Shown here in pieces: positions 1 through 64,000 of a stretch of 64,000 bases of DNA. The notes under the pieces are model-generated. The model searched no databases, was not told the origin of the DNA, and saw only the letters and a list, made by a program, of their open reading frames with translations. The DNA comes from Rheinheimera sp. EpRS3 (GTDB taxonomy: Bacteria > Pseudomonadota > Gammaproteobacteria > Enterobacterales > Alteromonadaceae), in NCBI RefSeq assembly GCF_001513785.1, contig NZ_LNQS01000010.1, positions 434,001-498,000 of the forward strand, read 5' to 3'. The translations under genes and the position numbers were made by a program. How positions within the stretch are numbered: the stretch's first letter is position 1; every line of letters starts with the position of its first letter.

Positions 1-1
1 C

Positions 2-970
2 AATCTTATTGGCGTACTGTCGCTGCCATTTCATATTATTTTTGCCTGGAGTGGCGCAGTACTAACCATCGGCTTTTTACTGCTGGCGCCGTTTCAGTTT
101 GTGGTGTTTGACGGCAAACTGCTGCAAATACTGGAACCCGACTTTGATGTGGTCGCCCATGTTGAGCCTGCCGGTGTTGCCGCCCCGCTGTTACCCGCCG
201 AAACCTTGCTGGCCATGGCCGCTCAGCACTTGCCGGCAATGCAGGCTGAGATGCTGTTTTATCATGATGCCGGCGATGCCAACGGCACTGTTACCATCTA
301 CGGCGAGTTGCCATCACCAACACTTACACAAAGAGCGATAGTGGTACTAAATAGCAGTACCGGCGAGCTGGCTGGGATGCAAACCCCGGAGCAGTTCCGG
401 CCGGGCACGACCTTTCTGCGGGGGTTACAAAACCTGCATTACGGTGATTTTGCCGGCTATGCCTCCAAGTGGCTGTATTTTATCTTAGGCCTGGCAGGCG
501 CTTTGCTGTTTTACACCGGCAACTTACTCTGGCTGGAAGTACGGCGACGCAACAGCAGCGCGCAACCGGCAAAAATACGGCTGATGGCCTCACTTACGCT
601 TGGTGTGTGTTTGGGCGCAATGGCCGGTATTTCAGCGTTGTTTATCGCCGGTATATTGCTGACAGAACCCTGGCATAAAACGGTGTATTTCAGTGTGTTT
701 TTTGCAGCGTTAGGCTGGGCTTTTTTGCGCCAGCCGGCCAAAGCCGGTGCAGAGTTACTGTATTTAACGGCACTGCTAACCTTGCTAATGCCTTTTGCAG
801 CCTGGTACCACAGTGACCAGTTTTTCCTGGCAACTTTATTAGAGGGCAACGTCTTACGCTTTATGGTGGAAGGTACGGCGATCTTACTGGCGGTATTGTT
901 TTGGCTACTGGCGCGCGCGGCACAAAAGCGGGCAGATAAAACCGATAACAGTATCTGGGCAAAATCATAA
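2..970 (+). CDS. PepSY-associated transmembrane protein, 5' partial
   Basis: The reading frame is open from base 2, so the start lies outside the window; 322 residues are visible. The first ATG in frame (101) is internal, because the codons before it encode a hydrophobic segment with the LPFHIIFAWSG stretch typical of PepSY_TM proteins. A periplasmic stretch of about 110 residues follows, then four or five more membrane helices. Proteins of this family are inner-membrane proteins often found beside TonB-dependent siderophore receptors, and are thought to take part in reduction or handling of imported ferric chelates. The family call rests on the helix and loop pattern; the substrate cannot be told from the sequence. 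Confidence 0.75.
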   Translation, partial: NLIGVLSLPFHIIFAWSGAVLTIGFLLLAPFQFVVFDGKLLQILEPDFDVVAHVEPAGVAAPLLPAETLLAMAAQHLPAMQAEMLFYHDAGDANGTVTIYGELPSPTLTQRAIVVLNSSTGELAGMQTPEQFRPGTTFLRGLQNLHYGDFAGYASKWLYFILGLAGALLFYTGNLLWLEVRRRNSSAQPAKIRLMASLTLGVCLGAMAGISALFIAGILLTEPWHKTVYFSVFFAALGWAFLRQPAKAGAELLYLTALLTLLMPFAAWYHSDQFFLATLLEGNVLRFMVEGTAILLAVLFWLLARAAQKRADKTDNSIWAKS

Positions 971-1022
971 GCCATAGTTAAATACTGCAGCTAAGCGTAT
1001 GGCAGAGGTAAAGCGTATCAGC

Positions 1023-1490
1023 TTATATACTTTGTGCTGTTAACTGCAGCAAGTAAGCTTTAAGCTGCGCTACCCGCTGTGGCCGGTTAAACAGCTGATA
1101 CAGTTGCAGCCAATCTGCCGGCGGCATCCAGCAGATACCGTCTTGCCAGTGGCAACGCTGCGGATTAAATTGCCAGTTAGTAATTACATCAGCCTGTTTT
1201 ACCGCTATACCGGCCATCAGTTCAATATCGGGCCAGCCGTCACGGCAAAAACGGGCAAAATGCGCAGTTGCATAATCCGGATGCGCCGGTGTTACCTGCA
1301 ATGAAAACTGTGGCTGCAGCGCCTGACGTATCAGTGCAAAGTCACTTTGTGTGCAAACAATATCAATATCATTTGGTTCACTTTCCAGCCCCAATTGCCA
1401 CAACAGACAACTGCCGCCCACGCCAAACTGAAAAGGCTGCAGTACAGCGCAAAGTTGTTGTAATTGTGTCAATAAATGCGTGTTAATCAT
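1023..1490 (-). CDS. Nucleotidyltransferase-like protein
   Basis: The 155-aa protein has a GGS motif at residues 25-27 followed by DxD at 41-43. This is the pattern of the minimal nucleotidyltransferase fold (polymerase-beta superfamily, seen in aminoglycoside nucleotidyltransferases and MNT-type proteins). Such enzymes transfer an NMP group to a protein or small molecule; the target here is unknown. It is the downstream gene of a pair: its start overlaps the end of the gene at 1483-2022 by 8 nt, so translation is probably coupled. No HEPN-type partner is visible, so a toxin-antitoxin role is not supported. Confidence 0.6.
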   Translation of the reverse strand: MINTHLLTQLQQLCAVLQPFQFGVGGSCLLWQLGLESEPNDIDIVCTQSDFALIRQALQPQFSLQVTPAHPDYATAHFARFCRDGWPDIELMAGIAVKQADVITNWQFNPQRCHWQDGICWMPPADWLQLYQLFNRPQRVAQLKAYLLQLTAQSI

Positions 1491-2022
1491 CCAATGCCTT
1501 AATCAGCCGGGCCAGAAAAGCCAGTTTTTCGTTATTAAGCTGGCGATAGTCAAAGTAAGGGCATACTAACACCCGGTTATGTTTATCAACGGCAAATTCG
1601 TTATTCAGCCAGTTAAGCTGTGCCGGTAAGCCGGCCTCCAGCAGTGCTTTGGCGTGAGTACGGCCAGCAATAATATGTACAACTCCGTTTGCTGGCTGAA
1701 GATCAGGCGCACTAAAGACTAACGCCGTATTGCTACCGGCCTGCAATAAATATTGCTCACGATATTGCTGCCAGCTGCCGGCATGCTGCGTAAGGGCAAA
1801 TTGTTTGGTGTCCAGCGCAAATAACAGCTTGGCATACACATTAAACACCTTGCGCCAGCCATTGCCGCAGGCACGATTGATCAGCTCTATTTCGCCACTG
1901 TGCAGCGGCTGCATTGTCACTAAGTCAGCATACTCTGCCATCGGTGGCCGGCTAGCAATATATACGCGGATGCAAGCGATGGTATCACCAAAGCCTGCGG
2001 CTGATATCGGTAGGGTTTTCAT
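1483..2022 (-). CDS. Uncharacterised conserved protein, possibly DUF6942
   Basis: This 179-aa soluble protein has no signal peptide or membrane segment. I do not recognise a catalytic motif. The composition (conserved-looking GNGWRKVFNVYAK segment near residue 52, and HIIAGRTHAK near residue 116) fits an uncharacterised gammaproteobacterial family, perhaps DUF6942, but this is from memory and unsure. It overlaps the downstream nucleotidyltransferase-like gene by 8 nt and the two are likely co-transcribed. The HIIAG-K segment could form a nucleotide or nucleic-acid contact, but that is speculation. Confidence 0.6.
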   Translation of the reverse strand: MKTLPISAAGFGDTIACIRVYIASRPPMAEYADLVTMQPLHSGEIELINRACGNGWRKVFNVYAKLLFALDTKQFALTQHAGSWQQYREQYLLQAGSNTALVFSAPDLQPANGVVHIIAGRTHAKALLEAGLPAQLNWLNNEFAVDKHNRVLVCPYFDYRQLNNEKLAFLARLIKALDD

Positions 2023-2123
2023 AGCCTTGCTCAGCTTTTATTCAGGCAGCTACTTTAGCATAAGCTCTTGCCTGCAGTGTTATAGCAGGTTAATTTTAGT
2101 TATTACTTTGCCAGGGACTGCCT

Positions 2124-2987
2124 ATGTCATCTTTTTCTGTTGCTGCTGTTAACCGGCTGGACCATTGGTTAATGCAGGTTACCCCGCCCGCCGATACCAA
2201 CGGCTTTCGCCGCTTTTGCTGGGAATTCTGGTTTTTTGGTTTAAAGCAGGCGCGGGCCTGTTTATTTGTTGCCTTGTTTTTTGCCTCGGTGTTGCTGGTG
2301 CCACGCACCGGGTTCCTGGGCATACCACGCTATGATGTGTTGTTTATTCTGGCGCTGTTAATTCAGTACTGGATGGTGTGGAGCAAACTGGAAACGGTCG
2401 ATGAGCTAAAAGCCATTTGTTTGTTTCACCTGGTAGGCTTTGCGCTGGAGGTGTTTAAAACTTCGGGCGCTATTCAATCCTGGAGTTACCCCGATTTTGC
2501 TTACACTAAGGTATTTGGCGTGCCGCTGTTTGCCGGTTTTATGTATGCCGCCGTAGGTAGTTATATTATTCAAAGCTGGCGTTTAATGCAGCAAAGGGTG
2601 GCGCACCATCCGCCGTACTGGATGGCGGTGCTGGTGGCACTGCTGATATACGCCAACTTTTTTAGCCACCACTATATTGGTGATTACCGCTGGTATATTG
2701 CCGCCGCTACACTGGGGCTGTACGCCCGCACCGTGGTGTACTTTACGCCGCTGGACCGTGAGCGCAGTATGCCACTGTTACTGGGCTTTGTACTGGTGGG
2801 CTTTTTTATCTGGCTGGCGGAAAATATCAGCACCTTTATGGGGCTGTGGAGCTACCCTAACCAGTTAGGTGCCTGGTCGGTGGTGCATTTAGGCAAGTGG
2901 AGTTCCTGGTCATTGCTGGTGATTATGACCTTTACCATAGTGGCGCAATTAAAATACGTAAAACAACGCATTGATGTACCACGTTAG
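2124..2987 (+). CDS. DUF817 family integral membrane protein
   Basis: The 287-aa protein has about eight hydrophobic segments and matches the DUF817 (YoaT-like) pattern, including an early FWFFGLKQARAC segment and a KTSGAIQSWSYPD loop. Function is unknown for the family. An AGGGA Shine-Dalgarno lies 6 nt before the ATG, supporting this start. It is transcribed divergently from the two small genes upstream and convergently with dsbA, with a terminator-like hairpin between. It appears to be a single-gene unit. Confidence 0.8.
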   Translation: MSSFSVAAVNRLDHWLMQVTPPADTNGFRRFCWEFWFFGLKQARACLFVALFFASVLLVPRTGFLGIPRYDVLFILALLIQYWMVWSKLETVDELKAICLFHLVGFALEVFKTSGAIQSWSYPDFAYTKVFGVPLFAGFMYAAVGSYIIQSWRLMQQRVAHHPPYWMAVLVALLIYANFFSHHYIGDYRWYIAAATLGLYARTVVYFTPLDRERSMPLLLGFVLVGFFIWLAENISTFMGLWSYPNQLGAWSVVHLGKWSSWSLLVIMTFTIVAQLKYVKQRIDVPR

Positions 2988-2992
2988 GCGAA

Positions 2993-3026
2993 AAAAAGGG
3001 CCGCCACTGGCAGCCCCCTTTGTGAT
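2993..3026. terminator. Possible bidirectional terminator between the DUF817 gene and dsbA
   Basis: An A-run followed by AAAGGGC, an 11-nt spacer and GCCCCCTTT forms an imperfect hairpin in the gap between convergent genes. The flanking A and T runs would suit termination in both directions. The stem is imperfect, so the call is tentative. Confidence 0.4.
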
Positions 3027-3034
3027 AACAATAA

Positions 3035-3670
3035 TTACGCGTCTTTTTGCAGCAGGAAATTAATCAGTTCCTGCATTTCTTTTTCATAATTACGTGAGTC
3101 CAGCGCGGCATTATTAATTTTGTATTTACCGTTTACTACCAGCATAGGTACACCGGTTAAAATACGCTTTGCAGATAACTCATCCTGATCTTTTTTCATC
3201 TGATTAGCCGCGCCACGTACTGAAAAGCTTTTCATCGCCTTATCGTAAGTATCGGCGTCAACATCATGAATTAACACCAGGCTGCGGATCTCGTTTTCAT
3301 TGGAAAAGGGGGCGCGGTTGCGGTGAATTTGATTAAAAATAGCACTGGCTACCTGATCGCCTTTACCCTGGCTTTTTGCTACCAGATAAGCACGGACCAG
3401 CGCATTTTGCAGCTCGGGTGAAGCAGCACGGATAAAATCAACGTGCACTTTTTTAAATTCGGTACCCTCTGGCAGCTTTTTAGCAATGCTTTGCGCTACC
3501 GGTTCAAACGCATTACAGCCACCGCAGTAAAACGAAAAATACTCTTTTACTTCCGGCTTGGCGGTTTTTTGCTCAGAGATAACCTCATAGTGCTTGCCCT
3601 GTTCAAACTTGGCCTGAGCAGCAAAAGGCAGTAACAGTGTTAACGCGATTACAGATAACAGCTTTTTCAT
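3035..3670 (-). CDS. dsbA: Thiol:disulfide interchange protein DsbA
   Basis: This 211-aa periplasmic oxidoreductase introduces disulfide bonds into exported proteins and is normally re-oxidised by DsbB. A signal peptide occupies about residues 1-20 (ending AAQA). The thioredoxin-fold active site follows in FSFYCGGC, and the cis-proline loop is in TGVPMLVVNG. The active-site dipeptide is Gly-Gly (CGGC) rather than the Pro-His of E. coli; the dipeptide tunes redox potential, so this copy may differ in oxidising power. It follows srkA on the same strand, as in E. coli where the two form an operon. Length is normal. Confidence 0.92.
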   Translation of the reverse strand: MKKLLSVIALTLLLPFAAQAKFEQGKHYEVISEQKTAKPEVKEYFSFYCGGCNAFEPVAQSIAKKLPEGTEFKKVHVDFIRAASPELQNALVRAYLVAKSQGKGDQVASAIFNQIHRNRAPFSNENEIRSLVLIHDVDADTYDKAMKSFSVRGAANQMKKDQDELSAKRILTGVPMLVVNGKYKINNAALDSRNYEKEMQELINFLLQKDA

Positions 3671-3720
3671 TTTAGATTATGTCCTTAATTAGACCGGTTG
3701 AAGCACAGCTTAACAAAAAC

Positions 3721-4716
3721 TCAGTAGTCTGGCACTAGCGAAAGAGGTGCTTGTTGCAACAGATAAAGTTGTTCTTTTAATGCCAGGCATTGTTGTTCCC
3801 AGTATTTGTCTGTGGCAAACCACGGAAAGTTCATCGGGAACGCCGGGTCTTGCCAGCGCCTCGCCAGCCAGGCCATATAATGCACCATGCGCATGGCGCG
3901 CAGCGGTTCAATTAACTTCAGCTCTGCGGGGTCAAATTCGCAGTACTGCTCATATTCTTCCAGCATCAGCTCCAGCGTATCGCGCTGCTGCAGGCGGTCA
4001 CCCGACAACATCATCCAGATATCCTGAATTGCCGGGCCTCTGCGGCAGTCGTCCAGATCAACAAAAAACGGGCCCTGGTCGACATAAAACAAATTACCGG
4101 CATGGCAATCGCCATGCAGCCGTATCAAGGTACCGGGCTTGTATTGCTTAACACAGAGTGCAATAACCTGATCCAGTGCAGTGTCAAATGCCGGGCGCAG
4201 GTAAGACGGTATAAACGGCAATGTGCTTAACACCTCCCGGCTTTGCAGCAGGTGGCTTTCAACACTAAATGCCGGGCGCTGGCTAAAAGATTTTACTTTG
4301 CCCACCTGATGCAAACGGCCAAGAAAACGCCCCAGCATGGCCAGTTGTTCGTCGTTATCAATTTCCAGCGTGCGGCCACCGCGGCTTGGAAACAGCGCAA
4401 AGTAGTAGCCACCATACTGTAACAACGACTGGCCGTTTACTTTTACCGGTGCAACCACCGGAATCTCAGCTGCGGCCAGCTCAAAGGCAAAATCATGCTC
4501 TTCCTGCAGTTGCTCTGCACTCCAGCGTTGTGGCCGGTAAAATTTTACGACAAATTTTTCCGGCTTTAATGCCTCGCCGCGGTAAGCGCTGAATTGATAC
4601 ACTCGGTTTTCATAGCTGTTTAGTGCCGACAAACCAGAGCTGACATCCAGCCCCAACTGCTGCAAGGCATCAATAATCAGATCTGGCTGTAGGGTAGAAA
4701 AATCAAAGGCCGTCAT
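3721..4716 (-). CDS. srkA: Stress response kinase A (SrkA/YihE/RdoA)
   Basis: This 331-aa protein belongs to the aminoglycoside-phosphotransferase-like serine/threonine kinases. The start contains SYENRVYQF (about residues 34-42), the catalytic loop HGDCHAGN is at 201-208, and the metal-binding VDLDD is near 219-223. In E. coli SrkA counters programmed death under stress and maintains envelope function under Cpx control. It sits 8 nt after ccoG and 50 nt before dsbA, so the three genes probably form one transcript. The srkA-dsbA pairing is conserved in enterobacteria and supports the assignment. Confidence 0.92.
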   Translation of the reverse strand: MTAFDFSTLQPDLIIDALQQLGLDVSSGLSALNSYENRVYQFSAYRGEALKPEKFVVKFYRPQRWSAEQLQEEHDFAFELAAAEIPVVAPVKVNGQSLLQYGGYYFALFPSRGGRTLEIDNDEQLAMLGRFLGRLHQVGKVKSFSQRPAFSVESHLLQSREVLSTLPFIPSYLRPAFDTALDQVIALCVKQYKPGTLIRLHGDCHAGNLFYVDQGPFFVDLDDCRRGPAIQDIWMMLSGDRLQQRDTLELMLEEYEQYCEFDPAELKLIEPLRAMRMVHYMAWLARRWQDPAFPMNFPWFATDKYWEQQCLALKEQLYLLQQAPLSLVPDY

Positions 4717-4724
4717 AAGGCTCC

Positions 4725-6152
4725 TTAGCGGCCAACAAAAAAGGTAGTGGACTGAGCCAGTTTAACATCCGGGTTATCAGCTTGCTGCACTGTAAAACGG
4801 ATATCCAGGCTGCGCTGCTCTGTGCTGTATGGATCCAACGCCAGGCTTACCGGCACGCTGCGGGTTTCACCGGCACTGATACTTACCCGTTGCGGGCCAA
4901 TCCAGTTAAAGTTTTCGCTACCGGCAACACTAAGGTCAAACTCCACTGCATGCTGCGACTTATTTGAAATACTCAGCGTATAAGTATTTTCGATCAGGCC
5001 TTCGTTTGTTTCGCGGTACAACTCGCCACGGTCGCGGATAATGTTCATTTCCAGCGGTACCCGGCTGTATAGTGTCCAGGCAAAGGCCACACAAACGGCC
5101 ACCAGCACCAGCATATAGCCCAATAGTTTAGGCCGCAGTACCTTGGTGGGTTTGCCATTCAGGCTGTGCTCGGTTGTGTAGCTGATAAGCCCGGGCGGGT
5201 AGCCCATTTTGCTCATGGTGTCATCGCAGGCATCAATACAGGCACCGCAGTTAATACACTCGTACTGCAGGCCGTTGCGTATATCTATGCCGGTTGGGCA
5301 AACCTGTACGCACAGATTACAGTCGATACAGTCACCCAGGCCTTTTTCTTTGTAGTCTTTATCTTTACGGCTGCGAGGGCCACGGTTTTCGCCGCGCTTT
5401 TCATCATAAGTAACGGTAAAAGTGTCTTTATCAAACATCGCCGATTGAAACCGGGCATAAGGGCAAATGTGGGTACACATAATTTCACGCATCCAGCCGG
5501 CATTACCGTATGTACACAGCGTAAAAAACAGCACGGAAACTACCGCCCAAAAGCTGGCTTCAAAGGTAAAAAACTGAATAAATAGCGGCCCGACAGGGGT
5601 AAAGTAACCAACAAAGATCAGTGCTGTCAGTAAGGCAAATGCCAGCCAGCAAAAGTGCGTAGCTGCTTTTTTGAAAAACTTGCTGGCAGACCAGGCATCG
5701 TTATCCAGCTTAATCCGTTGATTACGGGTGCCCTGGATTTTTTCTTCAAACCAGATAAAAATAAAGGTCCATACCGATTGCGGGCATAAATAGCCGCACC
5801 ACACCCGGCCATAAAAAGCAGTAACAAAAAATAATGCATAGGCGGCAATAATAAAAATCCACGCCAGAATGGTGAAATCCTGCGGCCACAGAGTCAGGGC
5901 AAAAATATTGAATTTCTGTTCAGTAATATCCAGCAATATGGCCTGATGGCCGTCATACTGCAGCCAGGGCAACAGCATAAACAGCCCCATAAACACAAAT
6001 CCCATATAGCGCCGTATAGCCTGATGCAGGCCTTTTACTGCCCGCACATAAATACGGTCTCGCGGGTTGTAATGCCCACTATGGCTGCTATCCGGTTTAT
6101 GTACTTCAACGTGTACCGGAATATTTTTGATGTCTATTTTTTGCTGATCCAA
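4725..6152 (-). CDS. ccoG: Cytochrome c oxidase accessory protein CcoG (RdxA/FixG)
   Basis: The 475-aa inner-membrane ferredoxin-like protein has a cytoplasmic N-terminus, about five membrane helices, and two 4Fe-4S motifs (CIDCNLCVQVCP and CINCGACIDACD, about residues 275-310). The C-terminal domain is Ig-like and periplasmic. CcoG supports assembly of cbb3-type cytochrome oxidase, probably by reducing Cu(II) for insertion. The ccoNOPQ genes are not in the window. It is the first gene of the ccoG-srkA-dsbA unit. A weak FNR-like site lies about 65 nt upstream of its start. Confidence 0.93.
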   Translation of the reverse strand: MDQQKIDIKNIPVHVEVHKPDSSHSGHYNPRDRIYVRAVKGLHQAIRRYMGFVFMGLFMLLPWLQYDGHQAILLDITEQKFNIFALTLWPQDFTILAWIFIIAAYALFFVTAFYGRVWCGYLCPQSVWTFIFIWFEEKIQGTRNQRIKLDNDAWSASKFFKKAATHFCWLAFALLTALIFVGYFTPVGPLFIQFFTFEASFWAVVSVLFFTLCTYGNAGWMREIMCTHICPYARFQSAMFDKDTFTVTYDEKRGENRGPRSRKDKDYKEKGLGDCIDCNLCVQVCPTGIDIRNGLQYECINCGACIDACDDTMSKMGYPPGLISYTTEHSLNGKPTKVLRPKLLGYMLVLVAVCVAFAWTLYSRVPLEMNIIRDRGELYRETNEGLIENTYTLSISNKSQHAVEFDLSVAGSENFNWIGPQRVSISAGETRSVPVSLALDPYSTEQRSLDIRFTVQQADNPDVKLAQSTTFFVGR

Positions 6153-6215
6153 GGAAAACCCCGTTACTGCATATTGCGCCAGCTGCCAAGTATAACAGTT
6201 TGCCAGACTGAATTT

Positions 6216-6229
6216 TTGACATGAAACAA
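6216..6229 (-). promoter_or_regulatory. Weak FNR-like site upstream of ccoG
   Basis: TTGACATGAAACAA resembles the FNR consensus TTGAT-N4-ATCAA but differs in both half-sites. FNR/Anr control of cbb3 accessory genes is common, which is why it is noted. The match alone is not strong. Confidence 0.25.
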
Positions 6230-6288
6230 AGCAATATCTATGCCTGTAGCATTTTTGCTGTGCCTGGCCCGATCTAGCGCAGAAAAAC

Positions 6289-6327
6289 GTAAACCAAGTT
6301 TACACCTGACACTTAAAGTGTAAACTT
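6289..6327. promoter_or_regulatory. Nested palindromic operator-like sequence
   Basis: AAGTTTACAC at 6296-6305 and GTGTAAACTT at 6318-6327 form a perfect 10-bp inverted repeat with a 12-bp centre. Inside it lies a second palindrome, ACACTTAAAGTGT (6309-6321), and overlapping its left arm is GTAAAC-caa-GTTTAC (6289-6303). There is no T-run, so this is an operator-like element and not a terminator. It sits 90-130 bp upstream of the gene at 6419 and about 140 bp upstream of ccoG on the other side. The regulator is unknown. Confidence 0.55.
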
Positions 6328-6418
6328 AATATGCAGCTTGCAGATATTAACTGCCGCCCCGTGCGCAGCGCAGCGCTATCCGTTACAATGCCGTCATTGC
6401 TTACCGGAGTAGAAGCTG

Positions 6419-6781
6419 ATGAAGAAGTTGTTTTGGCTGGTTGTTGTTATTCTGCTGGTGATTACTTTTTCTGACCATAACCTGATCCGCCCTTATAAAG
6501 AGCAGTTATTTGCTTTGATAATGGACAAGGCCGCTATAGCCGGCGACAGTAAAGAAGCCGCACTGCGCACTACACGCAAGCAATTGCTGGCATTATCTGA
6601 GCAATGGGGCGAAGGCCAGCGTACACAGCTGGATAAAGCCAGCAGCAGCATTGATAACCTGCTGCAATTTCAGCGGAATTACTGCAAAAATGGTGATTTT
6701 AACCCGTTTTTATATGGTGATCCGTTAAAGCAAAGCTGTGCAGTGATTGAAAATCAGTTGCACAACCTGACCAAACCCTAA
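6419..6781 (+). CDS. Hypothetical protein with N-terminal membrane anchor
   Basis: This 120-aa protein begins MKKLFWLVVVILLVITF, which is either a signal anchor or an uncleaved signal. The rest is hydrophilic, probably helical, with two cysteines (in NYCKNGDF and KQSCAVIE) that could form a periplasmic disulfide. I recognise no family. The start follows a CCGGAG-like ribosome binding site. The DUF3010 gene starts 15 nt after it, so they are likely co-transcribed. A striking palindrome lies upstream. Confidence 0.65.
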   Translation: MKKLFWLVVVILLVITFSDHNLIRPYKEQLFALIMDKAAIAGDSKEAALRTTRKQLLALSEQWGEGQRTQLDKASSSIDNLLQFQRNYCKNGDFNPFLYGDPLKQSCAVIENQLHNLTKP

Positions 6782-6795
6782 GCAGAGGATTGCCA

Positions 6796-7218
6796 ATGCG
6801 CACCTGTGGTATCGAAATTAAAGGCAGCGAAGCCATTATTTGCCTTATGACCCTGAAAAATGGCCTGTTCGACTTACCGGATTGCCGGCAAAACCGCTTT
6901 GCACTGAGTAAAGACCAGGATCAGGAGCAAATGCGCCATTTTCAATTTACTTTCGCTAAGTTTATTGAGGATTACCAGATAACCCAACTAGTTATTAAAG
7001 AGCGGCCTCAAAAAGGCAAGTTCGCCGGTGGCGCGGTAGGTTTTAAAATTGAAGCAGCATTGCAACTGATTGCCGGTTGTAACTGTCATTTAATCAGTGC
7101 CAGCGAACTGAAAGAGAAGCTAAAACGCCACCCGATACCGGTTGATTTTAAAGCTACAGGCTTAAAGGTATTTCAGGAAACCGCTTTTCTTACCGCTTAC
7201 GCTTTTTTAGCTAAATAA
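6796..7218 (+). CDS. DUF3010 family protein
   Basis: This 140-aa soluble protein matches DUF3010: it opens with RTCGIEIKGSEAIICL and has the KERPQKGKFAGGAVGFKIE segment. The family is found in marine and aquatic gammaproteobacteria and its function is not known. An upstream TTG in frame (6790) is possible, but AGAGGA six nt before the ATG at 6796 favours the ATG. The RNase H-like pattern of the N-terminus (GIEIKG) hints at a nuclease-like fold; that is inference only. Confidence 0.8.
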   Translation: MRTCGIEIKGSEAIICLMTLKNGLFDLPDCRQNRFALSKDQDQEQMRHFQFTFAKFIEDYQITQLVIKERPQKGKFAGGAVGFKIEAALQLIAGCNCHLISASELKEKLKRHPIPVDFKATGLKVFQETAFLTAYAFLAK

Positions 7219-7222
7219 AAAG

Positions 7223-7256
7223 CGCTTATATAAGCGGGTACCACTATAGTACCCGC
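7223..7256. terminator. Tandem hairpins between DUF3010 gene and cyclophilin gene
   Basis: CGCTTATATAAGCG (7223-7236) is a palindrome, and GCGGGTAC-cactata-GTACCCGC (7234-7256) is a perfect 8-bp stem. They lie between convergent genes where a terminator is expected, but neither has a clear T-run. Confidence 0.4.
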
Positions 7257-7266
7257 CACCTGCCAA

Positions 7267-8046
7267 CTAGCGCAGCCGTCTTCTGGCTACCAGCAGCATA
7301 CCCGCCAGTAAACTTAACCAACCAAAACTGCCCGAGCTACCGCCATCATCGTTATCACCACCACCACCGCCAGCAGCGGTATTAGCAACCGGGTTAAGGC
7401 CTGCAGCAGTATTTGCGCGGGCATCCACCACTACGATGCTTTCAATAGTGACTAAATTAGACGCCACCAGTGGTTTATTATCGTCTCTGTCGCTGCTGCT
7501 GTAGTTACGCAGTGGCAAATCGGTAATACCCGGAAACGAAAAGCGCTGCAGGCCGGCAATGGCATCTACTACTTCCATATCCTGTGACGTGATTTGGCCA
7601 AACACGGTAAAACCGCTATTTTGGGTATCTAACTGAGGCGAACCACCACTGTTATTGGCTAAATTAACAAACCATTGGTTGGTAGCACTGTTAGGGTTAC
7701 CAGGCTGCTTGGCCATAGCTACTGTAGCCCGCACATTTGACCATTTCGGTTCATTCACAATGGGTGAAAAAGTGGCAACGGCCTTTAACGGCAATTGCTG
7801 ATCGAAGGTAAAGCCGCCTCCCTGAATAACGAAACCAGGTGCTGAACGATGAAACACCGTGCCGTTATAGCGCCCGGCATTAACGTAGCTAAGAAAGTTC
7901 TGCACAGTTACCGGCGTAGTTTGGTCAAATAAATTAATTTCAAATTTGCCCACATTAGTGGTTACTTCAACAATAGTGGCGTAACTGGCCGTACTGCAAA
8001 GCAGCGCTAAAGCAGCACCTGCGGTTTTAATTAGCTTGCGTTTCAT
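7267..8046 (-). CDS. Secreted cyclophilin-type peptidyl-prolyl isomerase with GlyGly-CTERM-like tail
   Basis: The 259-aa protein has a signal peptide (about residues 1-23), a cyclophilin domain (about 25-205) with recognisable VFHR, GFVIQGG and NSGFTVFGQI segments, and then a linker rich in Ala, Asn and Gly. The tail has GGGGGDNDDGG followed by SSGSFGWLSLL, a short hydrophobic helix and an arginine cluster (RRRLR). That is the pattern of GlyGly-CTERM sorting signals processed by rhombosortase, which export proteins to the cell surface through type II secretion. The isomerase should therefore act outside the inner membrane, probably at the surface. A GGAG lies about 9 nt upstream of the ATG. 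Confidence 0.85.
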   Translation of the reverse strand: MKRKLIKTAGAALALLCSTASYATIVEVTTNVGKFEINLFDQTTPVTVQNFLSYVNAGRYNGTVFHRSAPGFVIQGGGFTFDQQLPLKAVATFSPIVNEPKWSNVRATVAMAKQPGNPNSATNQWFVNLANNSGGSPQLDTQNSGFTVFGQITSQDMEVVDAIAGLQRFSFPGITDLPLRNYSSSDRDDNKPLVASNLVTIESIVVVDARANTAAGLNPVANTAAGGGGGDNDDGGSSGSFGWLSLLAGMLLVARRRLR

Positions 8047-8121
8047 TACTGAATTCTCCGTTTTAATTGCGTTGCAGCTTAAGGCAGTTAAAGTGGCAAA
8101 ATCCAGCGGGATAACAATTAA

Positions 8122-10101
8122 TTACGCTTTAGTTACAGATTGTTTGGCACGGCGGTAACCGGTGGCTTTAGCGCTGGCCGGTTTGGTGGCTTTTTTCCGG
8201 CCCCAGCGTTTGGTTTTGCCTTGCGGTAAACCGGACGGCGTCACCGTTGCCACTTGGCTAATAAGCTGGCCAAGCTCGGTTTGCAGCGGCTGCATAAAAG
8301 CCTGATAGCTGGTTTCACGCTGGCAAATGCGGCTTAGCTCAGCCTCCCAGCGGGCGGTCATATCGGGCAAACTAGCCTGTGGCGGCAGGGCCTGAATTAA
8401 CGCGGTGCCGGTATCGGTAGCGCGAATTTGCTTACCCTGGCGCTGCAAAAAGCCGCGCTTAAATAACAGTTCAATAATACCGGCTCGGGTGGCTTCAGTA
8501 CCCAGGCCATCGGTCTCGCGCAATACCGCTTTAATAGCCGGATCACTGACATAACGGCTGATACCTGTCATAGCCGCCAGTAAAGTGGCATCGGTAAAAG
8601 GTTGTGGCGGCTGGGTGTGTTTTTCCAGCAACTGCGCGTCGTAACAATCTAATTGCTGGCCTTTATGCAGTTGCGGCAGGCTATGCAGGATCAACTCATT
8701 GTCTGGCTGGCTTTTTTGGGCTGCGTCCTGGTTACTGCCAGAGCGGTATAACTGCTTCCAGCCGGCAGATAACTCGGTGTTAGCTTTTGCACGAAATAAA
8801 CCGCCGGCAATAGTCAGTTCAACCAGCGTTTCGCTGTAGCAATAGGCCGGGTAAAACTGCGCCAGATACTGGCGGGCAATCAGGTAATACAGCTGTTTTT
8901 CTGCCTGGGTTAAGCCGGTAAACGCCTGGCGTTTTTCTGTCGGAATAATAGCGTGGTGCGCCTCAACTTTGCTATCGTTCCAGGCTTTGCTTACCAGTGC
9001 CATATCGGCCTGCTGTACAGCAGCACTAAGCTGGCTGTCATTAGCCGCGATTGCGGCGGTTACCGCAGCAGCCCGGCTTAGCTGCCCGCGTGGCAAGTGC
9101 CGGCTATCCGAGCGCGGATAAGTAATAAGCTTGTGTCGTTCATACAACTGCTGGCAATTATCCAGTACTTGCTGTGCTGTCATGCCGTAGCGTTTGGCAG
9201 CGTCAATTTGCAACGCCGACAAGTTATAAGGCAGCGGTGCTGGCTGTTTACGCTCTTTTTGTTCAACTTTAGTTACCAGTGCCGGCTGGCCGGTAATTTT
9301 TTGCTGTACTTTTTCAGCTAACGCTTTTAACAGCACCCGGCCATCTTCATCCTGCCAGGGAGCGCAGGCCTCGCTGGGTTGCCACATTGCGCTAAAACGT
9401 TGTTTGTCGCTGGTTTCAACCTCTGCCAGCACCTGATAAAACGGCTTTGTGACAAAACTGGCAATATCCTGATCCCGCCGTACTACCAGCCCCAGTAATG
9501 GCGTTTGCACCCGGCCAACAGATAACACGCCCTGATAACCGGCTTTTTGCCCCTGCAAGGTGTAAGCCCGTGTCATATTTAAACCATACAGCCAGTCGGC
9601 GCGGCTGCGTGCCAGTGCTGAGGTAGACAAGGGTACAAAATCTTTATTTGATTGTAGCTGTGCCAGCGCCCGCTTTACTGCCGGTGGGTTTAAATCGCTG
9701 ATCAGCAGGCGCTGCGTTGCCGCCAGTTTGTTACCGCTAACGCCGCAGTAAGCCAGCACTTCGTCTACCAGCAACTGGCCTTCGCGGTCAGGATCGCCGG
9801 CATGCACCAGCTGATCAGCCTGTTTAATCAGTTTTGTTAATATACTTAACTGGCTTGCGGCAGACTTTCTTACTTTTAACTGCCATTTATCGGGGATTAT
9901 CGGCAATTGTGCGATTTGCCAGCGCTTATACTCCGGGTGATAATCTTCCGGTTCGGCCTGCTCCAGCAAATGGCCCACACACCAGCTGACAACATCGCCA
10001 TTAGCCAGCCGGATAAAACCGTTATCTTTGTGTTGTGGTTTGGGCAATACTGCGGCTATCGCCCGGCCTAAACTGGGTTTTTCTGCGATATAAAGGATCA
10101 T
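8122..10101 (-). CDS. topB: DNA topoisomerase III
   Basis: This is a type IA topoisomerase that relaxes and decatenates DNA using a single-strand break. The N-terminal Toprim domain has AEKPSLGRAI and the acidic HAGDPDREGQ motif. The active-site tyrosine lies in ITYPRSDSRHLP. The C-terminus is a lysine-rich tail (about the last 30 residues) suited to DNA contact. A GTG three codons upstream (10110) is also open, but AGG at 8 nt spacing supports the ATG at 10101, giving MILYIAEKPS and 659 residues. Length is normal for TopB. It appears monocistronic. Confidence 0.93.
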   Translation of the reverse strand: MILYIAEKPSLGRAIAAVLPKPQHKDNGFIRLANGDVVSWCVGHLLEQAEPEDYHPEYKRWQIAQLPIIPDKWQLKVRKSAASQLSILTKLIKQADQLVHAGDPDREGQLLVDEVLAYCGVSGNKLAATQRLLISDLNPPAVKRALAQLQSNKDFVPLSTSALARSRADWLYGLNMTRAYTLQGQKAGYQGVLSVGRVQTPLLGLVVRRDQDIASFVTKPFYQVLAEVETSDKQRFSAMWQPSEACAPWQDEDGRVLLKALAEKVQQKITGQPALVTKVEQKERKQPAPLPYNLSALQIDAAKRYGMTAQQVLDNCQQLYERHKLITYPRSDSRHLPRGQLSRAAAVTAAIAANDSQLSAAVQQADMALVSKAWNDSKVEAHHAIIPTEKRQAFTGLTQAEKQLYYLIARQYLAQFYPAYCYSETLVELTIAGGLFRAKANTELSAGWKQLYRSGSNQDAAQKSQPDNELILHSLPQLHKGQQLDCYDAQLLEKHTQPPQPFTDATLLAAMTGISRYVSDPAIKAVLRETDGLGTEATRAGIIELLFKRGFLQRQGKQIRATDTGTALIQALPPQASLPDMTARWEAELSRICQRETSYQAFMQPLQTELGQLISQVATVTPSGLPQGKTKRWGRKKATKPASAKATGYRRAKQSVTKA

Positions 10102-10178
10102 AGCCAACACCTAACTGTTTTTATATACAGTAATTTAGCCAGTTAAACGCCGTGATGCAAATAAAATGTAATAAAAAT

Positions 10179-10206
10179 TTGGTTTTAACGGAAAAGTGCA
10201 TAGAAT
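10179..10206 (+). promoter_or_regulatory. Candidate sigma70 promoter of the KfrA-like gene
   Basis: TTGGTT and TAGAAT are separated by 16 bp, ending about 70 nt before the start codon of the coiled-coil gene. The boxes are moderately close to consensus. Confidence 0.4.
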
Positions 10207-10276
10207 ACTGATCTTTGTAGCGTTGACCTACGATATTTCTTTGTACTTCCACCCCAGGCAGTCGGATAAGTAAACT

Positions 10277-11974
10277 ATGACGCAATATAGTGACGTTAAG
10301 AAAATCTGTGATGAGTTACAGAAAACAGGTAAGCCGGTTTCCCTGGATTATTTAATTTCCCAAGTGCCCGGTGCGCAGGCCAGCCTGGTGGTGCACTATC
10401 AAAAATGGCGGAATGAACAAGCCAACCGGGCGCCGGTGCAAACATCTGCTGAAAGCCTGTTTAGCCCTGAGTTTGTTGCCGCATTTCAACACGAAGCAGA
10501 GCTGCGCGCCAAACAACATACCGATCAGCTTAACCAACAATTACAACAGGCGATGCAGGCCGAAGTGCTGGCGGCAGAACACAACCGCGAACTACAGCAA
10601 GAACTACAACAACTGCAGCACCGTAAAGCCGAGCTTGAAACCAGCCAACAACAGCAGCAACAGCAACTTAGCACTCAGGCAGAAAAATATGCTGCCCTGA
10701 CCGAAGAGCGCGACCAGGCCCTTAAGCTAACCCAAAAGCAGCAGCAAGAGCTGACTGACGCCCGGCAACAGTCTGAAACGTTACAAGCCACGCTGGCAAT
10801 GGCGCAACAGGAAGCCGAAACTATTCAGTTAAAAGTCATTGGCCTGCAACAAGCGCAGGATGAACTGGAAGAACAACTACAACACGAACAACAGCGTAAC
10901 CAGCAAAAACTGCAACAGTTACAGGCCGAACTGGCTGCCGCCGAACAAGAACTTGAGCCACTGCAAAGCAAGGCCAAAGCAGCCGAACAAACCGAGCAGC
11001 AGTTAGAAGCGGTACAGCAATCAGAGGCCAAAATAAAAACCGCGCTGGAAGCGGCGCAGCAAGCCAATAAAAAGGCGCTGCAAGATTTGCAAACCCGCGA
11101 TCACGACGTAACCGAACTGCAAGCGATGCTGGAAGAGTTTGAAAACAAACTGCACCAGGCCACCAAAACGGAAACCCAGGCTGTCGCCCTGACCAAACGC
11201 TTACAGGCACAGTTAAACCAGTTGCAACAAACAGCAACCGAGCAAGGCACAACAACCAACGATAGCGTAGTGGCTGAGCAACAAGCAGCCCTGCTGGCCG
11301 AGCGCGACGCTGCTCAGGCGCAACTGACTAAACTGCAGCAGCATTCTGAAACATTAATTGCAGAGCGTAATGACGCCCTGGCGAAACTGGAGCAGGCACA
11401 AGCGCAACTCAACGCAGCACTCAGTGTACAGCCTGCCGCAGCTGAAATGTCTGCACAGCAGATAGCCGAACAGGAAAAACTGCAGCAACAACTCAGCGCC
11501 TATGAAAAACAGTTGTCAGCCCTGCAAAAAGAACGTGAAACCGCGCAGCGTGAAGTAGCCGAGCAACGTGACGCTGCGCAAAAAGTGCAGCAACAGTTGG
11601 ATGCCATGCAACAGGCTCAAGTGAGTGATGAAGCCGATGACACCGATATTCATGCCACGGTGGCACAGCTTAAAGCCAACAATGCCATGCTAAAAGAGCA
11701 AAGCGCTATTACCGCCGGCCATCAGGCCGAACAGCGCGAAACCATTAAGCAACTGCGTGAAGAACTGCAGCAGCAGCGCGATATGGTGCACGATATGCAA
11801 ATAGAACAGGAAAAACTGCAGAAACAAAAAAATCAGCTTGAACAACAAGTTAGCTTTGTTAAAGATAACGCCGCCGCCACTATTGAGCGCTTAACCCGTT
11901 ACCGCGAGCAAGCGCAGGAAAAAATAGAAAAGCTGGAGAAAAAACTGGGTGTGAATAAAGCATCAGACGCTTAA
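10277..11974 (+). CDS. KfrA-like DNA-binding coiled-coil protein
   Basis: The 565-aa protein has an N-terminal domain (about residues 1-110) matching the KfrA_N plasmid-replication-region DNA-binding domain, with YSDVKKICDELQ and LVVHYQKWRNEQ segments. About 430 residues of almost unbroken Gln/Glu/Lys-rich coiled coil follow. KfrA on IncP/IncU plasmids is an autoregulator and a partition-associated filament-former; chromosomal homologues are uncharacterised. The long coiled coil suggests an SMC-like or scaffolding role near the nucleoid, which is inference. It ends 11 nt from the convergent histidine kinase gene. The coiled-coil repeats create long antisense open frames that are not genes. 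Confidence 0.85.
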   Translation: MTQYSDVKKICDELQKTGKPVSLDYLISQVPGAQASLVVHYQKWRNEQANRAPVQTSAESLFSPEFVAAFQHEAELRAKQHTDQLNQQLQQAMQAEVLAAEHNRELQQELQQLQHRKAELETSQQQQQQQLSTQAEKYAALTEERDQALKLTQKQQQELTDARQQSETLQATLAMAQQEAETIQLKVIGLQQAQDELEEQLQHEQQRNQQKLQQLQAELAAAEQELEPLQSKAKAAEQTEQQLEAVQQSEAKIKTALEAAQQANKKALQDLQTRDHDVTELQAMLEEFENKLHQATKTETQAVALTKRLQAQLNQLQQTATEQGTTTNDSVVAEQQAALLAERDAAQAQLTKLQQHSETLIAERNDALAKLEQAQAQLNAALSVQPAAAEMSAQQIAEQEKLQQQLSAYEKQLSALQKERETAQREVAEQRDAAQKVQQQLDAMQQAQVSDEADDTDIHATVAQLKANNAMLKEQSAITAGHQAEQRETIKQLREELQQQRDMVHDMQIEQEKLQKQKNQLEQQVSFVKDNAAATIERLTRYREQAQEKIEKLEKKLGVNKASDA

Positions 11975-11985
11975 TAACGCCGCAC

Positions 11986-13305
11986 TTACTGCGCAAAGCT
12001 AATACGGAAACAGCTGCCGGGCGCCTCACCCGGCACGTAGTTTAACTGCGCATCCTGCACCTGCAATAACGCCCGCGATAAACTTAAACCAATACCGGAA
12101 CCCGTTTGTTTAGTGGTAAAAAACGGAATAAATATCTGCTGCGACACCGCCGCACTAATCCCCGGCCCACTGTCGGCAATATCCAGTTGCCAGCGCTGCT
12201 GAGTGTCTGGTTGCAGGCTTAGGGTTAACTGTTTTTGTGTTACTCCTGTCATGGCATCTATGGCATTTTGTAGCAGGTTAATTAATACCTGCTCCATTAA
12301 TGCTTCATCCAGCCACAGCATGGCCTGTGCCGGTAAGTTGGTATGCAGCTGTATACCTTGCTGTGCCAATGCACCGCGCTGTAACGCCAAGCAATTATGA
12401 ATAATTGCCACCAGATCGGTATGCTCTAACCGGGGTTGTACCGGTTGGCTTAACTGTTTAAACGACTGAATAAAACCCGCCAGGTGCTGACCACGGCGGT
12501 TAATAGTGCTAAGGGCTTCATCAAGATCAGCATGGTCGCTGTGGTTTAACACCGTATCTGCCGCTGGCAGAATTTGCCGGCAGCTTTGCGCCAGCGACGC
12601 CATCGGCGTGACCGAGTTGGCTATTTCGTGTGTCAGTACCCTTGTCATCTGCTGATAGGCCTGCACTTCCTGCTGCAACAAGGCCTGATGAATGCTTTGT
12701 AAGGTTACCAGTTTACGCAACTGGCCCTGAATACGGGTGCACACTATGCTCAGCGCCAGCCGGTCAGTATAGCCCGGCTGTTGCCACTGTAACTGGCCCT
12801 GATAATGCGTACTGGTTTGGCTGAGTATAGCCGCCAGTTGCTGTAAGTTAGTATCGTCAAACCGGCCCTGTTGCAGCTGTTGCCACTGCGACGCAGACAA
12901 CAAGCGCTGCGTTGCCGGGTTAGCCTGCAACAACTGGCCGTTATCGGCAAACTCCAGCACAGCAATATCCAGTTGGCTCAGCAGCGTTTGCAGATACTGC
13001 GCCCGGGCTTCTGCCTGCTGGCGGCTACTGCTGAGTTGTTGCTGTACCTGTGCCAGCAAAGCTTGTAAAGCGCTTTGGCCCCGCAGTGTCAGTGATGTAT
13101 CCTGATTGGCCAGCGCTTTTAATACCAGCGCGGTCTGATGCTGCTGCCTGCGGTTGTGCCGCCAGATAAGCACCGCGCACAACAGCGCTGTCAGGCTCAG
13201 CATAACAGCCAGCGCCGAAGGCCCGGCCAGCCACTGCAAGCAGGCTAACATCAGCAACAGGGTGTAACCGCCCAGCAATAACACTAAACGCATATTAAAG
13301 CCCAT
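11986..13305 (-). CDS. Sensor histidine kinase (NtrY/NtrB-like)
   Basis: Two N-terminal membrane helices (about residues 5-50) with almost no periplasmic loop are followed by a PAS-like region, a HisKA H-box (LTHEIANSVTPMA) and an HATPase domain with N-box LLQNAIDA, G1 DSGPGI and G2 GSGIGLSLS. It should phosphorylate the sigma54-type regulator encoded just upstream. The start at 13305 overlaps the regulator stop by 11 nt and has GGA five nt upstream; an ATG four codons later (13293) is also possible. The lack of a large sensor loop suggests detection in or near the membrane, consistent with control of the efflux operon next door. Confidence 0.88.
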   Translation of the reverse strand: MGFNMRLVLLLGGYTLLLMLACLQWLAGPSALAVMLSLTALLCAVLIWRHNRRQQHQTALVLKALANQDTSLTLRGQSALQALLAQVQQQLSSSRQQAEARAQYLQTLLSQLDIAVLEFADNGQLLQANPATQRLLSASQWQQLQQGRFDDTNLQQLAAILSQTSTHYQGQLQWQQPGYTDRLALSIVCTRIQGQLRKLVTLQSIHQALLQQEVQAYQQMTRVLTHEIANSVTPMASLAQSCRQILPAADTVLNHSDHADLDEALSTINRRGQHLAGFIQSFKQLSQPVQPRLEHTDLVAIIHNCLALQRGALAQQGIQLHTNLPAQAMLWLDEALMEQVLINLLQNAIDAMTGVTQKQLTLSLQPDTQQRWQLDIADSGPGISAAVSQQIFIPFFTTKQTGSGIGLSLSRALLQVQDAQLNYVPGEAPGSCFRISFAQ

Positions 13306-14659
13306 ATTTTTCCAGCCGCCGGTACAAGGCACCACGGGTTAAACCCAGTGCTTTGGCGGCCTGGCTAACATTGCCCTGATAATACTGCAGCGCCTGGCGG
13401 ATCGTTTTTTCTTCAACAAAATCAAGAAAAAAGTCGTTATCGGCAGCGTTCACTGCACTGTCGGAAGCCGCTACCGTTGCTGCTGGCAACTGGCTGAAAT
13501 CCAGTGTACTGCCGTCGGCCAATACCACGGCACGCTCTACCGCGTGTGCCAACTGGCGCACATTGCCCGGCCAGTCGTACTGCTGCAGCTTATGTTTATC
13601 ACTGCTACTGATCTGTAAAGCATCGCGTTGGTATTTCTGGCTGTAATGCTGCAGATACCAGTCCAGCAACTGTGCAATATCGCTTTTGCGCGCCCGCAGC
13701 GGCGGCAGCACAATTTCTACGGTATTAATGCGGTACAACAGATCCTGGCGAAAGGCGCCTTCCGCAACCGCCTGATATAAGTCTTCATTGGTGGCACACA
13801 CCAGGCGGATATCCACCGCCACACTCTGGCTGCCACCTACCGGCACCACAGTGCGGCTTTGCAACGCAGTTAACAGCTTGGCCTGCTGTGCCAACGGCAG
13901 GTTGCCCAGTTCGTCCAGCAACAGGGTACCGCCGCTGGCCTGCACAAAACGTCCGGCGTAGTCGCTTTTGGCATCGGTAAAGGCGCCCTTTTTATGGCCG
14001 AATAACTCACTTTCCAGCAAGCTGCTGCTTAAACTGCCCATATCAACGCTTACCAATGGTGCAGCAGCACGCTGCGATGCCTGATGAATAGCCTGCGCCA
14101 CCAGGGCTTTACCGGTACCGCTTTCCCCCAGCAGTAATACGTTGGCATCGGTTTTTGCTACTTTTTCAATGGTGCGTAACACCTGCTGCATAGCGGGGCT
14201 GTCGCCCAGCAGCGGAATCGCCCCTGCACCGGCGGCGGTCTTGCTGTTTGCTGCGCCATTGTGGCCAAGTTGGTGTTGCTGCAATAATGCCTGCTGCAGC
14301 GCCTCCAGCAACTGTTCATTTTGCCAGGGCTTGGCAATAAAATTAGCCGCACCCAGCTGCATGGCACGCACCGCCAGCGGCAGGGCGGCGTAGGCGGTCA
14401 TCATCACTACTTTTAAGCCGGGCCGGGCTTTTAATACCTGTTTTAAATAAAACAAACCTTCTTCGCCACTTTGCGTATCGCGGCTGAAATTCATATCCAG
14501 CAACAACAGATCAAACGGCTGGCTGCCAAGCATACTTTGCAGTTGCGCCGGCTCATGCAGCGTAACCACCTGGGCAAAGTGTTGTTTTAAAAAAATCCGG
14601 CTGGCGGTAAGAATGTCGTGGTTATCATCCAGTACCAGCACATTAAATGGCTGCTTCAT
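13295..14659 (-). CDS. Sigma54-dependent response regulator, NtrC family
   Basis: The 454-aa protein has a receiver domain (acidic D11-D12, phospho-acceptor D55, K110), an AAA+ domain with Walker A GESGTGKA (178-185), and a C-terminal Fis-type HTH (about 415-454). The sigma54-contact loop reads GAFTDA (225-230) in place of GAFTGA; this variant occurs naturally in related regulators, so activation of sigma54 is still expected. It is co-transcribed with the histidine kinase. A -24/-12 promoter and an upstream palindrome lie in the divergent intergenic region, so the MacAB-like operon is the likely target. Confidence 0.92.
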   Translation of the reverse strand: MKQPFNVLVLDDNHDILTASRIFLKQHFAQVVTLHEPAQLQSMLGSQPFDLLLLDMNFSRDTQSGEEGLFYLKQVLKARPGLKVVMMTAYAALPLAVRAMQLGAANFIAKPWQNEQLLEALQQALLQQHQLGHNGAANSKTAAGAGAIPLLGDSPAMQQVLRTIEKVAKTDANVLLLGESGTGKALVAQAIHQASQRAAAPLVSVDMGSLSSSLLESELFGHKKGAFTDAKSDYAGRFVQASGGTLLLDELGNLPLAQQAKLLTALQSRTVVPVGGSQSVAVDIRLVCATNEDLYQAVAEGAFRQDLLYRINTVEIVLPPLRARKSDIAQLLDWYLQHYSQKYQRDALQISSSDKHKLQQYDWPGNVRQLAHAVERAVVLADGSTLDFSQLPAATVAASDSAVNAADNDFFLDFVEEKTIRQALQYYQGNVSQAAKALGLTRGALYRRLEKYGL

Positions 14660-14753
14660 TACTACATCCTTGGGTTTATCTTTGCACCCTACCCGAAAAT
14701 ACCAGCGCCGCGCAACAGGCTTTTAAATCCAACAAGTTAGCGATTTTAATAGC

Positions 14754-14769
14754 TGTCCGTTAATGGACA
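14754..14769. promoter_or_regulatory. Candidate upstream activator site for the NtrC-type regulator
   Basis: TGTCCGTTAATGGACA has 5-bp perfect arms (TGTCC/GGACA). A weaker copy, TGTAC-N7-GGACA, follows at 14776-14792. They lie about 75-90 bp upstream of the -24/-12 element, the usual distance for sigma54 enhancers. The assignment to this regulator is by position. Confidence 0.5.
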
Positions 14770-14843
14770 CCTGGCTGTACCACCAGCGGACACCATCGCA
14801 ACCGAAAAAACTATAAAGTGTTGAATTTTAAATGTTTAGTGTT

Positions 14844-14858
14844 TGGCATGGCCTTTGC
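14844..14858 (+). promoter_or_regulatory. Sigma54 (-24/-12) promoter of the efflux operon
   Basis: TGGCATGGCCTTTGC matches the consensus TGGCACG-N4-TTGC with one mismatch and exact GG-to-GC spacing. It lies 45 nt before the adaptor gene start and faces it. A sigma54-type regulator is encoded divergently just upstream, which strengthens the call. Confidence 0.82.
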
Positions 14859-14902
14859 GTTAACAACACTAACTCGCATCGCTATTTTTTCGGAGCATAC
14901 AG

Positions 14903-16153
14903 ATGGACAAGAAGATAAGCCCCAGTGTCAAAGGTCGGCTGATAAAGCCTGCTGTTGTGTTTAGCTTGCTGGCCGCCACTGCCTGGTTTGGCACTAACTG
15001 GCAGGCCAGTGCGCAAATGTCGGTATTGCTGCCACTTAGCTCTGTCAGTACTGCCATAGTGCAACAGCAAAGCCTGCAGGAAAGCATAGCACTGCGCGCC
15101 AACGTACTGCCGCAGCACACGGTGTTTCTGGATGTGATTGAAGGCGGCCGGGTAGAGGAAAAACTGGCCGAACAAGGCCAGTTTGTTGAGCAGGGCCAGC
15201 CCCTGGTTAAGCTAAGCAACACTGCCTTGCAGCTGGATTTAATCAGCCGCGAAGCTCAGGTAACCGAGCAGATGAATTTTTTGCGCAACACGCAAATGAC
15301 GATAGAAACCAACCGGTTGAACCTGCAACGCGATGTGCTGGATATTGAGCATCAGATAACCACGCTAAGCCGTAATCTGGCCCAGAGCGAGCCACTGGTA
15401 AAAACCGGCGTGTTAGCCCAGGAACACCTGCTAAATCTGCAACAGGACTTACGCTACCAGCAGCAACGCTTACAACTGACAAAGCGGCAACAGCAGCAGG
15501 AAGAAGCCATCCGCCAGCAGCAACTTAGCCAGCTAAGCGAAAGCGTAGACATGCTGACAAAAAACCTGGAGTTTGCCCGGCAAAACGTACAAAACCTACT
15601 GGTGCGCGCACCGGTAAGCGGCTATTTAAGCGAGTTTAATGTAGAAGCCGGTGAATCACGCGCGCCGGGCAGCCGCATGGGCCAGATTGACCTGCCAGAG
15701 CGTTACAAGCTGGTGGCCAGCGTAGACGAATTTTACTTAAGCCGCGTTAGCACCGGTATGCAGGCAGTAGCCAGCCTGAACCAGCAGCAGTTGCCACTTA
15801 CCGTAAGCCGCATCGACAGCCGGGTGGTAAACAATCAGTTTCAGCTTGAATTTGCCCTGCCGGGCGAACACAGCGTAAAACGCGGCCAGTCGGTTAACCT
15901 GAACCTGCTGCTGGAGCAGCAGCAACAAACCGCACTGGTGCTGCCACGCGGCGCCTACTTAGCCGACAGCGCAGGCCAGTATGTGTATGTGCTGGACAGC
16001 CGCACCGCCATGGCGCGTAAGCAAGCCGTTACGCTGGGCAAACAAAGCGCCAACCAGATTGAAATTGTCAGCGGCCTTAATGCCGGTGATCAGGTGATTA
16101 TTTCCGGCTATCGCGAATTCCAGCAAGCCGATACTATTCAATTACAACAATAA
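14903..16153 (+). CDS. Periplasmic adaptor subunit of MacAB-like efflux system (HlyD/MFP family)
   Basis: The 416-aa membrane fusion protein has an N-terminal membrane anchor (about residues 13-33), a lipoyl half-motif, a long Gln-rich coiled-coil hairpin (about 110-230), the second lipoyl half (VRAPVSGYLSEFNVEAGE) and a beta-barrel region. It should connect the ABC permease to an outer-membrane TolC-type channel, which is not encoded here. It is first in a three-gene operon, 10 nt ahead of the ATPase gene. Transcription is expected from the -24/-12 promoter and so to depend on the divergent two-component system. The substrate is unknown. Confidence 0.9.
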   Translation: MDKKISPSVKGRLIKPAVVFSLLAATAWFGTNWQASAQMSVLLPLSSVSTAIVQQQSLQESIALRANVLPQHTVFLDVIEGGRVEEKLAEQGQFVEQGQPLVKLSNTALQLDLISREAQVTEQMNFLRNTQMTIETNRLNLQRDVLDIEHQITTLSRNLAQSEPLVKTGVLAQEHLLNLQQDLRYQQQRLQLTKRQQQQEEAIRQQQLSQLSESVDMLTKNLEFARQNVQNLLVRAPVSGYLSEFNVEAGESRAPGSRMGQIDLPERYKLVASVDEFYLSRVSTGMQAVASLNQQQLPLTVSRIDSRVVNNQFQLEFALPGEHSVKRGQSVNLNLLLEQQQQTALVLPRGAYLADSAGQYVYVLDSRTAMARKQAVTLGKQSANQIEIVSGLNAGDQVIISGYREFQQADTIQLQQ

Positions 16154-16163
16154 GGACAGCATC

Positions 16164-16865
16164 ATGATCCAGTTACAACAATTAAACCGGGTATTTCGCA
16201 CCAGCGAACTGGAAACTACCGCTCTGAACCAGATTGATTTACATATTCAGCAGGGCGATTTTGTGGCCATTATGGGCCCATCAGGCTGCGGTAAATCTAC
16301 CTTGCTAAGCATTTTAGGCATGCTGGACAGCCCCAGCTCAGGCGCCTATTTATTTCAGGGTACGGATATTGCCAATTACAGCGAAAAACAACTGGCACAA
16401 CTGCGCAAAACCCAGCTGGGCTTTGTGTTTCAAAGCTTTAACCTGATAGATGAGCTAACGGTATTTCAAAATGTTGAGCTGCCGCTGCAGTATCAGGGCG
16501 TGGCGGCCGGCGAGCGCAAGCAGCGGGTAGAGGCAATATTAAAACGTATGCAAATTGACCACCGCGCTGATCACCTGCCACTGCAGCTATCCGGTGGCCA
16601 GCAGCAGCGGGTGGCCGTGGCACGGGCGCTGGTAATTAACCCGGCGCTGATTTTAGCCGACGAACCTACCGGTAACCTGGACTCAAAAAACAGTGAAGAA
16701 GTGATGCAGATGCTGCGCCAGCTAAACCACGACGGCACCACAGTGGTGATGGTTACGCACTCTGAGCATGAATCACGCTACGCCAGCCGCATAGTGCGGA
16801 TGCTGGACGGCCAGATTATTACCGAGCGTGCCATGGAAGCAAAGATGGAGGCCAAATATGCGTAA
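16164..16865 (+). CDS. ABC transporter ATP-binding protein, MacB/LolD type
   Basis: This 233-aa ATPase carries Walker [10 protein letters not shown], the Q-loop [15 protein letters not shown], signature LSGGQQQR and Walker [14 protein letters not shown]. That subfamily serves FtsX-type permeases (LolD, MacB, FtsE). Its stop codon overlaps the start of the permease gene (ATGCGTAA), so the two are translationally coupled. Together with the adaptor and permease it forms a split MacAB-like machine that drives mechanotransmission across the periplasm and does not move substrate through the membrane itself. This mechanism is taken from the family. Confidence 0.92.
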
Positions 16866-19275
16866 TTCACTGGCAATGCTGGGCAATTACTTCACCACCG
16901 GCGTGCGTGCAGTGCTGCGGCATAAAACCCATTTAGCGTTAAATTTACTGGGCTTAACCACCGGACTGGCGTCGGCCCTGCTGATTTTACTGTATGCCAG
17001 TTACGAGCTGGGCTTTGACAAAATGCACCCCAATGCGGCCAATACCTACCGGCTGGAGCAGTTTTTTAACCCGGTAAACCAGCGTTTTCCTATTTCCAGC
17101 CCGGCGATGAAAGATCTGCTGCACAATTATGATGACCGTATCCGGGTAACACGCATTAATACCGGCGCACCGGCGCTACGCCTGGCCGGTTCCAGCCAGC
17201 AGCTGACACTGGAATGGCCGCAAGCGGTGGATACTAATATCACCGACTTTTTTCAGATAGACACATTGTCTGGCGATCTGGCCGCTACACTGGCGCAACC
17301 CAACCTGATTGCGTTATCTGAACAGGAAGCTAAGCGGTTATTTGGTAACACCAATGTGACCGGCCAGCAGTTACAACTGGGCGAACAGCGTTTTACTGTT
17401 AGCGCAGTGTACCGTATGCCAGAGCAGAGCCATTTTCAGGCCGGGTCATTGCGCCGGCTCAGCGATGAAGTAGCTGCCAGCCGCCTGGCAATGAATAATG
17501 TTTACAGTTATATCTCACTGCCTGACGACATTGATCACAGCGCTCTGCTACAGCAGTTATCTGCCCAGCTAAACGAACAGGCTTATACCGGCCGGCACAT
17601 TACTGAACTGCAATTGCGGGCACTTACCGATATTCACCTGCACTCCAGCCTGGCTTACGAATTTAAAGTGAATGGCTCGGCCAGTACGGTGAATATCTGT
17701 TTGTTACTGGCGGCTTTATTGCTGCTGATTGCCGCCATTAACTTTATTAATATGAGCACCGCCCGCGCCGCCATGCGAGCCAAAGAAGTCGGTGTGCGCA
17801 AAGCGCTGGGCGCCAGCCGTGGCCAGTTGTTTGTGCAGTTTATGCTGGAGTCAGTATTAATTGCTGCCTGCGCCGGTTTATTTGCAGCCGTGTTAGTCGA
17901 GCTGGTATTACCGCAGTTTAATTTGCTGGTAAACCGCCCGCTGCAACTGCACTACTTTGGCAGTTTTGGCCTGATTTTGCTTGGCAGCACCCTAAGTGTC
18001 GGCATGCTGGCAGGTGTGTATCCGGCGATATTTATTTCGGCCTTTGATGCCAAAAAAGTGCTAAGCGGTGATTTTCAGCGCGGTAATACGGCACTTTTGC
18101 TGCGTAAGGGCTTATTGGTACTACAGGGTGCGATTACTATAGGTTTGTTAGTATCCAGCGCAGTATTACAGCAACAACTGCAACTGCTGCAAAACCAGCC
18201 CACCGGTTATCAGCGTGATGCCCGGTTAATGGTTTCCGGTATTGAGAATGAGCAGGTATTCTGGGCGGGCAACCAAAACCTGCTACAAAGCCTGCGGCAG
18301 GTTGAAGGCGTAACGGCCGCTTCGATAATGGATATGCAGCTTACAGACACTGTTTCTCAGGCGATGAATATTCAGTTGCCGGGGCAAACCCAGGATAACG
18401 CTCTGCCGCCTATTTCGCAGATGGCAGCAGGCTTTGACATTGTCAAAACTGCGGGCTTTACCTTGCTGGCCGGGCGTGACTTTAGTGAAACCTATCAAAG
18501 CGACTGGTATCAAACGCATGGCGATCATGCAACTGCTGCAGTTATTATTACTGAATCACTGGCACGTAAAGCGGGCTATAACCAGGTGCAGGACGCCATC
18601 GGCCAGCAATGGCTGTTACCCGGCGACAATCCTGTTTTACAGATGAAAGTTGTTGGGGTAGTTGCAGATATCCAGATAGGCTCAGCCCTAAAACAACAGG
18701 AACCGTTAATACTGATTTGCGGCCGCTCGCCCATGACGTACGGCAATATCCTGCTGAATCTGCGGCCAGAACAAGCCTTTAGCGCCCGCAGCAAAGTGCA
18801 GCAACTACTGACTGATCGCCTGCAACGTCAGGATCTGCTGCTAAGCTGGCTAAGTGATGACTACAACGCCATGTACCAGAACCAGCAGCGCCAGACTAAG
18901 GTTATTGCTATTTTTGCTGCACTGGCCATTGCTTTAACCTGTGTCGGCTTATTTGGTTTAGCCGCCTTTAGTGCCGAGCAGCGCTCACGCGAAGTAGCAA
19001 TGCGCAAGGTGCTGGGTGCAGGGCGCTTTAGTCTGGTTAATTTGCTGGCCAGCGAATATATCAGGCTGATGGCAATTAGCGCCGTACTTGCCATTCCCGC
19101 CACTTTTTTGGCACTGGATAGCTGGCTGGCTGAGTTTAGCGTGCGCATCAGCCAGAACCCGCTTTGGTACTTGCTGGCCGCAGCCGCTACCTTCGCTATT
19201 TGCTGGTGCACTGTTGCCACTCTGGCCTGGCAGGTTGCAGGGCGTAAACCTGCCATGGTATTAAGACAGCAATAA
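16858..19275 (+). CDS. ABC transporter permease with two FtsX domains (MacB-like)
   Basis: The 805-aa protein has an N-terminal helix (about residues 20-42), a MacB-type periplasmic core, an FtsX domain with three helices and the REVGVRKALGAS-like segment (AKEVGVRKALGASRG), a second periplasmic core and a second FtsX domain with REVAMRKVLGAG. Two complete FtsX modules in one chain mean one copy can act as the whole permease. A GTG/ATG further upstream (16828) is open, but GGAGG before the ATG at 16858 and the ATGCGTAA overlap with the ATPase gene decide the start. Third gene of the sigma54-controlled operon. Confidence 0.9.
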   Translation: MRNSLAMLGNYFTTGVRAVLRHKTHLALNLLGLTTGLASALLILLYASYELGFDKMHPNAANTYRLEQFFNPVNQRFPISSPAMKDLLHNYDDRIRVTRINTGAPALRLAGSSQQLTLEWPQAVDTNITDFFQIDTLSGDLAATLAQPNLIALSEQEAKRLFGNTNVTGQQLQLGEQRFTVSAVYRMPEQSHFQAGSLRRLSDEVAASRLAMNNVYSYISLPDDIDHSALLQQLSAQLNEQAYTGRHITELQLRALTDIHLHSSLAYEFKVNGSASTVNICLLLAALLLLIAAINFINMSTARAAMRAKEVGVRKALGASRGQLFVQFMLESVLIAACAGLFAAVLVELVLPQFNLLVNRPLQLHYFGSFGLILLGSTLSVGMLAGVYPAIFISAFDAKKVLSGDFQRGNTALLLRKGLLVLQGAITIGLLVSSAVLQQQLQLLQNQPTGYQRDARLMVSGIENEQVFWAGNQNLLQSLRQVEGVTAASIMDMQLTDTVSQAMNIQLPGQTQDNALPPISQMAAGFDIVKTAGFTLLAGRDFSETYQSDWYQTHGDHATAAVIITESLARKAGYNQVQDAIGQQWLLPGDNPVLQMKVVGVVADIQIGSALKQQEPLILICGRSPMTYGNILLNLRPEQAFSARSKVQQLLTDRLQRQDLLLSWLSDDYNAMYQNQQRQTKVIAIFAALAIALTCVGLFGLAAFSAEQRSREVAMRKVLGAGRFSLVNLLASEYIRLMAISAVLAIPATFLALDSWLAEFSVRISQNPLWYLLAAAATFAICWCTVATLAWQVAGRKPAMVLRQQ

Positions 19276-19310
19276 GCGAAATAATAACAATGATAAATAA
19301 AGGATTATTA

Positions 19311-20408
19311 ATGAAACTAACCTTAGTTTCTGCCACCGCGCTGCTTGGCAGCGCGGTATTACTCAGCGCCTGCAGTACCCCCAACAAGGTAGAGCAGCAG
19401 TTGGGCGCAGATGCACTGATTGAGCAGGTAGCAGAGGGCAAGTATAAAGGCATGTACCGTAATGTGTATCGCACACCGGTAGAACAGCGCCAATATCCGG
19501 CAAACTGTGAAGCAGATTGCTATCCGGCGCATCCTGCAGTGAGTTGCAAAACACCTGCCCAGGATTGCCAGTACACCGGGCCGCAGCAGTCACCTGCGCT
19601 GGATACTGGTTTTAGCCTGCAATGGTTGGGACATGCCAGCTTTTTAGTTAATACCCCTGATGGCCAGCAACTGCTAATTGATCCGGTATTCGGCCAGTTT
19701 GACTGGCCGGTAAGCTGGGCGCAGCATTTTGCCGGTATTATAAAACGGCCCTACACTCCCCGGCTGACCAAAGAACAACTGGCAGCTACCGATGCGGTGT
19801 TATATTCGCATTTACACTACGATCATTTTAGCCATGCCAGCATCGCGCAAATAGGCGCTACGGCTAAATATTACGTGCCATTAGGTATGGCTAATTATAT
19901 GCCTAAAGGCGGCTATAACGTTGTGGAGCAAGCCTGGTATAGCCACAGCCAGTTGGATGGGCTGAATATCCATCTGGTACCGGCACACCACTTTAACAGC
20001 CGTAAGTTGTTTAATGATCATAACCAGGCGATGTGGGGTGGCTGGCTGCTGGAGCATAGCGGAAAAACCCTGTTTTTTGCCGGTGATACCGGCTATTCCG
20101 GGCACTTTAAAGATATTCAGCAGCGCTATGGCGATATTGATATCTGCCTGATACCTATTGCGTCTTATCATCATGATAAAGACGGTGACTGGTACCGCTA
20201 TGTGCATACCACGCCGGAAGATGCTTTAGTAGCCGCAGCAGAGCTGGGTTGTAAAGTAATGATCCCCTGGGGGTATGGTAATGCCAGCTGGCAGATGGGC
20301 GATCACAGCTCACACTCACCACTGCTACGCCTGCTACATATGCAGCAGCAACTGAATAGCCAGGTGCCGCTGCTGATTTTAAACGAAGGTGACAGTGTAG
20401 CCTTGTAA
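19311..20408 (+). CDS. Metallo-beta-lactamase-fold lipoprotein (NAPE-PLD/RomA-like)
   Basis: This 365-aa protein has a lipoprotein signal (MKLTLVSATALL... with lipobox LSAC) and a metallo-beta-lactamase domain with the metal motif HLHYDH, a later PAHH and FAGDTGYS. The arrangement resembles the RomA/NAPE-PLD branch, whose animal member is a phospholipase D. A lipid or phosphodiester substrate is possible but not shown. A start at 19290 is open, but AGGA six nt before the ATG at 19311 and the clean lipobox favour this start. It follows the efflux permease by 35 nt and might be the last gene of that operon. Confidence 0.87.
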   Translation: MKLTLVSATALLGSAVLLSACSTPNKVEQQLGADALIEQVAEGKYKGMYRNVYRTPVEQRQYPANCEADCYPAHPAVSCKTPAQDCQYTGPQQSPALDTGFSLQWLGHASFLVNTPDGQQLLIDPVFGQFDWPVSWAQHFAGIIKRPYTPRLTKEQLAATDAVLYSHLHYDHFSHASIAQIGATAKYYVPLGMANYMPKGGYNVVEQAWYSHSQLDGLNIHLVPAHHFNSRKLFNDHNQAMWGGWLLEHSGKTLFFAGDTGYSGHFKDIQQRYGDIDICLIPIASYHHDKDGDWYRYVHTTPEDALVAAAELGCKVMIPWGYGNASWQMGDHSSHSPLLRLLHMQQQLNSQVPLLILNEGDSVAL

Positions 20409-20412
20409 CGTA

Positions 20413-20691
20413 TCAGGCCACCGGCTTTAACCGGGCTTTAGCGGCAAGTTTGTCACCCAGCTTGCCGGTAACTGCCCAAACAGCCAGCGCTACCCAGGCT
20501 ATCCAGGAAAAACCGGCAGGAATATTAAGCAGGGCAATTTTACCGGCATGCTGGCGGTTAAACACCAGTGCCAGCAGGCTGGGTAAAAACCACACCGTTA
20601 TAAAAAACACGCCAAACAGCAGCAGAAATACCCAGTCGGCTTGTTGCCAGGCAGTACTAAATGCAGAGATAAATTGTTGTAAAGTTTCCAT
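20413..20691 (-). CDS. Superinfection immunity protein (Imm-like)
   Basis: The 92-aa protein has two membrane helices and matches the superinfection immunity family named after phage T4 Imm, with the LPSLLALVFNRQHAGKI and NIPAGFSWIAWVALAVWA segments. T4 Imm blocks DNA injection by related phages; most bacterial members are uncharacterised small membrane proteins, so a defence role here is only suggested. It ends 4 nt from the convergent lipoprotein gene. No phage genes are nearby. Confidence 0.8.
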   Translation of the reverse strand: METLQQFISAFSTAWQQADWVFLLLFGVFFITVWFLPSLLALVFNRQHAGKIALLNIPAGFSWIAWVALAVWAVTGKLGDKLAAKARLKPVA

Positions 20692-20734
20692 CTTTATATC
20701 CTCTTCATATTTAAGTTAATTAAGAAAATCAGCG

Positions 20735-22195
20735 TTAAAGTTCAATATCGGCCAACATAGACAGTTGGGCTTTCAGCTCATCCACTTGCCAGGCTTTGCC
20801 TTGCTGTACCACGGTATGTACCGTATTTAGCGCCTTAAGATCGGTTAACGGGTTGGCCGTTAACACAATAAAGTCGGCGGCAAAGCCCTCTGCCAACTGC
20901 CCCGTGTCGCTTAAACCAAGGTGGCGGGCACCGCCTGCTGTAGCCAGTTGCAACACCTGCCAGTTTGTCAGGCCAGCGCCCTGGCTAAGCTGTAATTCAC
21001 GCAAGTAAAACGGCCCGCTGGCCACACTGTCAGTGCCAATGGCCAGCGGCACACCGGCGTCATATAAGCGCTTAAATAATTGCTGTACTTTGGGCATTTG
21101 TTGCTGTGCGGTGGCCAGCTCTTCTGCTGTCCAGTCATAACTGGGCGCGGCCAGCGTCGCACGCCAGCGCTTACGCATTTGCGGGTGATACACCCACATA
21201 TCCTGCTCCGGATATAAACTGTCCAGCTCACGGGCGAAGTACACCAGCTCGTTGACAACCAGCGTTAAATCGACATGAGTTTGCTGGCGCGCCAAAGTGT
21301 CGAAAAGCTGCTGCATTGGGGCGCTGTCATAATCAACATGCTTAAACCAGCTGTAAATAAACCGGGCGCTGTGTGGAATGTTGCGCTCGGCCAGATAAGC
21401 GGTTTTGCCCTCGCCGGTTAACAGTTCGCTACTTGTTGGCAGGGCATGGGTTAGGGCATCAATACCCAGGTCCGCCGCATATTGCCAGCTAACATTGTCC
21501 AGATGTGCCAGGGTTTTTAACCCGGCCGCTTTGGCCAAACGCACGCCCATCGCGACTTCATCTTTCGTCAGGCCCTGATACAGTTTTATATACTGCACGC
21601 CAAGCGCTTTTTGGCTGGCAATTTCGGCCTGCCAACCGGCCTCATCTTTCGGGTGCACCGAGCCGCCTAAAATTGGCGTAGGTTCAAACACAAACCCCGC
21701 ATAGCTAAACTTTGGGCCAGGCCAGTTACCCGCTTGCTGCTGGCGGGCATACTCGGCATTAGCCTCTGGCTCACCAGCCGGGCTAAAGGCGGTGGTAACG
21801 CCGGTGGCTAAGGTGCTAAGCGCGTGATAACGGGTAATTTGACTATGGCCTTGCATGGTAAGTACTGGCTTGCCATCCTGCATCTCAACCCGGTGTGGCC
21901 CGGCGGTCAGGTGCAGGTGCACATCAATAAGGCCAGGCAATACGTACTGCTGCTGTAAATCAATTTGCTTTGCTACTGCAGGTAAGCTGGCATCAGCCTG
22001 TTGCTGGCCCATTTGCACAATGCGGCCGTCTTTTACCAGTAACCAGCCATCGTTAAGCTGCTGCTCTGTTGCCGGGTCCAGCAAGGTGGCATTGTGGTAC
22101 AGCACCGCTTCCTGCGGCATGTGAGAAGGGGTATCAGCACAAACCTGCGGCAGCGCCAGGCTGGCCATCAGGCATGCCAGTAGTGATTTTTTCAT
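20735..22195 (-). CDS. Secreted amidohydrolase family protein
   Basis: This 486-aa enzyme has a signal peptide (MKKSLLACLMASLALPQVCA) and an amidohydrolase TIM barrel with the DVHLHL metal motif, a KLYQG lysine, AHLDN histidine and a GTDS aspartate. That set fits imidazolonepropionase-like or Xaa-Pro dipeptidase (prolidase)-like amidohydrolases acting in the periplasm. Substrate is unknown. An open frame extends 24 codons upstream, but GGAGAA 8 nt before the ATG at 22195 and the signal peptide set the start. It is divergent from the ECF sigma gene. Confidence 0.85.
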   Translation of the reverse strand: MKKSLLACLMASLALPQVCADTPSHMPQEAVLYHNATLLDPATEQQLNDGWLLVKDGRIVQMGQQQADASLPAVAKQIDLQQQYVLPGLIDVHLHLTAGPHRVEMQDGKPVLTMQGHSQITRYHALSTLATGVTTAFSPAGEPEANAEYARQQQAGNWPGPKFSYAGFVFEPTPILGGSVHPKDEAGWQAEIASQKALGVQYIKLYQGLTKDEVAMGVRLAKAAGLKTLAHLDNVSWQYAADLGIDALTHALPTSSELLTGEGKTAYLAERNIPHSARFIYSWFKHVDYDSAPMQQLFDTLARQQTHVDLTLVVNELVYFARELDSLYPEQDMWVYHPQMRKRWRATLAAPSYDWTAEELATAQQQMPKVQQLFKRLYDAGVPLAIGTDSVASGPFYLRELQLSQGAGLTNWQVLQLATAGGARHLGLSDTGQLAEGFAADFIVLTANPLTDLKALNTVHTVVQQGKAWQVDELKAQLSMLADIEL

Positions 22196-22267
22196 CGTAA
22201 GGTTCTCCGGTATAACGTTGTGATAAGTTGCCGTGTTTGCTGGATAAGTCGTGGTTGTTTTGTGCAC

Positions 22268-22301
22268 TGTTACAAAATTTTTTTTATTTTTTTATGTAAC
22301 A
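22268..22301. promoter_or_regulatory. Divergent TGTAACA elements, candidate ECF -35 boxes
   Basis: TGTTACA (22268-22274) and TGTAACA (22295-22301) form an inverted pair around a 20-bp A/T tract. Read outward, each is TGTAACA, an AAC-containing box like many ECF sigma -35 elements. Sixteen bp further on, the amidohydrolase side has CGAC (22248-22251) and the sigma side has AGAC. The arrangement suggests autoregulated divergent promoters. Confidence 0.4.
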
Positions 22302-22382
22302 CTTTGCCTGTGCCGGCAGACTTACTTATGACACAGTGATAACGTTAACAAGAACAATAAAACATTGATCAGCGAGGGGTTT

Positions 22383-22907
22383 TTGACAGTATCCAATACC
22401 AGCGCAATAACGCCGGAGCAGTTTTTACTGCAGCTATGGCAACAAAATCAGGGCGCAATAAGCCGCACCTTGCTGGCGTCTGAAGCCGACCCGGCAGCGC
22501 GGCAGGATTTAAAACAGGATATTTTTCTGGCACTGCACCAGGCTGCCGGCCGGCTGCATGCTGCAGACATGCCGCGCGCTTACCTATTTCGCATAGTACA
22601 CAATGTAACGGTAGATCATATTGCCCGGGCGCAGCGGCATAAATGGCTGCCACTGGAAGAAGACTTGCAGCGGCAGATGCTTGATGATTGCCCGTCAGAG
22701 CAGTTAGGTGAGCAACAACAAAGCCAGCAGTTGATGCAAGCGGTACGGCGGTTGTCACCCGCCAACCGGCAGGTAATATTACTGGCCATGGAAGATTTAG
22801 ACGCACCTGAGATCGCCGATATTTTGCAGATCAGCCATGGTGCCGTGCGGGTGCGGTTAAACCGCGCTAAAACAGAATTAATGGAGTTAATGCAAAATGG
22901 CAGATAA
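22383..22907 (+). CDS. RNA polymerase sigma factor, ECF type
   Basis: The protein (about 174 aa) has sigma region 2 (RAYLFRIVHNVTVDHIARAQRH) and region 4 (LSPANRQVILLAMEDLDAPEIADILQISHGAVRVRLNRAK). It should direct transcription of a small regulon, probably including itself. The start is uncertain: no ATG is suitable and two TTG codons are open (22365 and 22383). GAGGGG lies just before the second. The next gene overlaps it by 11 nt and encodes a membrane protein in the position normally held by an anti-sigma factor. Confidence 0.87.
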   Translation: MTVSNTSAITPEQFLLQLWQQNQGAISRTLLASEADPAARQDLKQDIFLALHQAAGRLHAADMPRAYLFRIVHNVTVDHIARAQRHKWLPLEEDLQRQMLDDCPSEQLGEQQQSQQLMQAVRRLSPANRQVILLAMEDLDAPEIADILQISHGAVRVRLNRAKTELMELMQNGR

Positions 22908-23481
22908 CTTTGACTTTGCCACCCTGGCAAAAAGCTGGCAACAACAGCCTACCCCAACTGAAGCCGCGCCAACCGCGCAAGATTTAGCCCTGGCGAACCA
23001 ACGGCAGCGCCAGCAGCGGCTATTAATGTACGGCGAATGGCTTGGTGCCCTGGTGATGGCAGCCACCGCCTGCTGGTTAATATTAGCCCTGCCGGGCTGG
23101 CTGGGTTATATCGCAGCGGGGTTCCTTGCGCTTGGCGCATGCAGCACCCTGTATATTAGCTGGCAGGTGCACCGGCCTATTCTGGCCTATGACAACTGGA
23201 GCAGCAGCGGGCTGTTACAATTTCGCTGTCGAGCCTGCCAGCTAAGCCTGCGCTACTACCGTTACACCCAGCTAAGCTGCGTGGCACTGCTGTTATTTAC
23301 GCTGATCCTCTGGCTGTTACAGTGGTGGCAACTGGCAGATGTCTCCAACGACTTGCTGTTGTTTTACAGCCTGATAGCATCGCCGCTTTGCCTGTTTGCC
23401 ATATACCGGCTGCAGCTAAAAGCTCAGCAAAAAGCCGCTGAGTTACAGCAATTAACCGCACTGGCAGCAGACTTTAACTAA
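22897..23481 (+). CDS. Four-helix membrane protein, candidate anti-sigma partner
   Basis: The 194-aa protein has a cytoplasmic N-terminal segment of about 45 residues and four membrane helices arranged as two hairpins, with a Cys-containing loop (CRACQLSLRYY) between. It overlaps the sigma factor gene by 11 nt, so translational coupling is likely. No known anti-sigma domain (ZAS, RskA) is recognised. The role as regulator of the sigma factor is inferred from position. It ends in an 8-nt overlap with the convergent permease gene. Confidence 0.7.
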   Translation: MADNFDFATLAKSWQQQPTPTEAAPTAQDLALANQRQRQQRLLMYGEWLGALVMAATACWLILALPGWLGYIAAGFLALGACSTLYISWQVHRPILAYDNWSSSGLLQFRCRACQLSLRYYRYTQLSCVALLLFTLILWLLQWWQLADVSNDLLLFYSLIASPLCLFAIYRLQLKAQQKAAELQQLTALAADFN

Positions 23482-24592
23482 GCCACCATCCCAACACTAA
23501 GCTGCCGGCAAACACCGGCAGCGACCAGTAATGAAACTCGCGCCACAGCCCTGGTTGTTTGCTAAGCCGCAAGGCAATTAAATTCGCCAGTGAGCCAATA
23601 GCCAAACCAAAGCCGCCCACACTTACCCCCCAGCTAAGTGCACGCCAGTCATCAGTAAAATGCTGCAGAAAAATGGCGGCCGGTACATTAGAAATAAGCT
23701 GCGACAAGAACGCCGCCCCCGTGTAGCTGCCATTTGGCAGGGCAACTAACTGCACGGCCAGTTGCTGCAACAGTGGTAATTGTGCCAGCAAACCCAAGTC
23801 GATAAACATCAACATAAATACCAGCAGCAGTAACCAGTCGATCCCCGTTACCACACTGCGTTTTAGCAACACATACAGCGCCAGTACCAGCAACGCGGCA
23901 TAGGGCGCTAACTGACATTCCATCGCCAGAATAAACAGCGGGTAACCGGCCAGCGACCAGCCAAACAAGCGACGGTTATCATGACTGTTGTTATGAGGCA
24001 CTGCGATACTCAGCTTGTTGCCACTAAATGCGGCACAGCTTAATAACAGGATCAGCAACAACAAACTCAGCGCTAACGGTGCCATCATCAATGTGAACTG
24101 CCAGAAGCTGTAACCGGAAGCCTGCCACAGCAGCAGGTTTTGCGGGTTGCCAATCGGCGTAAGGCTGGAACCGGCATTCACCGCCAGTGCCAGAAAAACA
24201 ATTAACCGCCCCACCGGCACGCCGGTTAACCGGCCAATACTTAAGCTGATTGGCAGCAAAATAAACAACGCCACATCGTTGGTTACTATGGCAGATAACA
24301 ATGCTGCAAATAACACCAGCAGTATTGCCAGCATACGCTGTGAATGGCAAAGCTTAAGCAGCCAGGCGGCAAACCGTGCAAGGTAGCCACTGTCTTCCAA
24401 CGCCCGGCTTAGCAGCATTAAACCCGCCAGCGCCGCTACCGTATGCCAGTCAACCAACGCAACCAGGCCCGCCGGTGCTGTTGGCTTAAACCATAACAAC
24501 AGTGGCAGCAGCAATAGCAACGCCAGCAGCAAATAATCTTCCGTAACACGGGATAACACCCGGCGTATCAGTGGCATAGTAGTAAAAGGCAT
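23474..24592 (-). CDS. SLC13/ArsB-type permease
   Basis: The 372-aa integral membrane protein has about ten helices, with NDVALFILLPISLSI and NAGSSLTPIGNPQN segments typical of the ion-transporter superfamily (SLC13, ArsB, CitMHS). The NP(Q)N loop is the usual substrate/cation loop. The substrate could be a dicarboxylate, sulfate or another anion, and cannot be chosen here. It is transcribed alone, toward the sigma factor unit. Confidence 0.8.
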   Translation of the reverse strand: MPFTTMPLIRRVLSRVTEDYLLLALLLLLPLLLWFKPTAPAGLVALVDWHTVAALAGLMLLSRALEDSGYLARFAAWLLKLCHSQRMLAILLVLFAALLSAIVTNDVALFILLPISLSIGRLTGVPVGRLIVFLALAVNAGSSLTPIGNPQNLLLWQASGYSFWQFTLMMAPLALSLLLLILLLSCAAFSGNKLSIAVPHNNSHDNRRLFGWSLAGYPLFILAMECQLAPYAALLVLALYVLLKRSVVTGIDWLLLLVFMLMFIDLGLLAQLPLLQQLAVQLVALPNGSYTGAAFLSQLISNVPAAIFLQHFTDDWRALSWGVSVGGFGLAIGSLANLIALRLSKQPGLWREFHYWSLPVFAGSLVLGWWLS

Positions 24593-24675
24593 AAGGTAAA
24601 TTATGCAGCTATTCTAGCGCGAATGCTGACGCAAGTGCTGAGTTGAATAAACTCTGTTTCGTAACAGCATTGCTG

Positions 24676-26007
24676 TCACTGAAAAGCAGCCAACTTCTTG
24701 TTCATCGCTACCATACCGGCAAAAATGCTTTCACTCACCAGTGGGGGAAAGTCTGCCGGTAGCTCCTGTATTACCAGATTAATTACCTTATCTACCTGAG
24801 CATGAGTTTCTGTCAGTACATCAAGTACAACAAAATCCGGCAGGCCCAGTTTTTTGCCAAACTCGATCCACTGTCGCGCAAGAATCATAAAAGCATGATA
24901 GTGGCGATGCTTCGACTCAACAGCCATGGCAAGCTTCACCCGCTGCTTTGGGATCTGATTGGCTTTTTTTCCTATTACCGGGTGTGCAGATAGCACATCG
25001 TAAAGGGGTGTCATGGCATAGTTACTCTGACGCTGAAGAAATATCGAAAAGTTTTTTGCATGGCCATCCGTTGCCGCCATCAGCCAAAAAACGACTAAGG
25101 TTTTAAAGAAATTCCGGCAGTCTGCATCCGCATTGCTACTAAACCTTAGCTTTTGCATGATATCCCGTGCTGTAGGACCGCCATCTTCTTCATATTTGCG
25201 AAGTGAATTAGCCCCAAAAGCCTGGCACATATCTTCTTGTGGTATGCGCAGAAGTTTGCCAGCTTGTGGATCAAATCTTCTATCAAACCGTTCAACCGAT
25301 AACACCTTAACGGGACCGATATCATCATTGAACACCAATGGCTCGCATTTGGCGACTGGTAGGCCGAAATGGTGAACGATGCGCGAGCATAGCCACTCGT
25401 TCTCTACCGACGTGGACATATCGGCTGCCATGTTGCCAACTAAACCAAGCGGTAGCTTAAGAATATGTGTTGTTGCTGTCGCCCCTGCAGGCAGCCACCA
25501 GGTATCAGCGAAATAAAGCAAAGCATTCTTTTCCTGAGCGCCAGCAATCGACAGCCTTAGTCCATCATGGTGATGTGGTAAATTTACCGGCCTGTCCGAT
25601 GTGGTATTTCTTAAGATCTGCGCTATTTCTGCTTCTTGTAATGCGTAACCTACTATTCCTTCGTCTGGCGGTATCTCCGAGCCAGCCGGTACCAACTGAA
25701 TAGCGCCTACGCAATCACGACCTACAGCGCTAAGCAGGTCTGCTGTATCTGTAGAACGAGCTTTGAACTTTACCGCAATGCGACGACGTATCGCATCTGC
25801 ATCCGGCAACAGATTATCAAAGTAGTTTTGTACCACATCACCGCTATAAATCAGGTTACCCGGCACAAGCGGCAGCGATAGCGACAAGCTTCGCGCATAT
25901 TCACTGGATGCCCATTCATCGTAATACTGAAATAGCTTTTTGCCTGGTTGCCATACACCAACCCGCAACCCATTCATCCATATATCAAGTTTGGTAGTTT
26001 TACTCAT
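24676..26007 (-). CDS. hipA: HipA-family serine/threonine kinase toxin
   Basis: The 443-aa protein matches HipA: an N-terminal subdomain, the SIAGAQEK loop holding the autophosphorylated serine, the catalytic ATDGHAKNF segment, and LYDVLS with the metal-binding aspartate. E. coli HipA phosphorylates glutamyl-tRNA synthetase and induces persistence; the target of this copy is not known. It starts directly after the hipB stop codon (TAAATG), so they are coupled. All key residues are present, so it should be active. It lies in an accessory patch beside a DUF2971 gene. Confidence 0.92.
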   Translation of the reverse strand: MSKTTKLDIWMNGLRVGVWQPGKKLFQYYDEWASSEYARSLSLSLPLVPGNLIYSGDVVQNYFDNLLPDADAIRRRIAVKFKARSTDTADLLSAVGRDCVGAIQLVPAGSEIPPDEGIVGYALQEAEIAQILRNTTSDRPVNLPHHHDGLRLSIAGAQEKNALLYFADTWWLPAGATATTHILKLPLGLVGNMAADMSTSVENEWLCSRIVHHFGLPVAKCEPLVFNDDIGPVKVLSVERFDRRFDPQAGKLLRIPQEDMCQAFGANSLRKYEEDGGPTARDIMQKLRFSSNADADCRNFFKTLVVFWLMAATDGHAKNFSIFLQRQSNYAMTPLYDVLSAHPVIGKKANQIPKQRVKLAMAVESKHRHYHAFMILARQWIEFGKKLGLPDFVVLDVLTETHAQVDKVINLVIQELPADFPPLVSESIFAGMVAMNKKLAAFQ

Positions 26008-26412
26008 TTACCAGCTCGACTTCTTACCGGTTGGTTTAACGATTACCTGCGGTTTATCTGTTAAACCGGATGAGTCTGATTTACTGCTTTTGCTAACAAC
26101 ATCCCGCTTGTCAGGCTTCTCGCTTGCTAATCTACGCTGCTGAACAATCGTTTTGTCTTTTGTCTGCCAAGCTTCTCGCGGTAGCGCTTTTAAACCGGGC
26201 GTAAATTTTACCGATAATTGCGCCTGAAACAGCTTTAATATCAGCATAAAGCGCTCAACACTGATTTTCTCCGGCGCTTTTTCTATGCGAGCGTAAGCTT
26301 GCTGCGATATGCCAAGCAGTTCCCCGGCTTGCGTTTGAGTATAGCCGGCTTGCCTTCTTAGCCCCTCTACAAAGGCGCTCAGCTGTGAAGGTGATAGTAA
26401 TGGGTAGTCCAT
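26008..26412 (-). CDS. hipB: HipB-family antitoxin, XRE-type repressor
   Basis: The 134-aa protein has an XRE HTH (TQTQAGELLGISQQAYARIE, about residues 20-40) and a C-terminal extension of about 60 basic, disordered residues ending in KKSSW. HipB binds and inhibits HipA and represses the operon. It is longer than E. coli HipB (88 aa) because of the tail. Four palindromes just upstream are the probable binding sites, with the first 19 bp before the start codon. Confidence 0.9.
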   Translation of the reverse strand: MDYPLLSPSQLSAFVEGLRRQAGYTQTQAGELLGISQQAYARIEKAPEKISVERFMLILKLFQAQLSVKFTPGLKALPREAWQTKDKTIVQQRRLASEKPDKRDVVSKSSKSDSSGLTDKPQVIVKPTGKKSSW

Positions 26413-26430
26413 AAGTTCGCCGCCGCAATG

Positions 26431-26531
26431 TACAACACTGATGTTGTAACTATGCTTTACAACATTTGTATTGTAAAGCCAAAATACAACATATTTGATG
26501 TACTCATCATTTACAACATATTGGTTGTAAA
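26431..26531. promoter_or_regulatory. Four phased palindromic operators of hipBA
   Basis: Four related palindromes lie head to tail: TACAACACTGATGTTGTA (26431-26448); a site with CTTTACAA/TTGTAAAG arms (26455-26478); TACAACATATTTGATGTA (26485-26502); and one with TTTACAAC/GTTGTAAA arms (26510-26531). Their centres (26439.5, 26466.5, 26493.5, 26520.5) are exactly 27 bp apart. E. coli hipBA also has four HipB operators, of different sequence, so these are the likely HipB sites here. Confidence 0.75.
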
Positions 26532-26613
26532 TTTAGAGTGCAGGAGAAAGGTCACCGCACTAGCAGGCCTTGGTACAGTTTTACCATAAAGGGTTTACCA
26601 ATCTGGCACTTGT

Positions 26614-26658
26614 GACACTACCCGCCACAGTGCTGGTAATTATATGGCTGGTAGTGTC
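26614..26658. repeat. Inverted repeat upstream of the DUF2971 gene
   Basis: GACACTACC (26614-26622) and GGTAGTGTC (26650-26658) are perfect inverted 9-mers with a 27-bp loop. Apart from this and the hipBA operators, the gene-free stretch 26413-26733 shows nothing recognisable. It might be a mobile-element scar or a regulatory hairpin. Confidence 0.4.
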
Positions 26659-26733
26659 GAAGCCAGTGTTTTGAGGTTGAAATAATCAATTCTACAGGTA
26701 ATCTAACTCTAAAAATTTGGCAATGGTACGTAT

Positions 26734-27528
26734 ATGCAACTATTCAAATATATGCCGATAGTAACTCCATCAAATGCAGGAAGTACCAAAGCTAAAATAG
26801 ACAACAAGATGCGTCTTGCATCTATTGCGAACAACAATTTTTGGTTTGCCAAACCAGAAAACCTTAACGACCCATTTGATTGCAAGCCTGAATTCAGAGA
26901 ACCCAAAGGATTTAGAGAAACCGAAAAAATCATTCAAGAATTAAGTAGTGACGAAATCGACTATTTGGCAACACAACTTCCAGGAACAAAAACTAAAAGT
27001 GATGTAATAAAAAGGTATAAACTTCTATATGACAACGGATCGATTTCAATACCTCTACTACACAGTTTTACCAAAAGACTTGTTCAAGTAAGAATGTCTA
27101 ATATGGGAGTTCTAAGCCTTTCTGAAACTAATTCAAATTGCTTAATGTGGACTCATTACGCAAAAAACCATTCCGGCATTTGTGTTGAATATTACATTCC
27201 TGAAAACACGAGAGGCTTGGATAAAGTTAGATACCGGCAACGACAACCTGTGCTTTCAATTAATCAGGCGTTCTCCGAAAAATCAGGAAAGCTACTTGAA
27301 ATGCTATATACAAAAAGCATCCACTGGAAATATGAGAAAGAATGGAGAATTGCTCGATTAGAGGGTAATAAGTTATACAGCGTCATGAACGCTAGAACTC
27401 TGAATATTTATTTCGGTATAAATGTATCTTCAGCGACTAAAAAGTTCGTAAAAAGGGAATTGGGGAATAACTTTAATTACATTGAAATGCGCCTAGATCG
27501 AAATTTTGGAATAAAAGAAAAAAATTAG
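26734..27528 (+). CDS. DUF2971 family protein
   Basis: The 264-aa protein has the DUF2971 opening (FKYMPI...) and the diagnostic LNDPFDCKPEF segment, later SNCLMWTHYAKNHSGICVEY and a KWEYEKEWR-like stretch (WKYEKEWRIAR). The family is widespread in mobile and defence-associated contexts, but its activity is not established. The gene is clearly more A+T-rich than its neighbours, with frequent AAA, AAT and ATA codons, which suggests recent transfer. No strong ribosome binding site precedes the ATG. Confidence 0.82.
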   Translation: MQLFKYMPIVTPSNAGSTKAKIDNKMRLASIANNNFWFAKPENLNDPFDCKPEFREPKGFRETEKIIQELSSDEIDYLATQLPGTKTKSDVIKRYKLLYDNGSISIPLLHSFTKRLVQVRMSNMGVLSLSETNSNCLMWTHYAKNHSGICVEYYIPENTRGLDKVRYRQRQPVLSINQAFSEKSGKLLEMLYTKSIHWKYEKEWRIARLEGNKLYSVMNARTLNIYFGINVSSATKKFVKRELGNNFNYIEMRLDRNFGIKEKN

Positions 27529-27554
27529 TCGGCACTTTTAAATACTTGAAGAAC

Positions 27555-27597
27555 AAAAAAGGCCATCACGGTATGCTGTTGATGGCCTTTGTATTTT
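27555..27597. terminator. Bidirectional terminator between the DUF2971 gene and glmS
   Basis: AAAGGCCATCA and TGATGGCCTTT form an 11-bp perfect stem with an 11-nt loop. It is flanked by an A-run on the left and GTATTTTT on the right, so it can serve both convergent genes. Confidence 0.85.
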
Positions 27598-27608
27598 TAG
27601 CGCTGAAT

Positions 27609-29438
27609 TTATTCTACAGTAACACTCTTCGCCAAATTACGTGGCTGGTCTACGTCAGTGCCTTTGATAATGGCGACGTAGTAGCTGAGTAACTGCAGTG
27701 GCAGGGTGTAGACGATAGGTGCCAGGATGTCGGCGACGTGCGGTACATTGATTACCCGCATAGTAGCGTCTGACTGGAATTTAGCATCGGCGTCGGCGAA
27801 TACGTACAGAATACCGCCGCGGGCGCGTACTTCTTCAACGTTCGATTTCAGCTTTTCCAACAGGTCGTTATTCGGTGCTACCACAATAATGGGCATCTGG
27901 GCGTCAATCAGCGCCAGCGGGCCGTGTTTTAACTCGCCGGCGGCGTACGCTTCAGCGTGAATGTACGAAATTTCTTTTAGCTTTAACGCGCCTTCCATTG
28001 CGATAGGGTACTGATCGCCACGGCCTAAAAACAGTGCGTGGTGTTTATCGGCAAACTCTTCGGCCAGGGCTTCAATTTGTGGTGCCAGCGTAAGGGCTTG
28101 TTCCAGTTTGCCCGGTAAGCTTTTTAGCGCTTCGGTGAGTTCACGCTGCTGTGCTGCGGTTAAGCCGTTATATTTACCAATCGCCAGCGTTAACATGGCC
28201 AGGCCCACCAGCTGAGTAGTAAAAGCTTTGGTTGAGGCTACGCCAATTTCCGCGCCGGCGCGGGTCATAAAGGCCAGATCAGATTCGCGCACCAGTGATG
28301 AACCAGCCACGTTACAAATGGTTAAGCTGCCAACATAACCGGCTTCTTTGGCCAGACGCAGTGCTGCTAAGGTGTCAGCGGTTTCGCCCGACTGGGAGAT
28401 GCTTACCAGCAGGCTGTTTGGCTGCACGAATGATTTGCGGTAACGGAATTCAGAAGCAATTTCAACGTTACAGGAAATGCCGCCCAAGGATTCTAACCAG
28501 TAGCGCGCTACCATGCCGGAGTGATAACTGGTGCCACAGGCGACGATTTGTACGTGTTTTACTTTTTTAAACAGCTCGGCCGCGCCGTTGCCAAAGGTTT
28601 CGTCCAGTACGGAATCACTGCTTAAGCGGCCTTCCAATGTGTTGTTGATAGCGTTTGGCTGCTCATAAATTTCTTTTAGCATAAAGTGGCGGTACTGGCC
28701 TTTGTCGCCGGCGTCGTAACTAACGTTAGACTCATGCACTTCGCGCTCAATCGCGTTGCCGTTGCTATCAAAAATACGCACGCTGTGGCGGGTAATTTCG
28801 GCTACGTCGCCTTCTTCCAGGAAGATAAAACGGCGGGTTACCGGCAGAAGTGCCAGTTGATCAGAAGCAATAAAGTTTTCGCCAATACCTAAGCCAATTA
28901 CCAGCGGGCTGCCTGAGCGCGCCACAACAACGCGGCTGGCGTCGGTTTTATCCAGCAGTACAGTGCCGTAAGCACCGTGCAGTTGCTTAACCGATTTTTG
29001 TACTGCGGCTAACAGGCTACCGGCGCTTTTTAGTTCTTCTTCAACTAAATGCGCGATAACTTCGGTGTCAGTGTCGGAGGTAAATACATAACCTTTGGCT
29101 TGTAAGGCTTCACGCAGCGGTGCGTGGTTTTCAATAATGCCGTTGTGCACTACGGTAATATTGCTGGAAACATGCGGGTGGGCATTACGTTCGCTGGGCT
29201 CGCCATGCGTTGCCCAACGCGTGTGGGCGATACCAGTGCCGCCGGTTACCGGGGCAGCGGCTACGGCGTCGGCGAGTTCTTTTACTTTACCCAGGCGGCG
29301 CAGCCGGGTTAACTCGCCAGCGCTGTTTACCACGGCAACACCGGCCGAATCATAACCACGGTATTCCAGACGGCGCAGGCCTTCAACCAAAATATCCACT
29401 ACATCACGTTGCGCTACAGCGCCGACTATTCCACACAT
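27609..29438 (-). CDS. glmS: Glutamine-fructose-6-phosphate aminotransferase (isomerizing)
   Basis: This 609-aa enzyme makes glucosamine-6-phosphate from fructose-6-phosphate and glutamine, the first step toward UDP-GlcNAc for peptidoglycan and LPS. The N-terminal glutaminase domain begins MCGIVGA with the catalytic Cys2 and includes [18 protein letters not shown]. Two SIS domains follow, with [10 protein letters not shown] and [11 protein letters not shown]. Length equals that of E. coli GlmS. It is near glmU but separated from it by about 5 kb; a DeoR regulator lies just upstream on the same strand. Confidence 0.97.
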
Positions 29439-29494
29439 AATTATTCTCCGGAAATCTTAAATATTATAACGTTACGTTAAGGTGTGGCGGTGAA

Positions 29495-30262
29495 TCAGGC
29501 CTGAACCCGTATTACCTTAACACCCTGTTGTTCAATTTGTTTGGCGTCGGCCAACGATAAGCCTTCATCCGTGATCAGCACTTTTACCATAGCCCAGGGC
29601 AATTCAAGATTATGAATTTTGCGCCCCAGCTTATCGGACTCAAGCATTACAATAACTTCGCGGGCTACTTCTGCCATTACCCGGCTTAAGCTGTATAACT
29701 CGTTGTATGTGGTGGTGCCCCGGGCTAAATCTATGCCATCGGCACCAATAAATAACTGGTCAAAATCATAGTTGCGCAGCATTTGTTCTGCCAGCTGGCC
29801 CTGAAAAGCTTCAGATTGCGGGTCCCAGGTGCCGCCGGTCATTAACAGCGTGGGCTCGTTTTCCAGCTCACGCAGGGTATTGGCAATGGCCAGTGAGTTT
29901 GTCATGACTACTAAGCCACGTTTTGCCGCCAGTTCGGGCAATAAGGCGGCAGTAGTGCGGCCGCTGTCGATAATAATGCGGTAATGATCTTTGATCAGGC
30001 TGGCGGCCGCTTTAGCAATTGCTAGCTTTCGCTTTGAAATTTTCTCTAAGCTGGAGTCGCTGACAAAATCCTGCGGCACCGGCACGGCACCGCCATAACG
30101 GCGCAACAGCAAACCGGCTTGCTCCAACACGGTTAAGTCTTTACGAATAGTCACTTCAGAGGTATTAAACTGCCCGGCCAGCTGCTCAACCGACAATTCG
30201 CCCTGTTGCTGCAGCTGGCTAACAATAAGATGCCGCCGTTGTTGGGTGTTACGTTTATTCAT
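29495..30262 (-). CDS. DeoR-family transcriptional regulator
   Basis: The 255-aa protein has an N-terminal DeoR HTH (LSVEQLAGQFNTSEVTIRKDLTVLEQAGLLLRRYGGA region, about residues 18-55) and the sugar-phosphate-sensing C-terminal domain (DSGRTTAALLPEL, FIGADGIDL). Its position 57 nt upstream of glmS on the same strand suggests control of amino-sugar synthesis, with a hexosamine phosphate as a possible effector. A palindromic DeoR-type site sits directly before its start codon, consistent with autoregulation. Confidence 0.9.
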   Translation of the reverse strand: MNKRNTQQRRHLIVSQLQQQGELSVEQLAGQFNTSEVTIRKDLTVLEQAGLLLRRYGGAVPVPQDFVSDSSLEKISKRKLAIAKAAASLIKDHYRIIIDSGRTTAALLPELAAKRGLVVMTNSLAIANTLRELENEPTLLMTGGTWDPQSEAFQGQLAEQMLRNYDFDQLFIGADGIDLARGTTTYNELYSLSRVMAEVAREVIVMLESDKLGRKIHNLELPWAMVKVLITDEGLSLADAKQIEQQGVKVIRVQA

Positions 30263-30264
30263 TT

Positions 30265-30290
30265 CTTTCGCTTAAGTTTCAAAACGAAAG
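30265..30290 (-). promoter_or_regulatory. Candidate DeoR-type operator
   Basis: CTTTCG (30265-30270) and CGAAAG (30285-30290) are inverted, and the right half contains TTTCAAAACGAAA, similar to known DeoR-family sites. It overlaps the ribosome-binding region of the regulator gene. A separate 9-mer, AACGTTACG, occurs both before glmS (29468-29476) and before the regulator (30325-30333), and is a second candidate shared site. Confidence 0.4.
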
Positions 30291-30356
30291 ATATTTTACT
30301 GGCTATTGCTGCTTTTGCAAGCAAAACGTTACGATACCCATTTGCAGCAATTATTT

Positions 30357-30375
30357 AATGAGAACCATTTGCATT
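30357..30375 (+). promoter_or_regulatory. Candidate Fur box
   Basis: AATGAGAACCATTTGCATT resembles the Fur consensus (AATGATAATNATTNTCATT). It overlaps a -35 box (TTGCAT, 30369-30374) that is 17 bp from TATAGT (30392-30397), so bound Fur would block transcription starting near 30404. Confidence 0.55.
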
Positions 30376-30402
30376 TGAGAATTAGTCGTATTATAGTTTG
30401 TA

Positions 30403-30509
30403 GCGTTCAGGGATGAAGGTAGTTCCGGGCCCCGGATGGGCTTCTCTGGTCGTTGTTTTACTTGTCTTGCACGTTAAGGGGTGGGTTTTGCCACCCCTGT
30501 TTTTCTTTT
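30403..30509 (+). ncRNA. Candidate small RNA or attenuated leader upstream of diflavin reductase
   Basis: A sigma70-like promoter (30369-30397) with an overlapping Fur-like box is followed by about 100 nt that end in a strong intrinsic terminator (stem 30477-30498, then GTTTTTCTTTT). The reductase start codon lies only 9 nt further on. An internal hairpin, TCCGG-GCC-CCGGA, occurs about 30425-30437. The element could be a free small RNA or a transcription-attenuation leader. A 32-codon open frame (30413-30511) spans the same bases but has no spaced ribosome binding site. Confidence 0.5.
30477..30509 (+). terminator. Intrinsic terminator just upstream of the reductase gene
   Basis: AGGGGTGG and CCACCCCT form a perfect 8-bp stem with a 6-nt loop, followed by GTTTTTCTTTT. 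It ends 9 nt before the start codon at 30518, which is unusual. Confidence 0.85.
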
Positions 30510-30517
30510 GAGGCTTT

Positions 30518-32314
30518 ATGTTACAGCGCTGGCAAACCAAGCTGGAGTGGTTGAATTTAGTATTATTGCTGCTGTTGCCGCTGTACCACCTTTATTCTGC
30601 CGATACCTTGCAACCGGGTAGCCTGGCATTACTTTACCTGTTTAACCTAGCGGCGCTTATCGCCAGTTTCCGCTTTAAACCTTACTCTGCTGCGGTAAAA
30701 AAACTGCCGGCGTCTGCCTGGCTTGAGCAACATTTATTGCTGGCGTTAATTCTTACGCTGTTGTGCTGGTTTTATCTGCCGCAAGCGCCTTTTATTCAGC
30801 CCCAGGCGCAGTGGTTGTGGCTAAGCACCCAACTAACCATTACAGGTTTGCTGCTACGGCTTTGCTGGGCGGTGAAAAAGCAATCCGTAGCCCCTGCTAC
30901 CAGCGGGCAAAACTGGCTGGTGGGCTATGCCAGCCAGTCTGGTATGGCGCAACAACTGGCGCAAAGTAGCGCCAAACAGCTGCAACAAGCAGGCTTTAGC
31001 GTTGCGCTGGCAGAGCTGAACCAGCTAACCCAACACCAACTTAACCAATATCAGAAAGCGCTTTTTGTGGTAAGTACCTATGGCGACGGTGAGGCGCCTG
31101 ACAATGCCAGCCAGTTTTATCAGCTGGCACAGCAGTGGCAAAGCTCGCTCGATCAATTGCAGTTTGCCGTATTAGCGCTGGGCGATCGCAGCTATCAGCA
31201 GTTTTGTGCCTTTGGCCACTGGTTGCAGCAGTGGCTGCACAGCCGTGAAGCAAAAGCGCTACAACCGCTGCTGGAGCTGGACAGCTCTGAGCGGCAAAGC
31301 GCGGCATTAACACAGTGGCAGCAGCTGCTTACCGGCTTTACAGCACCCTTAACAGCACAACAAGCGCCAACAATAGATACCAGCGCTAGCTGGCTGCAGG
31401 CCAGCCTTAGCAGCCGCTATATTGCCAACCCGGCCAGCACCGGCTTGCCTTGCTATATTGTTAAGCTGCAAGCGCCAGCCGGCACTCACTGGCAAGCCGG
31501 CGACATTGTGGAAATTCAGCCGGAAAACAGCAAATGCAACGTAGCCCTGTGGCTAACACGGCATTTAGTTAATGGCTGCCAGGCCGTGCATTATCAGGGC
31601 CGGCACATTCCGCTATGCTGGGCATTGGCCGAGCTACAACTGGACAAAGTGCAACCACCGGCCAACGGCGAATCGTTAGCGCAATGGTTGACAGCCCAGC
31701 CCAAGCTGCCACTGCGCAACTATTCTATCGCGTCGGTACCCGGCGAGGGCCCGATAACCTTACTGGTACGCCAGGTGCAATGTAATGACGGTGCTTTGGG
31801 TATTGGCTCTGGCTGGCTAACGGCCTGGGCGATGGAACAGCAACCGGTGCAAATTCGCCTGCGTAGCCATAACCAGTTTCATTTACCGGCTGATAGCAGT
31901 AACACACCGCTTATTTTTATCGCCAACGGCACAGGCATTGCCGGTATTCGTGCCTTACTGGCACAACGTGTTGCCCTGGGCCAACGGCAAAACTGGTTAC
32001 TGTTTGGCGAGCGCAAACAACAAAGTGATTTTTTCTTTGCCCGTGATATTCAGCAGTGGCAGCAGCAGGGTTTTATCAGCCATTGCAGCCTGGCCTTTTC
32101 GCAGGACCAGACCGAAAAGTGCTATGTGCAGCATGTGCTGGCTGAGCAGCAGCAACAGTTACGCCAATGGCTGGCGCAGGGCGCGGCTATTTATGTTTGT
32201 GGCAGCCTGCACGGCATGGGTGAAGCCGTGCATGAGGTACTACAACAGGTTGTTGGCGAGGCCGGATTAGCGCAGCTTAAACAACAAGGCCGCTACCGGC
32301 GCGATCTGTATTAG
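30518..32314 (+). CDS. Membrane-anchored diflavin reductase (CysJ-like)
   Basis: The 598-aa protein starts with about four hydrophobic segments (residues 10-125). A flavodoxin domain follows (about 130-275; VGYASQSGMAQ, VSTYGDGEAPDNA, LALGDRSYQQF), then a ferredoxin-NADP reductase module with RNYSIAS for FAD and GTGIAGIRAL and YVCGSLHGMG for NADPH. This is the CysJ/P450-reductase layout on a membrane anchor. CysI is absent, so assimilatory sulfite reduction is unlikely. Related proteins accompany siderophore uptake genes and may supply electrons for ferric reduction, which fits the Fur-like box upstream. Its stop overlaps the convergent lipoprotein gene by 4 nt. Confidence 0.88.
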   Translation: MLQRWQTKLEWLNLVLLLLLPLYHLYSADTLQPGSLALLYLFNLAALIASFRFKPYSAAVKKLPASAWLEQHLLLALILTLLCWFYLPQAPFIQPQAQWLWLSTQLTITGLLLRLCWAVKKQSVAPATSGQNWLVGYASQSGMAQQLAQSSAKQLQQAGFSVALAELNQLTQHQLNQYQKALFVVSTYGDGEAPDNASQFYQLAQQWQSSLDQLQFAVLALGDRSYQQFCAFGHWLQQWLHSREAKALQPLLELDSSERQSAALTQWQQLLTGFTAPLTAQQAPTIDTSASWLQASLSSRYIANPASTGLPCYIVKLQAPAGTHWQAGDIVEIQPENSKCNVALWLTRHLVNGCQAVHYQGRHIPLCWALAELQLDKVQPPANGESLAQWLTAQPKLPLRNYSIASVPGEGPITLLVRQVQCNDGALGIGSGWLTAWAMEQQPVQIRLRSHNQFHLPADSSNTPLIFIANGTGIAGIRALLAQRVALGQRQNWLLFGERKQQSDFFFARDIQQWQQQGFISHCSLAFSQDQTEKCYVQHVLAEQQQQLRQWLAQGAAIYVCGSLHGMGEAVHEVLQQVVGEAGLAQLKQQGRYRRDLY

Positions 32315-32871
32315 TTTTTACCCGCCGTAAAACTGATGCGGCCACTTTGCACGGCCATATTTACCGGCACCGCGGTAAGTATTTTAACGGTAGGGTTAGA
32401 GGTGTCCAGCTTGTAAACCGGGTTCGCTGCCAGATAGCTGTTAACCAACTGCAATAACTCATTGGTTACCGGCGCCAGATTACCGCGATAACCGGCAGCT
32501 TCAATCTGTGAGCCCAGCAACTTAACCGAGCGCAGGTATACTGCTTTCTCTGTACCATCATAATAAGGCACACCTTCTACCTGCAGTTGCATATTGGCCG
32601 GATAACTTAAGCCGAACAATGACAGCGCAGCAGTGGCAGCGGTATTAACCCGTATCACTTCAGAGTTGTCCGGGCCTATTTCCACCTGCATGCTTTCTAC
32701 CTGCATTTTTAGCGGAATACCTGCCACATTGGCCTGGCGGGTTAATTTGGGTATTTGCTGGCGCAACAGTTGCTCTAAATCTGTCTCCGTAACGTTATAT
32801 GCCGACATTTGCTGTAACTGGCTGCACGCCGCCACTAACGTCATTATGATTAACAGCATTATCTTGCGCAT
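32311..32871 (-). CDS. DUF1439 family lipoprotein
   Basis: The 186-aa protein has a lipoprotein signal with the lipobox VAAC (Cys16) and matches DUF1439 (YceB-like), with the repeated beta-rich pattern and ends in an SGRISF segment. These are outer- or inner-membrane lipoproteins with a SMP/TULIP-like fold and no established function; lipid binding is a reasonable guess. It is a single-gene unit, convergent with the reductase. Confidence 0.87.
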   Translation of the reverse strand: MRKIMLLIIMTLVAACSQLQQMSAYNVTETDLEQLLRQQIPKLTRQANVAGIPLKMQVESMQVEIGPDNSEVIRVNTAATAALSLFGLSYPANMQLQVEGVPYYDGTEKAVYLRSVKLLGSQIEAAGYRGNLAPVTNELLQLVNSYLAANPVYKLDTSNPTVKILTAVPVNMAVQSGRISFTAGKN

Positions 32872-32969
32872 GTTTTCCCTTTCCTTATGTACTATCCAGT
32901 CTGAATTGAGCTTAGTTTAACACGGCAATACGATAACGCTTAGTGACTGACTTTTACCTGAATATAAGT

Positions 32970-32985
32970 TGCTCCACGTGAAACA
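32970..32985. other. Candidate parS centromere site
   Basis: TGCTCCACGTGAAACA differs by one base from the parS variant TGTTCCACGTGAAACA and by two from the canonical TGTTTCACGTGAAACA. It lies in an intergenic stretch about 20 kb from parAB and 25 kb from oriC, the expected zone for chromosomal parS. No other CACGTG in the window is flanked by matching arms. Confidence 0.6.
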
Positions 32986-33103
32986 CAGCCGACCAGCAAA
33001 GCGCAGTCAGCATAAACAACTTATGGTATGCTCTGACGCGACACCCTCTGTACGCGGTTGCCTGCCGGCTGCCGCCAAGCGTTTATAAGAACGAGAATAC
33101 TGT

Positions 33104-34243
33104 ATGTTACTGATCCTAAAATTAATTGCCGGTATTTTGCTAGGTATAATGATGGGGCTTTATGCACCGCATTGGCTTACGCAAATTTTAATTACCTTTA
33201 AAGCGTTGTTTGGCCAGTTGTTATTTTTTACTGTGCCGCTGCTGATCCTGTTCTTTATTACCAGTGGCATTGCTGCCTTACCAAGAAACTCCGGTAAATT
33301 ACTTGGCCGCACTTTGGGCATAGCTTATTTATCAACTATTGCCGCCGGCACGCTGGCGTTTTTGGTAGCTACGCTGGTTATTCCGTTGCTGGCGCCAGCA
33401 GCAGCTGACTTAGCCAGCACTGAAGGGGTAAATTTAACGCCTTATATCGAAATGAATATTCCACCGGTATTTAGTGTGATGACCGCGTTAGCGCTGGCGT
33501 TTATTTTTGGCCTGGGAATTGCCAGTACGCAGGCTACCTCGCTAAAGCAGTTATCTGATCAGGGCCGCGACATTATTCAGTTGCTGCTAACTAAAATTAT
33601 TATTCCGTTTTTACCGCTGTATATCGCTGGTGTATTTGCCCAAATGGCAGCAGCAGGTTCGGTGTTTGTTACGCTGAAAACCTTCGGCATAGTGCTGGTG
33701 CTGGCTATAGTGCTGCATTGGGTCTGGATTTGCTCGCTGTTTGTTATTGCCGGCATTAAGGCCGGTAAATCGCCATTTGGCCTGATCAAAAATATGCTGC
33801 CGGCGTATTTTACTGCGCTGGGTACCATGTCGAGCGCGGCAACGATTCCGGTAGCGCTGCAGGCCACCAAAAACAACGGTGTAAAAGAAGATGTAGCCAA
33901 CTTTACCGTGCCGCTTTGCGCCACTGTGCATTTATCCGGCTCTACCATTACTATCGTCAGCTGTGCTGTGGCGGTAATTATGATGAAAAGTAACCTGGAA
34001 ATTCCGTCACTGTTTACCATGCTGCCGTTTATTTTAACCTTAGGCGTAGTGATGCTGGCTGCGCCCGGCGTACCCGGTGGCGCCGTAATGTCGGCAGTTG
34101 GCTTACTGGGAAGCATGCTGGGCTTTGGTGAAGGCGCCATTGCACTGATGATCGCACTTTATATGGCACAGGACAGCTTTGGCACCGCCTGTAATGTTAC
34201 CGGCGACGGTGCTATAGCGGTTCTGGTCGATAAAGCAGATTAG
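33104..34243 (+). CDS. Dicarboxylate/amino acid:cation symporter (DAACS family)
   Basis: The 379-aa protein has eight helices plus re-entrant loops and the family segments: a serine-rich GTMSSAATIPVALQATKNN hairpin, the PLCATVHLSGSTITI segment and an AQDSFGTACNVTGDGA C-terminus. Such carriers import glutamate, aspartate or C4-dicarboxylates with Na+ or H+. At 379 residues it is shorter than GltP (about 430), mainly at the termini. It is a single gene with its own terminator downstream. Confidence 0.88.
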   Translation: MLLILKLIAGILLGIMMGLYAPHWLTQILITFKALFGQLLFFTVPLLILFFITSGIAALPRNSGKLLGRTLGIAYLSTIAAGTLAFLVATLVIPLLAPAAADLASTEGVNLTPYIEMNIPPVFSVMTALALAFIFGLGIASTQATSLKQLSDQGRDIIQLLLTKIIIPFLPLYIAGVFAQMAAAGSVFVTLKTFGIVLVLAIVLHWVWICSLFVIAGIKAGKSPFGLIKNMLPAYFTALGTMSSAATIPVALQATKNNGVKEDVANFTVPLCATVHLSGSTITIVSCAVAVIMMKSNLEIPSLFTMLPFILTLGVVMLAAPGVPGGAVMSAVGLLGSMLGFGEGAIALMIALYMAQDSFGTACNVTGDGAIAVLVDKAD

Positions 34244-34263
34244 GGATTACGCGCAGAACTGCC

Positions 34264-34356
34264 GGTTGCAACTCCCGTTCCGGCTCACCACAGCAACTCG
34301 TCCTTGCCTGCGGCAGGACTCAGACACTCTGTGGTAACCGATCCGGGATTCCAACC
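34264..34356. repeat. 93-bp nested inverted repeat
   Basis: Three nested stems can form: GGTTG/CAACC with CCCG/CGGG (34264-34277 with 34344-34356), ACCACAG/CTGTGGT (34287-34293 with 34329-34335) and TCC-TGCC/GGCA-GGA (34301-34308 with 34312-34318). It sits between the symporter stop and its terminator. The layout resembles a palindromic extragenic repeat unit; no second copy was seen in this window. Confidence 0.5.
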
Positions 34357-34376
34357 TGCTTACAGCAGCAAAACTA

Positions 34377-34402
34377 AACAGCCCGCAATTACGGGCTGTT
34401 TT
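34377..34402. terminator. Terminator between symporter gene and glmU
   Basis: AACAGCCCG-caatta-CGGGCTGTT is a 9-bp stem followed by TT. It stands between convergent genes and probably serves the symporter gene and also glmU. Confidence 0.8.
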
Positions 34403-34408
34403 ATTAAC

Positions 34409-35773
34409 TTACTTTTTAATTTTTACCGGCCGCAGCCAATCGCCAATATGCCGCTGTTTGGCACGGGCAACCACCAGCTCACCATCTGCCGCATCGCGGG
34501 TGAGCACCGAGCCGGCACCGATTGTGGCATTAACGCCTACCGTAACCGGTGCTACCAAGGCGCTGTTCGAGCCGATAAAGGCGCCGTCTTTAATGGTAGT
34601 GACAAACTTATTCGCACCATCATAGTTACAGGTAATGGTACCGGCACCAACGTTTACCTTGGCACCAATCACAGCGTCACCCAGGTAGGTTAAATGGTTG
34701 GCTTTAGAGCCTTTGCCTAAGGTAGTTTTTTTCATTTCAACAAAGTTACCGACATGGCTGTCGTCCAGCATCACGCTGTCCGGCCGCAGACGGGCATAAG
34801 GACCTACCGAACAATCGCTGCCGACTGTAGCCTTTTCAATCATTGAATTCGGTTTAATTTGTGTGTTATCGCCGATAACACAGTCTTTTAAAATACAGTT
34901 AGCACCAATAGTCACGCCTTTACCCAGCACTACCTTGCCTTCAAAAATCACATTGATGTCGATCATCACATCATTGCCCACCTCAACCGTGCCGCGGATA
35001 TCAAGCCGGGCAGGATCGCGCAGGTTAGCACCTGCTAGCATTAACTCTTCGGCTTTACGCAGCTGATAAGCCCGCTCCAGCGCCGCTAATTGCACACGGT
35101 TATTGGCACCTTCTACTTCCATCGGGTTTTGCGGCTGCGCAGTGGCAATTTCCACACCTTCACTGTGTGCCATAGCGATAACATCGGTTAAGTAATACTC
35201 GCCCTGGGCATTGCTGTTTGATAACCGGCCCAGCCAGCTTTTTAACTGTTTGCCCGGCAGCGCCATAATACCGCTGTTTACCTCAGCTATTTTCAACTGC
35301 TCCGGCGTGGCGTCTTTTTGCTCGACAATGCCGGTTACCTTACCGTTTTGCCGCACTATACGGCCATAACCGGTGGGGTTGGCCAAATTTACCGTTAAAA
35401 TCGCCAGGCCATTGGCCGGTTTTACCGCCAGCAACTGCTGTAAGGTCTCTAAACGGGTAAGTGGTACATCGCCATATAACACCAGTACGGTGTCATCATC
35501 AGCAATATTCGGTATCGCCTGCGCTACTGCATGGCCGGTGCCCAGCTGCTCAGCCTGTAATACCCAATGCAATGGCTGATCGCTAAGGCCCGCCTTTAGC
35601 GCATCGGCACCGTAGCCATATACCAACTGTGGTTTTGCTGAGCCCAGGGCGCGGGCGGTATCAATAACATGCTGCACCATTGGCCGCTCAGCCACTTTAT
35701 GCAGTACTTTGGGTAAATCAGATTTCATCCTTGTACCTTTACCGGCCGCCAGAATCACTACATTTAATGCCAT
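34409..35773 (-). CDS. glmU: Bifunctional UDP-N-acetylglucosamine pyrophosphorylase / glucosamine-1-phosphate N-acetyltransferase
   Basis: This 454-aa enzyme performs the last two steps to UDP-GlcNAc: acetylation of glucosamine-1-phosphate and uridylyl transfer. The N-terminal domain has [18 protein letters not shown] and the C-terminal half is a left-handed beta-helix of hexapeptide repeats with the [11 protein letters not shown] segment. An upstream ATG (35800) is open, but AGGGA about 8 nt before the ATG at 35773 and the MALNVV start give the normal length. In E. coli glmU follows atpC directly; here the lanthipeptide block lies between them. Confidence 0.96.
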
Positions 35774-35951
35774 AAAAGAATCCCTGTAATCATGCTTCAT
35801 CGATAGTGTGGTTATTCTAATAGATAACGCAGCAGATTACAGGGCCAGGGTGAAGTTTTGCTGAATATCCAGATACAGCTCAGTTACTTTACTGTTTGTT
35901 ATACCCGAGGTAATAACTCTCACGCATAAACTAAGGCATTTTAGCGGGGTG

Positions 35952-36302
35952 CTATTCAGCAGTATGCCTTTCACTGATGCTGAATATCTGGTGCTCAGTC
36001 ACTATCGGTAATTCCGCCGTTTCAAGATAAAATCCCAGCTTGATTTCATCTGGCCGCGCTGTAGCATGTGTAATGGAAAACAACCTGCCACTAACCTGAT
36101 AGGTTTCATGTTGCAACAGGTACAAACTGCCAACACTAAACCAGTTAGCATGCTTTTTATCTGCCCAGAAATGCAGCAATGGCTGTTCGCTCTGCATGTC
36201 AGACGGCTGTGGTTCTGCCGCACGGATATAGATGGCATAAGGATACAGTGCAGCCACCGCAACAGCAGACAAAAACAGCCCGATTATCAATAACCGATGC
36301 AT
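35952..36302 (-). CDS. Small membrane-anchored protein, last gene of the lanthipeptide block
   Basis: The 116-aa protein begins with one hydrophobic helix (MHRLLIIGLFLSAVAVAALY), followed by about 90 hydrophilic, beta-rich residues that should lie in the periplasm. I recognise no family. The frame is open further upstream to 36464, inside the adaptor gene, but GGGAGC six nt before the ATG at 36302 decides the start. It follows the HlyD-type adaptor gene by 10 nt and is surely co-transcribed. By position it is a candidate immunity or export-accessory protein, but nothing in the sequence proves that. Confidence 0.7.
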   Translation of the reverse strand: MHRLLIIGLFLSAVAVAALYPYAIYIRAAEPQPSDMQSEQPLLHFWADKKHANWFSVGSLYLLQHETYQVSGRLFSITHATARPDEIKLGFYLETAELPIVTEHQIFSISERHTAE

Positions 36303-36312
36303 ATGTTGCTCC

Positions 36313-37563
36313 CTATAACCTGCCACGCAAGCTGAATAGCGGCTCAAACAGCCAGCTGAGCAGGCTGCGTTGTTCCAGCATAATGTCAGCACTGAGCAGC
36401 ATACCGGCCTGCAACGGCACCTGATCGCCATAAGCGGCGATCTGCTGCTGATCCAGTTGCACATTAACCTGGTATACCGGCTCGGTAAGCGATACCGGCA
36501 TGTCTACTTCATTGGGTAATAAAATGGCTTTTGACTGCTGCACCACTTTACCGCGATACAAGCCGAAGCGTTGATACGGAAAAGCGTCATAACGTAAGCG
36601 GGCCTCCTGGCCGGGTTGAATAAAACCAAAAGCACGGGTTGGCACCAGCAACACGGCGTACAGATTGCTATTCTCAGGCAAAATGGTCAGCATCGATTTG
36701 CCGGCCTGCGCCATGCCGCCGGCCTGAGCCACTAAATTGGTGATCCGCCCGGCAACCGGAGCTGTCACTAATATTTCACCGCGCGCTGACAGTTCCGAGT
36801 GCTGTTGCGATAAACGCGCCAGTTCGGTTGCCAACTGAGCTTTCTGCTGCTCATGCTCCCGCGGTAATGCGGCAAGCTGTGACTTTAGCTGAATTAGCTG
36901 CCCCTGCTGCTGCTGATAGTTAATCAATAACTCCGTACGCTGCTGCTGCATGCTGAGCAACAGTTCCCGCTGATTATTAAGCTCTGTGGCGGAAATATGT
37001 CCTTCGCGGTGCAAAGTTTCAATATCAGCTAACCGCTGCTTATTCAACAACTCCCGCTGTTGCATCAGTTGCTGCTGTGAACGGATTTCGGTTAGTTGCG
37101 ACAGCAGATTATCAATACGGTCCTGCAAAGTTTGATGTTGCTGGATATACAGTAACTGGTACTCATCCAGCCTGAGCTGCAAAGTCTGCTGTTGTTGCTC
37201 CAGTGACAACAAAAGCTGGCCGCTTAAGTTACTCCCGTGCGCCAGATATTCTTCTGATGAAATCAGTGCCAGTTTCTGGCCTGCACTAACACTGTCCCCA
37301 TCAGCAACAAATAATTCAACGATAGTGCCGGAACGCTGTGGCGCCACGCGCGCCAGCCCCAGATCAGGTTTTAAATACCCAACTACCGTTTCCTTGCGGT
37401 TAAAAGAGGCCTGACTGAGAAATAATACAGCCATGACCACCACCAATAACAAAATACCGACCAGCACAGACACTTTAATAGGTTGTGCAATCACCACACT
37501 CCCATCAAGCTTAACTCCTTGATGTTGTACTGCTTCAGCCCTGAATAAACTATCGGAACTCAT
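36313..37563 (-). CDS. HlyD/CvaA-type secretion adaptor
   Basis: The 416-aa membrane fusion protein has a cytoplasmic N-terminus, one membrane helix (about residues 30-52), a long Gln/Leu-rich coiled-coil (about 110-255) between two lipoyl halves, and a beta-barrel C-terminus with TEPVYQVNVQL. It resembles the adaptors that pair with C39-peptidase ABC exporters of microcins (CvaA with CvaB). It should link the exporter at 40880 to a TolC-type channel encoded elsewhere. It lies 60 nt after the lanthionine synthetase gene. Confidence 0.88.
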   Translation of the reverse strand: MSSDSLFRAEAVQHQGVKLDGSVVIAQPIKVSVLVGILLLVVVMAVLFLSQASFNRKETVVGYLKPDLGLARVAPQRSGTIVELFVADGDSVSAGQKLALISSEEYLAHGSNLSGQLLLSLEQQQQTLQLRLDEYQLLYIQQHQTLQDRIDNLLSQLTEIRSQQQLMQQRELLNKQRLADIETLHREGHISATELNNQRELLLSMQQQRTELLINYQQQQGQLIQLKSQLAALPREHEQQKAQLATELARLSQQHSELSARGEILVTAPVAGRITNLVAQAGGMAQAGKSMLTILPENSNLYAVLLVPTRAFGFIQPGQEARLRYDAFPYQRFGLYRGKVVQQSKAILLPNEVDMPVSLTEPVYQVNVQLDQQQIAAYGDQVPLQAGMLLSADIMLEQRSLLSWLFEPLFSLRGRL

Positions 37564-37623
37564 GATATTTCCCGCCCCGTGCCTGACATTACCTGTAGTA
37601 AATTTGGTCTTACTGCATAACTG

Positions 37624-40353
37624 TCATACATAACACTGTGCCTGTTGATGACCAGACGAAGACACATCAAACTGAGGGCTTCTGGCCAGATAATCCCAAA
37701 TCAGCTGATCGGACATGAAATTGAAGTTTTCCCCCCCTAACACTAAACGTTGTAAAAACAAGGCGCTACCAGCAGACCCATCAGCATAATCTACATTAAC
37801 CTTAGTCCGGTTGTTTGCCGGAAAACACATACCTTCGCTACGTTCAATTACAAAAATTTTTAACGCGGTAGCAGCCTGACAGGCTAAATGGTAATAACTC
37901 TGATCATTGAGGAATTCATAAGCATCCAGCAGATAGTTGCCCAGCCCGGACACACCGCTGAATAAACCCGAATTAATAGTGTACTTTGACGAAACAGACG
38001 TTTTAATAGCATGGATAAAATCCAGATACTGACTCTCAGCAGTTATCGCATAATAACGCAACACAACACTGGCAACCCCGGCAGTGCCATAACCAAGATA
38101 GGGATAAAGAATCGAAACGTTGCTTCGCTTAGGAAAGCCATAAGAGCCGTTGGTATCTTTACCAAAGTTAAGGTCAGCCTGTAAGGCCTTTTTACCGGCT
38201 TCCAGATACTGTTTGTCCACCGTAGCGCAGTACAGATACAATAAAAACAACGCTATACCGCTGCCGCCTTCCCACAAACCAACACCGATACCAGCTGGCT
38301 GATCATGATTTTCCCAGTACAGCGCGCCGTCACGTTCTGTTGCCTGCAATAACAACACAGCCGCTATTTTTTTTGCTGCGGCTAAATCATCAGCCAACCC
38401 GACTTTGTGCCAACGGCGTAACAGCGTATAGCCATACCCTGCCGCACCATAGCCCAACGACATATTGCTATATAACTGACGATTAGTAGCAGTTTGCCGC
38501 AGCATCCTGCCTGCAAGTTTTTCAGAACCCAGCTCTTGCAATACCCAGGCATAACCGGCAGTTCCGTTTAACAAACCGGGTAAGGCATCACCACAAGATG
38601 CTGCTTTGTGTTCTAGCCAGTTCAGCATTTCAGCAGGTATTTGTCCGGCCAATCTGTTCCAGGCATAAGCCACGCCAGCGACGCCGTGGTCTACCGCTAT
38701 TGCTTGCTGAAACTCAGGACCAAATGGCAATACACGTTCATGGCGATCTAGTTGCAAATAATGCGTATTGTATTTCAGTACTCCATTGATAATCTGCTCG
38801 GCACTCTCCTTTAAATGCTGAAAGCTAATATCGGTTTTCAACACCAATGCGTGCATCTGACTAACATCTATCTGCTGCAGCATTTCAATACAAATGTCCA
38901 AGCTTGGTATCGGATCTTGCAGTAAATAAGTGATGCACTTCAGATAAGCGTCTGGCAGACCAAAATCCTGCTGTAACTCACGGAAAAATACTTGCGCATA
39001 ATCTGCTTTAAGATTCAGCATAGTGCTGCTGGGCATAAACATCGCCACCAGCACACACCCCATAGCGTAATAGTCGTCACAGTAATCAACACAATCCCGG
39101 CTCAGGCGATCGGCTTTAGCAAAACCTGGGGTGTAAAAATTGACATCTTTATCGATACCCGGCTCGCAGGCGCCTTCGAAATCAATCAATTTAACGACCA
39201 GCGTGTCTGGTTCAATCATAATATTATTTAATGACAAATCGCCAAAAATAACCTGCTTTGAATGCAACAACTGCAACGCTTTGATACAGTTAATAGCGAT
39301 GGTAATAGTATTTTTAACCCAAAGTTGCAACTGCTCTGTACTGGATTGCGCATGCACAATCTTACTTTGCTGCACTTGATAACTACGCAATGTCTGTCCG
39401 GCAACAATCTGTTGCGCCAAATACATATGCTGCCATTCCTGAAAGTAGCCGTAGGATTTTGGTGCTATGTCTAAGTCTTTGAGCTTAGTAAGTATTCGGT
39501 GTTCTTTCTCCAGCCTAACAATACAGTCAACTCCTGAGTCAAAGCCCACATATGGGCGGGCCTCTTTAATAATAACTTCTTCACCACTGTGGATATCTTC
39601 AGCAAAATACACACCACCTGCATTAGAAAATTTAATCACAGACTTGATATCGTAACGGCCATCAAAAGCAGTAGTTGCTGTAACCTGATCAGAAAGAGTT
39701 GTGTCATCTTCAGTATCAATCTCAGTAGCAGGTGCCACAAACTCATCGGTTACAAAATCAGGTAAGACAAAACAGGCATCACGCTTATCTTCGGTATAGC
39801 AAAACTCACTGTCTATAATGCATGCTGTTGTTTGATTAAAGTTATCTTTTTGCTCAAAACTTTTAAAACCACCGTAACGATAGAACAGTACAGCTGCGTC
39901 TTTATAAGGCCTATCCGACAGAATATATGGCCCTTCTTCGTTTTTAAGTTCTTGGTATAAAGCCTCTATCAGCCGAATATAAATGGCTTTGTCAGTAGGA
40001 TAAATGGTAATAAATTTTCCGGACGCAGAACGGGTGCAGTTTTTCCCCAGCAGCGTTTTTAACACTCTGCCGTCTGTAGCGAATTTAAACTCTACCTGGT
40101 GCTCAATACATAACGGCACCACTTTTTCTAAAGTCCGATACTCATTACCCCAGCGGCTGGAGACATGAATTTTCCAGCCTTGCACAGGTTTAGTGGCAGC
40201 GCTGTCTGGTGATATGGCGTAGGTCCAGAAGTAGTCTTGCCTTAAACGCCAAGTTAACGGAATAATATTACTGACGAAGTCAAAGTACTCTGAATTAGGC
40301 TGCCGCCATTCAAATGGTATATAAAAATCCGGATGCGCATTTAAATCTCTCAT
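37624..40353 (-). CDS. Three-domain lanthionine synthetase, LanKC (class III) architecture
   Basis: The 909-aa enzyme has three parts. Residues about 1-220 form the phosphothreonine/phosphoserine lyase-like region, with GWKIHV at 59-64 and YKDAAVLFYRYGGF at 150-163. Residues about 232-510 form a protein kinase: lysine K263 in VIIKEARPY, catalytic loop GDLSLNNIMI (D372, N377), and LIDFEGACE (D391). Residues about 545-905 form a LanC-like toroid with GxxG repeats (GVAGVAYA, GYGAAGYGY, GYGTAGV). Where LanC enzymes have Cys and Cys-His zinc ligands, this one reads WEGGSG and LFSGVSG, so zinc binding is not expected; that distinguishes class III from class IV. It should phosphorylate and eliminate Ser/Thr in the precursor, then close (methyl)lanthionine or labionin rings. 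Confidence 0.88.
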   Translation of the reverse strand: MRDLNAHPDFYIPFEWRQPNSEYFDFVSNIIPLTWRLRQDYFWTYAISPDSAATKPVQGWKIHVSSRWGNEYRTLEKVVPLCIEHQVEFKFATDGRVLKTLLGKNCTRSASGKFITIYPTDKAIYIRLIEALYQELKNEEGPYILSDRPYKDAAVLFYRYGGFKSFEQKDNFNQTTACIIDSEFCYTEDKRDACFVLPDFVTDEFVAPATEIDTEDDTTLSDQVTATTAFDGRYDIKSVIKFSNAGGVYFAEDIHSGEEVIIKEARPYVGFDSGVDCIVRLEKEHRILTKLKDLDIAPKSYGYFQEWQHMYLAQQIVAGQTLRSYQVQQSKIVHAQSSTEQLQLWVKNTITIAINCIKALQLLHSKQVIFGDLSLNNIMIEPDTLVVKLIDFEGACEPGIDKDVNFYTPGFAKADRLSRDCVDYCDDYYAMGCVLVAMFMPSSTMLNLKADYAQVFFRELQQDFGLPDAYLKCITYLLQDPIPSLDICIEMLQQIDVSQMHALVLKTDISFQHLKESAEQIINGVLKYNTHYLQLDRHERVLPFGPEFQQAIAVDHGVAGVAYAWNRLAGQIPAEMLNWLEHKAASCGDALPGLLNGTAGYAWVLQELGSEKLAGRMLRQTATNRQLYSNMSLGYGAAGYGYTLLRRWHKVGLADDLAAAKKIAAVLLLQATERDGALYWENHDQPAGIGVGLWEGGSGIALFLLYLYCATVDKQYLEAGKKALQADLNFGKDTNGSYGFPKRSNVSILYPYLGYGTAGVASVVLRYYAITAESQYLDFIHAIKTSVSSKYTINSGLFSGVSGLGNYLLDAYEFLNDQSYYHLACQAATALKIFVIERSEGMCFPANNRTKVNVDYADGSAGSALFLQRLVLGGENFNFMSDQLIWDYLARSPQFDVSSSGHQQAQCYV

Positions 40354-40443
40354 AAAAACCTCAGCCTTATTAATTAATATAAAGCTATAACAATAATTAA
40401 AAATTATTAAGCTGTAATTTATGACAGGTTTATATTAATAAAT

Positions 40444-40473
40444 AAAAAATCGGGCTGAAAGCCCGATTTTTTT
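40444..40473 (-). terminator. Terminator between precursor gene and synthetase gene
   Basis: AAAAAATCGGGC-tgaaa-GCCCGATTTTTTT is a strong hairpin with runs on both sides. On the minus strand it follows the precursor gene and precedes the synthetase, so it may limit read-through and keep precursor mRNA in excess. Confidence 0.85.
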
Positions 40474-40491
40474 CATTCTAAATAATGAAAG

Positions 40492-40689
40492 TTATGCCTT
40501 TGAAATAACACCATCACGTACACAACCATCACTCATTGTGCTCCACTCGTCACCGCCAACAGTGTTACAGCCACGGCTCATCGTGCTCCAGTCCAGCGGA
40601 GCAACCTGGTCTTGTAAACGACCACCTGACACTTGAGCCAGCTGCTGAAGATTCAATACTTTATCTTTGCTTAATTCTTGTTTTTTCAT
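40492..40689 (-). CDS. Lanthipeptide precursor with double-glycine leader and tandem WSTMSxGC motifs
   Basis: The 65-aa peptide has a 23-residue leader ending LQQLAQVSGG, a classic double-glycine site for C39 peptidases. The leader also holds VLNLQQL, similar to the LxLQ motif recognised by class III synthetases. The 42-residue core carries DWSTMSRGC and EWSTMSDGC, 15 residues apart; each contains S-x-x-S-x-x-C, the labionin/lanthionine pattern of class III peptides. The core's only two cysteines are in these motifs. The two copies differ at synonymous positions, which suggests selection on the peptide. The start at 40689 has AAGGA at 7 nt; an ATG two codons upstream (40695) is too close to it. 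Own promoter and terminator. Confidence 0.88.
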   Translation of the reverse strand: MKKQELSKDKVLNLQQLAQVSGGRLQDQVAPLDWSTMSRGCNTVGGDEWSTMSDGCVRDGVISKA

Positions 40690-40715
40690 TTTCATTTCCT
40701 TAAATTTTGATTAAA

Positions 40716-40743
40716 ATATCAGCTATTAATTTGTTAGTATCAA
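40716..40743 (-). promoter_or_regulatory. Candidate promoter of the precursor gene
   Basis: On the minus strand TTGATA (40738-40743) and TGATAT (40716-40721) are 16 bp apart, ending 26 nt before the start codon. The 9-mer TAGTATCAA overlapping the -35 (40735-40743) is repeated at 40772-40780, 37 bp upstream, as a possible regulator site. Confidence 0.5.
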
Positions 40744-40830
40744 GCTGTTCCGCCAACCAACGATTCAATAATAGTATCAATATAAATATAAACAACCTGT
40801 AATATATTACAGCATAGCTGAAATTTTCAT

Positions 40831-40855
40831 AAAAAAAGCGGGCACAATGCCCGCT
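40831..40855 (-). terminator. Terminator downstream of the exporter gene
   Basis: AGCGGGC-acaat-GCCCGCT is a 7-bp stem; on the minus strand it is followed by a T-run (A-run at 40831-40837). It ends the exporter transcript ahead of the precursor gene promoter. Confidence 0.85.
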
Positions 40856-40879
40856 GTAATAACTATTAAATATATTGTT

Positions 40880-42973
40880 TCATGCAATTTTCTGTAACAT
40901 ATCTCTTCGATACTGCTCAGTGATTTCTACCAACTTACCATTGCACAGCAACAACACTCTATCAGCACTTTGTATCGTTTCTGGCCGGTGTGCAATTATG
41001 ATTCGGGTAATATTAAGCGTTTTAACAGCGTCGTTTACATGGCTCTCTAACTGAATATCTAAACTGCTGGTAGCCTCATCCAAAAACAGAATTTTTGGTT
41101 TTTTATACAAAGCTCTGGCCAGATGTAATCGCTGGCGCTGGCCGCCCGACAATGAGCTCCCCATATCTCCAATTAAAGCATTGTAGCCCATCGGCATAGC
41201 AATAATGTCATGATGGATACCTGCCAGAGTTGCACATTCTGTAACTCTGTTCAGATCCATTTCTGGATCAAAAAAGGCTATGTTCTCAGCCAGAGTGCCA
41301 GACATCAACTGGTCATGCTGCATCACTGCAGCTACCTGCCGTCGGTAATGCCCCAGCCCTAGATGCCGGATATCAGTGTTATCAACCAGTATCTTGCCAC
41401 TGTCGGCAGGTAAGAGCCCAAGCATCAATTTAGCCAGTGTCGTTTTCCCTGAACCAGATGGGCCTATAATGGCGACACTTTCGCCAGCAGTAATGCTAAA
41501 ACTAACTGTATCAAATAACAGCGGATCAGTTGCTGAATAGCGGTATGCCAGTTGTTGTACTGTTATCTCACCAGAAATCTCACGATAAAGGCCAGCTGCA
41601 TCATCTTGCTCTTTCTCAGTTAGTGCAATATCTGACAACCGCTCAAGATGAAGGCGTGTCATGTAAAGTAGTACCAGTTTGTCAATCAGTGCAGCCATTC
41701 TCTCCGTAAACTGGGTTTTGTAAGTGAGGAACGCAAATAACATACCCACACTTAATAGGCCATCCATCACAGCATAAGCCGCAAGAAAGATAACGACAGT
41801 GTTCTCGATACCAAACAACAACTGATTAATCGTCTGGTAAGAAATTTGCCACCTGCCTAGCAAAAAGTTTTGGTTAACTGCGTCTGAATATCTGTTTTGC
41901 CAAATATTTAACCTTTGGCTTTGCTGACCAAACAGCTTAATGCTCTGCATACCACGTACAGTTTCCATAAAGTTAGACTGTTCGGTCGCTGTTGCCATAA
42001 TACTGGCCTCGGTGCGGTCACGCATTGGCCGGTATAATACCCAACGCAATAAGCCATACAACAGCACTGTGCCAAGCACTACAGTGGCCAGTTTAGGGCT
42101 GTAGATATACATCATCACCAGCACACAGCTGGCCATAATGCCGTCAATCAGCCCTTCAACCAGACTGTTGGTCAGCAACTCTCTCACCTTGTTCAGAGAG
42201 CTAAAACGCGACACAATGTCGCCGATATGGCGTTTCTCAAAATAACTTAGCGGCAAGTGCACCAGATGCCGGAACAAATTGGTAGCCATCTGCAGGTTCA
42301 TCGTGGAGCCCAGATACAAAATCACCCAGCCTCTTAATGTCTGGGTTAATACTTTAACTAACATTAGTAAACCAAAGCCCAGCGCCAGCACCAGCATCAG
42401 CGACTGATCTGCACTGATCAGCACGTCGTCAACCACCAGTTGGATATAGTAAGGCGATGCCAGTACAAACAACTGTAATAGTAGCGATAAGACAAAAATC
42501 TTTAGCAGCGACGGCAGTAAACCCTCAATACGGCTCCAGAATGCTGTCAGCCCAAGCTGGACACGTTCATCACGTTTGCGAAAACTTTGTGTAGGAGTTA
42601 ACTCCAGGGCAATACCGCTAAAACAATCTGATACTTCAGCCCTAGCTACTTTACGTTCACCCACAGCTGGGTCCAAAATAACGATATAGCGCTTACTGAC
42701 TTTTTTCAGCACCACAAAATGATTCATATTCCAATGTAAAATACACGGCAATTGCAACTGGGCAAGCTCATCCAGGTCAACCCTTAGTGCCCTTCCCGCC
42801 AGCGACAACTGATCAGCCAATTGGATAAGATGCTGTAAGTTAGTGCCCTTCAGTGAAACCGAGTAACGATTCCGCAAGGTGCCAAGATCAAGTTGATGTC
42901 CATGATTACTTGCTATCATGGCTATACACGCTAATCCGCACTCGGCTGATTCCGACTGATAAATGAATTGCAT
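40880..42973 (-). CDS. C39-peptidase ABC exporter (bacteriocin/lanthipeptide type)
   Basis: The protein of about 697 aa has an N-terminal C39 peptidase domain with YQSESAECGLAC (catalytic Cys12), His85 in NHFVVL and Asp101 in LDPAVG. It should cut the precursor after its double glycine. A six-helix ABC membrane domain and an ATPase domain follow (GPSGSGKTT, LSGGQRQR, ILFLDEATSSLD). The frame is open to a TTG at 43021 that overlaps the preceding small gene, but the ATG at 42973 has GGGG at 6 nt and places the Cys where it normally is. With the HlyD adaptor it forms a type I export system, rare for class III lanthipeptides. Confidence 0.92.
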   Translation of the reverse strand: MQFIYQSESAECGLACIAMIASNHGHQLDLGTLRNRYSVSLKGTNLQHLIQLADQLSLAGRALRVDLDELAQLQLPCILHWNMNHFVVLKKVSKRYIVILDPAVGERKVARAEVSDCFSGIALELTPTQSFRKRDERVQLGLTAFWSRIEGLLPSLLKIFVLSLLLQLFVLASPYYIQLVVDDVLISADQSLMLVLALGFGLLMLVKVLTQTLRGWVILYLGSTMNLQMATNLFRHLVHLPLSYFEKRHIGDIVSRFSSLNKVRELLTNSLVEGLIDGIMASCVLVMMYIYSPKLATVVLGTVLLYGLLRWVLYRPMRDRTEASIMATATEQSNFMETVRGMQSIKLFGQQSQRLNIWQNRYSDAVNQNFLLGRWQISYQTINQLLFGIENTVVIFLAAYAVMDGLLSVGMLFAFLTYKTQFTERMAALIDKLVLLYMTRLHLERLSDIALTEKEQDDAAGLYREISGEITVQQLAYRYSATDPLLFDTVSFSITAGESVAIIGPSGSGKTTLAKLMLGLLPADSGKILVDNTDIRHLGLGHYRRQVAAVMQHDQLMSGTLAENIAFFDPEMDLNRVTECATLAGIHHDIIAMPMGYNALIGDMGSSLSGGQRQRLHLARALYKKPKILFLDEATSSLDIQLESHVNDAVKTLNITRIIIAHRPETIQSADRVLLLCNGKLVEITEQYRRDMLQKIA

Positions 42974-43007
42974 CTTTTGCCCCACTGTATTTTCTAAATT
43001 GCTCAGG

Positions 43008-43163
43008 TTAGCTTGCGGCAAGAATGGGTATGGCTACTGATGCGCTAGCTGATGTTTCAGTGCCAGATTTGACCGAGCTAAGGTTCTCCACCAGTTGGCT
43101 CAATCGCTGTAGGCTAATAAACTCTGGCGCAGGTAAAGCAGATTTTGGTTTAGCGACTTGCAT
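43008..43163 (-). CDS. Small peptide, candidate second (Cys-free) precursor
   Basis: The 51-aa peptide has a leader-like N-terminal part with FISLQRLSQL, close to the VLNLQQLAQV of the main precursor and to the LxLQ motif of class III leaders. It ends in a Ser/Thr/Ala-rich segment (TETSASASVAIPILAAS) without cysteine. GGAAGG lies 7 nt before the ATG at 43163; a TTG nine codons upstream is open but unlikely. It starts 23 nt after the LuxR-type gene and ends just before the exporter. It could be a substrate that is dehydrated without ring closure, or a leader-like regulator. It has no canonical GG site (reads VKSG). Confidence 0.65.
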   Translation of the reverse strand: MQVAKPKSALPAPEFISLQRLSQLVENLSSVKSGTETSASASVAIPILAAS

Positions 43164-43186
43164 AAGGTTACCTTCCAACTGGCGAT

Positions 43187-43840
43187 TCAAAGATAAATGT
43201 GACCAGCGCTAATACAACGGCTGATCGCCTGCTGACGGTTGCTACTATTGGTTTTTGCAATACAATTGCTCAGATGAAAATTCACCGTACGCTCAGATAT
43301 CGATAGGATTTGGCTGATTTCCCACGATGTTTTGCCTCTGGCTGCCCAGTTAAGGCAAGATTTCTCCCGGCTGGTTAAGCCAAAATTTTCAACATCGTCA
43401 GCATGGGCTGACAATCGGTAAATTGCTTCATAAACATAGTGAGCTATGATGGTCCAGTACCACGCAATATGCTCCGCCAGTTCAACTTGTGCCGACTGCA
43501 TGCCAATGATCAACACTCCGGCATCAGTGCCCACCCCACGAATCGGGATCAACAAAGCCTCATCAGCAACAGGCAATGCGTCAATTAATCCACTATCACG
43601 GGTTAATGCCGGCGTGCAGCGCTGCTGGCAGAATATTTGTAACTGGTTATGGCTGGTCAGAACGTTGAAGTCTTCCTTTGTACCGGCACATATTAACTCA
43701 GCTTTTCGTTGCGCCCGCCACAGCACCAAGCCACAGAAAGGGTATTGGTATTGCTGCTGGATCTGCAAAAAGAAATCTGGCAGCGCAGCCACAGTCGTCA
43801 TCGACTGTAATTCTCTGACCATAGGTTCAATCTGGCTCAT
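43187..43840 (-). CDS. LuxR-family transcriptional regulator
   Basis: The 217-aa protein has a C-terminal LuxR/GerE HTH (about residues 150-210; LTSREKSCLNWAARGKTSWEISQILSIS region) and an N-terminal domain resembling a degenerate autoinducer-binding fold (FCGLVLW). No luxI-type synthase is nearby, so it would be a LuxR solo or bind another ligand. It heads the transcript with the small peptide and the exporter. GAGGAA before the ATG supports the start. It probably controls the lanthipeptide genes, by position. Confidence 0.87.
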   Translation of the reverse strand: MSQIEPMVRELQSMTTVAALPDFFLQIQQQYQYPFCGLVLWRAQRKAELICAGTKEDFNVLTSHNQLQIFCQQRCTPALTRDSGLIDALPVADEALLIPIRGVGTDAGVLIIGMQSAQVELAEHIAWYWTIIAHYVYEAIYRLSAHADDVENFGLTSREKSCLNWAARGKTSWEISQILSISERTVNFHLSNCIAKTNSSNRQQAISRCISAGHIYL

Positions 43841-43873
43841 AGTAAGTTTCCTCTGGTGTTAATAACGGCAGCT

Positions 43874-44032
43874 TTACTCAGAGACATTATCTGGCGGGCA
43901 GATAAACCAGCAGTAAGGTTTAATATCAGTTTTATCCTTATCTGCATTGTCATCGGCCAGTAGCGGCGCAGAAACAAATAAAGAGAACACAGTAATTAAA
44001 GCCGTAGCTACAACAGAGATTTTCTTTAACAT
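43874..44032 (-). CDS. Small Sec-exported peptide with CWFIC segment
   Basis: This 52-aa gene has AAGGA 7 nt before its ATG and a clear signal peptide: MLKK, a hydrophobic core, and a probable cut after PLLA. The mature part would be about 26 residues, acidic at first (DDNADKDK) and ending IKPYCWFICPPDNVSE, with two Cys that could form one disulfide. I know no family. It lies between the LuxR-type gene and the transmembrane regulator, all on one strand. It might be an extracellular signal sensed by that regulator, or a second exported product; both are inference. Confidence 0.7.
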   Translation of the reverse strand: MLKKISVVATALITVFSLFVSAPLLADDNADKDKTDIKPYCWFICPPDNVSE

Positions 44033-44131
44033 GATGGCGTCCTTATAAATTTGACTGAGCGGATACTCGAGCCAAGCTTGGTCGCCGAAGTATTTTAATG
44101 CGATAACCGCGGCAGGACTTAGGTGTGACTT

Positions 44132-46219
44132 TTACAGAATGGACTTATAACCAAAGTTATAACCACCACTAACTAACTGATTTGTATCAACTCTTGGTTT
44201 AAAGAACAGTAGTTCATTACCAGATACATCCAGTGAAAAATTTAAACTAAATTCATTAAAAGCCAGGCTGCGTTGCCAGTTGGTATGCTGCTGCAGGTCA
44301 ATACGCACCAGTTGCCAATCTGACATCAGTGTACGATGCACTAAACTTAACTGCTCCTGACGCAACATAAACTTATAATCCAGATCAAAATGAATCCCCT
44401 GATACAGTAACTGTTGCTGGCCAAATTGTTTATCTAACTGCCACAGGCGGCCGGTAGAATCCGCCCCCAGATAACCATCTTTGTAGGGCTGCAGGTAACG
44501 GTAGTCCTGTAGCAGTAAATGCTGTGATGCTGAAGCCACTTCGTATTGCATAATCTGCCATTGTCCGGCACTGAATACCGGAAAATACACCGCAGAACCA
44601 TCAGCAGCAAATACGCCTTGATCCACCTGTTGTGTGCGCAAAGATATATTGGCTGACATACCACTGTTAACGTCTAACAGTTCGAGCCGGTTATTGCGCT
44701 TTAACAGTAGTAAAGCAGAGGCTGGCGCCTGATCCAACAGAGTAAAACTAGCTTCTGACTGCATAACTAATTGGCGCTGCGCAGTGGCCGGATAATAACG
44801 TGACAACAGGTACTGCTTGTCCTGCTGCTCTACTAGCCAGTAATACTGCGGGTCCTGGCTAAAATGCAAAGCCAATACTTGGGGGCCAAGCTGTAAATGC
44901 TGATTAAAGCCCTCACGAAACGGCCAGCGGGTTTTATATATTTGCTGCTCTGCCGCTTTGCGAAAAATGGCAAAGTACCGACCGTGACCATCCAATACCA
45001 GCTCTTTCACACTATGAGCGGCATTATCCAGCGCACTGAGTTTATTATCAGCCAGATGCAGTTGCTCAAAGCTATCACCACGCTTTATCAGCAGCTCAGC
45101 ATTACTTATCCAGGCTATACGGGTATCCGCCAGTTCATTGCTGAGTAAACGCTCATACAACAGCTCTTTATCCGCCAGCCGGTAGAGCTGCAGATACAGC
45201 TTACGCTCAGCAATATTGGCACGAACTAAGGCAACTTGGCTTCTGTCCGGCGACAACCTGGCATAGGCATCCTGTACGCCGACAATACTGCTGTAGCTAA
45301 ACTGACTGATTGTTTTCTGCGTTAAATCGTACTGGTAATAGTGAATATTGCCGTTATAGGTTTCGCCACCGGCAATCAGTAACCTGTTGTCTGGCAATGC
45401 CAGGGGGCCAGCCAAAATAGGTAAGTCCGGTAAGACGACGCGTTGCGGCGCAGCGGCCAGATTGGACAACGGCTGCAGATAAAACTCAGCGTGATCTGCG
45501 CGAAAGCCAACATACGCCAGCAAAGTATCGCCGGCAACAAAGTCGACAAAACGCACATGTGGTACCGGAGTTGAAATTTTTGTCAGTTGAGCAGTGGCTT
45601 TGTCGTGTAAAAACAACTGCCAGTTATCACTGCTGTTAACCCTGCCAACAAAAGCCTGATACCGGCCATCGGCAGACACCGCCAGGCTGGCTTTTTGTCC
45701 GGGGATATCTAATATTACTTGCTGTAAATCTGCTTGCAGACCCTGTGCTGGTTGTAAATACAGCCAACAGATACTTAATAACGAAGCAAAGAATATGCCC
45801 GACGCAACAATACGGCGGTAGTTAGGTCGTTTAACAGAACCGTATTCTTCATTACTTGTGGCTGCGTCAGGCTGCAGTGTTACTTTGTCGGCCGGCTGTG
45901 CCTGCGACTCAAATGCCGGGCAAACCAACTGATAGCCGCGCTTCATTTGCGAACGAATGTATTTGGGCTGCTCAGTATCATTGTCGCCTAACAAGGCCCG
46001 CAACTTACTGACAGTGCGCCTTACCGCCGTGTCAGTAACAACACGCCCCTGCCAAACCTGTTGGTGTAATTCCTGTAAACTGACAAAACGATCAGCATGT
46101 AGAATAAAGTAACACAACACCTCTATTACTTTTGGCTCGGCGGCCAGCTCTTCGTGCTGGCGGTATAGCCTGCGCTCCTGTGTATCAACTCTGAACTCAC
46201 CGAGATCGACAATCTTCAT
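44132..46219 (-). CDS. Transmembrane winged-helix regulator with propeller-like periplasmic domain (CadC-like)
   Basis: The 695-aa protein has an OmpR/PhoB-type winged helix (about residues 1-105; VVTDTAVRRTVSKLRALLGD, KYIRSQMKRGYQLV), a linker, one membrane helix (IVASGIFFASLLSICWLYL, about 145-163), and a periplasmic part of about 520 residues with repeated short beta segments as in TolB/WD40-like propellers. This is the CadC/ToxR layout, which couples an outside signal directly to DNA binding. It is the most upstream gene of the block and the likely sensor-activator. No close functional homologue is recognised. Confidence 0.85.
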   Translation of the reverse strand: MKIVDLGEFRVDTQERRLYRQHEELAAEPKVIEVLCYFILHADRFVSLQELHQQVWQGRVVTDTAVRRTVSKLRALLGDNDTEQPKYIRSQMKRGYQLVCPAFESQAQPADKVTLQPDAATSNEEYGSVKRPNYRRIVASGIFFASLLSICWLYLQPAQGLQADLQQVILDIPGQKASLAVSADGRYQAFVGRVNSSDNWQLFLHDKATAQLTKISTPVPHVRFVDFVAGDTLLAYVGFRADHAEFYLQPLSNLAAAPQRVVLPDLPILAGPLALPDNRLLIAGGETYNGNIHYYQYDLTQKTISQFSYSSIVGVQDAYARLSPDRSQVALVRANIAERKLYLQLYRLADKELLYERLLSNELADTRIAWISNAELLIKRGDSFEQLHLADNKLSALDNAAHSVKELVLDGHGRYFAIFRKAAEQQIYKTRWPFREGFNQHLQLGPQVLALHFSQDPQYYWLVEQQDKQYLLSRYYPATAQRQLVMQSEASFTLLDQAPASALLLLKRNNRLELLDVNSGMSANISLRTQQVDQGVFAADGSAVYFPVFSAGQWQIMQYEVASASQHLLLQDYRYLQPYKDGYLGADSTGRLWQLDKQFGQQQLLYQGIHFDLDYKFMLRQEQLSLVHRTLMSDWQLVRIDLQQHTNWQRSLAFNEFSLNFSLDVSGNELLFFKPRVDTNQLVSGGYNFGYKSIL

Positions 46220-46348
46220 CTGTCGCCACCAGGACTATGTTAACAATTAAAGCATTAAGTTTTAATTCAGTTATTTTTATATAATAAAGATAACGGAGTA
46301 TTAATCAACATTGTTCCCCAACTGACTGCAAATTGACCAAACATAAGC

Positions 46349-46374
46349 AAAAAGCCACCCTAAGGTGGCTTTTT
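46349..46374. terminator. Terminator of the atp operon
   Basis: AAAAAGCCACC-ctaa-GGTGGCTTTTT is an 11-bp stem with runs on both sides, 19 nt after the atpC stop on the minus strand. It marks the border between the conserved atp operon and the accessory block. Confidence 0.9.
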
Positions 46375-46392
46375 ATATTTCGGAACCCGAAC

Positions 46393-46809
46393 TTATTTTT
46401 TACGCATTTTCTGAATAATGCGCAGCTGGGCAATGGCCTCAGCCAGTTGTGCCGCAGCTTCAGCATAGTTGAAGTCTGCGCCAGCGTGTTGCATCGCTTC
46501 TTCAGCACGTTTTTGTGCGTCTAAAGCGGCTTGCTCGTCTAAGTCTTCGCCGCGTACCGCGACATCGGCCAGTACAGTGATGGTATCGGGTTGTACTTCA
46601 AGTACACCGCCGGCTACGTATATCACGTGCTCTTCGCCAAATTGTTTCACGATACGGACCATGCCAGGTTTCAGGGTGGTCAGTAACGGGGCGTGAAAAG
46701 GTAAAATACCTAACTCGCCCTCACTGCCTGTGACCTGCACGGATTCGACAAGGCCGGAGAAGATTTTTTCTTCGGCACTTACTACATCCAGTTGCACTGT
46801 CATCGCCAT
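46393..46809 (-). CDS. atpC: ATP synthase F1 epsilon subunit
   Basis: The 138-aa epsilon subunit is part of the central stalk and inhibits ATP hydrolysis through its C-terminal helices. It opens [19 protein letters not shown], nearly as in E. coli, with [17 protein letters not shown] and the C-terminal AEAIAQLRI helix. GGAG lies 7 nt before the first ATG. It is the last gene of the operon, 23 nt after atpD, and is followed by the operon terminator. In E. coli glmU follows; here the accessory block does. Confidence 0.96.
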
Positions 46810-46832
46810 CTCCGCTCTCCTAAAGCCTGAAC

Positions 46833-48227
<1,395 letters not shown>

Positions 48228-48251
48228 TCAAATTTCTCAAAACTGTTTACC

Positions 48252-49115
48252 TTAGCCTACAGCTGCCGCACCTGCGACGATCTCGCTAAGCTCCTGGGTA
48301 ATCGCGGCCTGACGTGCTTTGTTGTACACCAGCTTCAGGTCGTCCATCAGGTTACCGGCGTTGTCGGTTGCAGCCTTCATGGCTACCATCCGCGCCGCGT
48401 GCTCACTGGCAGAGTTCTCTACCACGCCCTGATAAACTTGCGATTCAACGAAGCGGTCCAGTAACATATCGATGATAGGTTGTGGATCCGGCTCGTACAG
48501 GTAATCCCAGTTATGCTCTTTTTGTGCAATGTCTGCTTTTGGCAAAGGTAAGAGTTGATCGATCACTGGCTCTTGCTTCATGGTGTTGACAAACTTGTTG
48601 TACACCAGGAATAAGCGGTCAATCCGGCCTTCGTTAAATGCTTGCAGCATCACTTTTACCGAACCAATCACATCAGCCAAACGTGGTACGTCACCTGAAC
48701 CCGCCTGTTGCGCGACTACCTTACCACCGAAACGCTTGAAAAAGGCTGTTGCTTTGTTGCCGATAACAGCAAACTGCGCATCTACGCCTTTGTCTTTCCA
48801 GCTTTTCAGCTCAAGGGCAACTTTCTTAAACTCGTTGGTATTCAGGCCACCGCAAAGACCACGATCAGTAGAAATGACAATATAGCCAACCCGTTTTACC
48901 TCACGCTCCGCTAAATACGGATGGCGGTATTCCAGGCTGCCATTGGCAACGTTACCGATCACTTTGCGCATACCTTCAGCGTATGGGCGTGTTGCAGCTA
49001 CACGGTCTTGCGCTTTGCGCATTTTGCTGACCGCAACCTTTTCCATAGCACTGGTGATCTTGCGAGTATTGTTAATACTCCCGATCTTACTTTTTATCTC
49101 TTTACCACCGGCCAT
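48252..49115 (-). CDS. atpG: ATP synthase F1 gamma subunit
   Basis: The 287-aa gamma subunit is the rotating central shaft. The N-terminal helix [20 protein letters not shown] and the C-terminal helix ([21 protein letters not shown] region) form the coiled coil inside the alpha-beta ring; [11 protein letters not shown] is the conserved middle motif. It is placed between atpA and atpD as usual. Confidence 0.97.
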
Positions 49116-49167
49116 GACTGTATCTCCGTTTCATTCAACGAACGGGGTGGCAAGCCACCCACATTGC

Positions 49168-50709
49168 TTACCAGGTCTGCGTTGCCTTGAATTTATCAAT
49201 GGCAGCTTTGAACGTAGACTCGATTTGGTCGTTGTAGTTACCGGTTTTATCGATATCAGCCATCAGCTCAGCGTGTTCAGCTTTCATAAAAGCGATTAAG
49301 CCGGCTTCAAAATCGAGGATTTTGGCCACTTCAACATCTTTCATAAAGCCTTTTTCGATAGCGAAAATAGACACACCCATTTCGGCAACAGACATCGGGC
49401 TGTACTGCAGCTGTTTCATCAGCTCAGTGACCTTCTGGCCGTGCTCTAACTGAGCGCGGGTTGCTTCGTCAAGGTCAGACGCAAACTGCGCGAACGCTGC
49501 CAGCTCTGAGTACTGGGCTAATGCCAGACGAATACCACCACCTAATTTCTTGATGATCTTGGTTTGTGCTGCACCACCTACCCGCGATACCGAAATACCG
49601 GCGTTCACCGCAGGACGGATACCGGCGTTGAATAAGTCAGTTTCTAAGAAGATCTGACCATCAGTAATCGAAATTACGTTAGTAGGTACGAACGCAGATA
49701 CGTCACCAGCCTGAGTTTCAATAATAGGCAGCGCGGTTAAAGAACCGGTTTTGCCAGTTACTTCGCCGTTGGTTAAACGTGCTACGTAGTCAGCGTTAAC
49801 GCGTGATGCGCGCTCCAGCAGACGTGAGTGCAAATAGAATACGTCACCCGGGTAAGCTTCACGGCCTGGCGGACGGCGTAACAGTAACGAGATTTGACGG
49901 TAAGCAACAGCTTGCTTAGACAAGTCATCGTATACAATCAGCGCATCTTCACCGCGGTCACGGAAGTACTCGCCCATGGTACAGCCAGAGTATGGCGCCA
50001 GGAACTGCAGTGCCGCCGCTTCAGACGCAGAGGCCACTACCACGATAGTGTGGGCCAGGGCGCCGTGCTCTTCCAGCTTACGTACTACGTTAGCGATGGT
50101 AGAAGCTTTCTGACCAATAGCAACATAGATACATTTAACGCCGGTGCCTTTCTGGTTGATGATGGCATCAATCGCCAGCGCCGTTTTACCGGTCTGACGG
50201 TCACCGATCAGCAATTCACGTTGACCACGACCGATAGGGATCATCGCATCAACCGACTTATAACCAGTCTGCATTGGCTGATCTACCGATTGACGGTCGA
50301 TAACGCCTGGCGCGATTTTTTCTACCGGTTCAAAGCCAGCGGCTTCAATCGGGCCTTTACCGTCGATAGGTGCACCTAAGGTGTTAACCACACGGCCTAA
50401 TAACGCCGGGCCAACCGGTACTTCTAAGATACGGCCGGTGCTTTTTACTTTAGTGCCTTCGGTTAAGTCCGCGTACGGGCCCATAACTACAGCACCAACT
50501 GAGTTGCGCTCTAAGTTCAGCGCGATAGCATAGCGATTGCCAGGAAGCTCAATCATTTCGCCCTGCATACAATCTGCAAGACCATTGATACGAATAATAC
50601 CGTCTGTTACCTGAACGATAGTACCTTCGTTACGAGCTTCACTGACCACTTCAAACTGAGCAATACGACTTTTGATCAGTTCTGATATTTCAGTGGAATT
50701 CAGTTGCAT
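49168..50709 (-). CDS. atpA: ATP synthase F1 alpha subunit
   Basis: The 513-aa regulatory nucleotide-binding subunit has P-loop [11 protein letters not shown], an N-terminal [16 protein letters not shown] like the E. coli protein, and the conserved [10 protein letters not shown] segment. It alternates with beta in the F1 hexamer. It follows atpH by 14 nt and precedes atpG by 52 nt. Confidence 0.98.
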
Positions 50710-50723
50710 TCTCTGTTCCCCAA

Positions 50724-51257
50724 TTATGACTGCAGCGCAGTTGCTAAACGATCCAGCTTGCCGCGGATCGAGCCATCAATAACCATGTCACCTGCTTTGA
50801 TCAGCATACCGCCAACCACTGCAGGATCTTCGCTACAGTTTAATTTAACTTTGCGTGCCAAACGTTGCGATAATGCTGCGGCTAGCTTGTCTTGTTGTGC
50901 TTTATTCAGCTTGGTTGCAGAAACCACAGTAACGTCGATTTCTTTTTCAAACTCAGCTTTTAGCGCAATAAAGGCAGCTAACACTTCAGGCAACGCCAAC
51001 AAGCGATGATTTTCTGCCATCACTTTAATAAAGTTCTGGCCGTGCTCATTGAGTTGCTCACCACATACCTGAATAAACAGACCGGCCTGCTTGTCAGCAG
51101 AACCGTTGGCGCCTAAATAAGCACCAACCTGGTCATTCTTTGCTACTTCTGCAGCAAAGACCAACATCTGCAGCCAGGCGTCCAGTGCTTTTTGCTCTAC
51201 AGCAAAATCAAAGGCCGCTTTGGCGTAAGGACGAGCAATATTAGTCAAATCAGACAT
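50724..51257 (-). CDS. atpH: ATP synthase F1 delta subunit
   Basis: The 177-aa delta subunit belongs to the peripheral stalk and joins F1 alpha to the b subunits. It begins [19 protein letters not shown] and ends in the [18 protein letters not shown] signature of the OSCP/delta family. It lies 12 nt after atpF and 14 nt before atpA. Confidence 0.97.
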
Positions 51258-51269
51258 AGCTCATCCTCA

Positions 51270-51740
51270 TTACAGTTCTTGAACCAGTTTTTCCAGAATG
51301 TCGCTGTGAGCAGCTTCATCAATAGAACGTTGCAGAATTTTCTCTGCGCCTGCTACTGCTAATGCAGCAACTTGCTTGCGCAGCTCTTCGCGTAAACGAT
51401 TACGTTCCGCTTCCAATTCTGCTCTGCCAATCGCCAGAATGTTTTCACGTTCAGCGTTGGCTTTGTGCACGGCTTCATCCAGCATTTTGGCTTCGCGTTT
51501 TTTCGCTTGCTCAATAATGTCTGCTGCTTGTGCTTTAGCATCTTTTAGCTGATCTTTGGCTTTGTCCTGCGCTAATGCCAGGTCTTTTTCCGCACGATCA
51601 GAAGCTGCTAAACCGTCAGCAATTTTTTTCTGGCGCGCTTCGATCGCATTGATCAACGGCGGCCATACAAATTTCATACAGAACAGCACGAACACCGCAA
51701 ATGCGATTAATTCGCCTAGCAGAGTGGCGTTTAAATTCAC
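51270..51740 (-). CDS. atpF: ATP synthase F0 b subunit
   Basis: The 156-aa b subunit has an N-terminal membrane helix ([22 protein letters not shown]) followed by a long, highly charged helix that dimerises as the stator stalk. Length equals that of E. coli AtpF. It follows atpE by 49 nt. Confidence 0.97.
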
Positions 51741-51789
51741 GACCGCTCCTCCTTAGTTAACAGTTGTTCGGAATAACACAAAGCTTCAA

Positions 51790-52059
<270 letters not shown>

Positions 52060-52068
52060 TTAAAAAAA

Positions 52069-52932
<864 letters not shown>

Positions 52933-52943
52933 TCATCCCATTG

Positions 52944-53324
52944 TTAATGTTTAAAAAAAACTGGTGCTGTCCATTGTGCTAACAGCGTAAGCAGAAAACC
53001 GGTTAAAAAAATACCTGGCACCAGTTGTTGCTGCGTAAATACGACGCCTAAAAGCACAGCGGTTAATATTAATTTTAGTGACTGCCCCCGCATAAAGGCT
53101 GCCAATACTGCATTTGCGTTATGTGATGCACTGTAACGAAAAGCAAAAAACACAAATACACAATTTGGTATTACTGCAACCAAGCCACCTTTAAAGGCGG
53201 ATTTGGCTGCTGCTGCATCGGCAGCTAAAAAAAAAGCCAGTGCGATAACCCCGGCTACTGCAAGCTGGCACAGTACCAGCTTATAAGCTGATTTGCGCGC
53301 CAACGCCGCACTTTGTTCAGTCAC
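52944..53324 (-). CDS. atpI: ATP synthase accessory protein I
   Basis: The 126-aa membrane protein has four helices. AtpI assists c-ring assembly and is not part of the final enzyme. A frame is open to an ATG at 53345, but that codon precedes an AGGGGG ribosome binding site; the GTG at 53324, 7 nt after that site and beginning with TEQSAALARKSA, is the better start. It is the first gene of the nine-gene atp operon and follows a strong promoter. Confidence 0.92.
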   Translation of the reverse strand: MTEQSAALARKSAYKLVLCQLAVAGVIALAFFLAADAAAAKSAFKGGLVAVIPNCVFVFFAFRYSASHNANAVLAAFMRGQSLKLILTAVLLGVVFTQQQLVPGIFLTGFLLTLLAQWTAPVFFKH

Positions 53325-53374
53325 TGTATGTCCCCCTGAAATCACCCATGAAGGGGGTATGAAAAACTTGCGAA

Positions 53375-53402
53375 AGTATACTTATCTGCCTTCAATTTGC
53401 AA
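53375..53402 (-). promoter_or_regulatory. Promoter of the atp operon
   Basis: On the minus strand TTGCAA (53397-53402) and TATACT (53375-53380) are separated by 16 bp, about 50 nt before the atpI start. The fit to sigma70 is good and the position is as expected. Confidence 0.7.
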
Positions 53403-53459
53403 CAAAAAGCGGCATCAGCACTGGTTTAGTACATATTATTGGTAAATAGTGGAGCATTA

Positions 53460-54332
53460 TTACTCAGCTGCATTCAACTTATTAATAATACCGTCTAACT
53501 CATCTAAGCTGGTATAACTAATTTCTAATTTACCTTTGCCTTTGTTGTTGTAACTAATCTGCACCGGTGCAGCAAAACGCTCGCTTAACCGTTGCTCCAG
53601 CGCCAGTACATCCGGATCACGCGGTTTTTCTGCTACTGCAGGTTTAGGTTCTAAAATCCGTCGGACTAAATTCTCAGTTTCGCGCACCGTAAGTTGTTTT
53701 GCTGCCACTAAACGCGCAGCATCAGATTGCTCGTTATCTTTTAAGGCTAATAACGCCCGGGCATGGCCCATTTCAATATCGCCATGCTCCAGTAACAGTT
53801 TAACGTCGTCATTTAACTGGTTCAGCCGCAATAAATTGGTGACTGAAGCGCGGGATTTACCCACTGCATCGGCCACTTGCTGGTGGGTCAAAGCAAATTC
53901 AGTCAGTAAGCGATCCAGCGCCACCGCTTCTTCCATCGCGTTTAAATCTTCGCGCTGAATATTTTCAATCAGTGCAATAGCGACAGCGGCTTCGTCCGGT
54001 ACATCTTTAACAATACAGGGTACTTCAGCCAGTTGCGCTAACTGGCTGGCACGCCAACGCCGTTCACCGGCGATAATTTCAAACTTATCTTTTGCCAGCG
54101 GCCGCACTACTATCGGTTGAATAATGCCCTGAGCGCGGATAGAACTGGCTAAATCTTCCAGTGCTTCCTGCGACATATCTTTACGTGGCTGGTATTTGCC
54201 CGGCACCAGAAACTCTACCGGCAGCTGTTGCAGCGCGCTGGCTGTTGTCGTGGCGGTATCACTGTTACTGGTTCTGTTGGACGTAAGTAAGGCATCCAGA
54301 CCCCGGCCCAGGCCGCGTTTCTTTACCGACAT
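53460..54332 (-). CDS. parB: Chromosome partitioning protein ParB
   Basis: The 290-aa centromere-binding protein has the N-terminal basic KKRGLGRGLDALL, the CTPase ParB/Srx domain with GERRWRASQ, an HTH (THQQVADAVGKSRASVTNLLRL) and a C-terminal dimerisation domain. It binds parS, spreads, and loads SMC/MukB-type condensin. A parS-like site is at 32970. It is the last gene of mnmG-rsmG-parA-parB, 29 nt after parA. Confidence 0.96.
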   Translation of the reverse strand: MSVKKRGLGRGLDALLTSNRTSNSDTATTTASALQQLPVEFLVPGKYQPRKDMSQEALEDLASSIRAQGIIQPIVVRPLAKDKFEIIAGERRWRASQLAQLAEVPCIVKDVPDEAAVAIALIENIQREDLNAMEEAVALDRLLTEFALTHQQVADAVGKSRASVTNLLRLNQLNDDVKLLLEHGDIEMGHARALLALKDNEQSDAARLVAAKQLTVRETENLVRRILEPKPAVAEKPRDPDVLALEQRLSERFAAPVQISYNNKGKGKLEISYTSLDELDGIINKLNAAE

Positions 54333-54361
54333 GCTAAATAGCTTCCCTAAAATTATTCAGA

Positions 54362-55156
54362 TCAGACAGAGGTAGTGCTGTTAACCGTTTTTTTATCGGC
54401 CCGGCGCAGCATTTCGCCCGCCAACGCCAGATACGCTTTAGCCCCGGTTGAGCTTTTATCGTAATACATTACCGGTGCACCAAAACTGGGCGCTTCAGCC
54501 AACCTTACATTGCGCGGGATCACCGCGCGGTAAACCTTGTCACCAAAATGTTGTTTTAACTGTTCCGAAACATCATTCGCCAGACGATTGCGCGGATCGT
54601 ACATGGTTCTTAATATACCTTCGATCTTTAACTCAGGATTAACCGCAGCAGCAAGCTGATTAATGGTATCAACCAGCGCTGTTAAGCCTTCCAGCGCAAA
54701 GTATTCGCACTGCATCGGTACCAGCACGGTATCAGCAGCGGCCATGGCATTTACAGTAAGCATATTCAGTGACGGTGGGCAGTCGATAAAAATAAAGTCG
54801 TAACTGTTGCGGTAATCTTTCAGCGCGTTGCGCAAACGCAGTTCGCGGGCAAATACATTCATTAAACGCACTTCTGCCGCGGTAAGATCAGAGTTTGCCG
54901 CCACCAGGTGATAGCCACCGGCAGTCTCTTTTACCAGTACGTCAACCAGCGGTTTTTCATCAACCAGTAAATCATAGGCGGTGGCCGGCAGGCTATATTT
55001 ATCTACGCCACTGCCCATGGTGGCATTGCCCTGCGGATCAAGATCGATCAATAGCACCTTGCGCTTGGTCGCAGCCAGTGAGGCAGCCAGATTCACTGCC
55101 GTAGTGGTTTTACCAACACCACCTTTCTGGTTAGCTATTGCGATCACTTTCGCCAC
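54362..55156 (-). CDS. parA: Chromosome partitioning ATPase ParA
   Basis: The 264-aa Soj-type ATPase has the deviant Walker A KGGVGKTTTAVNLAA, Walker A' DLDPQGNATMG, and Walker B FIDCPPSL. It drives origin segregation by binding DNA non-specifically in its ATP form and responding to ParB. It follows rsmG by 19 nt in the usual order near oriC. Confidence 0.96.
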   Translation of the reverse strand: MAKVIAIANQKGGVGKTTTAVNLAASLAATKRKVLLIDLDPQGNATMGSGVDKYSLPATAYDLLVDEKPLVDVLVKETAGGYHLVAANSDLTAAEVRLMNVFARELRLRNALKDYRNSYDFIFIDCPPSLNMLTVNAMAAADTVLVPMQCEYFALEGLTALVDTINQLAAAVNPELKIEGILRTMYDPRNRLANDVSEQLKQHFGDKVYRAVIPRNVRLAEAPSFGAPVMYYDKSSTGAKAYLALAGEMLRRADKKTVNSTTSV

Positions 55157-55175
55157 AAGATGTCCTCGTTATCAG

Positions 55176-55793
55176 TTAGCAGGGGTTCAGTATTACCAAA
55201 TGCCGCTGTGCTTGCAACTGCGGTACAACAAGAGGCTGAACGGAGGCTACTTTAACAAAATCAGGCAAAGCTGCAATTTCTTCTTGTACTGCAGCACCTT
55301 TCATGGCGAAAAAGCAGCCGTTTGTCGCGGGTAAATGTCGACACCAGCTGAGCATATCATTGATTGAGGCAAAAGCGCGGCTTATTACGCCATCATAGCC
55401 TTGTTCTGGCTGATGTTCTTCTACCCGGCTTTGCAACGGCTGAATATTAGCCAGCTTCAGCTGTAATTTAACCTGATTTAAAAAGCGGATACGTTTGCCC
55501 AGGCTATCTAGCAGGGTAAAGTGTTTATCCGGGTAATAAATGGCCAGCAACACGCCTGGTAACCCTGGGCCTGTACCCACATCGATAAAGCGCTCACCGG
55601 TTAAAAACGGTGCCACCACTAAACTATCCATTACGTGCTTGATCAGCATTTCTTCAGGGTTACGCACTGAAGTCAGGTTATAAGCACTGTTCCATTTATC
55701 CAGTAGCTGTACATAGGCGATACATTGTTGCAACTGCCGTTCAGACAGCGTCAGGCTGGTTTGCGCTACCAGCGCCTTAAGTTTTTCTAACAT
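55176..55793 (-). CDS. rsmG: 16S rRNA (guanine527-N7)-methyltransferase
   Basis: The 205-aa SAM-dependent enzyme methylates G527 of 16S rRNA; loss gives low-level streptomycin resistance in E. coli. The SAM motif is [17 protein letters not shown], with [17 protein letters not shown] upstream. It is 18 nt after mnmG, as in E. coli gidAB. Confidence 0.96.
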
Positions 55794-55811
55794 CGTGATC
55801 CTTAAGCTGGC

Positions 55812-57701
55812 TTACGCTGATTTTCGCAGTAACCCTTGTTTTTTTAAGTAAACCAGCAGTAATGATATCGCCGCCGGCGTAATACCGGAAATACGCGATG
55901 CCTGGCCAACAGTTTGCGGCTGAGTCTGGTTTAGTTTAACGATAACTTCGTTGGATAAACCTTTAACTTGTTTATAATCAAACTGTTGTGGTAACAGCGT
56001 TTGCTCATTGCGCTGCTGTTTAGCAATTTCATCTTGTTGACGGTGAATATAACCTTCGTACTTGATCTGAATTTCTACCTGCTCGGCAGCAACAGGATCA
56101 GCCAGTCCTGGGCCCAGATCGGCTATTTGCATCAGATCAACGTAATTAATCTCTGGCCGGCGTACCAGTTCTTCCAGGCTGGCCTCTTTGCTTAAAGGGG
56201 TTTTAACCAACGCATTAACCGCTGTCAGTGCAGCATGTTGCGGGTGGATCCAGCTTTGTTTTAAGCGCTGGCGTTCCAGCGCAATCTGTTCCATTTTTTC
56301 ATTAAATGCCGCCCAGCGAGCATCATCAACCAGGCCAAGTTCACGGCCTTTTTCCGTTAAGCGTGAGTCGGCGTTATCTTCACGCAGCATCAGGCGGTAT
56401 TCAGCGCGGCTGGTAAACATCCGGTATGGCTCTTTAGTGCCCATGGTGGTTAGATCGTCTACCAGTACACCGAGATAAGCTTGTTCACGCCCTGGTGACC
56501 AGCTGTCTTTATCCTGGCTAAACAGCGATGCATTTAACCCTGCCAATAAGCCCTGAGCACCGGCTTCTTCGTAACCTGTGGTGCCGTTAATCTGGCCGGC
56601 AAAAAACAGGCCTTTAATAAATTTGGTTTCCAGGCTGTTTTTCAGATCGCGTGGGTCAAAAAAGTCATATTCAATGGCGTAGCCTGGCCGGGTGATATGC
56701 GCGTTTTCCATACCTTTAATTGAGCGCACTATGCTCAGCTGTACATCAAATGGCAAACTGGTTGAGATACCATTTGGGTAAACTTCATGAGTAGTTAAGC
56801 CTTCCGGCTCGATAAAGATCTGATGCTTGTCTTTATCGGCAAAGCGCATAATTTTATCTTCAATTGACGGACAATAGCGTGGGCCTATACCTTCAATTAC
56901 ACCGGTGTACATTGGTGATCTGTCCAGATTATTGCGGATCACATCATGGGTGTTTTCATTGGTGTAGGTGATGTAACAGGGTATTTGTATTGGATGATCA
57001 GCCTGTTTGCCCATAAACGAAAACACCGGAGTAGGGTTATCACCTGGCTGTGGCTGCATCAGTGAAAAATCGATGGTACGGGCATCAATACGTGGTGGCG
57101 TGCCGGTTTTTAAGCGATCTACCCGAAATGGCAACTCACGTAAACGTTTTGCCAATGCAATAGACGGCGGATCGCCTGCTCTACCGCCTGAATGGCTTTG
57201 TAAACCGATATGAATTTGGCCACCCAAAAAAGTACCCACGGTAAGTACTACAGATTTAGCCTTAAACTTTAACCCCATCTGGGTTACTACGCCGCTAACT
57301 TGATCGTTTTCAACCATCAGATCATCACAGGCTTGCTGAAAAATACTTAAGTTTGGCTGGTTTTCCAGCATTGTACGAATGGCAGCACGGTACAACTGCC
57401 GGTCAGCCTGTGCTCTGGTGGCTCTTACCGCAGGGCCTTTAGAGCTGTTTAAGGTGCGAAACTGAATACCGCCTTTGTCAGCGGCTATTGCCATAGCGCC
57501 GCCTAAAGCATCAATTTCTTTGACCAGATGACCTTTGCCAATACCACCAATAGCCGGATTGCAGGACATTTGTCCTAAGGTTTCAACATTGTGGGTTAGC
57601 AATAATGTTTTACGGCCCATGCGTGCAGCTGCCAGAGCGGCTTCGGTGCCGGCATGGCCACCGCCTACAACGATAACGTCGAATGTCTCTTGGTACAGCA
57701 T
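55812..57701 (-). CDS. mnmG: tRNA uridine-5-carboxymethylaminomethyl modification enzyme MnmG (GidA)
   Basis: The 629-aa FAD enzyme acts with MnmE to modify the wobble uridine of several tRNAs. It has the dinucleotide motif [19 protein letters not shown], the [16 protein letters not shown] segment, and a C-terminal helical MnmE-binding domain. Length equals that of E. coli MnmG. Located next to oriC and transcribed away from it, as in many gammaproteobacteria. A likely promoter lies at 57749-57777. Confidence 0.97.
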
Positions 57702-57748
57702 AGTTGCCTCAGTATTTGGTTAATCTGTCAAAGTGTTTAAGGGGCGCT

Positions 57749-57777
57749 ATTGTAGCGCGATCCAGGGGTAAGTGGAA
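57749..57777 (-). promoter_or_regulatory. Candidate mnmG promoter
   Basis: On the minus strand TTCCAC (57772-57777) and TACAAT (57749-57754) are 17 bp apart and lead toward mnmG. It abuts the oriC region and contains a GATC site, so methylation or DnaA state could affect it. Confidence 0.5.
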
Positions 57778-57779
57778 TG

Positions 57780-58110
57780 CTGTACCGGGCTTAGGATCTT
57801 CTAAATTAAATAAGATCTTTTTAGAGATCTTTTTATTATTTTTACTACTAAGGAGCCGGTTTTCAGTGCATAAGCGGATCTTTATATGAATGATCAGAAG
57901 CTTACTAAGGATCAGATCCTGTGATCAAGCTAGGATCTGTTGCGGTTGAACCGGTGATCAAAATGGCACTTTATCCACATGTCAGAAAAATATTTTTTTT
58001 ATATTTAGGATAAATACAGCTTAATAACCGGTTTTACCTATACTTATGCACAGAGTGATTTATTAATTTGTAATTTTGTTGATAACTTGGGTGTAACTGG
58101 ATCCTAACGC
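57780..58110. other. oriC: Chromosomal replication origin oriC
   Basis: The gap between mnmG and mioC has all parts of a gammaproteobacterial origin. Three 13-mer-like GATCTTNTNNNTN repeats begin at 57795, 57814 and 57826 in a very A+T-rich unwinding element. There is a perfect DnaA box TTATCCACA at 57971-57979, and near matches at 57865-57873 (minus, TTATGCACT), 58044-58052 (TTATGCACA) and 58077-58085 (minus, TTATCAACA). Twelve GATC sites occur between 57759 and 58103, eleven of them within 201 bp. The order (unwinding element near mnmG, DnaA boxes toward mioC) is as in E. coli. The rest of the gene-free stretch, 58110-58258, holds small hairpins and no gene I trust. Confidence 0.92.
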
Positions 58111-58258
58111 TTAAAATGCTTTTATCATGGCTTTATCATGCTGATATCAAGACTGTTCGCCAGATTGGCGGTAAGGTAACGACAAGTTGGTTTTATTGCT
58201 GAGGCCAACCTGGGAGAGACTAACGTTATCCTGTTCTTCCTGAGATATACTTGTGTTT

Positions 58259-58288
58259 GCGGGTGCTTGCCACCCGCTTTTTTTATTG
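58259..58288 (+). terminator. Plus-strand terminator at the end of the oriC region
   Basis: GCGGGTG-cttgc-CACCCGC is a perfect 7-bp stem followed by an eight-base T-run. It points in the plus direction, and no plus-strand gene precedes it. It cannot serve mioC, which is on the other strand. Confidence 0.8.
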
Positions 58289-58720
58289 CAGCGTTTTAAT
58301 AAAGTCAGGTAGCCAGCGCAGGGCATGTTCCTCTGGCAGTTCGGCATCCTGGGCATCAATTTGCAGTGGCATTAACAAGCATTTTGCCTGCTGCATATCT
58401 AGTAAACTCGCTATTTTCTCGCCAGCCAGACAAAAAGTATCGTAGGCAGAGTCACCTAAAGTGATCACGGCATAAGAAAGTGTGGTAAGATCACGCCGAT
58501 CTTGTGCTAATTGATCCGCAAAGGGTTGAATATTATCAGGCAGATCTCCTGCGCCATAGGTGGATGTGATCACTAACCAAACCCCGGAAGGGTTAAGGTG
58601 ATCCAGTTCGGGTTTCAGATGAAGTGTTGCTTCATAGCCCGCTTGTACCAGTGTTTCAGCAACTTGTTCTGCCACATATTCCGCTGCGCCCATTTGGCTG
58701 CCAACGAGGATGTCTATCAT
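58283..58720 (-). CDS. mioC: FMN-binding protein MioC
   Basis: The 145-aa flavodoxin-like protein has the FMN loops GSQMGAAEYVAE and TSTYGAGDLPDN and LGDSAYDTF. In E. coli MioC supports biotin synthase in vitro, and mioC transcription runs into oriC and influences initiation. Here it also reads toward oriC. AGAGG precedes the ATG. Position next to oriC supports the name over other short-chain flavodoxins. Confidence 0.92.
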   Translation of the reverse strand: MIDILVGSQMGAAEYVAEQVAETLVQAGYEATLHLKPELDHLNPSGVWLVITSTYGAGDLPDNIQPFADQLAQDRRDLTTLSYAVITLGDSAYDTFCLAGEKIASLLDMQQAKCLLMPLQIDAQDAELPEEHALRWLPDFIKTLQ

Positions 58721-58882
58721 GATATGCCTCTTGTCATAAAAATGTTTGGCTATACTACTGGAATAAAATCAGTTAAAGCTATGCTTTGGTCTGATTTACG
58801 TGCTTTTACTGCTCTGCAGGCTAAGTAAAAGCAACAATAGCACTACCACTACGCCTGCGTGTTATTGAGGTTTAAACAACGT

Positions 58883-60661
58883 ATGTCTGACACTGTGTCA
58901 TTTTCCCAGCTAATGCTGCCTGAAGCTATTGTTCGTGCTGTCACTGAACTTGGCTATGAAACGCCGTCGCCTATCCAGGCTGCTGCTATCCCAAAACTAT
59001 TAGCTGGCGAGGATGTATTAGGCCAGGCGCAAACCGGTACCGGTAAGACCGGTGCTTTCGCGCTGCCTTTATTAGCACGGCTTGACCCTGCGCAAAACGA
59101 TCCACAAATTCTGGTTCTGGCACCAACCCGTGAACTGGCGATTCAGGTTGCTGAAGCCTTTCAGGCTTATGCCCGTTATATGCCGGCGTTTCATGTACTG
59201 CCGTTATACGGTGGCCAAAGCTATACCAACCAGCTTAAATCACTAAAACGTGGCTCTCAGGTTATTGTCGGTACACCCGGCCGTATTCTTGATCACTTAG
59301 ACCGTGGTACGTTAAAGCTGGATAAGCTGCGCGCTATCGTACTGGATGAAGCCGACGAAATGTTGCGTATGGGTTTTATCGATGATGTGCAAACTATTAT
59401 GGATGCTACGCCGCCAGGCCGTCAGGTTGCGATGTTCTCGGCAACCATGCCTGCACCCATCCGCGCTATTGCGCAGAAGCATTTAAAAAATGCTGAAGAA
59501 ATTAAAATTGCTTCTAAAACCAGTACCGTTGAGCGTATTACCCAACGTTATGTGATGTTAGATGGTAACCAGAAGCTGGATGCGTTAACTCGCTTGCTGG
59601 AAGGCGAAGAGTACGATGCCACTATCGTATTCGTGCGCACCAAAAGTGCCACTGAAGAAATTGCCGAGAAACTGGGCGCACGCGGTTATGCCGTGGCCTG
59701 CTTAAACGGTGATATGAACCAGGCACACCGCGAACTGACCATTCGTAAAATGAAAGCTAACCAGCTGGATATTATTGTGGCAACCGACGTTGCCGCCCGT
59801 GGTTTAGACGTAGAACGTATCAGTCTGGTAGTAAACTACGACATTCCTTACGACAGTGAAGCCTATGTGCACCGTATTGGCCGTACCGGCCGTGCCGGTC
59901 GCGAAGGTAAAGCGATCTTATTCGTGTCACCACGTGAGCGCCGTTTGCTGCGTACTATTGAACATGCTACCAAACAGCCAATTGAGCAGATGTCACTGCC
60001 TACCGGCCGTGTGATTGAACAGCGTCGTATCGAATCGTTCCGTGAACAGTTAGCGCAAACCATCGAAACTCAGGATTTAAGTTTCTTCCAAACGTTAATT
60101 AACGATTGGCGTGAGAAGATTGAAACTACAGAAAATGATCTGGCTGCGGCTTTACTGTTTTTAGCGCAGAAAGACCAGCCGTTAAACGTGGCCAGCCAGT
60201 TCCCGGAAATCCGTGAGCCGCATGCCCGTGGTGAGCGTGAAGAACGTCCACGCCGTGAGCGCTCAGATCGCCCTGAACGCAGTGGCGAGCGTCCGGATCG
60301 TGGTCCACGTGTGAAGCGTGAAATGAAAGGCGATTACCAGACTTACCGCATTGAAGTAGGTAAAGAGCATGGTGTGCGTGCCGGTGATATCGTGGGTGCC
60401 ATCGCCAACGAAGCTAATATCGACAGCCAGTTCATCGGTAATATTAAGCTGTTTGATCATTTCAGCACGGTAGAGTTGCCGGCAACTATTCCGAATGAAA
60501 TTTTCCAGCACCTGAAAAAGGTATATGTGCGTAAGCAAAAGCTTAATATCACCGTAGACAGCGGCGCGACAGCTGCGGCAGCAGGCGAGCGTCGTCCGTC
60601 GAACGGCCCGGGCCCACGCCCTGGTGCTGCGCCACGTGCGCCGCGCAAGCCGCGCGACTAA
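58883..60661 (+). CDS. deaD: DEAD-box RNA helicase DeaD/CsdA
   Basis: The 592-aa helicase has the Q motif (SPIQAAAIP), AQTGTGKTGA, PTRELA, DEADEML, SAT and HRIGRTGRAGRE. A C-terminal extension contains an Arg/Glu-rich region and a DbpA-type RNA-binding domain (YRIEVGKEHGVRAGDIVGAIAN), ending in a basic low-complexity tail. DeaD acts in ribosome assembly and mRNA remodelling, especially in the cold. An upstream GTG (58859) is open, but the ATG at 58883 (MSDTVSFSQL) matches the family start. Confidence 0.93.
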   Translation: MSDTVSFSQLMLPEAIVRAVTELGYETPSPIQAAAIPKLLAGEDVLGQAQTGTGKTGAFALPLLARLDPAQNDPQILVLAPTRELAIQVAEAFQAYARYMPAFHVLPLYGGQSYTNQLKSLKRGSQVIVGTPGRILDHLDRGTLKLDKLRAIVLDEADEMLRMGFIDDVQTIMDATPPGRQVAMFSATMPAPIRAIAQKHLKNAEEIKIASKTSTVERITQRYVMLDGNQKLDALTRLLEGEEYDATIVFVRTKSATEEIAEKLGARGYAVACLNGDMNQAHRELTIRKMKANQLDIIVATDVAARGLDVERISLVVNYDIPYDSEAYVHRIGRTGRAGREGKAILFVSPRERRLLRTIEHATKQPIEQMSLPTGRVIEQRRIESFREQLAQTIETQDLSFFQTLINDWREKIETTENDLAAALLFLAQKDQPLNVASQFPEIREPHARGEREERPRRERSDRPERSGERPDRGPRVKREMKGDYQTYRIEVGKEHGVRAGDIVGAIANEANIDSQFIGNIKLFDHFSTVELPATIPNEIFQHLKKVYVRKQKLNITVDSGATAAAAGERRPSNGPGPRPGAAPRAPRKPRD

Positions 60662-60680
60662 GTTTCACCCGTTATAAGAA

Positions 60681-60705
60681 AACCCTGCTACGGCAGGGTT
60701 TTTTA
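60681..60705 (+). terminator. Terminator of deaD
   Basis: AACCCTGC-tacg-GCAGGGTT is an 8-bp stem followed by TTTTATT, 20 nt after the deaD stop codon. Confidence 0.9.
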
Positions 60706-60818
60706 TTGGCGACAGATTAACCATGGTACGTGTTAAACAGTGCTTGTTTGACAAGCTGAAGTTTCTTATTGTAGAAAGCTTGCTTAACACACTGAAAATA
60801 ATAAGAGTGCAGCTGATT

Positions 60819-63302
60819 ATGCCGACCATTTTTTCCCGCCCCCTGCCGTTGTTTAGCCTGCTGACAGCGTTGCTGTGCAGTACGGTTGTAAATGCTGATG
60901 CTATCCGCCAAACCAAAGGTGACTTTGAAGATAAGTTTCGCCAATTAGACGAAGTGCTGCCGACGCCGAACGTATATCGCAATGCTGCCGGTGAACCGGG
61001 CCAACAATACTGGCAGCAACAGGTTAATTATAAAATGGACGTGGTGTTGGATGAAACCAAGCGCCAGCTTAGCACTAGACAGCAAATCCATTACAAAAAC
61101 AATTCACCCTATACGCTGAAATACTTGTGGCTGCATCTGGATCAAAACATCTTTAAAAACGATTCAATGGCGGAAATGAGTACCGACTTTGGCGGTATCG
61201 GCCGCCGTGGCCCGGCAACCTCTGTTGGCGATGGCGACATTACCGCGCGCTTAAGTCTGGAAGAGTTGCGCCGGCAGCAGTTTATGGCGGATAACGAACT
61301 AGGCTTTGTGATCAGCAACGTTAAAAGTAGCAGTGGCAAAGCGCTGAAAGTCACCATTGTTGGCACCTTGATGCGCATCGATTTGGATAAGCCGTTAAAG
61401 CCTGGCCAGGCTACAGATTTCAGCCTCGATTTTTCCTTTAATATTGTGGAAGAAGACGCAGTATCGGCCCGCTCCGGTTATGAGCACTTTCCGAAAGATG
61501 CGCGCGAAGGCGGTAACGATATTTTCTTATTAGCGCAATGGTTTCCACGGCTGGTGGCTTACACTGATTACGAAGCCTGGACCAATAAAGAATTTTTAGG
61601 CCGCGGTGAGTTTACGCTGGAGTTTGGCGATTACGATGTCAAATTAACGGTGCCTGAAGACCATATAGTGTCGTCCACCGGTGAGTTACAAAACAGCAGC
61701 AAGGTGCTGACTAAACAGCAATTAGCCCGCCTGGAGCAGGCCAAAACCGCCAAACGCCCGGTGTTTGTAGTTACTGAACAGGAAGCGTTGGAAAACGAGA
61801 AAGACGGCACTGATCAGAGCAAAACCTGGCATTTTAAAGCAAAAAATGTGCGCGATTTTGCTTGGGCTTCATCGCGCAAATTTATCTGGGATGCCAAAGG
61901 CTATCAGCAGGGCGGCAGCGAGCAGCCATTTGTGATGGCAATGTCGTTCTACCCGAAAGAAGGCGGTGAGCTGTGGCAAAAATATTCCACCGAAGCCATA
62001 GTGCATACCATGGAAGTGTATTCACGCTTCTCGTTTGACTATCCGTATCCGGTAGCGCAGTCGGTTAATGGCCCGGTAGGCGGCATGGAATACCCGATGA
62101 TCACCTTTAACGGCCCGCGTACTAAGTTGCAGGACGATGGCCGCCGCACTTATTCCCAGGCGGAAAAGCGCTTTTTAATTGGTGTGGTGATCCATGAAGT
62201 GGGTCATATTTACTTTCCGATGGTAGTCAATTCCGACGAGCGGCAATGGACCTGGATGGATGAGGGCTTGAACAGCTTTTTAGATGGTGTGGCTGGCCGC
62301 GAATGGGACCCAACCATCCCATGGGGCGTAGAACCGCGCGATATTGTCGACTATATGAAGTCAGACGTGCAGGTACCGATTATGACGCAGTCTGACAGCG
62401 TATTAAAACTGGGCCCTAATGCGTATACCAAGCCGGCGGCGGCGCTGAATATTCTGCGCGAAGTGATTTTAGGCCGTGAACTGTTCGATTTCGCCTTTAA
62501 AGAATATGCCACACGCTGGAAGTTTAAGCGGCCAACGCCCGCCGACTTTTTCCGTACTATGGAAGAGGCCAGCGGCGTTGATCTGGACTGGTTTTGGCGT
62601 GGCTGGTTTTACAGCACCGATCATGTCGATATCTCGCTGGATAAAGTGTTTCAGCTGCGTTTAGACACGAAGAACCCGGACATTGATTTCGAGCGTCAAC
62701 GCCAACAGGAGCTGGATAAACCGATGCCGCTATTTGTTGAGCGTAATAAAGCTGAAGGTAAAGTGTTGTGGATAGACAAAAATCCGGATGTACGTGATTT
62801 TTATGATGATAACGATCGCTTCACCGTTACCAACAAAGAGCGCAATGCCTACACCAAATTTTTGCATGAGTTAGAGCCGTGGGAGCGCAAAGCCTTTGAG
62901 CGCGCAGTGGCAGAAGATAAAAATTACTACGTACTCCAGTTTAGCAACAAGGGCGGCCTGGTAATGCCGATTTTGCTACAGCTGAACTATGCCGACGGCA
63001 GCAGCGAGCAGCAGTATATTCCGGCCGAGATTTGGCGTCGTAGCCCCAAAGCGGTGAATAAGCTGATTGTTACCGCCAAAGATAAAGTGCTGCAGGATGT
63101 AGTGGTAGATCCGAAATGGGAAACTGCGGATGTGGATATTGAAAATAACTTTTATCCGCGCCGTATTATCCCGTCACGCATCGAGGCATATAAAGCTGAC
63201 AAGAGTAAAGCTAAAGTCAGCCGCGATATTATGCAAGACAGCAAAACTGAGCTGAAAGATCCGGCAAAGAAGCCCGATAGCGAAAAAAAGGATAACAATT
63301 AA
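60819..63302 (+). CDS. M1-family metallopeptidase (secreted aminopeptidase-like)
   Basis: The 827-aa protein has a signal peptide (MPTIFSRPLPLFSLLTALL, ending near VNADA), an N-terminal beta domain, and a gluzincin catalytic domain with GGMEYPMI, the HEVGH zinc motif and WMDEGLN supplying the third ligand. It should remove N-terminal residues from peptides in the periplasm or outside. The frame is open to an ATG at 60723, but that would bury the signal peptide. The C-terminus is a long Lys/Asp-rich tail. The next gene overlaps by one base (TAATG). Confidence 0.88.
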   Translation: MPTIFSRPLPLFSLLTALLCSTVVNADAIRQTKGDFEDKFRQLDEVLPTPNVYRNAAGEPGQQYWQQQVNYKMDVVLDETKRQLSTRQQIHYKNNSPYTLKYLWLHLDQNIFKNDSMAEMSTDFGGIGRRGPATSVGDGDITARLSLEELRRQQFMADNELGFVISNVKSSSGKALKVTIVGTLMRIDLDKPLKPGQATDFSLDFSFNIVEEDAVSARSGYEHFPKDAREGGNDIFLLAQWFPRLVAYTDYEAWTNKEFLGRGEFTLEFGDYDVKLTVPEDHIVSSTGELQNSSKVLTKQQLARLEQAKTAKRPVFVVTEQEALENEKDGTDQSKTWHFKAKNVRDFAWASSRKFIWDAKGYQQGGSEQPFVMAMSFYPKEGGELWQKYSTEAIVHTMEVYSRFSFDYPYPVAQSVNGPVGGMEYPMITFNGPRTKLQDDGRRTYSQAEKRFLIGVVIHEVGHIYFPMVVNSDERQWTWMDEGLNSFLDGVAGREWDPTIPWGVEPRDIVDYMKSDVQVPIMTQSDSVLKLGPNAYTKPAAALNILREVILGRELFDFAFKEYATRWKFKRPTPADFFRTMEEASGVDLDWFWRGWFYSTDHVDISLDKVFQLRLDTKNPDIDFERQRQQELDKPMPLFVERNKAEGKVLWIDKNPDVRDFYDDNDRFTVTNKERNAYTKFLHELEPWERKAFERAVAEDKNYYVLQFSNKGGLVMPILLQLNYADGSSEQQYIPAEIWRRSPKAVNKLIVTAKDKVLQDVVVDPKWETADVDIENNFYPRRIIPSRIEAYKADKSKAKVSRDIMQDSKTELKDPAKKPDSEKKDNN

Positions 63303-63790
63303 TGCGTGTGCTGGCGTGTTTGGTTGTTCTGGCCGCGTGCAGCGGTCAGTTAGCGGCACATGAAATGAAAGCTGCGCTGACTAAGCTGGTATTTAACCAG
63401 CGCAGCGGCAATATCGAAGTAATGCACCGCTTTTATGTGCACGACGCCGAACACGGCGTTAAACAGCTATTTGATAAAAGCGCCGATCTGTTAAACAGTC
63501 AGCAAACCCAACAGACATTCAGCCAATATGTCAGTGAGCATTTTGCGCTGACAACCCCGGCGGGTGAGGCTATCAGTTTAACGCTGGTTGGCGGGCAACT
63601 GGACGGCCGGTTTTTCTGGGTGTATCAGGAAGCGCCAATCCCACCAGAGCTGCAGGGCTTGCGCATTAAGCATAACGCCTTGCAGGCCTTGTGGCCGGCA
63701 CAGGTAAATACCGTCAATATAGAGGGCCGTGGTGAGGTAAAAAGCTTAAGCTTTGATAGTAAAACCGGCTGGCAGCAGCTGAGTTTTTAA
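63302..63790 (+). CDS. DUF6702-like secreted protein
   Basis: The 162-aa protein has a signal peptide (MRVLACLVVLAACSGQLAAH) and the beta-rich pattern of DUF6702 proteins, with an EVMHRFYVHDAEH segment near residue 39. Such proteins are often found beside M1 peptidases in marine gammaproteobacteria. Function is unknown. Its start overlaps the peptidase stop by one base, so it is translated with it and may be its partner. Confidence 0.75.
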   Translation: MRVLACLVVLAACSGQLAAHEMKAALTKLVFNQRSGNIEVMHRFYVHDAEHGVKQLFDKSADLLNSQQTQQTFSQYVSEHFALTTPAGEAISLTLVGGQLDGRFFWVYQEAPIPPELQGLRIKHNALQALWPAQVNTVNIEGRGEVKSLSFDSKTGWQQLSF

Positions 63791-63856
63791 CGCCGGCTTT
63801 AAATATAACTGAACCGCCGCCATATAGCAGGCTATAGCCATAGTGTGGAGTTTGCC

Positions 63857-64000
63857 ATGATTGTTGCCTGCCCGAATTGTAATGGCCTTAACCGCTTGCC
63901 TGCTGATAGGCCGGCAGCGGCTGCAAAGTGCGGTAAATGTAAGCAGTTACTGTTCAGTGGTGCACCACTGGATCTGACCAGTGCGAATTTTGCCGCTCAT
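63857..64000 (+). CDS. trxC: Thioredoxin 2 (TrxC), 3' partial
   Basis: Forty-eight codons are visible before the window ends. They encode the zinc ribbon typical of TrxC: ACPNCNGLNRLP followed by CGKCKQLLF, with two CxxC pairs. The thioredoxin fold and its active site lie outside the window. TrxC is a cytoplasmic disulfide reductase linked to oxidative stress. A GGAG lies about 8 nt before the ATG. Confidence 0.88.
   Translation, partial: MIVACPNCNGLNRLPADRPAAAAKCGKCKQLLFSGAPLDLTSANFAAH

Follow-up and report, generated by a model that had tools for sequence, protein, structure and literature searches.

A 10.5-kb block of genes between atpC and glmU appears to make a class III lanthipeptide and to secrete it through the C39/HlyD exporter encoded beside it, with the regulator, C39 and HlyD genes forming a shared frame and the precursor and synthetase (LanKC) genes a cassette; we put the probability of this reading at roughly 0.8. 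The presence of a class III lanthipeptide block with C39/HlyD genes is itself confirmed: all genes named in the original prediction were found between the two flanking genes, and all are on the minus strand. The window is the whole 64,000-nt stretch of DNA analyzed, and positions count from its first letter. The features of the block and its surroundings are as follows.

46809-46393, minus strand: atpC, flanking gene
46348..46375, minus strand: terminator-like hairpin after atpC (12 pairs), left block edge
46219-44132, minus strand: CadC-like, putative one-component regulator (PF00486, 45 bits)
43874..44032, minus strand: 52-aa small ORF with a hydrophobic N-terminal stretch and a C-x3-C-PP tail
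43840-43187, minus strand: LuxR-type regulator with a GerE HTH at its C terminus (PF00196, 65.9 bits)
43008..43163, minus strand: 51-aa small ORF in the gap between LuxR and C39 (slot 1), poorly conserved
42973-40880, minus strand: C39-peptidase ABC exporter with peptidase, membrane and ATPase domains; the reading frame stays open up to a TTG at 43021
40837..40855, minus strand: terminator-like hairpin after the exporter (8 pairs, 6 of them G-C, T run)
40689-40492, minus strand: lanthipeptide precursor, 65 aa from the conserved Met (alternative start at 40695), by NF038154 and alignment
40444..40472, minus strand: terminator-like hairpin between precursor and LanKC (13 pairs), possible attenuator
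40353-37624, minus strand: LanKC (909 aa) with lyase, kinase and zinc-less LanC-like cyclase domains, by family models, residues and structure model
37563-36313, minus strand: HlyD-type periplasmic adaptor (PF13437, 52 bits; PF16576, 46 bits)
35952..36302, minus strand: small protein (116 aa), hydrophobic helix at the N terminus
35861..35866, minus strand: right block edge; from here on toward glmU the sequence is again shared with the empty-site genomes G024, G027 and G005
35800-34409, minus strand: glmU, flanking gene

The block is a discrete insertion, as had been proposed: in the same three genomes only about 20 bp separate the atp terminator from the glmU-proximal junction at the place where the window has the block, and the hairpin on the atpC side is kept in all three and in a fourth empty-site genome (G004). 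The gap between atpC and glmU, measured in 29 of 31 genus genomes, ranges from 118 bp to 34 kb; it is below 250 bp in 8 of the 29, and empty sites are common in the genus. The lanthipeptide block is intact in four genomes; Rheinheimera pacifica and R. oceanensis are among its carriers. Single terminator-like sites prove little (17 in the region versus 9.1 ± 3.4 in shuffles), promoter scans of the region gave no excess (22 versus 19.5 ± 4.0), and no immunity gene was recognized at the block. An atpD-atpC tree of 30 genomes, in which 9 of 27 inner branches are starred, has poor resolution and served only to place the window's genome. The frequency of empty sites would fit a decaying or silent island that yields no product. 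However, besides the intact copies in four genomes, the ORFs are intact, the catalytic residues are kept, and dN/dS against the two closest relatives, G015 and G017, is 0.046-0.047 for the C39 exporter and 0.058-0.061 for LanKC, which indicates purifying selection, with dS of LanKC near saturation against G015; we therefore consider a silent island very improbable. The precursor has a dN/dS of 0.050 against G015, where dS is again near saturation.

The synthetase had been described as LanKC-like, with lyase, kinase and LanC-like domains and no zinc ligands, and this description holds. Its domain order is RamC_N (27-207), kinase (245-446) and LANC_like (556-873). It passes the NCBI class III model (NF038151; 653 bits, cut-off 575) and fails the class IV model (457 bits, cut-off 650). 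Where a class IV LanL has its zinc ligands (C777, C822, H823), the aligned positions here are G754, F798 and S799. Lyase residues K61, H63, K90 and Y118 and kinase residues K263, E284, D372, N377 and D391 are identical across 15 LanKC proteins and one LanL; K90 and Y118 are probably the counterparts of VenL Arg83 and Tyr108 (PMC2843593). The closest solved relative by sequence is a LanKC (8sap, E 4e-77). The structure model (pTM 0.80) matches ThurKC at TM 0.77/0.82, but class IV CuvL fits nearly as well (TM 0.72/0.75), so a structure search alone would not decide between the two classes. Assignment to class IV (LanL) with intact zinc ligands, named beforehand as an outcome contrary to the original prediction, was rejected on the class IV score and the absent ligands. 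Sequence evidence supports a class III LanKC, for which dehydration and ring formation are predicted.

This LanKC falls in one clade of 11 proteobacterial rows (the window and 10 relatives). In the LanKC tree, 25 named Pseudomonadota rows are split among five groups, of 10 (plus the window), 8, 3, 3 and 1, and the Pseudomonadota label needs at least four changes. Class III synthetases are thus less rare in Proteobacteria than the original prediction implied; moreover, lanKC is reported from Lysobacter (PMC9410377), and Myxococcus, placed under Pseudomonadota in the paper concerned, is reported to yield a modified class III peptide (PMC9576775). A query with the window's LanKC finds matches (E ≤ 1e-20) in 6 of 31 genus genomes, four of them in the clade and two distant (27-30%). 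An HMM search of the class matched 318 of 369 genomes at E ≤ 0.001, owing to ordinary kinases, and only the window's own genome passed the cut-off. Plasmid records with LanKC numbered 73, from at least 15 genera, with no proteobacterial row among the 30 matches listed.

The precursor has the predicted Gly-Gly leader, with LNLQ (the class III LxLQ) and VSGG, and a core with two WSTMSxGC motifs. It passes the NF038154 model ("class III lanthipeptide") by 0.1 bit (22.1 bits, cut-off 22); among nine relatives' precursors scanned, four reach the cut-off (L068, L105, L106, L108) and five miss it (L103, L109, L110, L111, L125). All 10 clade relatives have a homologous precursor near LanKC, and the window's precursor is therefore not a chance ORF. 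In an alignment of 13 precursors, the L, L and Q of VLxLQ are invariant, the leader ends in GG or GA, and the core contains S-T-x-S-x-x-C; a Gly-Gly-leader precursor is encoded at 11 of 11 clade loci. The PCAT code, as given in a section of PMC10885120, consists of hydrophobic residues at -4, -7 and -12 plus GG. Positions V-4, L-7, L-12, G-2 and G-1 of the precursor fit this pattern, and cleavage is predicted; the leader appears to carry two overlapping codes, LxLQ for the synthetase and -12/-7/-4/GG for the exporter peptidase. The strict overlap pattern (V/I at -4 plus GG) occurs at 10 of 10 clade loci versus 1 of 70 other LanKC loci, the one being a Kitasatospora locus (L160) without C39 nearby. 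The core motif WST.S..C was rejected as a clade mark: it is present at 9 of 10 clade loci but also at 6 of the 70 others, four of which look like real precursors (L112, L134, L142, L145) and two like chance (L130, L146). The clade is set apart by its leader and exporter, not by the core motif.

The C39 ABC exporter and HlyD adaptor were confirmed by PF03412 (128 bits), PF00664 and PF00005 in the former and by PF13437 and PF16576 in the latter. The exporter has the Q-x5-C-G motif and, with Peptidase_C39 fused to an ABC transporter, is a PCAT; it fails the NHLP/NHLM bacteriocin exporter model TIGR03796 (499 bits, cut-off 853). Four TolC-type ORFs are present in the window's genome. In the window and in 8 of 10 clade relatives, LanKC has a C39 exporter no more than 9 kb away, versus 0 of 70 other LanKC loci fetched (at least 18 of which end early at contig ends), in line with the earlier statement that class III usually lacks one. 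Clade members L106 and L125 have no C39 within 9 kb and have C39-type exporters elsewhere in their genomes; the L105 exporter is distant (27% to the window's), and that locus has no HlyD match. On the one hand, the two members with no nearby C39, a second C39 protein elsewhere in the window's genome, and related C39s that sit among other GG peptides in genomes G019 and G003 could mean that LanKC makes a class III peptide while C39 has other clients; host proteases would then trim the peptide, which would leave by another route, as in Actinobacteria. On the other hand, the nearly exclusive leader pattern, the C39 gene accompanying LanKC at most clade loci, and the search of the window's block for GG-leader ORFs, which found the precursor alone, make such a division of labor unlikely.

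Both predicted regulators are present. In the structure model, the CadC-like protein has a winged helix, one TM helix (134-155) and a large beta-propeller C-terminal part (AlphaFold2, pLDDT 83.3, pTM 0.62); Foldseek matched beta-propeller proteins at full-length TM-scores of only 0.20-0.29, and the protein scores 81 bits against the CadC equivalog model (cut-off 400). The regulators are less conserved across cargo types than C39 and HlyD (CadC 46%, LuxR 58%, window versus G019). The claim that sensors and exporter are private to the lanthipeptide had to be abandoned, since the same frame occurs with other maturases in G019 and G003.

In relatives, the exporter and regulator genes come with three small ORFs that the original list lacked (36302-35952, 43163-43008 and 44032-43874). 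The 116-aa protein adjoins HlyD in G015, G017, G014, G019 and G003, and the 52-aa ORF occurs with the same frame in the first four of these; no Pfam family was found for either of these two.

Genomes G019 and G003 keep the frame at the same site (C39 76-77% and HlyD 69-70% identical to the window's), with ATP-grasp and radical-SAM peptide maturases instead of LanKC: an MvdD-type ATP-grasp ligase in G019 and, in both genomes, additional ATP-grasp proteins plus a radical SAM protein of nif11-class-3-like type, all scoring below the NCBIfam equivalog cut-offs. GG peptides and maturases occupy slot 1 in both. GG-leader hits are clear in G003 (8, one of them dubious, versus a shuffle mean of 0.48 and maximum of 3) and weak in G019 (4 versus a base-shuffle mean of 0.63 and maximum of 4). 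Judging from these sequences, one set of secretion genes at one chromosomal spot appears to serve chemically different peptides in related bacteria.

In comparisons with G015 and G017, silent-site divergence is far greater in the precursor and LanKC than in the flanking exporter genes: identical four-fold sites number 152/313 in the cargo versus 510/774 in the frame genes for G015 (Fisher p 2e-7) and 141/313 versus 529/787 for G017 (p 2e-11). For G014 and G019, dS was saturated for most genes and was left out. The identity profile steps down near the C39 end, steps up in the HlyD start and dips again in the LuxR-C39 gap, and both low-identity places are occupied by other cargo in G019 and G003. 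The silent-site step at the C39/HlyD edges suggests exchange of the cassette within the frame. Alternatively, precursor and LanKC may have been inherited with the exporter and have evolved faster at silent sites through weaker codon selection or local mutation. The four genus members branch in the same order in the LanKC and C39 trees, the Burkholderiales/Stenotrophomonas proteins are about equally distant from the window's (LanKC 41-45%, C39 45-48%), and GC3 of the window's cargo (0.40-0.42) is below that of its neighbors (0.47-0.55), all of which co-descent would accommodate; nevertheless, the size of the four-fold difference and the position of the steps and dips leave it the less probable account. 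For the genus as a whole, we see even odds that the atpC-glmU site is a plug-in peptide locus, in which one regulator/C39/HlyD frame has two slots that swap, by recombination, cargoes of unrelated chemistry: plain GG peptides, a class III lanthipeptide, and peptides modified by ATP-grasp or radical-SAM enzymes. A class III leader could join such a frame with only V/I and Gly-Gly needed, because the LxLQxL code already gives two of the three hydrophobic exporter positions.

In the proposed working of the block, the CadC-like and LuxR-type proteins would turn it on, and the leader helix of the precursor (VLNLQQLAQVSGG) would dock on LanKC. The kinase domain would phosphorylate Ser/Thr of the two WSTMSxGC motifs, the lyase domain would remove the phosphate to leave dehydro residues, and the zinc-less LanC domain would link Cys to these, giving lanthionine and/or labionin. 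The C39 peptidase would then read the same leader and cut after Gly-Gly, and the core of about 42 residues would exit by way of the ABC exporter, HlyD and a TolC-type channel whose gene lies elsewhere. Precursor and LanKC would be the exchangeable cassette within the frame shared at this site.

The class III systems with solved structures (ThurKC, SalKC, PneKC, CurKC) have the same domain order, lyase and kinase residues and missing zinc ligands, and class III precursors (NF038154) share the LxLQ leader and S-x2-S-x2-C core. In contrast to these systems, the window's leader ends in GG with V/I at -4, and a C39 exporter and HlyD lie in or near the cluster; for characterized class III systems, a review (PMC10885120) names S8, S9, M1 or M16 proteases as the enzymes that take off the leader. 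The PCAT/C39 route used by class II lanthipeptides and nif11/NHLP peptides is alike in the GG leader, hydrophobic -4, -7 and -12, and peptidase-ABC fusion plus adaptor, although class II has LanM where the window has LanKC, and scores here lie below the NHLM equivalog cut-offs. Class IIb-type microcins are exported by a C39 ABC protein, HlyD and TolC. They share exporter, adaptor and GG leader with the window, whose cargo, however, is a predicted thioether peptide, with no known microcin or immunity gene recognized. The graspetide and radical-SAM loci of G019 and G003 share CadC, LuxR, C39, HlyD and the small protein but have ATP-grasp or radical SAM proteins in LanKC's place. Titles and abstract openings in the open-access literature gave no match for LanKC with C39/HlyD in Proteobacteria or for the atpC-glmU site. 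The chemistry is already known; what appears new is a variant, the predicted coupling of class III to this export.

If this reading is true, class III chemistry is tied to Gram-negative type I export, and a leader peptidase within the cluster would settle where class III leaders stop, a point usually in doubt. The leader would be a natural case of one short helix that a synthetase reads first and a protease second, and for engineering the locus would offer one exporter ready-paired with several RiPP chemistries. It would also suggest that RiPP cargoes move between classes through cassette swaps in a shared export frame.

The block between atpC and glmU is a genuine class III lanthipeptide locus, and it is intact; it brings its own predicted cleavage after a Gly-Gly (GG) leader end and its own predicted type I export. 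Its genes, in order, are as follows.

minus strand, CadC-like regulator
43874-44032, minus strand, 52-aa ORF
minus strand, LuxR-type regulator
minus strand, 51-aa ORF
minus strand, C39-peptidase ABC exporter (C39)
minus strand, 65-aa precursor
minus strand, 909-aa class III lanthionine synthetase (LanKC)
minus strand, HlyD
35952-36302, minus strand, 116-aa small protein

We refer to the two regulators, C39, and HlyD as the frame and to the precursor and LanKC as the cargo; slot 1 is the LuxR-C39 gap, and slot 2 lies between C39 and HlyD. A consensus scan placed terminator-like hairpins, as single matches that are weak evidence, 3' of the exporter and between the precursor and LanKC; the latter would fit a high precursor:enzyme ratio. 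The 52-aa ORF, to which a family search assigned no family, is hydrophobic at its N-terminus and has the tail C-x3-C-PP; it was matched alongside the frame in genomes G015, G017, G014, and G019 of the genus, and G003 has a similar small ORF. The 116-aa protein, for which no Pfam family was matched, has a single hydrophobic helix, adjoins HlyD in 6/6 frames compared, and is possibly an exporter accessory or immunity protein.

The synthetase contains RamC_N, Pkinase, and LANC_like domains (Pfam), in this order, and scores 653 bits against the NCBI class III model (cut-off 575). Class IV identity was rejected (NCBI model, 457 bits; cut-off 650). The closest solved enzymes by sequence are class III (8sap, E 4e-77), and the closest solved structure to the LanKC model (pTM 0.80) is class III ThurKC (TM 0.77/0.82), versus TM 0.72/0.75 for class IV CuvL. 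Candidate lyase residues K61, H63, K90, and Y118 and kinase residues K263, E284, D372, N377, and D391 are identical in an alignment of 15 LanKCs and one class IV LanL. Goto et al. (PMC2843593) named Lys51, His53, Arg83, and Tyr108 in VenL; K90 and Y118 probably pair with Arg83 and Tyr108. By alignment, the columns of the three LanL zinc ligands hold G, F, and S, as expected from the original prediction of a LanC-like domain without these ligands.

Of 545 loci confirmed in one scan of genome contigs, the best 80 served as the sample of related LanKCs, which is therefore biased towards near relatives. Ten Pseudomonadota rows (three from Rheinheimera and one each from Alkalimonas, Iodobacter, Janthinobacterium, Undibacterium, Pseudoduganella, a Burkholderiaceae MAG, and Stenotrophomonas) group with the window's LanKC with support 100 (FastTree, 76 rows). 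C39 lies near LanKC in 8/10 loci of this clade and 0/70 others among these best 80, where contig ends shorten at least 18 of the 70 as well as clade loci L104, L108, and L111; HlyD was matched in 7/10 clade loci. The two clade members with no nearby C39, Alkalimonas and Janthinobacterium, have C39-type exporters elsewhere in their genomes (68% and 55%, and 48% and 42%, identity to the window's, respectively). The 68%-identity exporter of Alkalimonas amylolytica (L183), apart from LanKC, has one in-frame TAG.

The precursor leader, KVLNLQQLAQVSGG, is followed by a core that starts RLQDQ... and has two WSTMSxGC motifs. In an alignment of 13 precursors, drawn from the window and the loci of nine relatives, V-L-x-L-Q and the first-motif S-x2-S-x2-C are invariant. 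Compared with loci outside the clade, the core motif is ordinary class III, and window-clade precursors are set apart by the leader end, not by the core motif. The exporter peptidase code, as described in PMC10885120, is GG with hydrophobic residues at -4, -7, and -12; VLNLQQLAQVSGG supplies L-12, L-7, and V-4. Candidate precursors were found in 58/70 non-clade loci by a search that itself required the first two hydrophobics and Q, and in 57 of the 58 the -7-like position of LxLQx is hydrophobic; thus, most of the exporter code is already present in class III leaders. Judged from sequence, what the clade leaders add to this standing code is V/I plus GG. The full pattern occurs in 10/10 clade loci and 1/70 others (best 80 of 545). 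That sole match, a class III precursor of Kitasatospora sp. CB01950 (L160), has a C39-code leader despite no C39 domain being found within 9 kb. Class III GG leaders are already in print (Walker et al., PMC7268733).

AtpC is present in all 31 genomes of the genus. The atpC-glmU interval, measurable in 29 (two contig breaks), is <250 bp in 8, 0.25 to 3 kb in 7, and at least 3 kb in 14, with a maximum of 33.8 kb. The block starts directly 3' of the atp terminator and ends at sequence common to G024, G027, and G005, empty-site genomes that hold about 20 bp in its place. The window's genome clusters with G016 and G024 (support 99/96, atpD-atpC tree), and the G024 site is empty. The LanKC block proper is found in G000, G015, G017, and G014. 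The 33.8-kb interval of A. ikkense (G006; L090, L102, L149) contains a second, distant LanKC (29-30%), accompanied by five precursor ORFs that lack GG, an ABC protein in which no C39 domain was matched, and several CadC-like genes; this locus is a natural contrast to the window's GG/C39 locus. Genes recurring in the atpC-glmU intervals of the genus (L070-L091, L102) encode S9 peptidases (cluster of 12), TraB/GumN (9), M16 peptidases (5), and CadC-like proteins (22). S9 and M16 proteases remove class III leaders elsewhere, as described in PMC10885120; at this site their genes mostly occur without LanKC. In G001, another CadC-LuxR-C39-type set (L079, 8037-18660; 29%, 36%, and 42% identity) lies on the opposite side of glmU.

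The same frame also holds other cargo. G019 and G003 carry CadC, LuxR, C39 (76-77%), HlyD (69-70%), and the small protein, and a search with the window's protein found no LanKC in either. Between them, slots 1 and 2 of these genomes contain small GG-leader ORFs, a gene for a radical-SAM/SPASM protein (closest model TIGR04103, score under its cut-off), and genes for ATP-grasp proteins, including an MvdD-like one in G019. The radical-SAM gene, 84% identical between the two genomes, occupies different places: inverted in slot 1 beside transposase fragments in G019, and in slot 2 in G003. Identity between the two is 53% for CadC, 73% for LuxR, 95% for C39, and 88% for HlyD; the regulators are less conserved, and the frame is therefore tightest at the exporter.

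Between the window and G015, dS is 2.18 for LanKC and 1.92 for the precursor, versus 0.76 for C39, 0.62 for HlyD, 0.80 for LuxR, 0.59 for CadC, and 0.68 for glmU; values against G017 are similar. Four-fold sites are identical at 152/313 in cargo and 510/774 in frame against G015 (Fisher p 1.6e-7), and at 141/313 and 529/787 against G017 (p 2.2e-11). Faster silent change in the cargo, with no exchange, could produce such a step, and the LanKC tree has the same order as the C39 tree, so the argument for exchange is based on distance, not tree conflict. Nucleotide identity, mostly 0.8-0.9 in the frame, falls to 0.7-0.8 from the C39 end to the HlyD start and to 0.61-0.64 in the LuxR-C39 gap, two dips that coincide with the two slots. 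We read the step as an apparent cassette exchange. What is new here is the double-coded leader, together with the apparent swapping of cargo on a single export frame.
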